Below are positions 1-40,019 of a DNA stretch of 40,019 bases, piece by piece (within the stretch, counting starts at the first letter, position 1; every line of letters starts with the position of its first letter). Under the pieces are notes generated by a model. It worked only from the letters and a program-made list of their open reading frames with translations. It did no database searches and was not told where the DNA came from. The stretch is from Granulicella sp. (GTDB lineage: Bacteria > Acidobacteriota > Terriglobia > Terriglobales > Acidobacteriaceae), in NCBI GenBank assembly GCA_027450185.1, contig DAIDKF010000019.1, positions 1 to 40,019 on the forward strand. The letters are read 5' to 3'. The translations under genes were made by a program, and so were the position numbers.

Positions 1-625
1 GGAAGGTCCTGGTCGCCGGATGAATCTTCTCGCCTTTTATTGGCGGGGCAACGGCCGACACCACTCGAGCAAGTTCCGCTGTCGTAGTCATCGGCCGCGC
101 CCGCACAATAGCTCTGGCGATTCTCCGCGACCTCCTTTCCTCTCCGAATTCGTAAATCAAGTTGGCGAGATCTTCTTCGTCCGCCTGATTTACCACTTGT
201 TCGGCCGTCAGAGCCCTGCGCGTGTCCATCCGCATATCAAGGGGTCCATCCGACCGAAAACTGAATCCTCTCTGCGCCTCATCCAACTGCATGCTGCTCA
301 CACCAAAATCAGCAAGCAATCCATCCAGCGTTCCAGGCTGCACCACTTCGGCGATCTCCGAGAACGGCCGTGCCACATATTCAACCGTGGGCATCTCCCC
401 TCCCAACTCCCCAGCCAAAACCGCCAGCCGAGCCTTCGCCAATTCCATCGCCTGCTCATCGCGGTCAAAGGCAATCAATCTGCCCTTCGCTCCAAGTCTC
501 CTCGCGATTGCCGAAGAGTGGCCGCCAAATCCCAGCGTCGCGTCAACCACCACGCCGCCAGCGCGCACATTCAGAAAGTTCAAACTCTCTTCCAAAAGAA
601 CCGGTACATGTTGCGGTTCAGCCAT
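1..625 (-). CDS. rsmH: 16S rRNA (cytosine-1402-N4)-methyltransferase RsmH (MraW), C-terminus cut by window edge
   Basis: Methylates N4 of C1402 in the decoding centre of 16S rRNA using S-adenosylmethionine. I translated the minus strand from an ATG at 625. It opens MAEPQHVPVLLEESL, then has the SAM-binding stretch VDATLGFGGHSS (about residues 28-39), the motif FGVSSMQLDEAQRGFSF and PLDMRMD, and EERRSRRIARAIV, all family hallmarks. The frame is open to base 1, so about 208 residues are present of a usual 300 or so. It follows mraZ with a 38-base gap on the same strand, the classical start of the division/cell-wall cluster, so ftsL, ftsI and mur genes are expected beyond the left edge. It is probably co-transcribed with mraZ. 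Identity is very secure; the exact start is fairly secure because the conserved N-terminus begins right after this ATG. Confidence 0.95.
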   Translation of the reverse strand, partial: MAEPQHVPVLLEESLNFLNVRAGGVVVDATLGFGGHSSAIARRLGAKGRLIAFDRDEQAMELAKARLAVLAGELGGEMPTVEYVARPFSEIAEVVQPGTLDGLLADFGVSSMQLDEAQRGFSFRSDGPLDMRMDTRRALTAEQVVNQADEEDLANLIYEFGEERRSRRIARAIVRARPMTTTAELARVVSAVAPPIKGEKIHPATRTF

Positions 626-663
626 CTCGTCCGCCTCATGCGCCCCATGCGGGGCTCGAAAAC

Positions 664-1101
664 CTAAATTCCAGCCGCTCCCAACGCGTCCATATCAGCG
701 TCGGTCAGCGGATTCTCCGCCAGGTGCGCTCTATGCTTCTCGTCGTTCACAACCGCCAGGCACGTCTGCAGTCCCAGCACCGCAACATCGCCAGCCAGCG
801 TCGCGGCCTCGCGCAGCAACTGTGGAATCAGCAACCTTCCCTGCGCATCCATCTCCACAACCTGGCCGTAGTAATTCGTCACATCCAGAAACTTCTTCTT
901 CGCCGCACTCGAGGGCGCCTTCGCCAGCGCATCCTCAATCCGCTCCCATTCCTTCATCGGGTACAACTCGGCCCGCTTCCCATCCTTGCTCGTAATAAAA
1001 AACTGCGGCCCGTAAAGCTCATCCACACGACGCTTGAAGTCAGCCGGAATCTTCAACCGGCCCTTCTCATCTACGCGCGTTGGGTGATTGCCACGAAACA
1101 T
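664..1101 (-). CDS. mraZ: transcriptional regulator MraZ
   Basis: AbrB-like DNA-binding protein that represses its own division/cell-wall operon. The 145-residue length is typical. The N-terminus MFRGNHPTRVDEKGRLKIPADF is the first of two SpoVT/AbrB-type DXXXR half-domains. The second, EMDAQGRLLIPQLLREAA, lies near residues 83-100, matching the tandem-domain layout of the family. It is the first gene of the minus-strand cluster, with rsmH directly downstream. Upstream are three GTGG boxes at 10-bp intervals (1221-1246), as expected for autoregulation. The start ATG at 1101 gives the canonical N-terminus. Confidence 0.97.
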   Translation of the reverse strand: MFRGNHPTRVDEKGRLKIPADFKRRVDELYGPQFFITSKDGKRAELYPMKEWERIEDALAKAPSSAAKKKFLDVTNYYGQVVEMDAQGRLLIPQLLREAATLAGDVAVLGLQTCLAVVNDEKHRAHLAENPLTDADMDALGAAGI

Positions 1102-1451
1102 TCCAAATCCTCAACTCAAATCCAGCCCTAAAACCTCGAAGGGTACCCGCCCGAAGACTCGTGTTCATCTCTCTGTTGTCTTACTATCGGCAGAGAAGTG
1201 GTCCAGCTTTACCCGTTTTGACCACTTTATTCCACTTCGTTCCACTAAGAATGTCGCGTCGAGCGCCGGATAGCAAGGGAAATCTCTACATTCTTGGCCC
1301 TGTTTTCCTCTGGAAATGTGGAAAATCCACTATATAGTATCAACGAATACCAACTACCCCATATCTTGTGTTATCTCGATTGATTCACACCCACCTGCGC
1401 ACTTGTCAGCCCACAAACCCTGCTGTAAGCGAACTAAAGGCGAAAACGTCC
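1102..1451. other. intergenic region upstream of mraZ and downstream of the DUF2127 gene
   Basis: This 350-base gap holds the leader of mraZ on the minus strand and the MraZ-type repeat boxes at 1221-1246. The stretch around 1325-1400 is AT-richer than its surroundings. Reading frames here look like chance. I saw no RNA gene and could not fix a single convincing -10/-35 pair for mraZ. The promoter is presumably close to the boxes. Confidence 0.5.
1221..1246 (-). promoter_or_regulatory. probable MraZ operator: three GTGG boxes at 10-bp spacing
   Basis: On the minus strand GTGG occurs three times with exactly ten bases between starts (plus-strand CCAC at 1222, 1232 and 1242). Two copies are preceded by A-rich triplets, giving AAGTGG and AAAGTGG. 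MraZ is known to bind tandem GTGG-like repeats about ten bases apart upstream of its own gene, so the position about 120 bases before the mraZ start fits autoregulation. The repeats are seen directly; binding is inferred. Confidence 0.7.
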
Positions 1452-2015
1452 TCATCCCAGACGCTCGTCCACTCCGCCGCCTTCTTCCCTCTCCCGCTTC
1501 TTCTTTAAAATCCACAACAAGTACAGCAGCACCACCAGGTTGATCGCCAGCAGCGCGATCTTATATATCGAGAACCTCTCCATCAGTTCATAACTCTCCC
1601 ACGGTAGCCCCATCGCTGTAAGAATCACCGTGAAATATTCTGCCCAGCCTTTCTCCAGCACCAGCCCAGTTCCTTCTACAACGCAAACCATCGCATACAG
1701 GAACGAAAGGATGCCCGCACGTCGCAATTGGTAGCTGTTGATCAACCCCGCATGTTCCATGAGTATCCCGACAAACCGTCTTTCGGGATCAATCCGCAGC
1801 GCATCGATCAAGTTCATCAGCGCTGCGCCGACATCTCTATTCACCAACCGCAATGCTCCCGCCCCTACCGCCGTAAAGAAGACCGCCTTGCTTAGCTTGA
1901 ACAAGCCCACCACCAACAGCCCTCGCTGATGGCCAATCTGCGACGACGCTCGCCGTCTCTCCGACCGGGCACGTCTCATTTTGATTCTCTCTCGCAACGA
2001 CTTCCTGATCTGCAT
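1452..2015 (-). CDS. DUF2127 family membrane protein
   Basis: Small predicted inner-membrane protein of unknown function. After a very basic N-terminus (RRARSERRRASS) the sequence reads HQRGLLVVGLFKLSKAVFF, a conserved opening of the DUF2127 family, followed by NRDVGAALMNLIDAL. Further hydrophobic segments lie around residues 100-120, 123-142 and 152-172, giving roughly four membrane spans. The C-terminus is charged and glycine-rich (KKKREREEGGGVDERLG). The basic leader makes the start uncertain: an internal ATG at the residues MRRARS is also possible. It lies alone between mraZ and trpE with large gaps on both sides, so it is probably monocistronic. Family recognition is from memory and fairly confident. 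Confidence 0.75.
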   Translation of the reverse strand: MQIRKSLRERIKMRRARSERRRASSQIGHQRGLLVVGLFKLSKAVFFTAVGAGALRLVNRDVGAALMNLIDALRIDPERRFVGILMEHAGLINSYQLRRAGILSFLYAMVCVVEGTGLVLEKGWAEYFTVILTAMGLPWESYELMERFSIYKIALLAINLVVLLYLLWILKKKREREEGGGVDERLG

Positions 2016-2490
2016 AGCCTCGCTCCAGTTGACGGTTGCGCCGTGCCTTTGTCAACGCATCGCAATCTTTGGCTGCAAACCCTGGCCCTTCCCACGCCCC
2101 CAATCGCGCTCCTTGAAGCACTATTGCAAATCGCCATGCAAACTGACCTTCCATCCGGCTAACCTGGGCGGCAGAGCCAATCCGCTTGCCAGCCCGCCAT
2201 CCAGATAAGCGAGGACGTCTCCGAAGCGCAACCGAGCGAGTGAACAGCCATGAAGAAATTTCGAATCACCCTGTAATAGCCACTACGCCTCGAAGGCCGC
2301 CGAGGGTCGCGCACTCACCTTCACCGAACGCATGGGCAAGATCAAGATCTTCGACGAGAAGGATGGCACAGCCAAGATCACAACCGTGAACGTCATCCGG
2401 TTCTACAGTGTCACCTCGGTCCCCAACGGCGTCCTCATGCCAACTAAGTTTTCACTTCACAACCTTCCCTCAGACCAGGAAAGACTCCGC
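2016..2490. other. 475-base intergenic region with a possible gene remnant
   Basis: Lies upstream of the DUF2127 gene and downstream of trpE, both on the minus strand. No complete convincing gene is present. The interval 2250-2460 reads like a broken small gene on the plus strand and is listed separately. The rest (2016-2249) shows no RNA gene, repeat or clear promoter to me. Confidence 0.4.
2250..2460 (+). pseudogene. possible frameshifted small gene remnant
   Basis: An ATG at 2250 gives MKKFRITL and then two stops in tandem (TAA TAG). In another frame the sequence continues with a protein-like run, NSHYASKAAEGRALTFTERM followed by GKIKIFDEKDGTAKITTV. Residue composition and codon choice there look coding, unlike the arginine-rich chance frames nearby. 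A single indel near 2270 would join the two. After about 2460 the frame runs antisense into trpE and loses this character. I do not recognise the family. It could also be chance; an undetected alternative start is possible. Confidence 0.25.
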
Positions 2491-4032
2491 CTATCCCAGC
2501 CGTGCGCGCTCAATTGCCCGGACCACAGCCTTCGCCTTGTTCCCACACTCTTCGTGCTCCTTCATCGGCACCGAGTCGGCAACAATCCCCGCCCCCGCCT
2601 GGATATACCCCTTTTTCCCCTCCATAAACAGAGTCCGGATCGCAATGCACGAATCCAGGTTCCCGCTGAAGTCCGCATAAAATATGGCTCCTCCATACAC
2701 ACCCCGCCGTGTTGGCTCCAGCTCTTCAATAATCTCCATCGCGCGAATCTTCGGCGCACCACTCAGTGTCCCTGCAGGGAAGCAGGCGCGAAACGCGTCA
2801 ATCGGCGCCAGCCCCTTACGCAACTTCCCTTCCAACGCGCTCACCAAATGCATAATGTGCGAGTATCTCTCCACAAACATCAGGTCCTTCACCTTCACGC
2901 TGCCAAACTCGCTCACCCTCCCCACATCATTGCGTCCCAGGTCTACCAGCATCACGTGCTCGGCGACCTCCTTTGCATCGGCGTGTAGGTCAGCCTCCAA
3001 CGCGCGGTCCTGCAACTCATCCTTCCCTCTCGGCCGCGATCCCGCAATCGGCCGATACTCCACCCTCCCCTCGTGCACTCGCACCAGCAGTTCCGGCGAC
3101 GACCCCACAATATGTGCAGCCCTTGCCTTCGCCTTCTTTCCGTTCCCTTCAAGACCAAACTTCAGGAAGTACATATACGGCGAAGGGTTAACAATCCTCA
3201 GCGACCGATAAATCTCAAACGGGTCGACTCCCGGCTCGCAGTCAAACCGCTGCGACAGCACACACTGAAACACATCCCCGGCGGTGATGTAGTCCTTCAC
3301 CCGCTCCACCGCCTTCAAAAACATCGCTGTCTTCGTTCGTGCCTTCAGCGTCAGCATCCCCTTCACCGTCTTCCGGCGACGTGGCAGTATGATCGCCGCA
3401 CTCAGCATCTTCTCCAGCCGGTTCAACCGCCGCTCCGCCCCCTGATACCCCGTCGCGTCCGCCTTTCCTCGCGTTCCCACAGTCACCATCAAATGAATCG
3501 CCTTCTTCACATGATCGAACGCCAGCACCTCATCAAAGAACATCAGGTAAGCATCCGGAACATGCAACTCATCGGCAGCAATCACCGGCAGCTTCTCAAT
3601 CACCCGCACCACGTCATAGCTGAAGAACCCCACTGCACCGGCCGTAAACGGAGGCAATCCCGCCAGCTTCGCCGGAGTCTCCCCTTCCAGCGCTGCCTTC
3701 AACTCTGCAAAGATGTCGCCCGCATACGTCCTTCGCCTGCGTCCCTCCTCGACCGTAATCCTCCCATCCCGCGCGGTCATCTTCTTGTACGGACGAATCC
3801 CGATAAATGTGTAACGCCCCACCTGCTCGCCGCCCTCCACCGACTCCAGCAGGAATGCCTCTGGCTCCTCCGCCGCCACGCGCAGAAACGCAGAGACCGG
3901 CGTCTCCAGGTCGGCTGCAACGGTCCGCGTCACTGGCACCAATGAGTGGCCGCGAGCTAGCCGTAGATACTCTCGAAGGGAAGGTGTCGTTTGCGTGTGA
4001 GAGTTGGGCATCTCCACATCATACCGAGCCAA
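2491..4032 (-). CDS. trpE: anthranilate synthase component I
   Basis: Converts chorismate plus ammonia or glutamine-derived ammonia to anthranilate, the first step of tryptophan synthesis, with the TrpG subunit. At 513 residues it is full length. The N-terminal regulatory domain shows FLLESVEGGEQVGRYTFIG (about residues 59-77). The C-terminal chorismate-binding domain has DVFQCVLSQRFD, the run NPSPYMYFL, IVGSSPELLV, RPIAGSRPRGK, VDLGRNDVGRV, FPAGTLSGAPKIRAMEII and the end-motif QAGAGIVADSVP. The ATG at 4032 has a G-rich stretch upstream; a second ATG at 4011 is an alternative. No trpG or other trp genes are adjacent, so it is a split trp locus. Upstream lies the divergent gdhA with a palindromic operator in between. 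PabB is the main alternative, but length and the N-terminal domain favour TrpE. Confidence 0.93.
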   Translation of the reverse strand: MARYDVEMPNSHTQTTPSLREYLRLARGHSLVPVTRTVAADLETPVSAFLRVAAEEPEAFLLESVEGGEQVGRYTFIGIRPYKKMTARDGRITVEEGRRRRTYAGDIFAELKAALEGETPAKLAGLPPFTAGAVGFFSYDVVRVIEKLPVIAADELHVPDAYLMFFDEVLAFDHVKKAIHLMVTVGTRGKADATGYQGAERRLNRLEKMLSAAIILPRRRKTVKGMLTLKARTKTAMFLKAVERVKDYITAGDVFQCVLSQRFDCEPGVDPFEIYRSLRIVNPSPYMYFLKFGLEGNGKKAKARAAHIVGSSPELLVRVHEGRVEYRPIAGSRPRGKDELQDRALEADLHADAKEVAEHVMLVDLGRNDVGRVSEFGSVKVKDLMFVERYSHIMHLVSALEGKLRKGLAPIDAFRACFPAGTLSGAPKIRAMEIIEELEPTRRGVYGGAIFYADFSGNLDSCIAIRTLFMEGKKGYIQAGAGIVADSVPMKEHEECGNKAKAVVRAIERARLG

Positions 4033-4212
4033 CCCCCCAACCGCGCATCTTCATCCATGAACCCGCCTCCCACCGCCAGCCTCGCCGCTCAAGCTTCCGA
4101 CCTCCATCCCGAATTGAGCATGAATTTCGCCCGAATCTTGCGCACATTTCATGTCTCTTGCGCAAGTCGTAATCCCTTGTTCTCAATGTGCCGATAAAGT
4201 CACCTGCACAGC

Positions 4213-4242
4213 TTGCCGGTCGCTTGAAGACAAGCCTATACT
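4213..4242 (+). promoter_or_regulatory. predicted sigma-70-type promoter for gdhA
   Basis: TTGCCG at 4213-4218 and TATACT at 4237-4242 are separated by 18 bases, close to the TTGACA/TATAAT consensus. The predicted transcription start near 4249 falls directly at the left edge of the palindrome at 4250-4275. This is a motif match only. Confidence 0.55.
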
Positions 4243-4249
4243 CGCCACG

Positions 4250-4275
4250 TTTGGTCACAGACCGGTCTGACCAAA
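4250..4275. promoter_or_regulatory. nested palindromic operator, TetR-like GACCGGTC core
   Basis: Two palindromes with offset centres overlap here. The perfect 12-mer CAGACCGGTCTG is at 4258-4269, and 8-base arms TTTGGTCA (4250-4257) and TGACCAAA (4268-4275) form a second inverted repeat. A GACCGGTC core is typical of operators of several TetR-family repressors. Its place just after the TATACT box would let a bound repressor block gdhA transcription. No TetR gene is in the window. The palindromes are seen; the regulator class is inferred. Confidence 0.55.
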
Positions 4276-4443
4276 GCTGCAATCAACTGACTCCGTGGCG
4301 CCCACATCCAGCGTCTAACGAGTGCTGGGCCTGTGCGAGGAGACAAGACGATGGCCGGAGAACGATTAATACCTACGGATGCCGCACTAACAGGACATCC
4401 CACGTTGGGCAGAAACGCGCCCATAACAGAAAAGGAAGTAATC

Positions 4444-5727
4444 ATGCAGACTCCCACCCCCACTGCTCCGATACCCATGGAGCAGGAGACTAATCCCTGG
4501 CTCGCCCAGGAGGCGCGTTTTGCGGAAGCCGCCAAACGCCTCAACCTCGATGCAGGAACCTGGAAGGTGCTCCGTTACCCCTCCCGCGAAATCATCGTAC
4601 ATATCCCCGTCGCCATGGACGACGGCACTATCGAGGTCTTCACCGGCTATCGCGTCCAGCACTCCATCTCCCGCGGCCCCTGCAAGGGCGGCATTCGCTA
4701 CGGCCCTGACGTCTCCCTCGATGAAGTACGCGCTCTAGCCTCCTGGATGACATGGAAGTGCGCCGTCGTCAACATTCCCTTCGGCGGCGCCAAGGGCGGT
4801 GTTATCTGCGACCCAAAAAAAATGAGCCAGGGAGAACTCGAGCGCATGACCCGCCGCTACACCGCCGCGCTCATCGAATTCATCGGCCCGGAAAAGGACG
4901 TTCCAGCCCCCGATATGAACACTAACGAGCAGACCATGGCCTGGATCATGGATACCTACTCCATGCACCTCGGCCAGACCATGACCTCGGTTGTTACCGG
5001 CAAGCCCGTCTCTCTCGGCGGCTCCCGCGGACGTCGCGAGGCCACCGGCCGCGGCATCTCCGTCGTCACCGACCAGGCCCTCAAGCACCTCAACATGATT
5101 CCCTCCGAGACCTCAGTCATCATCCAGGGCTTCGGCAACGTCGGCTCCAACGCCGCCAAACTTCTCTGGGACAAAGGCTACAAGATCATCGGCATCGGAG
5201 AGTTCGACGGCGCGCTCTACAATCCCGGTGGCATTGACGTCTCCGAACTCCTCGAGCACAAGGCCCGCACCGGCATCATCCACGGCTTCGCCGGCGCACA
5301 GCCCTTCGACAAGGACGCCATCCTCATCCAGAAGTGCGACGTTCTCATCCCTGCCGCCACTGAAAACGTTATCACCAGCCGCAACGCCGCGCAGCTTCAA
5401 TGCCGCATCCTCTGCGAAGGCGCCAACGGCCCCACCACCCCCATCGCCGATGATATCCTCGCCGAAAAACACGTCTTCGTCATCCCTGACATCCTCGCCA
5501 ACGCTGGTGGCGTTACCACCAGTTACTTCGAGTGGGTTCAGGACCGCATGGGCTACTTCTGGACTGAGGACGAGGTCAACCAGCGCCTCGATCGCATTAT
5601 GATCGACAGCTTCAACGACGTTCTCCACTTCTCCATTGCCCACGGCGTCAACAACCGCATTGCGGCCTACATGCTGGCCATCGACCGCGTAGCCCACACC
5701 ACCCAGCAGCGCGGCATCTACGCCTAG
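4444..5727 (+). CDS. gdhA: glutamate dehydrogenase (Glu/Leu/Phe/Val dehydrogenase family)
   Basis: Reversible oxidative deamination of glutamate to 2-oxoglutarate and ammonium, linking carbon and nitrogen metabolism in the cytoplasm. From ATG 4444 it is 427 residues, the usual length of hexameric GDH. Family marks: [17 protein letters not shown] with substrate Lys81, [18 protein letters not shown] with Lys105 and Lys117, [16 protein letters not shown], the Rossmann glycine motif GFGNVGS at 229-235, and [13 protein letters not shown]. The run resembles catabolic RocG/GudB-type enzymes, so NAD use is likely but not proven. ATG 4444 has AAGGAAG upstream. The frame stays open further upstream, and ATG 4351 with GAGGAG at 4337-4342 would add 31 residues; I prefer 4444 because the extension matches no family feature. 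A strong hairpin follows the stop. Confidence 0.96.
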
Positions 5728-5747
5728 AAACAGCAAGCACCGAATAC

Positions 5748-5791
5748 GCCATGCAAGAAGCCCCGACAATCGCCGGGGCTTCTTGCATGGC
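5748..5791. terminator. long hairpin downstream of gdhA
   Basis: An 18-base perfect stem (5748-5765 with 5774-5791) with an 8-base loop lies 20 bases after the gdhA stop. There is no clear T-tract, so it may act as a processing or stabilising hairpin as well as a terminator. Its core, read on the minus strand, matches the hairpin at 6611-6634. Confidence 0.6.
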
Positions 5792-5840
5792 GCAACCCCT
5801 CACGAATCAAGCCCCGGTGGCATTCGGCGCTTCTTCTCAT

Positions 5841-5871
5841 TTCCTGCTTCCTATTCCCTGCTTCCCGTTCT
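5841..5871 (+). repeat. pyrimidine-rich heptad array ahead of pgsA
   Basis: Four successive degenerate 7-mers, TTCCTGC, TTCCTAT, TCCCTGC and TTCCCGT, followed by TCT run straight into the pgsA ATG at 5872. It resembles the CTCTACN-type arrays at 28512-28545 and 39199-39232 in period, base composition and position ahead of a start codon, but not in exact unit sequence. No Shine-Dalgarno sequence is present between array and ATG. Confidence 0.5.
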
Positions 5872-6585
5872 ATGGGAGAATGGCTGTATTCGCGCCAGCG
5901 CCTTGGCGCGCCGCCAAACCGTCCCGTGAATCTGCCCAACTCCATCACGCTGACCCGCATCGCAAGCGTTCCGCTGCTGATCTGGGCACTCTCCCCTCGC
6001 TTCCCTCTACAGGGCACCCACGGCGAGCAGGAGATCATCGCCTCTTCCATCTTCATCCTTGCCTCCATCACCGACGGCCTCGACGGCTATCTCGCCCGCC
6101 ACCGCGGCCAGATCACCACCCTCGGCATGCTCCTTGACCCGCTCGCCGACAAGCTCATGGTCACCACCGCCTTCATCCTTCTGGTCGCCTACAACCCGCG
6201 CGTCATGTACCCCTGGATCGCCGTGCTGGTCATCGGTCGCGAGTTCCTCGTCAGCGGCCTCCGCTCCATTGCCTCCAGCGAAGGTTTTACCATCCAGGCC
6301 AGCGACCTCGGCAAACTCAAGACCGTCGTCCAGATCGTCTCCGTCGTCGCCGCCATTCTTAATCATCGCTGGGACTATTGGCACATCGGCTGGTTTCCGA
6401 TCAGCGTGCATCTGATCGCTGTCACAGCGATCTACTGGATGACCATCATCTCCATCATCTCCGCTGCCGACTACTTCATCGGCTTCTGGAACAAGATCGA
6501 TCACGTCTCCACCGGCAAGCGCCGCCGCAGCTCCGTCCTCTCCCGAAAAAAGCCCGCGCCCATACAAGCCGGAGTCAGGGATTAG
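5872..6585 (+). CDS. pgsA: CDP-diacylglycerol--glycerol-3-phosphate 3-phosphatidyltransferase
   Basis: Integral membrane enzyme that makes phosphatidylglycerophosphate from CDP-diacylglycerol and glycerol-3-phosphate, the committed step to phosphatidylglycerol and cardiolipin. The CDP-alcohol phosphatidyltransferase signature DG-xx-AR-x8-G-xxx-D-xxx-D is seen as DGLDGYLAR and GMLLDPLADK (about residues 67-91). NLPNSITLTRIASVPLL is the usual N-terminal start of PgsA, followed by several hydrophobic spans and a basic C-terminus. From ATG 5872 the protein has 237 residues with about 18 extra at the front. A GTG at 5926 would start exactly at the conserved NLPNSITL, so it is a serious alternative. 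Neither start has a good ribosome binding site. It stands alone between two hairpins. Confidence 0.9.
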   Translation: MGEWLYSRQRLGAPPNRPVNLPNSITLTRIASVPLLIWALSPRFPLQGTHGEQEIIASSIFILASITDGLDGYLARHRGQITTLGMLLDPLADKLMVTTAFILLVAYNPRVMYPWIAVLVIGREFLVSGLRSIASSEGFTIQASDLGKLKTVVQIVSVVAAILNHRWDYWHIGWFPISVHLIAVTAIYWMTIISIISAADYFIGFWNKIDHVSTGKRRRSSVLSRKKPAPIQAGVRD

Positions 6586-6610
6586 CAACTACACCAATCC
6601 CCCAGCAAAA

Positions 6611-6634
6611 AGGCCCCGGTGATTGCCGGAGCCT
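6611..6634 (+). terminator. hairpin terminator after pgsA
   Basis: AGGCCCCGG (6611-6619) pairs with CCGGAGCCT (6626-6634) apart from one C-A mismatch, with a six-base loop TGATTG. It is preceded by AAAA and followed by CTCTTA. It sits 25 bases after the pgsA stop and between convergent genes, so it may serve both. Confidence 0.6.
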
Positions 6635-6657
6635 CTCTTACCCCCTGTTATCTGCCT

Positions 6658-7407
6658 TTACGCATGTCCGCGCTGCTCCCGCTGCACAAAGTGATACGGC
6701 GGCCATGGTCCCGAGAGTTGCATCGCGCAGTTCTTCAACTCCAGCGTCGCCGTGCTGTACTTGTTCTGATATCGTTCTACTGTTTTCTTCTCGACTAAAT
6801 GAGCGATATCCAGCAGCATTTTGCCCGATTCCATCCGCTTGCAGGTCACCTCCTCGGCTATCGGCAAGAACATCCGGTGCATCTGCAGCGAAAGTGCCCG
6901 CGCCCGCGACTGCCGCTCCCTCTGCCGCAGCGCCGACTCCCTCAAGTGCGATAGATACTCCTGCCCCGCCGCCTGGACCGTATGCCCAACCCCTTGAGTC
7001 TCCGGGCAGATATCGTCTACCACGACCTTCAGGTGCATCTCCGCCATGCCGCGCAGCCGCTCCACGTTGGCCATAAAGTGTCGCTGATTCGATCGCACCG
7101 ACCGACGCAGCGCCTCATCGTCATTGAAGGTGGTGCCAAACCGGAACGGCAGCACTGTCGACCTCGCAAAGCAGCCGGAGATCACCCGCGCATGGTCCCG
7201 AGCCGCTGCCTGGCTCTCCGTTGTATTTAACTTGGCAGCATCTTCCGGAAGGTGTTCTGACACCACCACGGCAAGATCGGCCGCAGGAAAGAGAAAGGTC
7301 TGATTACCAAAAAGTCCGCTGACTCCCGTCAGCGGCATCGGTCTTCTATGACGTCCCAGTTCTGAAAATGCATTTCGTTCGGTGATGCAGTATGCGTACC
7401 AAGCCAT
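6658..7407 (-). CDS. GvpL/GvpF family protein (gas-vesicle-family), stand-alone
   Basis: The 249-residue protein opens MAWYAYCITERNAF and has DHARVISGCFARSTVLPFRF with GTTFNDDEALRRSVRSN (about residues 70-107), which match the GvpL/GvpF family core: a WYxY-type N-terminus, then LPxRFGT followed by an acidic-basic helix. The C-terminal half is helical and charged, as in the family. GvpF/GvpL are minor gas-vesicle assembly proteins that interact with the shell protein GvpA. No gvpA, gvpN or other gvp gene is in the window, so flotation is unlikely to be its role here and its function is unknown. An AGGAG lies about 13 bases before the ATG. Neighbours (pgsA, a TPR membrane protein) give no functional hint. 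Confidence 0.75.
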   Translation of the reverse strand: MAWYAYCITERNAFSELGRHRRPMPLTGVSGLFGNQTFLFPAADLAVVVSEHLPEDAAKLNTTESQAAARDHARVISGCFARSTVLPFRFGTTFNDDEALRRSVRSNQRHFMANVERLRGMAEMHLKVVVDDICPETQGVGHTVQAAGQEYLSHLRESALRQRERQSRARALSLQMHRMFLPIAEEVTCKRMESGKMLLDIAHLVEKKTVERYQNKYSTATLELKNCAMQLSGPWPPYHFVQREQRGHA

Positions 7408-7759
7408 GACGTTTTGACGCTCCTAAGTCCCAATGCACCGCTGATGGGCTACCATCTGTTCCGTGCTCATCATGCGGTCTTGCTGCCTGCCAGTGAATGA
7501 CAGAAAAGTGGCCCTGCAACCAAGCCGGCACGCATGCTGGAAAACCAGTGCAACTCGCTTGATCCGAGCAGATAGTATGCTCATGCAAATACGATTGGCA
7601 ATAGCTACGGCCAACAAGAGTCAGCAATAATCGCACCGTCCGAACCGACCAGCGAAAATCTCCGCCAGGCTGCGCCCGCCTTCGCTTCCCTGCTAAACTG
7701 AAAAGATGCGTGGGCGGTGGGCCCGGCAATCTTTTGTAGCCCTGAAGGACGGATCGTTC
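7408..7759. other. intergenic region between the gvpL/F-like gene and the TPR gene
   Basis: A 352-base divergent region. Near its right end an extended -10-like element TGCTAAACT (7691-7699) lies just before an ATG at 7706. That ATG is in frame with the downstream gene and would be at the predicted transcription start, i.e. leaderless. No repeat or RNA gene was recognised in the rest; the reading frames across it look like chance. Confidence 0.4.
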
Positions 7760-8521
7760 GTGGACAACGCAACCAAGCGTCAATTGAAGAAGCAGGATCA
7801 GTTCGTAGCCCTCACGGATGCCGGCGTGCACTGGGCCGACCAGCATCGCCAGACGGCGATCGTCTCCGGCATCATCGCCGTTGTCGCCATCATTGCCATC
7901 GTGAGCACCTATAGCCTCTACCAGAGCCGCTCAGCCGCTGCTGCCACCCAGTTCGGCACCGCCATGCAGACCTATCAGACACCCTTGGCCACCGCCTCCC
8001 AGCCCATCCCCCCCGGAATTCAGACCTTCCCCAACGCCAAGGCCCGCGCCGCGGCAGCAAACTCCCAGTTTCAGCAGGTCGCCGACCACTACGGCCTCAC
8101 CCAGTCGGGCCGCCTTGCCGAGTACTTTGTCGGCCTCACCTATGAAGATGAAGGCCAGACCGGTCCTGCCCGGCAGGCCCTTGAGAAGGTCGCTTCCAGC
8201 TGGGACAACGGCCTTGCATCACTCGGAAAGGACGCCCTCGCCGACCTCTACCAGCAGACCGGACAGAACGCCAAGGCCATCGATCTCTACAACGAACTCA
8301 GCAAGGGCAAGTCCACCACCGTTCCACCCGACCTCGCCAAACTCCAACTCGCCGAGCTCTATCAATCCCAGGGCAACACCGACCAGGCCCGCCAGATCCT
8401 CGCCCTCCTCAAAGACAAAGACAAGGACGCTAACGGTAAGCCGGGCGCCGCGGCCGAAATCGCAACCCAGAAGCTGAACCCCACCCCTACGGCAGGTTCC
8501 GGCCCGGGCGCCGCGCAGTAA
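7760..8521 (+). CDS. membrane-anchored tetratricopeptide-repeat protein (YfgM-like)
   Basis: From GTG 7760 the product is 253 residues and starts (M)DNATKRQLKKQDQF. A single membrane span, IVSGIIAVVAIIAIVSTYSL, lies at about residues 34-53, leaving a short cytoplasmic N-terminus and a large extracytoplasmic part. That part is rich in alanine and helix pairs such as GRLAEYFVGLTYEDEGQ, ALADLYQQTGQNAKAIDLYN and AELYQSQGNTDQARQIL, which are TPR-like. This layout matches the YfgM/TPR_21 group that assists the Sec translocon and outer-membrane assembly, so a periplasmic chaperone-type role is inferred. GTG 7760 is chosen because GAAGGA precedes it at good spacing and a KRQLKKQDQF start is family-like. 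ATG 7706 in the same frame, just after a -10-like box, would add 18 residues. Confidence 0.7.
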   Translation: MDNATKRQLKKQDQFVALTDAGVHWADQHRQTAIVSGIIAVVAIIAIVSTYSLYQSRSAAAATQFGTAMQTYQTPLATASQPIPPGIQTFPNAKARAAAANSQFQQVADHYGLTQSGRLAEYFVGLTYEDEGQTGPARQALEKVASSWDNGLASLGKDALADLYQQTGQNAKAIDLYNELSKGKSTTVPPDLAKLQLAELYQSQGNTDQARQILALLKDKDKDANGKPGAAAEIATQKLNPTPTAGSGPGAAQ

Positions 8522-8696
8522 GAAGCTTGTCACAGTTATAAGCGCGCGACCGGCGGCGGATCTCGAGTTCCCTGTGTGGTTGTGCGCAAACACACCCTCC
8601 TTCACGGTGAACAGATCAGTCTGCCTGAGCTCGACCACCCCAGAGCGCGGCCGTCCCCCCATCTGACCTCCGCCTTCCTGTAGCCTGAACGTGACG

Positions 8697-8724
8697 AAGC
8701 TGGCTTCTCACCCATGGCCAGCTT
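8697..8724 (+). terminator. weak hairpin between TPR gene and rhamnosidase gene
   Basis: AAGCTGGC (8697-8704) and GCCAGCTT (8717-8724) form a perfect 8-base stem with a 12-base loop, followed only by TATCC. It is 175 bases after the TPR gene stop, so the terminator assignment is doubtful. The rest of the gap 8522-8815 shows nothing I can name. Confidence 0.25.
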
Positions 8725-8815
8725 TATCCAACACTCCCCCCGAGATCACCTGTGCCACAATCTGGCCTCTTGATGGCTATGATGTTAGGACGCATAACGT
8801 GGAGCCCTCAACACT

Positions 8816-11800
8816 ATGTCCAACGTCACCTGCTTTTTCCTCGCTGTTGCAATGTCTGCGCAGGCAGCTCCCGTTCATCTCCGCACCAACGCTCTCGAGA
8901 ACCCGCTCGGGATCGACACATCGCACCCCACCTTCTCCTGGCAGAGCGACTCGAAGACTCCTGACTGGATGCAATCCTCCTACGAAATTCTCGTCGCAAC
9001 GGATCTCCCCCATCTGCACCCCGGGAATTCTGCCGCATGGGACTCAGGGCGAGTGAAGTCCTCGCAATCTGTGGACATTCCCTACGCAGGAACACCGCTT
9101 CACCCACAGCAACACTATCTATGGAAGGTCATCATCTGGGACAACCATAGCCAGCAGAGCACCTCAGCTATCGCAGCGTTTGAAACAGGACTGTTAACCT
9201 CGACCGATTGGAAGGCCGATTGGATCACGTACAACGATCCGTCAGACGAACAAGAACTCAAGAACATCCGCTGGATTTGGCTCCGGAATACAGATCCGAT
9301 GCACATAGCCTCTGCAACACCTGCGCAGTTTCGCTACCGCTTTCACCTCGACGCGAAGCCTCAAGCCGCAAGCCTTCACGTCCTCGTACGCGGAGAATTT
9401 ACAGCGCGCGTCAACGGTACGATCACGGGTCATCACAACGAGTGGAGCGCTTTCGACCGCGAAGAGATTACCTCACTGCTCCACCTTGGCGACAACGAAA
9501 TTGACCTTGACGTCACCTCGCATCGCTCCGATTCGCCTTCCACCTCTGCGCCATCCGCAATCGCCGCGTCCGTTCACCTCACGTTCCCCAACGGACACGA
9601 AAAGCGCCTCGTCAGTAACAGAGATTGGCTGGCCCGCCCTGTACCCAACTCGCCCTGGCAACCCGTGGAGATCGTCGGCCCTCTCTCTGCACCCTTCGCT
9701 ATTGGCGCTGATCGACAACAAGCTGTCGCCGGGCCTGATCGCATTTCTACCGGCGCCGCGCTCCTGCGCAAGGACTTCAAACTCGCGTCCGGCATCCGCT
9801 CAGCGCGCCTCAACGTCACCGCCCTCGGAGCCTATGAAGCCTTCATCGACGGCCATCGCGTTGCGCCCAACACCATCCTCTCTCCCGGCTGGACCGACTT
9901 CCACAAGCGCGTGCTTTACCAGACCTACGATGTCACCTCGCTTCTGCACCGTGGCTTCAACACCATAGGCGTTTTACTCGGTGGCGGCTGGTACAGCTCT
10001 CCGATGACTTGGGCTGGCGTTCGCAACACCCCGGGCCCGAATCTCTTGCTCGCACAACTCGACGTCACACTCGCAGATGGCACCCATCAGATCATCATCA
10101 CAAACCCCACTTGGCTCGCCGCATCCGCACCCATCACCTTTTCAGAAATCTACGGTGGTGAGTCCTACGATGCGCGCCTTGCGCAGCCCGGCTGGAACAC
10201 ACCGCACTTCGACGCCTCGAATTGGACGCATGCAACCATCGCGACTCCGCCGGACCGCAACATGGCTCTCACCGCGCAGCCTGATCTCCCCATCCACACC
10301 TCCATCACGCTCCATCCCATCCATCTCGACCCCGCCAACGCCGCTCATCCGACTGTCTACGACATGGGCCAGAACATGGTGGGCAATATTCGCCTCCACG
10401 TGCGCGGCCCACGCGGCATGGTCGTGCGTCTCCGCTACGCCGAGCGCCTCAACCCCGACGGCAGCCTCTACACCGCAAATCTGCGCAATGCCGACGCAAC
10501 CGACACCTACGCTCTCTCCGGCAGCGGCGACGAGACCTGGACCCCCGCCTTCACCTTTCACGGCTTTCGTTATGTTGAACTCACTTACCTCGGCGCCCAA
10601 CCCGCTGCGCAGCCAACCCTCTCAACCATCGATGGCCTCGTCTACAACAGCCTTCAGGAGCCGCCCACAGTTCGCCTCACCAGTTCCAGCGAAACCCTCA
10701 ATAAGATGAACCAACTAGGTGCCTGGGGACAACGCGGCAACTTCGTCTCCATCCCCACTGACTGCCCGCAGCGTGATGAACGCCTCGGCTGGATGGGCGA
10801 TGCCGGCGTCTTCTGGCGCACCGGCACCTACGACTTCAACATCGACGCCTTCACCCGCAAATTCATGCTCGACGTCACTGACGCCCAGACCTCTGCAGGA
10901 GCATTCACTGACGTCTCCCCCAACATCCTTGGCCCCACTCCCGGAGCCCCCGGCTGGGGCGATGCCGGCATCTTCATCCCCTTCGCTGCATGGCTTCAAT
11001 ATGGCGATATCAGCATCGTCGACCGCTCCTGGCCAGCGATGCAGCGTTGGATGGATTTCATCGCCAGCAATAATCCCGACTCCATCCGCCGCAACGCCGT
11101 GGGCAACAACTACGCCGACTGGCTGGCACCCGATCCAGGTACTCCGAAGGCTCTCATCGACACCGCCTACTGGGCTCTCGTCTCCCGTGAGATGTCTGAG
11201 ATGGCTACCGCACTTCATCGTCCTGCCGACGCACTTAAATACCAGCAGCAATACGATCGCATTGCCACCGCCTATCGCTCAGCCTTCATCAACGACGATG
11301 GCAGTGTAGCCGGCGACACTCAGACCGCCTATCTCGCCACGCTCTTCACCGGCATTGCACCGCCATCCTTTCGCGCCAGCATGATCGATCGCCTTACGAA
11401 AAACATCCACTCTCACAGCGATCACCTGACCACCGGCTTCCTCGGCACTCCATTTCTTCTCTTCGTCCTCGACGAAAACCAGCACTCCGACCTCGCCTTC
11501 AAACTTCTCCTATCCAATACTTATCCATCCTGGGGTTACATGATCAGCAAAGGTGCAACCACATGGTGGGAGCGCTGGAATGGCGACACCGGCGATCCCA
11601 GCATGAACTCCTACAACCACTACGCATTCGGCTCCGTCATGGCCTGGGTCTACCGTCGCGCCGCTGGCATCGATACCGATATCACCGGCCCCGGCTTTCA
11701 TCACCTCATCATCCACCCGCACTTCTACTCTGCACTCCCAACACTGCACGTCGAGTACGACTCCGCCTACGGAACCATCGTCTCTGACTGGAAGCAAAGC

Positions 11801-11911
11801 CAGCACCGTTTCATCATCACAATTCCAGCGAACACCACCGCAACCGTCATCCTTCCAGCACGCAAGACAGAAAGCATCGGCAGCGGCACACACTCCTATA
11901 CCATTCAATAG
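8816..11911 (+). CDS. exported alpha-L-rhamnosidase, glycoside hydrolase family 78
   Basis: Releases terminal alpha-L-rhamnose from plant pectin side chains, flavonoid glycosides or bacterial polysaccharides. The 1031 residues are usual for multi-domain GH78 enzymes. A signal peptide (about 1-18, ending SAQA) is followed by a fibronectin-like domain (HLRTNALENPLGIDTSHPTFSW), then by beta-sandwich domains with RKDFKL and GGGWYSSPMTW. The catalytic (alpha/alpha)6 barrel contains TDCPQRDERLGWMGDAGVF, where Glu655 corresponds to the general acid, and GATTWWERWNG with Glu919 as the probable base. A C-terminal domain holds HHLIIHPHF and ends at the stop. ATG 8816 is preceded in frame by a stop and has GGAG about 15 bases upstream. 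It is monocistronic and convergent with the OFA transporter gene (55-base gap). Secretion is inferred from the signal peptide. Confidence 0.95.
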   Translation: MSNVTCFFLAVAMSAQAAPVHLRTNALENPLGIDTSHPTFSWQSDSKTPDWMQSSYEILVATDLPHLHPGNSAAWDSGRVKSSQSVDIPYAGTPLHPQQHYLWKVIIWDNHSQQSTSAIAAFETGLLTSTDWKADWITYNDPSDEQELKNIRWIWLRNTDPMHIASATPAQFRYRFHLDAKPQAASLHVLVRGEFTARVNGTITGHHNEWSAFDREEITSLLHLGDNEIDLDVTSHRSDSPSTSAPSAIAASVHLTFPNGHEKRLVSNRDWLARPVPNSPWQPVEIVGPLSAPFAIGADRQQAVAGPDRISTGAALLRKDFKLASGIRSARLNVTALGAYEAFIDGHRVAPNTILSPGWTDFHKRVLYQTYDVTSLLHRGFNTIGVLLGGGWYSSPMTWAGVRNTPGPNLLLAQLDVTLADGTHQIIITNPTWLAASAPITFSEIYGGESYDARLAQPGWNTPHFDASNWTHATIATPPDRNMALTAQPDLPIHTSITLHPIHLDPANAAHPTVYDMGQNMVGNIRLHVRGPRGMVVRLRYAERLNPDGSLYTANLRNADATDTYALSGSGDETWTPAFTFHGFRYVELTYLGAQPAAQPTLSTIDGLVYNSLQEPPTVRLTSSSETLNKMNQLGAWGQRGNFVSIPTDCPQRDERLGWMGDAGVFWRTGTYDFNIDAFTRKFMLDVTDAQTSAGAFTDVSPNILGPTPGAPGWGDAGIFIPFAAWLQYGDISIVDRSWPAMQRWMDFIASNNPDSIRRNAVGNNYADWLAPDPGTPKALIDTAYWALVSREMSEMATALHRPADALKYQQQYDRIATAYRSAFINDDGSVAGDTQTAYLATLFTGIAPPSFRASMIDRLTKNIHSHSDHLTTGFLGTPFLLFVLDENQHSDLAFKLLLSNTYPSWGYMISKGATTWWERWNGDTGDPSMNSYNHYAFGSVMAWVYRRAAGIDTDITGPGFHHLIIHPHFYSALPTLHVEYDSAYGTIVSDWKQSQHRFIITIPANTTATVILPARKTESIGSGTHSYTIQ

Positions 11912-11966
11912 ATCCCGGGCAGCGCAGCCATTCAAGACTGTGTCGCCCTAACCTCCCATTCCCGCG

Positions 11967-13178
11967 TCAGTTCTCCTGCGCTCTGGGCGGTGACACAAGA
12001 ATCGGTAGCAGGATCGATGCGGCCATGATGCCTGCAATGACATGCAACCCGCTCACATATGAGCCGCTCGCCTGACGCAGGTGAGCGATCAGCAGCGGTC
12101 CAAATGCACTTGCACAGCCCCATGCGGTCAGCATCAATCCATAGATAGGACCTACATTCTTTGACCCGAAATAGTCTGCCGCGAAGGCCGGCAACGTGCC
12201 AAAACCACCTCCGTAACACATCAGAATAATGAACGACACGACCGTAAGTAACGCAATGGACGTAATTCCCGGTAACATCCAGAACAACCCAACCTGAATG
12301 ACAAACATTACAACAAATGTCCACCGCCGCGTGATCCCATCGGAGATCCAAGCCCAAAAAATCCTGCCCACCCCGTTGCCGATGCTGGCGATACCGACCA
12401 TCCCTGCCGCAACAATGACGCTCGCCTTCGCGATCTCCTGAAACATCGGCGACTCCTGTGAGATGAGCGAGATGCCCGCCGAAGTATTCAGGAAAAGGAG
12501 CGACCACAGCGCCCACCATTGCCACGTCTTGAGTGCGTCTCCCAGCTTATAGTCCTTGGTCGCACGCTGCGCAGTCTGGATGGCGCTCGGAACCCAGCCC
12601 TCAGGCTTCCACCCGTCTGGAGGATTCTGCATGAAAGAACCTGTAGACACCGTGACAGCCAGATAAGCTATGCCGAGATACGCAAACGTCGGCAATACGC
12701 CCACACTCTGAATCAACCGTGACGCCACCGGCGCGGTCACCAGCGCACCCGCGCCGAAGCCTCCCACAGCGATCCCCGTGATAAGTCCCCGTCGATCAGG
12801 AAACCACTTCACCAGCACAGCAATCGGAACGATATACCCGAATCCCAGTCCAACTCCGCCTATAACTCCGTAGCTCAAATAAAGCCACCAGAGTTTATAC
12901 GCAGAGAAACTCGCGAGAAAAACGCCGAGGCCATACAGAAAACCACCCGTGAGCGCGACTACGCGTGGCCCCCCCTTGTTCAACCACAAGCCACCGAAAA
13001 ATGCGGAGACGCCAAGCACGAAGATGGCAATAGTAAAGGTTAGCGTTACATCCGCAATCGACCAGTGAAATTGCTTTGCAAGGGGAATCCGGAAGACGCT
13101 CCACGCGTACACGGCGCCTAGAGCCATCTGCATGAAAAAACCAGCTACTGCTATTCCCCAGCGATTTTTCTTCGACAT
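11967..13178 (-). CDS. MFS transporter, oxalate/formate antiporter (OFA) family
   Basis: Major facilitator with about 12 membrane spans in 403 residues. The opening RWGIAVAGFFMQMALGAVYAWSVF and the loop GGLWLNKGGPRVVALTGGFL followed by YGLGVFLASFS are typical of the OFA (OxlT-like) family, as is WFPDRRGLITGIAVGGFGAG between the two halves. It is last in a minus-strand series after the formate dehydrogenase and DUF1641 genes (39-base gap from the DUF1641 stop), so formate or a related small carboxylate is the likeliest substrate. Oxalate exchange cannot be excluded, but no oxalyl-CoA decarboxylase or formyl-CoA transferase is nearby. GGAGG seven bases before ATG 13178 supports the start. Confidence 0.85.
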   Translation of the reverse strand: MSKKNRWGIAVAGFFMQMALGAVYAWSVFRIPLAKQFHWSIADVTLTFTIAIFVLGVSAFFGGLWLNKGGPRVVALTGGFLYGLGVFLASFSAYKLWWLYLSYGVIGGVGLGFGYIVPIAVLVKWFPDRRGLITGIAVGGFGAGALVTAPVASRLIQSVGVLPTFAYLGIAYLAVTVSTGSFMQNPPDGWKPEGWVPSAIQTAQRATKDYKLGDALKTWQWWALWSLLFLNTSAGISLISQESPMFQEIAKASVIVAAGMVGIASIGNGVGRIFWAWISDGITRRWTFVVMFVIQVGLFWMLPGITSIALLTVVSFIILMCYGGGFGTLPAFAADYFGSKNVGPIYGLMLTAWGCASAFGPLLIAHLRQASGSYVSGLHVIAGIMAASILLPILVSPPRAQEN

Positions 13179-13217
13179 ACAGTTCCTCCCATACAGCTTC
13201 GTGGATTACTTTGTTAC

Positions 13218-13694
13218 TTACTTCCCGTGGGCTCGTAATTTAATCTGTTGACCGAGCACCTCCAGAAATCTATTGATCAGTGCAATGCTTCGGCGCAGTT
13301 CCTGATGCCTAAACTGGCTTAGTAGCGAGAAAAGGCCCGGCGGCTCAATGACCGGCTTCTCGTAGCTGCCAAGAGTTTCACCCGCGGCCGTAGCAACACA
13401 CTGAAGCACATCCGGATTCACCTGTCCGAGCACCTTGCCAAGAATGATCGCGTTGCGAATCGCGCGCACTGAATCCTCTGCCTTTGCAGCTCCAGCGGCC
13501 GACTCAACCAACTTGTCGCTGGCCCCCAGCAAGCCCCGTAGCAGATCAAAGACACCATGTTCATGTAACTGCTGCAACAACTCGTACGAGTCGAGCAGTG
13601 CCTCCGCATATTCCACCGGAGCTTCGTCCAGACGTCTGCGCAACTCCACACGTGGATCGCGAGGAGCTAAATCAAGAGCAATCGGTCGCGCCAT
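13218..13694 (-). CDS. DUF1641 family protein associated with formate dehydrogenase
   Basis: A 158-residue soluble helical protein. The stretch LLQQLHEHGVFDLLRGLLGA and the C-terminal PPGLFSLLSQFRHQELRRSI (about residues 120-139), then ALINRFLEVLG, match the DUF1641 family, best known as Bacillus subtilis YrhD next to the formate dehydrogenase YrhE. Its role is unknown; a part in assembly or redox partnering of the dehydrogenase has only genome-context support. It starts 25 bases after the dehydrogenase stop and ends 39 bases before the transporter start, all on the minus strand, so the three are probably one operon. A GGAGGAAAGG purine run lies 10-15 bases before ATG 13694. Confidence 0.8.
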   Translation of the reverse strand: MARPIALDLAPRDPRVELRRRLDEAPVEYAEALLDSYELLQQLHEHGVFDLLRGLLGASDKLVESAAGAAKAEDSVRAIRNAIILGKVLGQVNPDVLQCVATAAGETLGSYEKPVIEPPGLFSLLSQFRHQELRRSIALINRFLEVLGQQIKLRAHGK

Positions 13695-13719
13695 CTTTAA
13701 TCATCCTTTCCTCCACTGG

Positions 13720-16665
<2,946 letters not shown>

Positions 16666-16912
16666 TGTCCGCGCTCCTTTCGAAGCTACCTTCGGATCGT
16701 AGTCCGTTTGATGCGCAGCCGTAAAGATTGGTTAGAAACCTTGCCAGGTGGTGATGGATACGTTTTCCGCGAAAGCTGTCTCCCCGGCCGCCACCAATCT
16801 TTCGCTCAGGTCCGAGTGTGCAACGAAATGCTTACCTACAGAACAATAGAATTCGGGGCTCGAATTTACTCGAAAAGCACGCTTACACTCAGCTCCACTC
16901 ACCCGCCCGCAA

Positions 16913-17452
16913 TCAGTCAGCGCAAGCTGTCAGCCCACGGTACTCCATAAGCATGTTCGCGCGCCATCGCAGGATCATCCCAAATGCCAGCACAAAGAAC
17001 AACGCTCCCGACTGCTCCACCGTAAGCAGCGTATCGAAGTAGCCACGTGCAACGATACGTATCGCCGCCAGCACCAGAATGACGCTGAAAAAAGCATTCG
17101 AGCGTTGCATCATCACCACATCCCCTTGCCGTACCAGTCGCGAGGTCCGCAACAGCGGATATGCCAGAACGATGGCTCCCATCAGAAATGCAATCGCTCC
17201 CCACATCCATGGAATGCGAAACGCTGGGACAAAGAACATTGAGAACCCGGTCGCCATGCCCAGCGGCGGAATCACAATCTTCCTGGTTGAAACGGCGGTG
17301 CGCCCTTCACGTACCCGCCATGTCAGGACGGCCATCAGGCCAACAAGCGAAGCAACGACCGAAACTCCATTGAAATGAACCATCTTCCAAATGATATCCG
17401 TTCTCGATTCATCCCTGCTGATAGAGGAGTTATAGAACATCGCAAAGCACAT
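16913..17452 (-). CDS. CcdC-like membrane protein
   Basis: A 179-residue integral membrane protein with about four to five spans. The motif STRKIVIPPLGMATGFSMFF (residues 56-75) followed by VPAFRIPWMWG is characteristic of the CcdC/DUF1453 family, named from the Bacillus ccdA-trxA-ccdC locus though its role in cytochrome c maturation was never firm. Two further spans include FFSVILVLAAIRIVARGYF and SGALFFVLAFGMIL. ATG 17452 has AAGGGG at six bases. A later in-frame ATG at 17383 has its GGAAG too close to work. It lies between thiM and the formate dehydrogenase gene on the same strand but 44 and 247 bases away. No cytochrome c maturation genes are adjacent, so context does not confirm the role. 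Confidence 0.7.
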   Translation of the reverse strand: MCFAMFYNSSISRDESRTDIIWKMVHFNGVSVVASLVGLMAVLTWRVREGRTAVSTRKIVIPPLGMATGFSMFFVPAFRIPWMWGAIAFLMGAIVLAYPLLRTSRLVRQGDVVMMQRSNAFFSVILVLAAIRIVARGYFDTLLTVEQSGALFFVLAFGMILRWRANMLMEYRGLTACAD

Positions 17453-17496
17453 CGCTATCCCCTTAGCCTCATGGAAACAAAAGGGTTATCTGGCCT

Positions 17497-18309
17497 CTAT
17501 TCCCCTCCGCGAGAGATCCTCGCTCCCATTCGCAACCCGTCCTCGGTCAGCCCTGCCAGGGCGTCGCAAAGATACATCTGAAACGTGCCCGGCCCCTTGG
17601 ATCGTTCTGCGGCCAACTCCCCTGCAAATCCATACGCAGCCAGTGCCGCGGTGGCCGCATTGACTGAGTCCTGCTCCACCGCCGCGCAAGCTCCGATCAC
17701 CGCCGTCGCCATGCAGCCCGTACCCGTCACCGTGCTCATCATCCGATGCCCGTTCGCAACCCGAACCGTTCGCACGCTATCGGTCACGATGTCGACTGCT
17801 CCTGTAATCACCGCAACGCAATGCTGCTCCCTCGCAAACTTCTTCGCGATAGTCACGACCTCGCCTCCTACGCTCACCGACTCGACACCACTGATCTCCG
17901 CCTCCACCCCAGCCAGCGACGCAATCTCCGCCGCATTGCCGCGTACGATCGTAATCGATAACTCCTGCAGAAGACGCCGCGCACTCCGGGTACGCAACTG
18001 CGTCGCTCCAACTCCCACCGGATCGAGCACAATCGGAATATTCCGCTGATTCGCTCGACGGCCCGCCGTCAGCATGGCCTCAACCTGCTCCGGCCAAAGC
18101 GTGCCCAAATTCAGCACCAGCGCGCTCGCTACCCCCACCATCTCTTCAACTTCCTCTTTGGCATGAGCCATCACCGGAAGCCCACCAACACACAAGGTGA
18201 TGTTGGCCACGCCGTTGATGGTAACGAAATTTGTGATGTGGTGTACGAGTGGCCGCGTGGATCGCACCCTCTCGATGATCCCTGCTACATCAACGAACGC
18301 GTGGTTCAA
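17497..18309 (-). CDS. thiM: hydroxyethylthiazole kinase
   Basis: Phosphorylates 4-methyl-5-(2-hydroxyethyl)thiazole, a salvage step to thiamine. Recognised by RPLVHHITNFVTINGVANIT with LCVGGLPVMAH (near the N-terminus), LVLNLGTL, IPIVLDPVGVGAT, IVRGNAAEIASLAG and the active-site run TVTGTGCMATAVIGA with the catalytic Cys. About 270 residues, the normal length. Start choice: AAGGAG at 18316-18321 (minus strand) directly abuts a TTG at 18315, so initiation is better placed at the second TTG, 18309, six bases away; both give nearly the same protein. No TPP riboswitch consensus was found upstream, and no thiE or thiD is in the window. It follows tex with a 156-base gap. Confidence 0.94.
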   Translation of the reverse strand: MNHAFVDVAGIIERVRSTRPLVHHITNFVTINGVANITLCVGGLPVMAHAKEEVEEMVGVASALVLNLGTLWPEQVEAMLTAGRRANQRNIPIVLDPVGVGATQLRTRSARRLLQELSITIVRGNAAEIASLAGVEAEISGVESVSVGGEVVTIAKKFAREQHCVAVITGAVDIVTDSVRTVRVANGHRMMSTVTGTGCMATAVIGACAAVEQDSVNAATAALAAYGFAGELAAERSKGPGTFQMYLCDALAGLTEDGLRMGARISRGGE

Positions 18310-18465
18310 GCTCAACTCCTTGTGACTTCTGCTCTATCAGCATAGCCATTACCTGCAAGCTTGCCATACTTGCGCCGATTTCTCCCCCGAAACATCTCCG
18401 CAATCCCGCAGACGAATCCGGCATTCGGCAAGGTAAAGCGCTGCAATCCGCAATAGCCGCAGTAT

Positions 18466-20766
18466 CTATCGGACCTTCCAACGCACGGAGAGCATTGCCA
18501 GTTTGTCGTCCATCGTCTGCAGTGGCGCTGGCTTGGACGCTGCACGCGGTATGCCGGCCCGAGCCTTCGGCTGTTGCTTTGAAGTCGCTTCTGCTGCCGG
18601 ACGTCCCATAGGAGCCATCATCGCCTTCATCGATAACGCGATGCGTTTGGTCAAAAGATCGGCGGTGAGAACCTTCACCTTCACAATCTGGCCGGCTTTG
18701 ACAGCCTCATTCGGATCCTTGATGTAGCGATTGGAGAGCTCGGAGATGTGGACCAAGCCATCTTGATGAACGCCAATATCGACGAAGGCTCCAAACTTCG
18801 TTACATTCGTCACGACTCCCTCCAACACCATGCCGGGTTGCACATCCGCAAGCTCCCGAACGCCCTCGTGGAAGGCAGGTGCCACAAACTTCTCGCGAGG
18901 ATCGCGGCCGGGCTTGCGCAACTCTTCGAGAATGTCGTTGAAAGTAAATGCTCCGGCCGCAAACTTCGATCGATCGACGCAGTCGAGCAGTTCTGGATTG
19001 GCAATGATCTGCTGAATAGGAGCTCCGAGTTCAGCGCCGATCTGCTCGACCAACGCGTAGCTCTCCGGGTGCACGGCAGTGGCGTCAAGCGGCTGCGAAC
19101 CACCCCGTATGCGCAGAAATCCTGCTGCCTGCTCGAAGGTCTTCGTCCCCACGCCTGCTACTTTTTTCAGTTGCTCACGCGAGGTAAAGCGCCCGTTCTC
19201 GTCGCGGAACTGGACGATGTTCAGCGCCATACGTTCCGTAATGCCAGCAACGTAGCGCAGCAACGTCCAGGACGACGTGTTCAGATCAACACCAACCTTG
19301 TTCACGCAACTCTCGATCGTTGCGGCCAGGGACTGCTGTAGTTGGCGTTGGTCAACATCATGCTGGTACTGCCCAACGCCGATCGATTTGGGATCGACCT
19401 TGACCAACTCCGAGAGCGGGTCCTGCAGGCGACGTGCAATCGAGATGGCTCCACGCACCGTCAAGTCAAGATCCGGGAACTCCTGCCTCGCTACATCCGA
19501 CGCCGAGTAAATGCTGGCGCCAGACTCCGACACCATCACCTTGAAGATACCGGTGAGATGTTCCTCGGCGAGAAACTCACGCACAAAGGCGTCGGTCTCT
19601 CGCGATGCAGTGCCGTTGCCAATAGCAATGGCGCGCACCTGATGCTGGCGCACAAGATGGGCCAGTGTCTGCCTGGCCTTCGCGGTCTGCCCGGTGTGGG
19701 GGTAGATGACGTCGTGCGCCAGGAACTTTCCCGTCTCGTCCACCACCGCGATCTTGCATCCAGTGCGCAGCCCCGGGTCAATGCCGAGAACCCCGATCGG
19801 ACCCGCCGGCGGTGCCAGCAACAAATTATTGAGGTTGTCCCGAAACACCTGGATCGCATCAAGGTCGGACCGTTTCTTCAACTCCAGCCGCAACTCGCTC
19901 TGGATACTCGATGACAGCAGGCGACTCCACGAATCCTCTATCGCCAGATCGAGCTGCGCAGTCCAATCGCCCTCAGGCCCGAGAATATGGCGACGCATGA
20001 TCCCCGTGGCACGCAGCGGATCAACTTCAATCATAAAGTAGAGGACAGATTCCGCCTCGCCGCGTCGAATCGCGAGCATGCGGTGCGACGGTATTGTCTT
20101 CACTGCCTCACGATAGTCGTAATACATCTTGAACTTTTCCTGCACGTCGACAGCGTCCGCAACCTTACGGCTCGCAATGACGCCCTCATCGTGCAGCATC
20201 TGACGCAAAGCCTTACGAACCTCTGCCGTATCGGCGATGCGTTCGGCAACAATATGCCTTGCCCCCTCCAGAGCATCTCCGATGCTCGCCACCTGCCTGC
20301 TCTCATCGACAAACGTGGCCGCAAACTCCAGAAGCGTCTGCGCAGCGATCTGCTGTGACCAGATATATTCCGCGAGAGGCTCAAGTCCACGGTCGCGCGC
20401 AATCGTCGCCTTGGTGCGTCGCTTGGGGCGGTAGGGAAGATATAGGTCTTCGAGTTCGCCTTTATCCAGCGTCGATTCGATCTTCTGCCGGAGCTCGTCC
20501 GTCAGCTTTTCCTGCTCCGCGATGGAGGCAAGAATACTCTCGCGTCGACTGAGAAGATCGCGATAATATTCCAGCTTCTCCTCTACATCTCGGATCTTTA
20601 CCTCATCAAGCGCTCCTGTCGCCTCTTTGCGGTAGCGCGCGATAAAAGGTACAGTTCCGCCTTCGTCGAGGAGCGTAATCGTAGCCACTAGAGAGCTCAA
20701 AGAAACGTTCAGCAGTTGGGCAATGTGCAGAAGAATTTGCGGGGAGAGGGGCCTGGAGTCATTCAT
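18466..20766 (-). CDS. tex: Tex family RNA-binding protein (transcription accessory protein)
   Basis: Cytoplasmic nucleic-acid-binding protein of 766 residues. Domains in order: N-terminal helical Tex domain (LDEGGTVPFIARYRKEATGA near residue 30, DLYLPYRPKRRTKATIARDR near 108), an RNaseH-like YqgF domain (VLGIDPGLRTGCKIAVVDET), helix-hairpin-helix repeats (SWTLLRYVAGI and RFTSREQLKKVAGVGTKTFE), and a C-terminal S1 domain (GMVLEGVVTNVTKFGAFVDI, then GVHQDGLVHISEL). The tail is basic and alanine-rich. Tex affects transcription of stress and virulence genes in several bacteria; the molecular role is not settled. ATG 20766 gives the usual MNDSRPLSPQ-like start. Downstream gene on the same strand is thiM. 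Confidence 0.95.
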   Translation of the reverse strand: MNDSRPLSPQILLHIAQLLNVSLSSLVATITLLDEGGTVPFIARYRKEATGALDEVKIRDVEEKLEYYRDLLSRRESILASIAEQEKLTDELRQKIESTLDKGELEDLYLPYRPKRRTKATIARDRGLEPLAEYIWSQQIAAQTLLEFAATFVDESRQVASIGDALEGARHIVAERIADTAEVRKALRQMLHDEGVIASRKVADAVDVQEKFKMYYDYREAVKTIPSHRMLAIRRGEAESVLYFMIEVDPLRATGIMRRHILGPEGDWTAQLDLAIEDSWSRLLSSSIQSELRLELKKRSDLDAIQVFRDNLNNLLLAPPAGPIGVLGIDPGLRTGCKIAVVDETGKFLAHDVIYPHTGQTAKARQTLAHLVRQHQVRAIAIGNGTASRETDAFVREFLAEEHLTGIFKVMVSESGASIYSASDVARQEFPDLDLTVRGAISIARRLQDPLSELVKVDPKSIGVGQYQHDVDQRQLQQSLAATIESCVNKVGVDLNTSSWTLLRYVAGITERMALNIVQFRDENGRFTSREQLKKVAGVGTKTFEQAAGFLRIRGGSQPLDATAVHPESYALVEQIGAELGAPIQQIIANPELLDCVDRSKFAAGAFTFNDILEELRKPGRDPREKFVAPAFHEGVRELADVQPGMVLEGVVTNVTKFGAFVDIGVHQDGLVHISELSNRYIKDPNEAVKAGQIVKVKVLTADLLTKRIALSMKAMMAPMGRPAAEATSKQQPKARAGIPRAASKPAPLQTMDDKLAMLSVRWKVR

Positions 20767-21130
20767 GTTCTAGACCATCGTAGTCGCTGCACAGGAGGAA
20801 AACTGAGCAGCTAGTCTCCCTGTTTAGTCTCTCGAATAAAAGACCTACCTGTTAGAGATGACCCGACGTCGCACGCTTTCGCATAGCGCGGATGCACCAG
20901 CGCCGAACACGAAACCACCTCCCCATCTCATCCAGAAACGCTCACGACAGCCGTTCCGCCCGTACCTCTCGAACCCACACTGCACCGCAAAACTCAGATG
21001 CCTCATCGATCTTCACCCCATCCTCTATGAGAGTCAGCCATCAGGGTCGGGCCGCGGAACTTGTGCTGAACCTCCCTGACACTGTCGTCATTTTCCGAGG
21101 CCAATATAGATTGAATAAGAGGACCGAGTC
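20767..21130. other. divergent intergenic region between tex and the fucosidase gene
   Basis: 364 bases carrying the promoters of both genes. CACAGGAGG near 20790 is on the plus strand and does not serve tex. Upstream of the fucosidase start I see an AT-rich patch around 21100-21120 but no clear -35/-10 pair. No repeat or RNA gene recognised. Confidence 0.4.
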
Positions 21131-22819
21131 ATGAAGCGACGCCAGATGATGATTGCATCCGCCCAGCTCGGCTTGGCCTCGGCATTGCGCTGGACGCTGC
21201 CTGCTGCATTTGCAGGGATCGCACCTGAGGCGCTGAGCGAATCTTCTGCATCCACCGTTCCGCTTGCGCTTCCCTCGGCTGATCAGATAGCGTGGCAAAA
21301 CCTCGAAGTGGGTATGTTCGTCCACTTCGCGCCAAACACCTGGCAAGACACTGAAAGCGATAACCTCACAACTCCGCTCTCCGCGATCGACCCCAGGGAT
21401 TTGGATACCGACCAATGGGCGCAGACCGCGATCAGCCTAGGCGCAAAATACATCGTGTTCGTGGCCAAGCATCAGGGCGGATTCTGCATGTGGCAGACTC
21501 CAACCACTGACTACGGCATTCGCAACACCCCATGGCAAGGAGGTCATGGCGATGTTCTCGCAGACATCGCTGCTTCATGCCGCAAATATGGGCTGAAGCT
21601 GGGAGTCTACGTCTGTCCGCGCGACGATCATTTCGGCGCGAAGACGGGTGGCATCTGTAAGACGCCCGAACTGCAGGCTCGCTACGACGCAATCTATCGT
21701 CAGCAACTCACCGAGGTCTTCTCCCGCTATGGTAAGTTGGTAGAAATCTGGTTCGACGGATCGACGGTCACGCCCGTTCGCGATCTTCTGGAAAAATATC
21801 AGCCTCATGCTATGGTCTTTCAGGACACCGCGGCGACCATTCGTTGGGTGGGCAACGAGGATGGCTTTGCTCCGAATCCCTGCTGGAATAGCATCGATCG
21901 CGCCGAGGCGCAGACCGGCACAGCCACCTCGTTGAACAGCAATCCCGATGGAGATTTCTGGATGCCAAACGAGGCCGATGTTTCCATACGTCGCCCCGAC
22001 TGGTTCTGGAGCACAAAGAACGAGAGCAAGGTATTGACCCCCAGCCAATTACTCTCCGTGTACTATCGCTCTGTCGGAAGAGGCACTCAGTTACTCCTTA
22101 ATATTCCCGCCAACCGCGACGGTCTGCTCTCAGATCCCGACTGCGCCTCGGCTAAGGCATTCGGTCTGGAAATTAAGAGACGTTTTGGAAGACCTTTGGC
22201 CGCAACCGCAGGCCATGGAACTCAGGTGACACTGACTCTGGACGCTCCCGTCCTGGTGGATACCATCATCGTGCAGGAAGACATTGCCAAGGGTGAGCGT
22301 GTACGCCAGTATCGCATCGAAGGCCGCGTCCACAATGGCTGGCAGGTGCTTGGCGACGGCACCTCCATCGGTCATAAGCGCATCCAGCCTGTCGGCCCGG
22401 TCACAGTGGATGCCCTACGCATCGTGACGATCAGAAGCGTGGGGACACCGGTCTTCCGAACTGTGGCCCTCTTCCGCACCGGCGTGCCGCCGCCGAGTGA
22501 CTGGAACGCCGCCCCGAAAGTCTGGGCAATGAACCTCGTCGGTCGTTGGAGTAACCACATCTTCTCCCTTGACTTGACTTCAAAAATCGACAGCGCAAGG
22601 CAGTATCGCCTTCGATTTGTCCCCACTAACGGCACCGTCACCTACCTCAAGGACGTCGTGCTCAAGCTGCACGATGTTGTGGAGCCTAACTTCACCACAT
22701 CGGTTAAAGGTAAATCGGACGAACTGATTCTCAACATTACTGGCGTGGCGGAAACCGTACAAGTGAGCGGACAGGTTGGCGGAGCCGCCAACGGTGAGAT
22801 CCTGCTGCAAAAGCTTTGA
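21131..22819 (+). CDS. exported alpha-L-fucosidase, glycoside hydrolase family 29, with C-terminal carbohydrate-binding-like domain
   Basis: Hydrolyses alpha-linked L-fucose by a retaining mechanism. The N-terminus is a signal peptide, MKRRQMMIASAQLGLASALR, to about residue 28 (AAFA). The catalytic barrel carries VGMFVHFAPNTWQ, AKYIVFVAKHQGGFCMWQT, DVLADIAASCRKYGLKLGVY and the nucleophile motif KLVEIWFDGS with Asp209. RGTQLLLNIPANRDGLL closes the barrel. From about residue 350 a beta-rich discoidin-like region follows (LDAPVLVDTIIVQEDIAKGE), then a further beta domain to residue 562. The layout matches GH29 subfamily B-like bacterial enzymes. ATG 21131 is preceded by GAGGACCGAG. Together with the GH78 gene it points to scavenging of deoxyhexoses; no transporter or fucose catabolic genes are adjacent. 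Confidence 0.93.
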   Translation: MKRRQMMIASAQLGLASALRWTLPAAFAGIAPEALSESSASTVPLALPSADQIAWQNLEVGMFVHFAPNTWQDTESDNLTTPLSAIDPRDLDTDQWAQTAISLGAKYIVFVAKHQGGFCMWQTPTTDYGIRNTPWQGGHGDVLADIAASCRKYGLKLGVYVCPRDDHFGAKTGGICKTPELQARYDAIYRQQLTEVFSRYGKLVEIWFDGSTVTPVRDLLEKYQPHAMVFQDTAATIRWVGNEDGFAPNPCWNSIDRAEAQTGTATSLNSNPDGDFWMPNEADVSIRRPDWFWSTKNESKVLTPSQLLSVYYRSVGRGTQLLLNIPANRDGLLSDPDCASAKAFGLEIKRRFGRPLAATAGHGTQVTLTLDAPVLVDTIIVQEDIAKGERVRQYRIEGRVHNGWQVLGDGTSIGHKRIQPVGPVTVDALRIVTIRSVGTPVFRTVALFRTGVPPPSDWNAAPKVWAMNLVGRWSNHIFSLDLTSKIDSARQYRLRFVPTNGTVTYLKDVVLKLHDVVEPNFTTSVKGKSDELILNITGVAETVQVSGQVGGAANGEILLQKL

Positions 22820-22839
22820 TATATGCCTTCAGCGTCGGA

Positions 22840-22900
22840 GCGCATTGCTTTGATTAGCGAAATCAAGTAGGATCATTGATCCAGCAGGGAAGCAATGCGC
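22840..22900. repeat. inverted repeat able to fold as a three-way junction
   Basis: Perfect 11-base arms GCGCATTGCTT (22840-22850) and AAGCAATGCGC (22890-22900) enclose two further perfect hairpins: TGATT/AATCA (22851-22855 with 22861-22865, loop AGCGA) and GGATCA/TGATCC (22870-22875 with 22877-22882). It lies between the fucosidase stop and the stop of a small minus-strand frame, so it could be a bidirectional terminator or the remnant end of a small mobile repeat. No T-tract follows. Confidence 0.55.
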
Positions 22901-23161
22901 TTAGGCGGCATAGGCAATATCTTTCTGAAGAAGTAATTTTTGCACTCGCTCGGGCTGCATCTGGATGCGGCGCAGGGGCTTGGCGCGGCGGTCGGCCAGC
23001 CGTGCCAGGCACATACCGTTGCCCCAGGCCGACCCTGTGGCGTGGCCAGCGCGACCGGCCTCCAGCAGTTGCACCCCAGCAGCAACTTCATCTGAATCAG
23101 CGCCCGATCCGTCATCGATAAATGCTCGCAGCTCCTTTACATGCCACAACTTACATGCCAC
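22901..23161 (-). CDS. small orphan reading frame, possibly a decayed gene
   Basis: 86 residues from a GTG at 23161, with GGAGG just upstream. Not recognised. The C-terminal part (RLADRRAKPLRRIQMQPERV, then QKLLLQKDIAYAA) uses the G/C-rich codons of neighbouring genes and looks coding. A second frame, ATG 23115 to stop at 22873 (MTDRALIQMKLLLG at its start), also looks partly coding, which suggests that an indel has split one original gene. A 14-base tandem duplication sits exactly at the 5' end and creates two ATG-TAA dead starts. It may be debris of an element inserted next to tRNA-Ser. Whether any protein is made is doubtful. Confidence 0.3.
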   Translation of the reverse strand: MACKLWHVKELRAFIDDGSGADSDEVAAGVQLLEAGRAGHATGSAWGNGMCLARLADRRAKPLRRIQMQPERVQKLLLQKDIAYAA

Positions 23162-23164
23162 AAC
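23137..23164. repeat. 14-bp tandem duplication
   Basis: TTACATGCCACAAC occurs twice head to tail (23137-23150 and 23151-23164). The unit is not a multiple of three, so it shifts frame in any gene crossing it. It overlaps the start of the small minus-strand frame. Confidence 0.85.
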
Positions 23165-23310
23165 TCCTCCGCAAATAGAGTTTGTTACGCTTGGTGTTTA
23201 AGTCTAACTAGTTTTTCTTGGATGACATTGGACATACAAGGGCATAAAGCCAGTATTTTCTATACTTCGTGTCCATCTGCGGATATCTTCGGATCTTCTA
23301 AAAAAGAAGA

Positions 23311-23402
23311 TGGCGGAGAGTGGGGGATTCGAACCCCCGGTAGAACTTTCGTCCTACAACGGTTTAGCAAACCGCCGCCTTCAGCCACTCGGCCAACTCT
23401 CC
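23311..23402 (-). tRNA. tRNA-Ser (anticodon GCT)
   Basis: Minus strand. The acceptor stem GGAGAGT (23402-23396) pairs with ACTCTCC. The D-arm reads GGCCGAGTGGCTGAAGGC, the anticodon loop TTTGCTAAA gives GCT for AGC/AGU codons, and a long variable arm (class II tRNA) precedes the T-arm GGGGGTTCGAATCCCCC. After discriminator G the CCA end is encoded (23313-23311). Length is 92 bases. Downstream (below 23311) an A/T-rich hairpin ATCTTCT/AGAAGAT follows and may be the terminator or processing signal. The stretch 23165-23310 otherwise shows no gene. Confidence 0.97.
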
Positions 23403-23594
23403 TGCGGGGTAGACCCTGATTATAGCCTGTGACACCGCGCCGTGCGAACCTGCAACTCACCACCTGCACAGATTTAGCGATACATTGCAAAGAGCATCGT
23501 CCGCATCCCTTTCCAGGAGCCCCTCGCCATAGACGTCGCCACGATCCCGGCCACCACTCGCCGCACACGCCGCAGCCTGCCTGCGCGAAGCAGA

Positions 23595-24887
23595 ATGCGT
23601 CTGCTGCCGCTGCTCGGAGCCACCTATTTCATGGTTGCCGGCGGCCCATACGGCTTGGAAGACATCATCGGCAAGGCCGGCTACTGGCGAGCCCTGCTCA
23701 TGCTGGCCATCATTCCCCTCATCTGGAGTCTACCCACCTCCATGATGGTCGGCGAACTAGCCAGCTCCATTCCCGCCGAAGGTGGCTTCTACGTCTGGGT
23801 TCGTCGCGCCATGGGCCCCTTCTGGGGCTTTCAGGAGGCATGGCTCTCACTCGCCGCCAGCGTCTTTGACATGGCCATCTACCCCACCATCTTCGTCCTC
23901 TATCTCAGCCGCTTAGCACCTGCATGGACGTTGGGCTACCGCGGAACACTCTGGGCGCTCGCCGTCGTCCTCGGCTGCGCACTCTGGAATCTCACCGGCG
24001 CCAAGGCCGTCGGCCAGTCTTCCGTCGCTCTCTTCTGCGTACTTCTGGCGCCCTTCGTCGTGCTCATCGCCGCAGGCCTCTGGGCCTGGCATGGTCACGG
24101 CTCAGGCGCACTGTTCCACTCCGTCGGAGCCCCCGATCTCGCTGGCGCCATCTCCGTCACCATGTGGAACTACATGGGCTGGGACAACGCCAGCACTGTC
24201 GCGCAGGAGGTCGAAGACCCTCAGCACAACTATCCCCGCGCCATGCTTGGCGCAACCGCACTCGTTGCCTTCACCTACATTCTTCCACTCGCCGCCGTAG
24301 CCCTCGCCGGCCTCGCCCCCGGCCAGTTCTCCACCGGCGCATGGACCAACGCCGCCCGCACCCTCGCCGGTCCCGTCCTCGCTCTCGCGGTTGTCGCCGG
24401 GGGCATGATCAACGGCGTCGGCATGTTCAACCCTCTCATGATGAGCGTCACCCGCGTTCCCTTCGCCATGGCCGAAGACGGTCAGGCTCCGCAGGTGCTC
24501 TTGCGCCGCAACAAGCTTGGCGTACCCTGGGTCAGCGTGATCGCATGCGCCGTCATCTGGGCGCTGGCCCTGCGCTTCACCTTCGAGCGGCTCATCTCCA
24601 TCGACCTCGTCCTGTACGGCGCAGCGCTGCTACTGGAGTTCATCGCGCTCGTCGTCCTGCGCCGCCGCGAACCCAATCTCGTCCGTCCCTTCCGCGTTCC
24701 CGGCGGAACCGCCGGCACCATCGCCGCAGGCGTCGGTCCAACCCTCCTGATCGCCTTTGCTCTCTGGGCAGCCCGCGACGAGCACGTCCTCGGCCTCAAC
24801 GCACTGCTCTTCTCCGCAGCGGTCGCCGTATCCGGAGCCCTGGCCTACGCCGCAGCCGGGTTCCTCCGCAAGCGCCGCTGCCCCTGA
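23595..24887 (+). CDS. APC-superfamily permease, resembling polyamine uptake (PUT) transporters
   Basis: Integral membrane transporter with about 12 spans in 430 residues. The opening ATYFMVAGGPYGLEDIIGKAG is the substrate-binding GGP/YG loop of span 1, and PLIWSLPTSMMVGELASSIP with AEGGFYVWVRRAMGPFWGFQ recalls plant and protozoan PUT polyamine/proton symporters more than ordinary bacterial amino-acid permeases. Later WNYMGWDNASTVAQEVEDPQ is the conserved span-6 region. Substrate (polyamine or amino acid) is inferred from these motifs only. The start is not certain: ATG 23595 lacks a ribosome binding site, and the frame is open upstream to an AGGAG at 23515-23519 without an ordinary start codon. 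Convergent with ppa, 73 bases apart. Confidence 0.85.
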   Translation: MRLLPLLGATYFMVAGGPYGLEDIIGKAGYWRALLMLAIIPLIWSLPTSMMVGELASSIPAEGGFYVWVRRAMGPFWGFQEAWLSLAASVFDMAIYPTIFVLYLSRLAPAWTLGYRGTLWALAVVLGCALWNLTGAKAVGQSSVALFCVLLAPFVVLIAAGLWAWHGHGSGALFHSVGAPDLAGAISVTMWNYMGWDNASTVAQEVEDPQHNYPRAMLGATALVAFTYILPLAAVALAGLAPGQFSTGAWTNAARTLAGPVLALAVVAGGMINGVGMFNPLMMSVTRVPFAMAEDGQAPQVLLRRNKLGVPWVSVIACAVIWALALRFTFERLISIDLVLYGAALLLEFIALVVLRRREPNLVRPFRVPGGTAGTIAAGVGPTLLIAFALWAARDEHVLGLNALLFSAAVAVSGALAYAAAGFLRKRRCP

Positions 24888-24960
24888 TCAAAAGCGTGGC
24901 CCGCAAGCGCAGCTTCCGCTGCAACCCACGAGCCACCGCTATCACGCAGAGGATGCAAAC

Positions 24961-25497
24961 CTAACTCTTGCTCTTCTTCCGATCCTCAAACGCAGCCTGC
25001 GCCTTGGTGATAATCTCTCTCGCCGCCGCCGCATCCTTCCACCCGCGCACCTCCACCCGCTTCCCTTCAAGGTCTTTGTAGATCGAGAAGAAGTGCTTGA
25101 TCTCCTTCAAAATATGCGGATATACCTCGGAGTATTCGCTGACGTTCTTATACCGCGGATTACTCTCGCCCACCGCCAGAATCTTCTCATCCGGCTGCCC
25201 CTGGTCGATCATATCCAGCACGCCGATCGGACGCACCTCCAGCACGCAGCCCGTGAAGCTCGGCGTATCCACCAGTACCAGCACATCCAGCGGATCACCA
25301 TCCTCAGCCAGTGTGCCGGGGATAAACCCATAGTCTCCCGGATAGTGAACCGGAGAAAACAAATTGCGGTCCAGCCGAAAGACGTGCAGCTTCTTGTCGT
25401 ACTCATATTTGTTGATGCCGTCCAGCGGAATCTCAATCACGGCATTGACCAGCTCGGGGGCGTTCTCGCCCACCGGAAGCTCAAGATAATTCACCAT
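24961..25497 (-). CDS. ppa: inorganic pyrophosphatase, family I
   Basis: Hydrolyses pyrophosphate and drives biosynthetic reactions in the cytoplasm. 178 residues from ATG 25497, the family's length. Seen: ELVNAVIEIPLDGINKYEYD, PVHYPGDYGFIPGTLAEDGD and PLDVLVLVDTPSF, which includes the signature D-x-D-P-x-D-x2 metal site (DGDPLDVL), and later ESNPRYKNVSEYSEV. The frame is open 93 bases further upstream, but MVNYLELPVGENAP is the conserved start. The gene is divergent from hemE with a 211-base shared promoter region. Confidence 0.96.
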   Translation of the reverse strand: MVNYLELPVGENAPELVNAVIEIPLDGINKYEYDKKLHVFRLDRNLFSPVHYPGDYGFIPGTLAEDGDPLDVLVLVDTPSFTGCVLEVRPIGVLDMIDQGQPDEKILAVGESNPRYKNVSEYSEVYPHILKEIKHFFSIYKDLEGKRVEVRGWKDAAAAREIITKAQAAFEDRKKSKS

Positions 25498-25708
25498 AGC
25501 GTTAAACGTCTCTTCTTCTCTCGGCGATTTCAAACCACGCACAACTCGGTCGTGCCTGCTGCTACTCCAGCAACGGCACCCTCCAGACAATTCACATCCG
25601 CGCGCGAGGTTCTACAAATAGTCTACCGTTACCCGCCCACCATCGCACCCCATCACAGCGCCAGAGGTCCTCAAGATGCTAGGCTGAAAGGCGGGAGTCC
25701 GATCCACT

Positions 25709-26830
25709 TTGACCGAATCTACCGCATCATCTGCAACCCTCGCTCTGCATCCAGAGGGCACCAGCCGCTTCGTGCGTGCCTGCCTCCGCCAGCCCGTTGA
25801 CCGCACCCCCGTATGGTTCCTGCGTCAGGCCGGCCGTTACATGCCCGAGTACATGGCCGTGCGTAAGCACCACACCCTGCTCGACATCTGCCGCACCCCC
25901 GACATCGCCGCCGAAGTCACCATCACCGCCGCCGAGCGCCTCGGTGTCGACGCCGCCATCATCTTCGCCGACCTCCTCCTTCCTCTCACACCCATGGGCC
26001 TCGACTTCGAGTTCGTCGCCGGTGAAGGCCCGCAGGTCCATACCCCCATCCGTTCGCTCCAGCACATCCAGGCCCTCCGCACCGATCGCGTCGACGACCT
26101 CAGCTACGTCGCCAGGGCCATCGAAAAAGTAGCTGCCCACTTTGCCATGCCCCGCCCTGACGGCGACCGCCTCGGCATCATCGGCTTCTGCGGCGCTCCC
26201 TTCACCCTCGCCAGCTACATGATCGAAGGCGGCAGCTCGCGCAACTACGTCGACACCAAGAAGATGATGTACGCCAACGATGGTGCATGGCCGCTGCTCA
26301 TGGAAAAGCTCAACACCGTCCTCGTCGCCTACGCCCGGCAGCAGGTCGAAGCCGGTGCTGACTGCATCCAGATCTTCGACTCATGGATCGGCGCGCTCTC
26401 CGTCACTGACTATCGTCAGTATTGCCTCGCCCCCTCCACCGACCTTGTCCAACGCATCAAGGCCCTCGGCGTCCCCGTCATCTACTTCGGTGTCGACACC
26501 GCCTCCATGCTCTCCTCCATGGCCGAGACCACCGCCGATGTCATCGGCCTCGACTGGCGCACCCCCCTCGACGAAGGCTGGCGCTCCATCGGTCCCGGCT
26601 CTGCCGTCCAGGGCAACCTCGACCCCATCACCCTCTTTGCCCCCCTCGACGTCCTCGAGTCCCGCGTTCGAGAAGTCCTCACGCTAGCCGACGGACGTCC
26701 CGGCCACATCTTCAACCTCGGCCACGGCATCGTGCCCGGTACGCCTGTCGACAGCGTCATTCAGGTCGTCGAGTGGGTCAGGCAGTTCAGCATTGCGAAG
26801 CACGCGCCCGCCCACGCCACCACCAGATAA
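25709..26830 (+). CDS. hemE: uroporphyrinogen decarboxylase
   Basis: Decarboxylates the four acetate side chains of uroporphyrinogen III to give coproporphyrinogen III in heme synthesis. The signature PVWFLRQAGRYMPEY (about residues 34-48) is intact, followed by ADLLLPLTPMGLDFEF, IIGFCGAPFTLASYMIEGG, ADCIQIFDSWIGALS and GHGIVPGTPVDSV near the end. 373 residues fits. The start is a TTG at 25709 with GGGAG 11 bases upstream. No better ATG precedes the conserved core. hemH follows 11 bases later, so the two are one transcription unit. Confidence 0.96.
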   Translation: MTESTASSATLALHPEGTSRFVRACLRQPVDRTPVWFLRQAGRYMPEYMAVRKHHTLLDICRTPDIAAEVTITAAERLGVDAAIIFADLLLPLTPMGLDFEFVAGEGPQVHTPIRSLQHIQALRTDRVDDLSYVARAIEKVAAHFAMPRPDGDRLGIIGFCGAPFTLASYMIEGGSSRNYVDTKKMMYANDGAWPLLMEKLNTVLVAYARQQVEAGADCIQIFDSWIGALSVTDYRQYCLAPSTDLVQRIKALGVPVIYFGVDTASMLSSMAETTADVIGLDWRTPLDEGWRSIGPGSAVQGNLDPITLFAPLDVLESRVREVLTLADGRPGHIFNLGHGIVPGTPVDSVIQVVEWVRQFSIAKHAPAHATTR

Positions 26831-26841
26831 TCGGGGAGAAC

Positions 26842-27927
26842 ATGAGTCAGCAACCCGCAATTCTTTTGCTCGCCCACGGAACACCGGACACCCTCGGCCA
26901 GATGCCGGAGTATCTCCAGAAGGTCACCGGCGGCCGCCCCATGCCTCAGGACGTCGTTCAGGAGTTACAGCACCGCTATGCCCAGATCGGCCTCCGCGAG
27001 GAGCCTCTGCCAGAAGGTCCCCCGCTCACCCGCTGGACCCTCACGCAGGGCCGCCTGCTCAGCGAGTTTCTCGGCCGCCCCGTCTACGTAGCCATGCGCA
27101 ACTGGCACCCGTACATCGCCAACGTCGTCGCCCGCATGAAGGCTGACGGTGTCCAGCACGCGCGTGTCCTCTGCCTCGCTCCACAGAACTCCCGCACCTC
27201 CACTGGCCTCTATCGCCGTGCCCTCATGGACGCCGTCGGCAACAGCTTCGCCGTCGACTTCATCGCCGGCTGGGCCGACGAGCCTCTCCTCGCTCAGGCC
27301 TTCGCCGAGCGCATGTGGCCCACCTGGGCCGAAGCCTGCGCCGTCACCAGCGCTGCCGCGGGCAAACCCGTTCGCGTCCCCATCCTCTTCACCGCCCACG
27401 CCGTTCCTTGCCGCACCATCATGGCCACCACGCCCCCTGCAACCCCACTCGACGCCCGCCCCAGCGCTCCCATCCCCGTTGACGGCATGCAGCACTACGG
27501 CAGTTCCCAGAACCCCGACCCCTACCCCGTCGAGTGCAAGCAGACCGCCCTCGCCATCGCCGCCGCTCTCCGCCCCGTCGGCCTCACCGACGCCGACTGG
27601 TTCTTCGCCTTCCAGTCCCAGGGCGTCGCCGGAGCTCCCTGGATTGGCCCCACCGTCCCCGACACCCTCAAAGCTCTCGCCGACTCCGGCCACAAAGCCG
27701 TCGTCCTCCAGCCCGTCGGCTTCCTCTGCGACCACGTCGAGATCCTCTACGACATTGACATCGACTTCAAGCAGCAAGCCGAAGCCCTTGGCATGAAGCT
27801 CTCCCGCGCCGAAAGCCTCAACGACTCGCCCACCCTCATTCGGGCCATCGACAGCGCCCTGCATCGCCCCTCCACACGTCTCGACCTCAACGCCGCACCC
27901 GAGCCCGCGCACACCCGCCCCACCTGA
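26842..27927 (+). CDS. hemH: ferrochelatase
   Basis: Inserts ferrous iron into a porphyrin. 361 residues. The opening AILLLAHGTPDTLGQMPEYL is the family start; the catalytic His is His186 in ILFTAHAVP and the acidic metal residue Glu300 in FLCDHVEILYDID. The motif MRNWHPYIA recalls actinobacterial enzymes that use coproporphyrin III, so the coproporphyrin-dependent route is possible, but the sequence alone does not settle it. GGGGAG lies three bases before ATG 26842. It is coupled to hemE. The stop is five bases from the convergent rsmD stop, with no room for a terminator between. Confidence 0.93.
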   Translation: MSQQPAILLLAHGTPDTLGQMPEYLQKVTGGRPMPQDVVQELQHRYAQIGLREEPLPEGPPLTRWTLTQGRLLSEFLGRPVYVAMRNWHPYIANVVARMKADGVQHARVLCLAPQNSRTSTGLYRRALMDAVGNSFAVDFIAGWADEPLLAQAFAERMWPTWAEACAVTSAAAGKPVRVPILFTAHAVPCRTIMATTPPATPLDARPSAPIPVDGMQHYGSSQNPDPYPVECKQTALAIAAALRPVGLTDADWFFAFQSQGVAGAPWIGPTVPDTLKALADSGHKAVVLQPVGFLCDHVEILYDIDIDFKQQAEALGMKLSRAESLNDSPTLIRAIDSALHRPSTRLDLNAAPEPAHTRPT

Positions 27928-27932
27928 TCCAC

Positions 27933-28496
27933 TCACCCGCCAACCGAATAAAAACTTAACGTCGCATCTCCCTGCTCCAGCACGCGCGTCCTCTCCAGCA
28001 CCGAATACCTCGCTTGCAGCGGTTTCTTGCGCGCATGCTCCGCCACCACCACCGCCCCATCCGCCAGCAACACCGCATGATGCCGCGCCAGAAACTTCAG
28101 CGTCTCTTCATATGCCTCTGCGTCCTCGTACGGCGGATCGAGAAACACAATCTCCGCCGCGCGTTCCTTCGTCAGCAGCGACTCCAGCAGCTTCTCCACC
28201 CCTCGATCCTCCAGCGCAAATCCGCCCGCAATCTTCAACGCCGAAAGGTTCGCACGGATCGCCGCCACTGCCGCCCTCGCACTCTCCGCGAACCACACAA
28301 ACTCCGCGCCCCGGCTGATCGCCTCAATCCCGACCGCCCCCGAACCCGCATACAAATCCACTAGCCGCGAGCCTTCCACGCGTGGCCCCAGCACATTGAA
28401 CAACGTCTCCCGCAACCGATCACTCGTCGGACGTGTAGCCACTCCGCGCGGCGCCTGCAGCAGTCTTGACCGATACTCTCCCGCAATCACTCTCAT
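27933..28496 (-). CDS. rsmD: 16S rRNA (guanine-966-N2)-methyltransferase RsmD
   Basis: SAM-dependent methylation of G966 in 16S rRNA. 187 residues. MRVIAGEYRSRLLQAPRGVA, then TRPTSDRLRETLFNVL, is the highly conserved N-terminus. LVDLYAGSGAVGIEAISRGA is SAM motif I, and EIVFLDPPYEDAEAY carries the catalytic NPPY-like motif as DPPY. Start at ATG 28496 is secure. Divergent from the M50-like gene; convergent with hemH. Confidence 0.96.
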   Translation of the reverse strand: MRVIAGEYRSRLLQAPRGVATRPTSDRLRETLFNVLGPRVEGSRLVDLYAGSGAVGIEAISRGAEFVWFAESARAAVAAIRANLSALKIAGGFALEDRGVEKLLESLLTKERAAEIVFLDPPYEDAEAYEETLKFLARHHAVLLADGAVVVAEHARKKPLQARYSVLERTRVLEQGDATLSFYSVGG

Positions 28497-28511
28497 CCGC
28501 CTTGTTCTCCC

Positions 28512-28545
28512 CTACGCTCTACACTCTATCCTCTACGCTCTGCCT
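28512..28545 (+). repeat. CTCTACN heptad array upstream of the M50-like gene
   Basis: Five degenerate 7-mers (CTACG, CTCTACA, CTCTATC, CTCTACG, CTCTGCC) in the gap between rsmD and the M50-like gene. The 34 bases match 39199-39232 upstream of uraH at 31 of 34 positions by eye. Composition is almost purely C/T with A or G every seventh to fourth base. Confidence 0.75.
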
Positions 28546-28554
28546 GCTCACGCC

Positions 28555-28560
28555 TACAAT
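28555..28560 (+). promoter_or_regulatory. -10-like element just before the M50-like gene
   Basis: TACAAT ends six bases before the ATG at 28567, so the predicted transcript would begin at or next to the start codon (leaderless). No good -35 is visible, since the upstream region is the pyrimidine heptad array. Confidence 0.4.
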
Positions 28561-28566
28561 AGACGT

Positions 28567-29691
28567 ATGCTCCGTTCGTCCATCTCCATCGGCAGATTCA
28601 TGAATGTCGACCTTCGTGTTCATATCTCCTTTCTGCTGCTGCTCCTCATCTCTCTGGGCTTCTCGCTGGTACAGACCGGCGAGGCCACGCGCGGCGTTGC
28701 GCTCTGGCTCGCAATGTGTTCCGCCGTCCTGGTACGCGAAGTCGCACGCTCCATCGCCGCCACCTACGTCGGCCTTCGTCTGCGGGCCCTCTTCCTTCTG
28801 CCCGTCGGCGGCCTTATGGCCTTCTCCACCTCCACCCATGACGGCAACTCTCCCGAAGCCAACACCCGCCTCCTCATGCTCACCGGCCCCATCGCCAACT
28901 TCGGCTTCGGCCTCCTACTGCTCGGCCTCAGCTACGGCCTCGAGCCCCGCGTCTCGCTCCTTGCGCAACCCTGGATCTCCACCACCCACATCCTCCGCAG
29001 CCTTATCTGGATGCAGATCATCCTCGGCATGGTCAGCCTTCTACCCATGCCCGTCGTGCCCGCCACCGTCACCCGTTCCAACGTTGACACCACCCCCGTC
29101 AAATCCGGCGTCGCCAGCCTCCTGCCCTTCCCCTCCTTCGGCCTCGGCACCGGCCTGGCCCTTGCCATGATCGTCGCCGGCTTCGTCCTCATGAATCTCT
29201 GGCTCGTCATCCTCGGCGGCTTCATGATGCTCGGCGCACAACTCTCCAGCGCCCACACCGTCTCCACCTCAGACGCCGAAACCATCCTCGTCCGCGAGGT
29301 CATGCTCACCGAGTACACCCTCCTCTCCACCTCCGACACCCTCCAGGGCGCGCTAGACCGTTCCATTCACAGCGCTCAGGACGTCTTCCCCGTCGTCCGC
29401 GGCGACCGCCTCGTCGGCTCCATCGCCCGCCAGACCATTGCCGAGCGCCTCGTCACTGACGGCGACAGCTACCTCCAGGGCATCATGACCCGCAGACTCC
29501 AGCTCGCGAGCCCCAGCGACAAGCTCGTCGAAGCCCTCCGCCGCGCCGCCCTCCTCGGCGCCAGCGAGTTCATCCCCGTCGTCGAAGACGGTGCCATGAT
29601 CGGCATTCTGACCCCGCAGAGCCTCTCCCGCGCCGTCCAGCAGATCAAGCTCATGCGCCCTGCCACCGCCAAACTCCGCGAGAGCCTCTGA
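28567..29691 (+). CDS. site-2-protease (M50)-like membrane protein with CBS domains, catalytic motif lost
   Basis: 374 residues from ATG 28567. The opening SISIGRFMNVDLRVHISFLL is the family's first transmembrane strand. The second span should carry HExxH, but here it reads LVREVARSIAATYVGLRL: Arg57-Glu58-Val-Ala-Arg61, so both zinc histidines are replaced while Glu remains. The loop LFLLPVGGLMAF is kept. The later span that normally supplies the metal Asp (NPxDG-like) reads LLPMPVVPATVTRS with no Asp. After about residue 235 two CBS motifs follow (VREVMLTEYTLLSTSDTLQG, FVIP-like blocks to residue 365). I infer an inactive homologue with a scaffolding or sensing role. It overlaps rsmI by one base (TGATG), so the two are translationally coupled. 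Confidence 0.8.
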   Translation: MLRSSISIGRFMNVDLRVHISFLLLLLISLGFSLVQTGEATRGVALWLAMCSAVLVREVARSIAATYVGLRLRALFLLPVGGLMAFSTSTHDGNSPEANTRLLMLTGPIANFGFGLLLLGLSYGLEPRVSLLAQPWISTTHILRSLIWMQIILGMVSLLPMPVVPATVTRSNVDTTPVKSGVASLLPFPSFGLGTGLALAMIVAGFVLMNLWLVILGGFMMLGAQLSSAHTVSTSDAETILVREVMLTEYTLLSTSDTLQGALDRSIHSAQDVFPVVRGDRLVGSIARQTIAERLVTDGDSYLQGIMTRRLQLASPSDKLVEALRRAALLGASEFIPVVEDGAMIGILTPQSLSRAVQQIKLMRPATAKLRESL

Positions 29692-30716
29692 TGGACGACA
29701 ACTCCCATCCCCGCATTGCTTTGACCCGAGCATCCTCAAATCCGCCCGCAGCCTCTGCTTTCAGCGCGACCAGCTTCAGCCCGTCCGTTCCAGACCACCC
29801 GGAACAAGGGACTTCAGCACCTGAGGGACTCTCCACCCACGACAAACCCCTCGCCCCCGGCCTCTATCTTGTCGCCACGCCCATCGGCAACCTCGAAGAC
29901 ATCACCCTCCGCGCCCTCCGCGTACTTCGCTCGGTCGACCGCATCGCCTGCGAGGACACCCGCCAAACCGCCAAGCTCTTAGGCCACTTCGGCATCCGCA
30001 CGCCCACCATCAGCTACCACACCCACAACGAAAACGCCCGCGCCAGCGAACTCATCGAAGCCCTCAAATCCGGCGGCCACATCGCCATCGTCTCCGACGC
30101 AGGCATGCCCGGCATCGCCGACCCCGGTGCCACCATCGCCGCCCAAGCCGTTGCCGCCGGCATCCCCGTCTACCCCATCCCCGGCGCCAACGCCGCCCTC
30201 AGCGCCCTCATCGCCAGCGGCTTCTCTGCCGATCGCTTTACCTTCCACGGCTTCCTCCCCTCTAAAGAGGGCCAGCGCCGCACCTCCCTCGAGTTCCTCC
30301 GCAGCCATCTCACCGAGCCAGCCACCCACATCTTCTACGAAACCCCACACCGCATCCTCGATGCCCTGGCCGACATAACCGCCATCTTCGGCCCCAGCCA
30401 GCGCATTACTCTCGCCCGCGAGCTCACCAAGCTCCACGAAGAGTTCCTCCGCGGCACCGCCGCCGACGTCCTCGCCAGCCTCCGCGCCCGGCCCTCCATC
30501 CGCGGCGAAATGGTTCTCCTCATCGACGGAACTCCCTCCCCCGTCGCATCCACCAGTGCGTCCACGCACCCCACTCTGGCCGACGAAGTCGCCAGCCTCA
30601 TGCGCTCTGAATCCCTCTCTGAAAAAGACGCCCTCAAGCGCGTCGCCCGATCCCGCAACATCAGCAAGAGCGAAGCTTACCGCGAGTGGCAGCGTTCGGC
30701 ACTCCGCAAGGGCTAG
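29691..30716 (+). CDS. rsmI: 16S rRNA (cytidine-1402-2'-O)-methyltransferase RsmI
   Basis: Adds the 2'-O-methyl group to C1402, the same residue that RsmH methylates on N4. 341 residues, of which the first 50 or so are a low-complexity Ser/Pro/Ala leader. The core starts LYLVATPIGNLEDITLRALR, then CEDTRQTAKLL, SDAGMPGIADPGA and YPIPGANAALSALIASGF, with FHGFLPSK and FYETPHRI; all are tetrapyrrole-methylase-type RsmI marks. ATG 29691 overlaps the stop of the preceding gene. The long leader makes a later internal start possible, but none has a better context. Convergent with the small gene at 30720, a three-base gap. Confidence 0.94.
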   Translation: MDDNSHPRIALTRASSNPPAASAFSATSFSPSVPDHPEQGTSAPEGLSTHDKPLAPGLYLVATPIGNLEDITLRALRVLRSVDRIACEDTRQTAKLLGHFGIRTPTISYHTHNENARASELIEALKSGGHIAIVSDAGMPGIADPGATIAAQAVAAGIPVYPIPGANAALSALIASGFSADRFTFHGFLPSKEGQRRTSLEFLRSHLTEPATHIFYETPHRILDALADITAIFGPSQRITLARELTKLHEEFLRGTAADVLASLRARPSIRGEMVLLIDGTPSPVASTSASTHPTLADEVASLMRSESLSEKDALKRVARSRNISKSEAYREWQRSALRKG

Positions 30717-30719
30717 CCC

Positions 30720-31136
30720 CTATCGTCCCTTCACCCGATCGTAGTCATACCGGTCGCTGGTCGTCCCCAGTGCCTCGTTGTACAACTCCATCGCTCCCGC
30801 CGCCTCTTTCAACTGCTCATTGAATCCATGAATCGCGTGCAGGTGATCCGCCGTAGCCGGAATCTCCAGTCTGCTGGTCTTCAGAAACTTCTGATATCCG
30901 CGATCGACAATCCGCGCAATCTCTCCACCCAGCACCCAGCCGCCCTTGGTCAGTAATCGCACCGGCGCATCCCTCTCAGAGCTCGGAGCCATCTCTGCCG
31001 CGCACCCATTCTTGCTCACCCGGTACGCTCCTGCGGCCCGGTTTGCACCCTCCGCCGCCGGAGAAACATCAAACTTCTCACCACCCAGCGTGGCCAGAAC
31101 CTCATCAAACGTAGGAGCTTTCTTCGTCTTTGCCAT
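30720..31136 (-). CDS. conserved-looking protein of unknown function
   Basis: 138 residues from ATG 31136. A TTG at 31148 in frame is possible, but GGGAG lies too close to it. Not recognised. The sequence begins MAKTKKAPTFDEVLATLGG, has a middle block RLLTKGGWVLGGEIARIVDR, and ends with a helical stretch around HLHAIHGFNEQLKEAAGAME, followed by a basic tail DRYDYDRVKGR. It is soluble with no signal or membrane segment. The coding quality (codon bias like its neighbours, no arginine-rich noise) makes it a real gene in my view. It lies divergent from cysM across 198 bases; no functional link can be claimed. Confidence 0.65.
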   Translation of the reverse strand: MAKTKKAPTFDEVLATLGGEKFDVSPAAEGANRAAGAYRVSKNGCAAEMAPSSERDAPVRLLTKGGWVLGGEIARIVDRGYQKFLKTSRLEIPATADHLHAIHGFNEQLKEAAGAMELYNEALGTTSDRYDYDRVKGR

Positions 31137-31334
31137 AGTCGGTCTCAAACTCTCCCTGCCCAGTCGTCTCTACGCCCGGCGGACATCGCGCACCGCCGCT
31201 CTCTGCCAGACAGCCCGGCGAACCTCTACTCACTCTCGCACATCCGCCGCCCATCGTTCAACGCAGCCTCACACCACAACGCAACCGCCCCACGCGTTAC
31301 ACTCAAGCTTCATCCCCGGCCTTCGGCACAAACC

Positions 31335-32297
31335 ATGACGACTTCTCCCTCCAGCCTTCTCGGTATCAGCCTCCTCGACCGCATCGGCAACACACCTCTG
31401 CTCCGTCTCGACCGCCTCACCACGCACCTCCCCGGCATCCAGCTCCTCGGCAAAGTCGAGTGGGTCAACCCCGGCGGCAGCATCAAGGACCGCGCAGCCT
31501 CCAGCATCGTCCAGGCCGCCATCCGCCAAGGCCAGCTCGCCCCCGGCAACCCTGCCGGCAGAACGCTCCTCGACGCTACCAGCGGCAACACCGGCATCGC
31601 CTACGCTATGCTTGGCTCGGCCATAGGCTTCCCCGTCACCCTCTGCATGCCCTCCAACGTCAGCCCCGAGCGCAAAAACATCCTCGCCGCCTACGGTGCC
31701 CACATCGTTTGGACCGACCCCGCCGACGGCTCCGACGGTGCCATCCGCAAAGCCCGCGAACTCGCCGCCAACCAGCCTGAAAAGTTCTTCTACGCCGACC
31801 AGTACGGCAACGAGAACAACTGGCTCGCCCACTACCGCGGCACCGCCAACGAGATCTGGCAGCAAACCGAAGGCCGCGTCACCCACTTCATCGCGGGCCT
31901 CGGCACCAGCGGCACCTTCATGGGCACCACCCGACGCCTGCACGAGCTCAACCCCGCCATCCAGTGCATCTCCATGCAGCCCGACTCTCCCTTCAACGGC
32001 TTTGAAGGCCTCAAGCACATGGCCACCGCCATCGTCCCGCCCATCTACGACCCCACCCTCGCCGACCGCAACATCGACATGCCCACCGAGCGCGCCTATC
32101 TCATGGCCAAACGCCTCGGCCGCATGCAGGGCCTGCTCGTCGGCGTCTCCGCCGCAGGTGCCGTCGCCGCCTCACTCGACATTGCAGAAGAAGAGTCCCG
32201 TGCCGGACGCGAGTCTGTCATCGTCACCATCCTCTGCGACTCCGCCGACAAATACCTCAGCGAACGTTTCTGGACCGAACCCACCGCAGGCGAGTAA
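31335..32297 (+). CDS. cysM: cysteine synthase, CysM-like (PLP-dependent)
   Basis: Fold-type II PLP enzyme that makes cysteine from an activated serine and a sulfur donor. 320 residues. The PLP lysine is Lys51 in NPGGSIKDRAA; DATSGNTGIAYAMLGSAIG is the phosphate/substrate loop (SGNTG at 83-87); FIAGLGTSGTFMGTTRRL binds the cofactor phosphate. It heads a plus-strand group with a JAMM peptidase, a MoaD/ThiS-like carrier and MoeZ, the same kit as the mycobacterial CysM-CysO-Mec-MoeZ pathway, in which the sulfur donor is the carrier thiocarboxylate and the acceptor is O-phosphoserine. By that context I infer carrier-dependent synthesis. No serine acetyltransferase gene is nearby. Confidence 0.93.
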   Translation: MTTSPSSLLGISLLDRIGNTPLLRLDRLTTHLPGIQLLGKVEWVNPGGSIKDRAASSIVQAAIRQGQLAPGNPAGRTLLDATSGNTGIAYAMLGSAIGFPVTLCMPSNVSPERKNILAAYGAHIVWTDPADGSDGAIRKARELAANQPEKFFYADQYGNENNWLAHYRGTANEIWQQTEGRVTHFIAGLGTSGTFMGTTRRLHELNPAIQCISMQPDSPFNGFEGLKHMATAIVPPIYDPTLADRNIDMPTERAYLMAKRLGRMQGLLVGVSAAGAVAASLDIAEEESRAGRESVIVTILCDSADKYLSERFWTEPTAGE

Positions 32298-32367
32298 CTC
32301 CTGCCAAACTGACAACCGACAGCCATGCAGTATCAAGCTGGAACCAGGAAAATTGGACCCAACCTCT

Positions 32368-32829
32368 ATGCCCCTCATCATCCCCCAGCCCCTCTATAAC
32401 CAACTCCGAGCTCACGGCGAAGAGACCTACCCCCACGAGTGCTGCGGCATCCTGCTCGGCAACTCCGACGCCGACCACCTCACTGTCTGCCAGCTTATTC
32501 GTGCCGGCAACACCCGCACCGACAGCGCCCACAACCGCTACAACATTGCCCCCCAGGAACTCATCGCGGCCCAGCGCGAAGCCCGCAAGCACAACCTCGA
32601 CATCGTAGGCTTCTACCACTCTCACCCCGACCACCCCGCCCAGTGGTCCCCCACCGACTTCGCCGAAGCCCACTGGTTCGGCTGCGCCTACGTCATCACC
32701 TCCGTCGATGGCGACAAAACCACCGGCCACGCCCAGCTCACCAACAGCTTCCTCCTCACCGGCGCCACCGAGGAAGACAAGGCATTCATCCCCCAGCGCA
32801 TCGAATTCGATTCACCTGCATCCAAATAA
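32368..32829 (+). CDS. JAMM/MPN+ metallopeptidase (Mec-like)
   Basis: Zinc peptidase that cleaves after the diglycine of ubiquitin-like sulfur carriers. 153 residues. The JAMM motif is complete: Glu24 in YPHECCGILLG and HSHPDHPAQWSPTDFAEAHW with His84, His86, Ser94 and Asp97 (H-x-H-x7-S-x2-D). In mycobacteria Mec releases cysteine from CysO-Cys. In Pseudomonas QbsD removes residues behind the carrier's GG. Here both tasks are plausible because the neighbouring carrier has an eight-residue tail after GG. Start ATG 32368 is 70 bases after the cysM stop, with only a weak ribosome binding site. The universal-stress gene starts eight bases after its stop. Confidence 0.9.
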   Translation: MPLIIPQPLYNQLRAHGEETYPHECCGILLGNSDADHLTVCQLIRAGNTRTDSAHNRYNIAPQELIAAQREARKHNLDIVGFYHSHPDHPAQWSPTDFAEAHWFGCAYVITSVDGDKTTGHAQLTNSFLLTGATEEDKAFIPQRIEFDSPASK

Positions 32830-32837
32830 GCAGGTAC

Positions 32838-33269
32838 ATGTTCAATAAGATTGCCATCGCCTACGACGAATCCCCCGCTGCCGAGCACGCTCTGGCAAAG
32901 GCCATCTCGCTCGCCGCCGCACTCGGCTCCACGCTCCGCATCATCACCATCGTTGAACCCCTCCCCGCCTACGTCAACATCGCCCTCGCGCTCGACGGCA
33001 ACCTCCCCCAGCAGCTTCTCAACGAGCGCCGCCAGCGCCTCTCCCAGACCCACAAGCTTGCCCTCATCCATGCCGCCGAGGCCGGCGTGAGCGCCGACGC
33101 CATCCTCGTCGATGGCCGCGAGGTCGAAGGCATCCTTGCCGAGATCACCGCATACGGTGCCGATCTTCTGGTTATCGGCCTCAGCCAGCATCACGGCTTT
33201 GGTGAGATGAGCAGTACCATCCACCGCATCTCCCTCAACGCACCCTGTCCGGTCCTCGGCGTCCATTAA
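32838..33269 (+). CDS. universal stress protein (UspA family)
   Basis: 143 residues with one Usp domain: MFNKIAIAYDESPAAEHALA at the start and the C-terminal strand NAPCPVLGVH. The usual ATP-binding run G-x2-G-x9-G-(S/T) is not clearly present: the stretch reads GLSQHHGFGEMSSTIHRIS, so nucleotide binding is doubtful. GCAGGT lies before ATG 32838. It sits between the JAMM peptidase and the carrier gene, which suggests co-expression with sulfur transfer, but no mechanism is known to me. Confidence 0.85.
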   Translation: MFNKIAIAYDESPAAEHALAKAISLAAALGSTLRIITIVEPLPAYVNIALALDGNLPQQLLNERRQRLSQTHKLALIHAAEAGVSADAILVDGREVEGILAEITAYGADLLVIGLSQHHGFGEMSSTIHRISLNAPCPVLGVH

Positions 33270-33285
33270 TTTCACGCACCTCGCA

Positions 33286-33306
33286 TAGAATAGAGGTTGT
33301 ACAACC
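33286..33306. promoter_or_regulatory. -10-like box and palindrome upstream of the carrier gene
   Basis: TAGAAT (33286-33291) is followed by the perfect 12-base palindrome GGTTGTACAACC (33295-33306), which would overlap the transcription start of a promoter for the carrier gene. No good -35 is present. The leader to the ATG at 33401 also contains short complementary stretches (GGCG/CGCC, CCTG/CAGG). Confidence 0.4.
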
Positions 33307-33400
33307 CTCACCAGGCGCGTCCATTACGCCATCAGGAATCATCCACCTGCCGCCTGTCGCTTTACGCCAGAATACTTTCAGGAGACACTCCCGAGACCCC

Positions 33401-33697
33401 ATGAACATCCACATCCCCACCCCGCTACGCACCTACACCGACAAGCAGGAGACCGTCTCCGTCGATGGAGCCACCGTAGCCGAAGGCCTCGCCGCTCTCA
33501 CCGCGGCCTTCCCCGCCATGCAGCAGCACCTCTTCACCGCCGAGGGCAAGCTGCGCTCCTTCGTCAACGTCTACCTCAACGACGACGACGTCCGTTATCT
33601 CCCCGCGAAGGAAGACTCCCTCGTAGCCTCCACCGACGAACTCACCATCATCCCCAGCATCGCCGGCGGCTGCACGCTCACCGGTTGTTGTCGCTAA
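33401..33697 (+). CDS. MoaD/ThiS/CysO-like sulfur carrier protein with masked diglycine
   Basis: 98-residue beta-grasp protein. MNIHIPTPLRTYTDKQETVS begins the ubiquitin-like fold, and FVNVYLNDDDVRYL is the conserved central strand (NVYLND as in MoaD/CysO). TDELTIIPSIAGG ends with Gly89-Gly90, but translation continues with CTLTGCCR before the stop. The carrier can only be adenylated on a free C-terminal Gly, so the eight residues must be removed, most simply by the adjacent JAMM peptidase. Similar masked carriers (QbsE with GGCF, HcyS with GGA) are known to need such a peptidase. The tail here is longer and contains three cysteines. The start ATG 33401 has GGAG at a rather long distance. Confidence 0.9.
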   Translation: MNIHIPTPLRTYTDKQETVSVDGATVAEGLAALTAAFPAMQQHLFTAEGKLRSFVNVYLNDDDVRYLPAKEDSLVASTDELTIIPSIAGGCTLTGCCR

Positions 33698-33817
33698 TCC
33701 CGCATATCTGCCTCGCTGAGCGAAGCTTCGCTGCTTGCACGCGCATCTGCCGCAGACTCCCCTAGCAGCTTCCCCCGCTCCCGCAGATCCCGTCCTCAGG
33801 CCGGCGCTTGACACCCT

Positions 33818-33826
33818 TGCTATAAT
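33818..33826 (+). promoter_or_regulatory. extended -10 promoter for moeZ
   Basis: TGCTATAAT is a perfect extended -10 element. TTGACA at 33808-33813 lies only seven bases ahead of TATAAT and cannot act as its -35. The predicted start is near 33833, giving moeZ its own transcript of about 146 leader bases. Confidence 0.6.
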
Positions 33827-33829
33827 CAC

Positions 33830-33928
33830 GACAGAGCAGGTGTAGCCCGGCCAACCCGCCGGGCCTTCGCGTTTAAGCGCGGCAACGGACTGCCATAAGT
33901 CCACCCTTAACTGCATTCCTGCGAAGTC
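33830..33928 (+). ncRNA. candidate structured leader RNA (four-way junction) upstream of moeZ
   Basis: A closing stem GCAGG (33836-33840) with CCTGC (33918-33922) extends inward through TGTA (33841-33844) with TGCA (33912-33915), and outward across a purine internal loop AGA/GAA to GAC (33830-33832) with GTC (33926-33928). Inside are three hairpins: GCCCGGC/GCCGGGC (33845-33851, 33858-33864), CGCG/CGCG (33868-33871, 33878-33881) and GGACT/AGTCC (33887-33891, 33898-33902). The order and perfect pairing suggest a regulatory leader or riboswitch for the sulfur-transfer gene behind it. It matches no family I can name. The outermost GAC may lie before the transcript start. Confidence 0.45.
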
Positions 33929-33978
33929 TTTACGTCAAAAAGTACCAGCCCCCCCGGGCAGCTAAATTGGAAGGACAC

Positions 33979-35199
33979 ATGATCGCCACTGCCACCGAAA
34001 CCGCCGCCCTCCCCAAGCTCACCAATGAGGAGATCGCCCGTTACTCCCGTCACCTCATCCTGCCCGAAGTCGGCATGGAAGGCCAACAGAAGCTCAAGGC
34101 CGCCAAGGTCCTCTGCGTCGGCACCGGCGGCCTCGGCGCGCCGTTGGCCATGTACCTCGCCGCCGCCGGCGTCGGCACCCTCGGCCTGGTCGACTTCGAC
34201 GTCGTCGACGAATCCAACCTCCAGCGCCAGATCATCCACTCCCAGTCCACCGTCGGCAAGCTCAAAGTCGACTCCGCCGAGACCATGCTCAACGGCCTCA
34301 ACAGGAACATCAAAGTCGTCAAGCACAACACCATGCTCACCAGCGCCAACGCGCTCGACATCTTCAAGGACTACGACGTCATCGCCGACGGCACCGACAA
34401 CTTCCAAACCCGATACCTGGTCAACGACGCCTGCGTCCTCACCGGCAAGCCCAACGCCTACGGCAGCATCTTCCGATTCGAAGGCCAGGCTAGCGTCTTC
34501 GCCACCGAAGCCGGCCCCTGCTACCGTTGCCTCTACCCCGAACCACCCCCGCCGGGCCTGGTTCCCTCCTGCGCCGAAGGCGGCGTCCTCGGCATCCTCC
34601 CCGGCCTGGTCGGCATCATCCAGGCCACCGAAGTCATCAAGCTCATCCTGGGCATCGGCGAACCCCTCATCGGCCGCCTGCTCCTGGTCGACTCGCTCGG
34701 CATGAGCTTCCGCACCATGAAGCTGCGCAAGAATCCCGACTGCCCCATGTGCGGCACCCGCGAGATCAAGGAACTCATCGACTACGACCAGTTCTGCGGC
34801 ATCCCCAAGCCCACCGAACTCGGCCCGCTCGAAGTCAGTTCTCACGGCAAAACCGCCGACCTCCCCATCGTCGACGGCATCCCCCAGATGACCGTCGAGC
34901 AACTCAAAGCCCGCATCGACGCCGGCACCGCGCCCTTCATCCTCGACGTTCGCGAGGCCCACGAGTACCAGATCGTCGACATCGGCGCACCGCTGATCCC
35001 CGTCGGTGATCTCCCCAACCAGCTTCACCGCCTCACCTTCCCGAAGACCACCGAGATCGTCATCCATTGCAAATCCGGTGCCCGTTCCCAGCGCGCGGCT
35101 CTCTTTCTCAAACAACAGGGTTTCACCAACGTCAGCAACCTGGCTGGTGGCATCCTCGCCTGGGCCGACCGCATCGACAAATCCCTGCCCAAGTACTAA
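33979..35199 (+). CDS. moeZ: MoeZ/MoeB-type adenylyltransferase with C-terminal rhodanese domain
   Basis: Activates the C-terminal glycine of the MoaD/ThiS/CysO-like carrier as acyl-adenylate and transfers sulfur to make the thiocarboxylate. 406 residues. The N-terminal E1-like domain has RYSRHLILPEVGMEGQQKLK, the nucleotide loop CVGTGGLGAP (GTGGLG 48-53), DGTDNFQTRYLVND, zinc cysteines C181/C184 and C255/C258 (CYRC, CPMC), and the catalytic-type Cys198 in PSCAEGGVLG. The rhodanese domain (about 300-406) has the active loop HCKSGARS with Cys364. A GGAAGGA box lies just before ATG 33979. It follows the carrier gene by 281 bases that contain its own promoter and a structured leader. Confidence 0.94.
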   Translation: MIATATETAALPKLTNEEIARYSRHLILPEVGMEGQQKLKAAKVLCVGTGGLGAPLAMYLAAAGVGTLGLVDFDVVDESNLQRQIIHSQSTVGKLKVDSAETMLNGLNRNIKVVKHNTMLTSANALDIFKDYDVIADGTDNFQTRYLVNDACVLTGKPNAYGSIFRFEGQASVFATEAGPCYRCLYPEPPPPGLVPSCAEGGVLGILPGLVGIIQATEVIKLILGIGEPLIGRLLLVDSLGMSFRTMKLRKNPDCPMCGTREIKELIDYDQFCGIPKPTELGPLEVSSHGKTADLPIVDGIPQMTVEQLKARIDAGTAPFILDVREAHEYQIVDIGAPLIPVGDLPNQLHRLTFPKTTEIVIHCKSGARSQRAALFLKQQGFTNVSNLAGGILAWADRIDKSLPKY

Positions 35200-35214
35200 C
35201 TCCGCACCAGAAAA

Positions 35215-35247
35215 ATACAGCGGCCCTCCTCTCGAGGGCCGCTGTAT
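35215..35247. terminator. strong bidirectional intrinsic terminator between moeZ and hom
   Basis: A 14-base perfect stem (35215-35228 with 35234-35247) with loop CTCTC. On the plus strand CTTCTTTT follows; on the minus strand the stem is followed by TTTTT-like bases, so both convergent genes can use it. It ends the sulfur-carrier group. Confidence 0.85.
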
Positions 35248-35295
35248 CTTCTTTTGCCTTTCTGGATGTCTTCCTGCAGCGATCTGCTGTCGCAC

Positions 35296-36597
35296 CTAAT
35301 CCGTCGCAGGATCGTTCGCCACAACGATCTCCAAACACAGCGGCGGCTCCACCATAAACGCCATCTCGGCCATCTCGGCAACAGCCTTCTCCAGCGTTGC
35401 GCTGCTACACGGCTCGGTCGTCACAACAAACGGCAACCGCCGCTCAGGATGCCCGCGATGCTGCAGCAGCGAGTCGATGTTAACCCCATACTTCGCCAGC
35501 GCCCCGGCAATGGCCGCCACAATCCCCGGCCTGTCCCCGACGACGAACCGCAGATAGTGCGGCGCCACCACATCGCCCACCACCTTCATCTTCTTCGCTG
35601 GCAGCCGCACCTGTACGCTCCTCTCGGCGATCGCCCGCACATCGCTCATCACCGCAACTGCCGTCGGATAGCCGCCCGCGCCGTGCCCGCTGAACACCAC
35701 ATCGCCGCCAAACCGTCCGCTGGTCACGACCATATTCTGTGTCCCGTGCGACCATGCAATCGGCGAGGTCGTCGGCACCAGCATCGGCCCCACGCTGGCA
35801 CTCACCACTCCATCCATCACCGCTGCCCGCGACACCTGCCGCACCGTGCACCCCAACTCTTTGGCATACGCAAAATCGATGGCCGAGATCGCAGCAATCG
35901 TCTGTGTCGGTACCTGCTCCGGGTCAATCTCCGCATGCAGCGCCAACCGCGCGAGCACGCACAACTTGGCCCGCGCATCCCACCCATCCACATCGGCCGA
36001 AGGATCAGCCTCCGCATAGCCTTTGCGCTGCGCCTCGGCCAGCACCGCCCCGTACTCCGCACCGCTCTCCATCGAACTCAGGATGAAGTTGCACGTCCCA
36101 TTCACAATCCCGATGATCCGCGTAATCCGCTCGCCGCTCAGCCCCTGCGCAATCCCCGGGATCACCGGCACGCCGCCCGCCACCGCCGCGCCATACAGCA
36201 ACTGCACGCCCTTCTCTGCAGCCAGCTCGAACAACTCCGCCCCGCGATACGCAATCAACTGCTTATTCGCGGTCACCACATGCTTACCCGCGCTCAACGC
36301 CGCACGCAGCCAACTCTCCGCCGGGTCGAGCCCGCCCATCAACTCGACCACTACGTCCACATCTTTCGACTCCAGCACGTCCTCCACGCGCTCGGTCCAC
36401 ACCGCATCGCTGGCCACAAACTTCGCCTGCACATGCGCTCGCTTCCGCTCCACGCCACGATTGAACACATGTGTAATCCGCACGTCCGCATTCCCAGAGG
36501 CCGCCAGCACCTCCGCAAACGCACCTCCGACCGTCCCAAATCCCAGCAACCCAACGCGCAACAGATTTCTCCTTCGTTCGTCCGTCTTCAAATCCAT
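35296..36597 (-). CDS. hom: homoserine dehydrogenase with C-terminal ACT domain
   Basis: Reduces aspartate semialdehyde to homoserine for threonine and methionine. 433 residues from ATG 36597. LLRVGLLGFGTVGGAFAEVL is the Rossmann start, VVELMGGLDPAESWLRAALS and GKHVVTANKQLIAYRG are conserved. The catalytic region is GGVPVIPGIAQGLSGERITR, IIGIVNGTCNFIL and EADPSADVDGWDARAKLCVL. The ACT domain (HYLRFVVGDRPGIVAAIAGA) at about 350-420 suggests feedback control by an amino acid. The frame is open upstream to 36645, but that would overlap the deaminase gene; ATG 36597 gives MDLKTDERRRN and avoids this. It follows the deaminase by 14 bases on the same strand, so the two may be co-transcribed although their pathways differ. 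Confidence 0.95.
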   Translation of the reverse strand: MDLKTDERRRNLLRVGLLGFGTVGGAFAEVLAASGNADVRITHVFNRGVERKRAHVQAKFVASDAVWTERVEDVLESKDVDVVVELMGGLDPAESWLRAALSAGKHVVTANKQLIAYRGAELFELAAEKGVQLLYGAAVAGGVPVIPGIAQGLSGERITRIIGIVNGTCNFILSSMESGAEYGAVLAEAQRKGYAEADPSADVDGWDARAKLCVLARLALHAEIDPEQVPTQTIAAISAIDFAYAKELGCTVRQVSRAAVMDGVVSASVGPMLVPTTSPIAWSHGTQNMVVTSGRFGGDVVFSGHGAGGYPTAVAVMSDVRAIAERSVQVRLPAKKMKVVGDVVAPHYLRFVVGDRPGIVAAIAGALAKYGVNIDSLLQHRGHPERRLPFVVTTEPCSSATLEKAVAEMAEMAFMVEPPLCLEIVVANDPATD

Positions 36598-36611
36598 CGA
36601 CCTGCCTGTCT

Positions 36612-37085
36612 CTAGTACACCACCTTTGCGGTCGCATCGCGCCACGCCGCAAAGCTCGTCCAGGCCTCATCCGGAAGCATCTGCACAATCGGAATCGTCC
36701 GATCGCTCATCGATTTCTTCATCTCCTCATACAGAAACGCATCGTCGAACCCCACCTTGGCCGCATCATCCGCCGAGTTCCCATAGTAGATCGCCCCGCA
36801 GCGCGCCCAGTAGATCGCCGCAAGGCACATCGGGCAAGGCTCACAACTCGTGTACACCTCGCAGCCCTCAAGTTGAAACGTCCCCAGCAACTGGCACGCC
36901 CTGCGAATCGCCGTTACCTCTGCATGCGCCGTTGGATCATTTGACGCGGTCACCAGATTCACACCCGTCGCAATCACCTTCCCATCTTTCACCACCACCG
37001 CGCCAAACGGACCACCACGTCCGCTGGCGACGTTCTCCGTCGCCAGCGCAATCGCCTCCTGCATGAACGCCGGACTTCCCTCCAT
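36612..37085 (-). CDS. guaD: guanine deaminase (cytidine-deaminase-like fold)
   Basis: Zinc enzyme that deaminates guanine to xanthine. 157 residues. The zinc/catalytic motif is TAHAEVTAI (His54, Glu56) with SCEPCPMCLAAIYWARCG (Cys84, Cys87). The C-terminal stretch YYGNSADDAAKVGFDDAFLY is characteristic of Bacillus-type GuaD rather than tRNA adenosine deaminase TadA. Context supports this: the divergent neighbour starts a purine ring degradation cluster. Divergent promoter space to allB is 90 bases. Confidence 0.88.
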   Translation of the reverse strand: MEGSPAFMQEAIALATENVASGRGGPFGAVVVKDGKVIATGVNLVTASNDPTAHAEVTAIRRACQLLGTFQLEGCEVYTSCEPCPMCLAAIYWARCGAIYYGNSADDAAKVGFDDAFLYEEMKKSMSDRTIPIVQMLPDEAWTSFAAWRDATAKVVY

Positions 37086-37175
37086 TGCGCCTCCGTCAAG
37101 ATCAGTGTCCAGAGCACAAGAGTCTTCTGCACCTTCTGCTCTCTACCCAAACTTCTCCCGATTCCCTATCTTCCA

Positions 37176-38651
37176 ATGTCTGTTTTTGCTCTAATCAGCA
37201 ATATGGTACATGCTCTCCGCTCCCGTCGCGTCATCACGCCCCACGGCGAACTGGACGCAGCAGTCCTCATCGACGCCGAGCACATCGCCGCCATCAAGCC
37301 TCCATCCGAACTCTCCGCCAGCATTCCCATCGAAGACCTCGGCTCACTCGCCCTCCTCCCCGGACTCATCGACGCCCACACCCACATCAACGAGCCCGGC
37401 CGCACCGACTGGGAAGGCTTCGCCACCGCCACCCGCGCCGCAGCCGCCGGCGGTTTCACCACCCTCATCGATATGCCGCTCAATTGTCTCCCCGAGACCA
37501 CCAACGTCGTGGCCCTCGAACTCAAGCGCGAGGCCGCAACCTCCGGTGGCCCCGACGGAGCATCACAATGCATGGTCGACTACGCATTCTGGGGCGGCTG
37601 CGTCGATGGCAATCAGCACGACCTCGAACCGCTCGCCCTCGCCGGTGTCGCCGGCTTCAAGAGCTTCCTCATCTATCCCGGCTGCGACGGCTTCACCGCC
37701 ATCGACCGCGTCCATCTCGAACGCGCCATCCCGCACATCGCGCGTACCGGCCTTCCGCTGCTCGTCCACGCCGAGCTTGAACCCTCCATCAGCGCCGCCG
37801 TCTCTCATCTCAACGCCACCGGGGCCGACTGGCGCAACTACTCCACCTGGCTCGCATCCCGCCCCGACGAAGCTGAACTCGATGCCATCGAACTCCTCCT
37901 CAATCTCTGCCGGGAGCACCGCTTCCGTCTCCACATCGTCCATCTCTCCACCGCCCACGCCCTGCCGCTGATCGCCGCCGCCAAACGCCAAGGTCTTCCC
38001 GTAACCGTCGAGACCTGCCCACACTTCCTCCACCTCACCGCCGAAACCATCCCCGACAATCCCAACGGCCCTACGCTCTGCAAATGCGCCCCCGCCATCC
38101 GCAGCGCCGACAACCGCGAGCAGCTCTGGCAGGCCCTACGCAACGGCCTCATCGACCTCATCGCCACCGACCACTCACCCTGCCCTCCGCACATGAAACG
38201 CCTGCACGACGAACACGCACAACCCGGCCAGGAACCGGGTCGCTTCGACCTCGCCTGGGGCGGAATCCCATCTCTCTCCACCGCCATCTCCGTCCTCTGG
38301 ACCGAGTGCACGCGCCGTGAGATCTCCCTCGCTCAACTCGCCCACTGGACCTCCGCCGCGCCCGCGCGCCTCGTTGGCCTCTCCACCCACATCGGCTCCA
38401 TCGAACCCGGCAAGCACGCCAACCTCGTCGCCTTCGACCCCGACGCCTGCTTCACCCTCACCCCGGAGATGCTCCACTACCGCCACAAGATCTCGCCCTA
38501 TCTCGGCGAAACCCTCCGCGGCCTCGTCCGCTCCACCTGGCTCCGCGGCCAGCGCGTCTTCTCCCGCGATGCCTCCGCCATCGGTGGCGTATTCCCCGTA
38601 GCAGCCCGCGGCCGCGAACACGCGCTATCCTGTTTCCTCACACCGGAGTAG
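37176..38651 (+). CDS. allB: allantoinase
   Basis: Opens the allantoin ring to allantoate. 491 residues from ATG 37176, or 482 from ATG 37203 (MVHALRSRRVITPHGEL), which is closer to the usual start; neither has a ribosome binding site and the leader is pyrimidine-rich. Amidohydrolase marks: GLIDAHTHINEPGRTDWEGF (metal His68, His70), GFKSFLIYPGCDGF with the carbamylated Lys, LLVHAE, LHIVHLSTAHALP and IATDHSPCPPHMK with the catalytic Asp. Dihydropyrimidinase and dihydroorotase are the alternatives, but the following uraD, uraH and urate oxidase genes fix it as allantoinase. First gene of the plus-strand purine-degradation group. Confidence 0.93.
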   Translation: MSVFALISNMVHALRSRRVITPHGELDAAVLIDAEHIAAIKPPSELSASIPIEDLGSLALLPGLIDAHTHINEPGRTDWEGFATATRAAAAGGFTTLIDMPLNCLPETTNVVALELKREAATSGGPDGASQCMVDYAFWGGCVDGNQHDLEPLALAGVAGFKSFLIYPGCDGFTAIDRVHLERAIPHIARTGLPLLVHAELEPSISAAVSHLNATGADWRNYSTWLASRPDEAELDAIELLLNLCREHRFRLHIVHLSTAHALPLIAAAKRQGLPVTVETCPHFLHLTAETIPDNPNGPTLCKCAPAIRSADNREQLWQALRNGLIDLIATDHSPCPPHMKRLHDEHAQPGQEPGRFDLAWGGIPSLSTAISVLWTECTRREISLAQLAHWTSAAPARLVGLSTHIGSIEPGKHANLVAFDPDACFTLTPEMLHYRHKISPYLGETLRGLVRSTWLRGQRVFSRDASAIGGVFPVAARGREHALSCFLTPE

Positions 38652-38663
38652 ATACTCCTCACG

Positions 38664-39191
38664 ATGACCGCGGCGCAGTCACCTAATCCGACCCTCGCCA
38701 GATGGAACGAGCTGGACGCGCTCTCCGCCGTCAGGGCCATCCTCCCGTGCAACGGCTCCCATGCTTGGGCCACCCAACTCACCGCACTCCGCCCCTTCTC
38801 AACTTCCTTCGACCTCACCTGTACCGCCGACATCGTCTGGCGAGCGCTCCCCGCATCCGACTGGCAGCAGGCCTTCGACTCACATCCCCGCATCGGCGAG
38901 CTCCACGCCAGGGCGGCCACCGCAGCCAGCCGTGCCTTCTCCATCGCAGAACAATCCACCGCCCAACTTACCGCCGACACTCAAGCCGCGCTGGCCGCCG
39001 CCAACCGTGCCTACGAAGAAAAGTTCGGCCGCATCTTCATCGTCTGCGCCACCGGCAAAACCGCTGCTGAAATGCTCTCCATCCTGCGCATCCGCCTCAC
39101 CAACGATCCGCACACCGAACTCCTCGAAGCCGCCGAGCAGCAGCGCCAGATCACCCAACTCCGCCTCAGAAAGTGGCTCGCAGAGCCATAA
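38664..39191 (+). CDS. uraD: 2-oxo-4-hydroxy-4-carboxy-5-ureidoimidazoline (OHCU) decarboxylase
   Basis: Decarboxylates OHCU to S-allantoin, the last step of uricolysis. 175 residues. FDSHPRIGELHAR holds the catalytic His; AAANRAYEEKFGRIFIVCAT is the conserved core helix, and EMLSILRIRLTNDPHTEL is the usual C-terminal arm. ATG 38664 comes 12 bases after the allB stop, so co-transcription is likely. Confidence 0.95.
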   Translation: MTAAQSPNPTLARWNELDALSAVRAILPCNGSHAWATQLTALRPFSTSFDLTCTADIVWRALPASDWQQAFDSHPRIGELHARAATAASRAFSIAEQSTAQLTADTQAALAAANRAYEEKFGRIFIVCATGKTAAEMLSILRIRLTNDPHTELLEAAEQQRQITQLRLRKWLAEP

Positions 39192-39198
39192 TCTTTCT

Positions 39199-39232
39199 CT
39201 ACGCTCTACCCACTATCCTCTACACTCTGCCT
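39199..39232 (+). repeat. CTCTACN heptad array immediately before uraH
   Basis: Second near-copy of the array at 28512-28545 (31 of 34 bases equal), again made of 7-mers such as CTCTACG, CTCTACC, CACTATC, CTCTACA and CTCTGCC. It ends one base before the uraH ATG at 39234 and occupies the whole uraD-uraH gap. TACACT within it (39221-39226) could act as a -10. Confidence 0.75.
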
Positions 39233-39233
39233 T

Positions 39234-39569
39234 ATGGGCCTCTCCACTCACATCCTCGACATCGCCATCGGCCGCCCCGCAGCCAACGTCTCGCTGACGC
39301 TCTCGCTGCTTGATCGCGGAACATGGCATCCCATTGGCAGTGACCACACCGACGCCGACGGCCGCTGCAAGACCCTCCTCGGCGACCACGCACTCCACGC
39401 CGCCACCTACAAGATCCACTTCCATACCGCAGACTACTTCCACCACCTGAACGTCGCCAGCCTCTACCCGTTCGTCGAGATCGTCTTCACCGTCACTGAC
39501 CCTGCCGAGCACTATCACATCCCCCTGCTGCTCACCGCCAATGGCTACACCACCTACAGAGGAAGCTGA
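39234..39569 (+). CDS. uraH: 5-hydroxyisourate hydrolase (transthyretin-like)
   Basis: Hydrolyses 5-hydroxyisourate to OHCU, the middle step of uricolysis. 111 residues. LSTHILDIAIGRPAANVSL is the N-terminal signature with its active-site His6. LLGDHALHAATYKIHFHTAD and FVEIVFTVTDPAEHYHIPLL follow. The protein ends in the diagnostic YRGS. ATG 39234 lacks a ribosome binding site and directly follows the heptad array. The urate oxidase gene starts two bases after its stop. Confidence 0.97.
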   Translation: MGLSTHILDIAIGRPAANVSLTLSLLDRGTWHPIGSDHTDADGRCKTLLGDHALHAATYKIHFHTADYFHHLNVASLYPFVEIVFTVTDPAEHYHIPLLLTANGYTTYRGS

Positions 39570-39571
39570 CC

Positions 39572-40019
39572 ATGCCTGCAAAACTTCGCTCCAACCGCTA
39601 CGGAAAATCGCGCGTCCGCCTCATGCGTCTCACCAAACACGCAGCCCAGGGCGGTCATGACGCCTACCACGACATCGACGAGTGGACCATCCAGATTCTC
39701 CTCACCGGCGACTTCGAATCCGCACACACACTAGGCGACAACTCCAAAATCCTCCCCACCGACACCATGAAGAACACCGTCTACTTCGTCGCGCGCGAGT
39801 CCAAAGCCGATAGCATGGAGGAATACGCTCAGGAGCTCATCGACTACATTCTCTCCCGCAACTCCCAGGTCACCTCCGCCGAGGTCACCATCGAATCCAC
39901 GCTATGGAAACGTCTCCACATCGACGGCAAGCCATTTCCCACCGCCTTCATGCGTGGCTCCGACGAGCGCCAGACCGCCGTCGTCTCCCGCTCCCAGCAA
40001 GGCCCCTTCTCCATCACCT
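39572..40019 (+). CDS. urate oxidase (cofactor-free uricase), N-terminal part
   Basis: Oxidises urate to 5-hydroxyisourate. The frame from ATG 39572 runs off the window after about 149 codons, roughly half of a 290-300 residue enzyme. RYGKSRVRLMRL carries the catalytic Lys12; NSKILPTDTMKNTVYFVA has the Thr63-Asp64 active-site motif, and TVYFVARESKADSMEEYAQ is typical. GAGGAAG lies eight bases before the ATG. With uraH, uraD and allB it completes urate to allantoate. The gene order is the reverse of the pathway order. Confidence 0.95.
   Translation, partial: MPAKLRSNRYGKSRVRLMRLTKHAAQGGHDAYHDIDEWTIQILLTGDFESAHTLGDNSKILPTDTMKNTVYFVARESKADSMEEYAQELIDYILSRNSQVTSAEVTIESTLWKRLHIDGKPFPTAFMRGSDERQTAVVSRSQQGPFSIT

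Follow-up and report, generated by a model that had tools for sequence, protein, structure and literature searches.

The question raised by this locus is why a ubiquitin-like sulfur carrier should be encoded with eight residues behind its Gly-Gly end.

Gene cluster and carrier precursor

The window, that is, the whole stretch of 40,019 nucleotides of Granulicella sp. DNA that was analysed, contains five clustered genes on the forward strand, delineated from open reading frames and Pfam matches. The first encodes a cysM-like cysteine synthase, a PLP enzyme (31335–32297; PALP, 215.9 bits). Its best NCBIfam match is TIGR01138 cysM, with 324.8 bits under a family cut-off of 394.2. It is followed by a JAMM metallopeptidase (32368–32829; Prok-JAB, 88.9 bits), the putative general maturase of carriers discussed below, which has the HxHP...SxxD metal motif in the form HSHPDHPAQWSPTD starting at residue 84. 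A universal stress protein gene (32838–33269; Usp, 83.1 bits), left out of the original prediction, sits between the JAMM and carrier genes. The carrier reading frame (33401–33697) is separated by a gap of 281 bases without Rfam family (33698–33978) from the gene of a MoeZ-like E1 adenylyltransferase with a rhodanese domain (33979–35199; ThiF, 269.8 bits; Rhodanese, 55.2 bits), which displays the motifs GTGGLG, CPMC and CKSGAR. At the gathering threshold, Rfam returned no family in the window besides a tRNA at 23314–23402, and the sub-threshold matches between 30700 and 35400 were at chance level only.

The gene content of operon class 4c (cysteine synthase, JAMM, ThiS/MoaD-like carrier and E1-rhodanese) is complete at this locus. 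Among 80 named loci, CysM was found in 67, JAMM in 72 and MoeZ in 76, with all three present in 64, and the metal motif is kept in 72 of the 72 JAMM matches. The cluster named in the original prediction is thus confirmed by its reading frames and domains, and its likeness to the CysM/CysO/JAMM/MoeZ pathway is supported, the best solved match of the carrier being chain C of 3dwg (E 8.6e-14). This chain stops exactly at the aligned Gly-Gly, and chain A of the same entry is named Cysteine synthase B.

The carrier has 98 residues and terminates in SIAGG followed by CTLTGCCR. A ThiS/MoaD domain with its Gly-Gly is recognised by Pfam, by the solved match and in the structure model. The core, residues 1–90, ends at Gly89-Gly90 (33401–33670; ThiS family, 41.7 bits), and the tail with its stop occupies 33671–33697, the terminal Cys codons being TGT TGT. 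The model is confident apart from residues 89–98, with a block mean pLDDT of about 42 for residues 91–98, and the tail is predicted to be disordered. As the primary product lacks a free Gly-Gly C-terminus, the carrier is a precursor, or pro-carrier, and the masking that had been claimed is real. A one-off sequencing error near 33670–33697, the objection foreseen at the outset, is ruled out: the nearest relative (L003, 96%) also has the GCCR end, and a CC(C)R end with at most one residue beyond occurs in 18 of 24 distinct tails of the genus.

Masking of carriers and its link to JAMM

Carrier ends were compared over 194 loci. One was dropped for want of a readable end (L025), eight were repeats (L032, L112, L113, L124, L442, L456, L466, L470) and one further row was a second carrier type, leaving 184 distinct carriers of the cluster type. 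Seven of these run into MoeZ and exceed the fetched stretch. In the 177 with a visible stop, two carriers end at Gly-Gly, 143 have tails of 1–32 residues and 32 continue in frame into MoeZ, including L044, scored as fused despite a MoeZ frame broken by Ns. The 143 tails are mutually unrelated. Between 0 and 32 residues lie beyond the Gly-Gly, or else an entire E1 is fused to it, and no sequence is shared. The eight-residue tail is therefore not the special element that it was taken for, and similar masking is also found on ThiS and MoaD. The outcome considered damaging to the original prediction, homologues ending at Gly-Gly with an unconserved tail, was observed for the tail sequence but not for the end itself. 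The cluster carrier avoids a naked Gly-Gly: the two such ends contrast with 31 one-residue tails (binomial p 1.3e-7), and 2/177 compares with 23/49 for ThiS where a JAMM is present (p 8e-16). In a phylum-wide set, the best carriers fetched were masked in 30 of 30 cases, 16 by fusion to MoeZ. Taken jointly with the general role of JAMM proposed below, selection has probably kept at least one masking residue on the cluster carrier.

In the genome of the window, ThiS and a second carrier have tails, and MoaD forms a fusion with MoaE. The only match to PF14464 there is the JAMM of the cluster. Genomes G003 and G010 also have a single match each; several other JAMM-bearing genomes have more than one. 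JAMM was scored present at 60 bits for PF14464. Weaker matches of 20–46 bits, including those of G252 (40.3) and G255 (41.2), were scored absent; they are mostly frames of about 230–270 residues and presumably RadC.

With this scoring, the Acidobacteriota sample has a masked ThiS in 26 of 49 genomes with JAMM (22 tails and 4 fusions to ThiG, confirmed by Pfam in all four) versus 0 of 35 JAMM-less ones (Fisher 2.6e-8, computed with 34 of the 35), and by family in 11/24 versus 0/15 (p 0.0024). The count is drawn from 85 genomes with a ThiS match, leaving out G203 and minor second matches in G033, G185 and G187. MoaD is masked in 36 of 53 JAMM-bearing versus 2 of 35 JAMM-less genomes of the sample (p 2.3e-9), and by family in 16/27 versus 2/19 (p 0.0017), MoaE being confirmed by Pfam in five of the fused loci and judged by eye in the rest. 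Here 91 genomes had a match; G209, G184 and G256 were left out, as were second matches in G187, G192 and G269. JAMM presence and the masking of ThiS and MoaD are thus linked, in a sample of related genomes whose JAMM-bearing members may also differ in other ways.

The two masked MoaD proteins in genomes scored JAMM-less belong to G196 and G210. The 32.5-bit PF14464 match of G196 could be a JAMM that has diverged; in G210 the masked protein is one of two copies, carried by a contig of 3,067 bases, perhaps a contamination. Conversely, 23 of 49 ThiS and 17 of 53 MoaD are naked in JAMM-bearing genomes, which indicates that JAMM permits masking and does not require it. JAMM is retained in 8 of 9 family genomes without the cluster carrier, which fits a wider role of the protein. 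The ninth, G069, which lacks a JAMM match, has a naked ThiS, yet a MoaD-MoaE fusion. Fourteen genomes scored JAMM-less match the carrier model, as model matches whose C-termini are outside the counts. Within genus g136, four genomes have the same frame downstream of QGG in ThiS, but the stop follows QGG directly in G245 and G277, and G270 and G262 read QGG-RAADRV or QGG-CGADRV.

Cysteine runs and rival explanations

Cysteine accounts for 178 of 976 tail residues (111/765 outside the genus), against 9/833 and 16/833 in the other frames, and Cys runs number 51 in the reading frame versus 0 and 0. The last run ends within one residue of the stop in 28 of 37 cases, where random placement gave a mean of 12.3 and a maximum of 20 in 1000 trials. 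Terminal runs are written with 77 TGT and 8 TGC codons, compared with 254 TGC and 12 TGT in neighbouring genes of the genus, a bias that points to translation and not to protein chemistry. The surprise first expressed at the tail cysteines was thus justified by their enrichment in frame and their placement at the stop, but the codon bias leads away from a function of the peptide. In the window, the Cys-codon run of the GCCR end lies just before the stop, upstream of a sulfur gene.

The runs could constitute a polycysteine attenuator, in which scarce charged Cys-tRNA would stall ribosomes before the stop and alter expression of the downstream moeZ or the carrier's own message; the peptide would be disposable. 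Their frame, position and codons agree with this reading, the gap to moeZ is longer for free carriers with CC (medians 165 versus 117, p 0.002), and polycysteine short ORFs of mycobacteria are described as cysteine-responsive attenuators in PMC9094748, citing Canestrari 2020. However, the gap difference is not significant among Acidobacteriaceae-side loci (p 0.13). When pairing with the first 45 downstream bases was considered, a hairpin involving the Cys codons reached p 0.05 or better in 8 of 33 loci, and no significant pairing was found in the window (p 0.54). Cys runs also persist in L020, a locus in which no MoeZ turned up, and in L021, whose moeZ lies at a distance of about 1.4 kb. No leader-like second site emerged: the 12-mer TGTTGTCGCTAR occurs 23 times, in 20 of the 28 genomes of the genus. 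Of these sites, 15 are at carriers, and the 12-mer was rejected as a regulon site as the 8 off-carrier copies lie in or across unrelated ORFs. A wider pattern, TGYTGYTGYCGNTRR, was too loose for a regulon marker, occurring in 28 of 28 genus genomes among the matches listed. Some members of the genus show a hairpin TGTTGTCGC...GCGAGAACA around the carrier stop, which the window lacks. Attenuation as the explanation of the tails is considered unlikely. It is equally doubtful that the tail is a disposable sensor, a polycysteine gauge of slow TGT codons reporting Cys-tRNA charging to the cysteine pathway. Such a gauge would, just as tentatively, be part of the carrier coding gene and need no leader peptide of its own, using codons that removal by JAMM leaves spare.

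Tails might instead be meaningless leftovers of a neutral ratchet, the stop wandering because JAMM trims anything after Gly-Gly. The unconserved sequence and length of the tails, the alternation of ThiS ends in g136 and the frequency of naked ThiS and MoaD ends where JAMM is present are in keeping with pure drift, but drift alone does not explain the depletion of naked carrier ends or the stop-adjacent Cys runs, confined to the reading frame and mostly written in TGT; it is given little credence. The three cysteines of the window tail had suggested a zinc or redox switch, with metal binding or a disulfide controlling cleavage by JAMM, and the abundance of cysteine among tail residues speaks for it. 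This proposal did not hold up and is highly improbable: Cys is absent from 75 of the 145 free tails, its spacing is unconserved, the window tail is predicted to be disordered and the TGT bias is unexplained by selection on the protein. Finally, JAMM could free cysteine from the loaded carrier only, tails being trimmed by another protease. Actinobacterial CysO is not known to require trimming and its JAMM acts on the carrier-cysteine adduct; chain C of 3dwg ends at Gly-Gly. Yet masking of ThiS and MoaD tracks JAMM presence, though neither pathway depends on release of an amino acid from its carrier, and a second protease appears improbable.

A probable general carrier maturase and known systems

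The reading that probably applies is that the cluster JAMM acts as a general maturase for sulfur carriers of the ubiquitin-like type and that its presence permits C-terminal extensions. In this scheme, where we infer the cleavage, the sharing of one JAMM and, from known homologous systems, the enzymology, the carrier would first be made as a precursor and JAMM would cut behind Gly90, releasing whatever follows. The freed glycine would then be adenylated and thiocarboxylated by MoeZ, the cysM-like enzyme would build cysteine on the thiocarboxylated carrier, and JAMM would also free the product. The same JAMM would mature ThiS, MoaD, the cluster carrier and the second carrier. Genomes holding such a maturase would tolerate or exploit extensions after Gly-Gly, both short tails of random sequence and fusions with MoeZ, MoaE or ThiG.

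If true, a single JAMM provides a maturation step common to three syntheses in many Acidobacteriota, those of thiamine, of the molybdenum cofactor and of cysteine, and masked carriers are predicted genome-wide to need a JAMM. The reading would also account for odd gene models with ThiS-, MoaD- or CysO-like proteins that extend past Gly-Gly or have MoaE, ThiG or MoeZ fused to them. In bacteria, the step would parallel the processing of ubiquitin, which human cells synthesise in precursor form and then trim.

The actinobacterial CysM-CysO-JAMM (Mec+)-MoeZ system has the same four activities as the cluster, but its carriers in 3dwg and 4n6e end at Gly-Gly, whereas the carrier of the cluster type has a tail or is joined to its E1 in one protein. 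QbsE/QbsD and HcyS/HcyD are masked sulfur carriers trimmed by JAMM proteins, although with short fixed tails and in single specialised pathways. Operon class 4c of Iyer, Burroughs and Aravind (2006, PMC1779556), with the acidobacterium Susi among its hosts, comprises a ThiS/MoaD-like protein, a JAB, an E1-rhodanese and a cysteine synthase, the same gene set as in the window. These authors propose a role for JAB in releasing Ubl domains from fusion proteins and note thiamine and MoCo operons as devoid of JAB; C-terminal carrier tails and a link between JAB and masked ThiS do not figure in their class 4c account. According to PMC8832034, DRJAMM cuts the MoaD-MoaE of Deinococcus radiodurans and is required for its activity; it is likewise a JAMM cutting a carrier fusion after Gly and needed for MoCo function, but with one substrate reported, whereas several carriers are masked here. 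Precursors tailed after Gly-Gly and JAMM-type proteases are also described in Caldiarchaeum (PMC6043591), where CsJAMM processes CsSAMP precursors by cleavage and a tail of nine residues behind Gly-Gly is cut by CsRpn11. There, CsRpn11 is specific to CsUb and CsJAMM to CsSAMP, whereas the cluster JAMM would serve several sulfur carriers.

The carrier cluster and its proposed processing

Five forward-strand genes form the cluster. They encode a cysM-like enzyme (31335-32297), a JAMM protein with the metal motif (32368-32829), a universal stress protein (32838-33269), the 98-residue carrier (33401-33697) and the ThiF-rhodanese protein MoeZ (33979-35199). The universal stress protein gene thus sits inside the cluster, between those of JAMM and the carrier. 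By eye, TTGACA and TATAAT were seen 5' of moeZ (33808-33826), with a spacing of only 7 bases that is abnormal for a promoter.

The carrier continues with CTLTGCCR directly after Gly89-Gly90, whereas its top relative of solved structure, chain C of 3dwg (E 8.6e-14), stops exactly at the aligned GG. In the actinobacterial pathway, the carrier is activated by MoeZ and a CysM-type enzyme then synthesizes cysteine. The 3dwg match supports the parallel. By analogy with homologous systems, JAMM would cut the precursor after GG, MoeZ would then activate the cut carrier, and the cysM-like enzyme would make cysteine. DRJAMM is reported to act in this way on MoaD-MoaE (PMC8832034) and CsJAMM on CsSAMP precursors (PMC6043591).

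JAMM and the masking of ThiS and MoaD

Carriers with residues after GG, either a tail or an in-frame fusion, are termed masked, and those stopping at GG naked. Masking is genome-wide. In the genome of the window (assembly 54% complete, in 145 contigs), ThiS ends with GGG-SASTYAERRCFQ, MoaD and MoaE form one fused protein, and a second carrier, adjoining a PLP enzyme, ends with GG-SCADSA. At this locus (L002, G000:C18:7862-11128), the neighbor is a PALP-fold enzyme resembling threonine synthase, and the pair may serve to make a sulfur amino acid in a carrier-dependent manner. Second carriers of this type are tailed in 6/6 cases read in the genus. Genus ThiS is tailed in all ten of the first set read, one further (genome G023) being naked, and MoaD extends past GG in 10/10. 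In the wider family, 17 of the 20 ThiS read are tailed (naked in G057, G059 and G069). JAMM (PF14464) was detected in 23/24 family genomes, with a single match apiece in the window's genome, G003 and G010, and it is retained in 8/9 genomes that lack the cysteine-type carrier. In the ninth, G069, ThiS is naked but MoaD is fused to MoaE.

As ThiS tails and MoaD-MoaE fusions (L193-L213) had been noticed in the genus, masking was compared with JAMM presence (PF14464 at 60 bits or more) in 119 Acidobacteriota genomes. ThiS matches occurred in 85 genomes, and the C-terminus was read in 84 of these. ThiS was masked in 26/49 JAMM-bearing genomes, by 22 tails of 1-17 residues and four ThiG fusions, all confirmed by Pfam, versus 0/35 JAMM-less genomes (Fisher p 2.6e-8, computed on 34 of the 35). 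MoaD, read in 88 of 91 genomes with a match, was masked in 36/53 JAMM-bearing genomes (22 MoaE fusions and 14 tails) versus 2/35 (p 2.3e-9). The two exceptions are both genuine MoaE fusions: one is in G196, which has a weak PF14464 match, and the other, in G210, is one of a pair of MoaD copies and lies on a 3,067-base contig. Counted per family, masking with and without JAMM amounted to 11/24 versus 0/15 for ThiS (p 0.0024) and 16/27 versus 2/19 for MoaD (p 0.0017), the p-values being guides only as families have common ancestry; three families (f19, f24 and f26) contribute ThiS to both the JAMM-bearing and the JAMM-less group.

Of four ThiS from genus g136 (L316, L317, L318 and L326), two stop directly after QGG and two read on via RAADRV or CGADRV: stop-codon loss caught in progress. 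JAMM therefore appears to relax the requirement for a stop at GG.

Tails of the cysteine-type carrier

The survey covered 194 loci, mostly from Acidobacteriota, drawn from the genus, the family and a set of 80 named loci, and yielded 184 distinct cysteine-type carriers. The stop was visible in 177: 143 have free tails of 1-32 residues, 32 continue in frame into MoeZ, and two (L111 and L479) are naked. The other seven run into MoeZ and then beyond the fetched stretch. ThiS and ThiF domains were confirmed by Pfam in two fusions (L039 and L505). In a phylum-wide set, the best 30 carriers are all masked, 16 of them by MoeZ fusion. Of the 80 named loci, 72 hold JAMM, 67 CysM and 76 MoeZ, and 64 have the full trio.

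Drift would account for the ThiS pattern but not for that of the cysteine-type carrier, in which naked ends are far less frequent (2/177) than in ThiS of JAMM-bearing genomes (23/49; p 8e-16). The shortest tails have one (n=31), two (n=20) or three residues (n=19), and a single added residue is far commoner than a naked end (31 versus 2; p 1.3e-7). Selection seems to preserve a mask of one residue or more.

The 24 distinct genus tails, of 3 to 18 residues, follow a constant AGG, and 18 end with CC(C)R and at most one further residue. In frame, 178/976 tail residues are cysteine and 51 CC runs occur; the alternative frames give 9/833 and 16/833 cysteines and not a single CC run. The last run ends within one residue of the stop in 28/37 tails, versus a mean of 12.3 and a maximum of 20 in 1000 random placements. 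Terminal runs use 77 TGT and 8 TGC, and the CysM, JAMM, universal stress protein and MoeZ genes of the genus 12 TGT and 254 TGC. The pattern is one of selection on codons that are in frame and close to the stop. The boldest reading is a polycysteine attenuator, of the kind described for mycobacterial short ORFs (cited in PMC9094748), which would fit such runs; however, a hairpin pairing with the Cys codons reached p 0.05 in 8/33 loci, the window not among them, the carrier-moeZ gap length was no different within Acidobacteriaceae-side loci (p 0.13), and the runs remain where moeZ is distant or was not found.

Other features were observed around the carrier. An imperfect inverted repeat, TGTTGTCGC...GCGAGAACA, flanks its stop in part of the genus (L006, L007, L011, L023 and others) and is absent from the window. 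Some tails and gaps (L121, L127, L136 and L138) resemble parts of palindromic repeats, such as GCGCTTCGCGC, which suggests that insertions of this kind were tolerated. In L004 and L021, about 1.3-1.4 kb holding other sequence separates the carrier from moeZ.

Relation to known systems

A 2006 paper (PMC1779556) describes this operon class, lists an acidobacterium as one of the organisms that carry it, and suggests that JAB may release Ubl domains from fusions. A literature search, with subscription journals mostly outside it, found no paper tying JAMM presence to joint masking of ThiS, MoaD and CysO-like carriers. JAMM processing of single carriers is already known; the correlation of carrier masking with JAMM comes from the present analysis.
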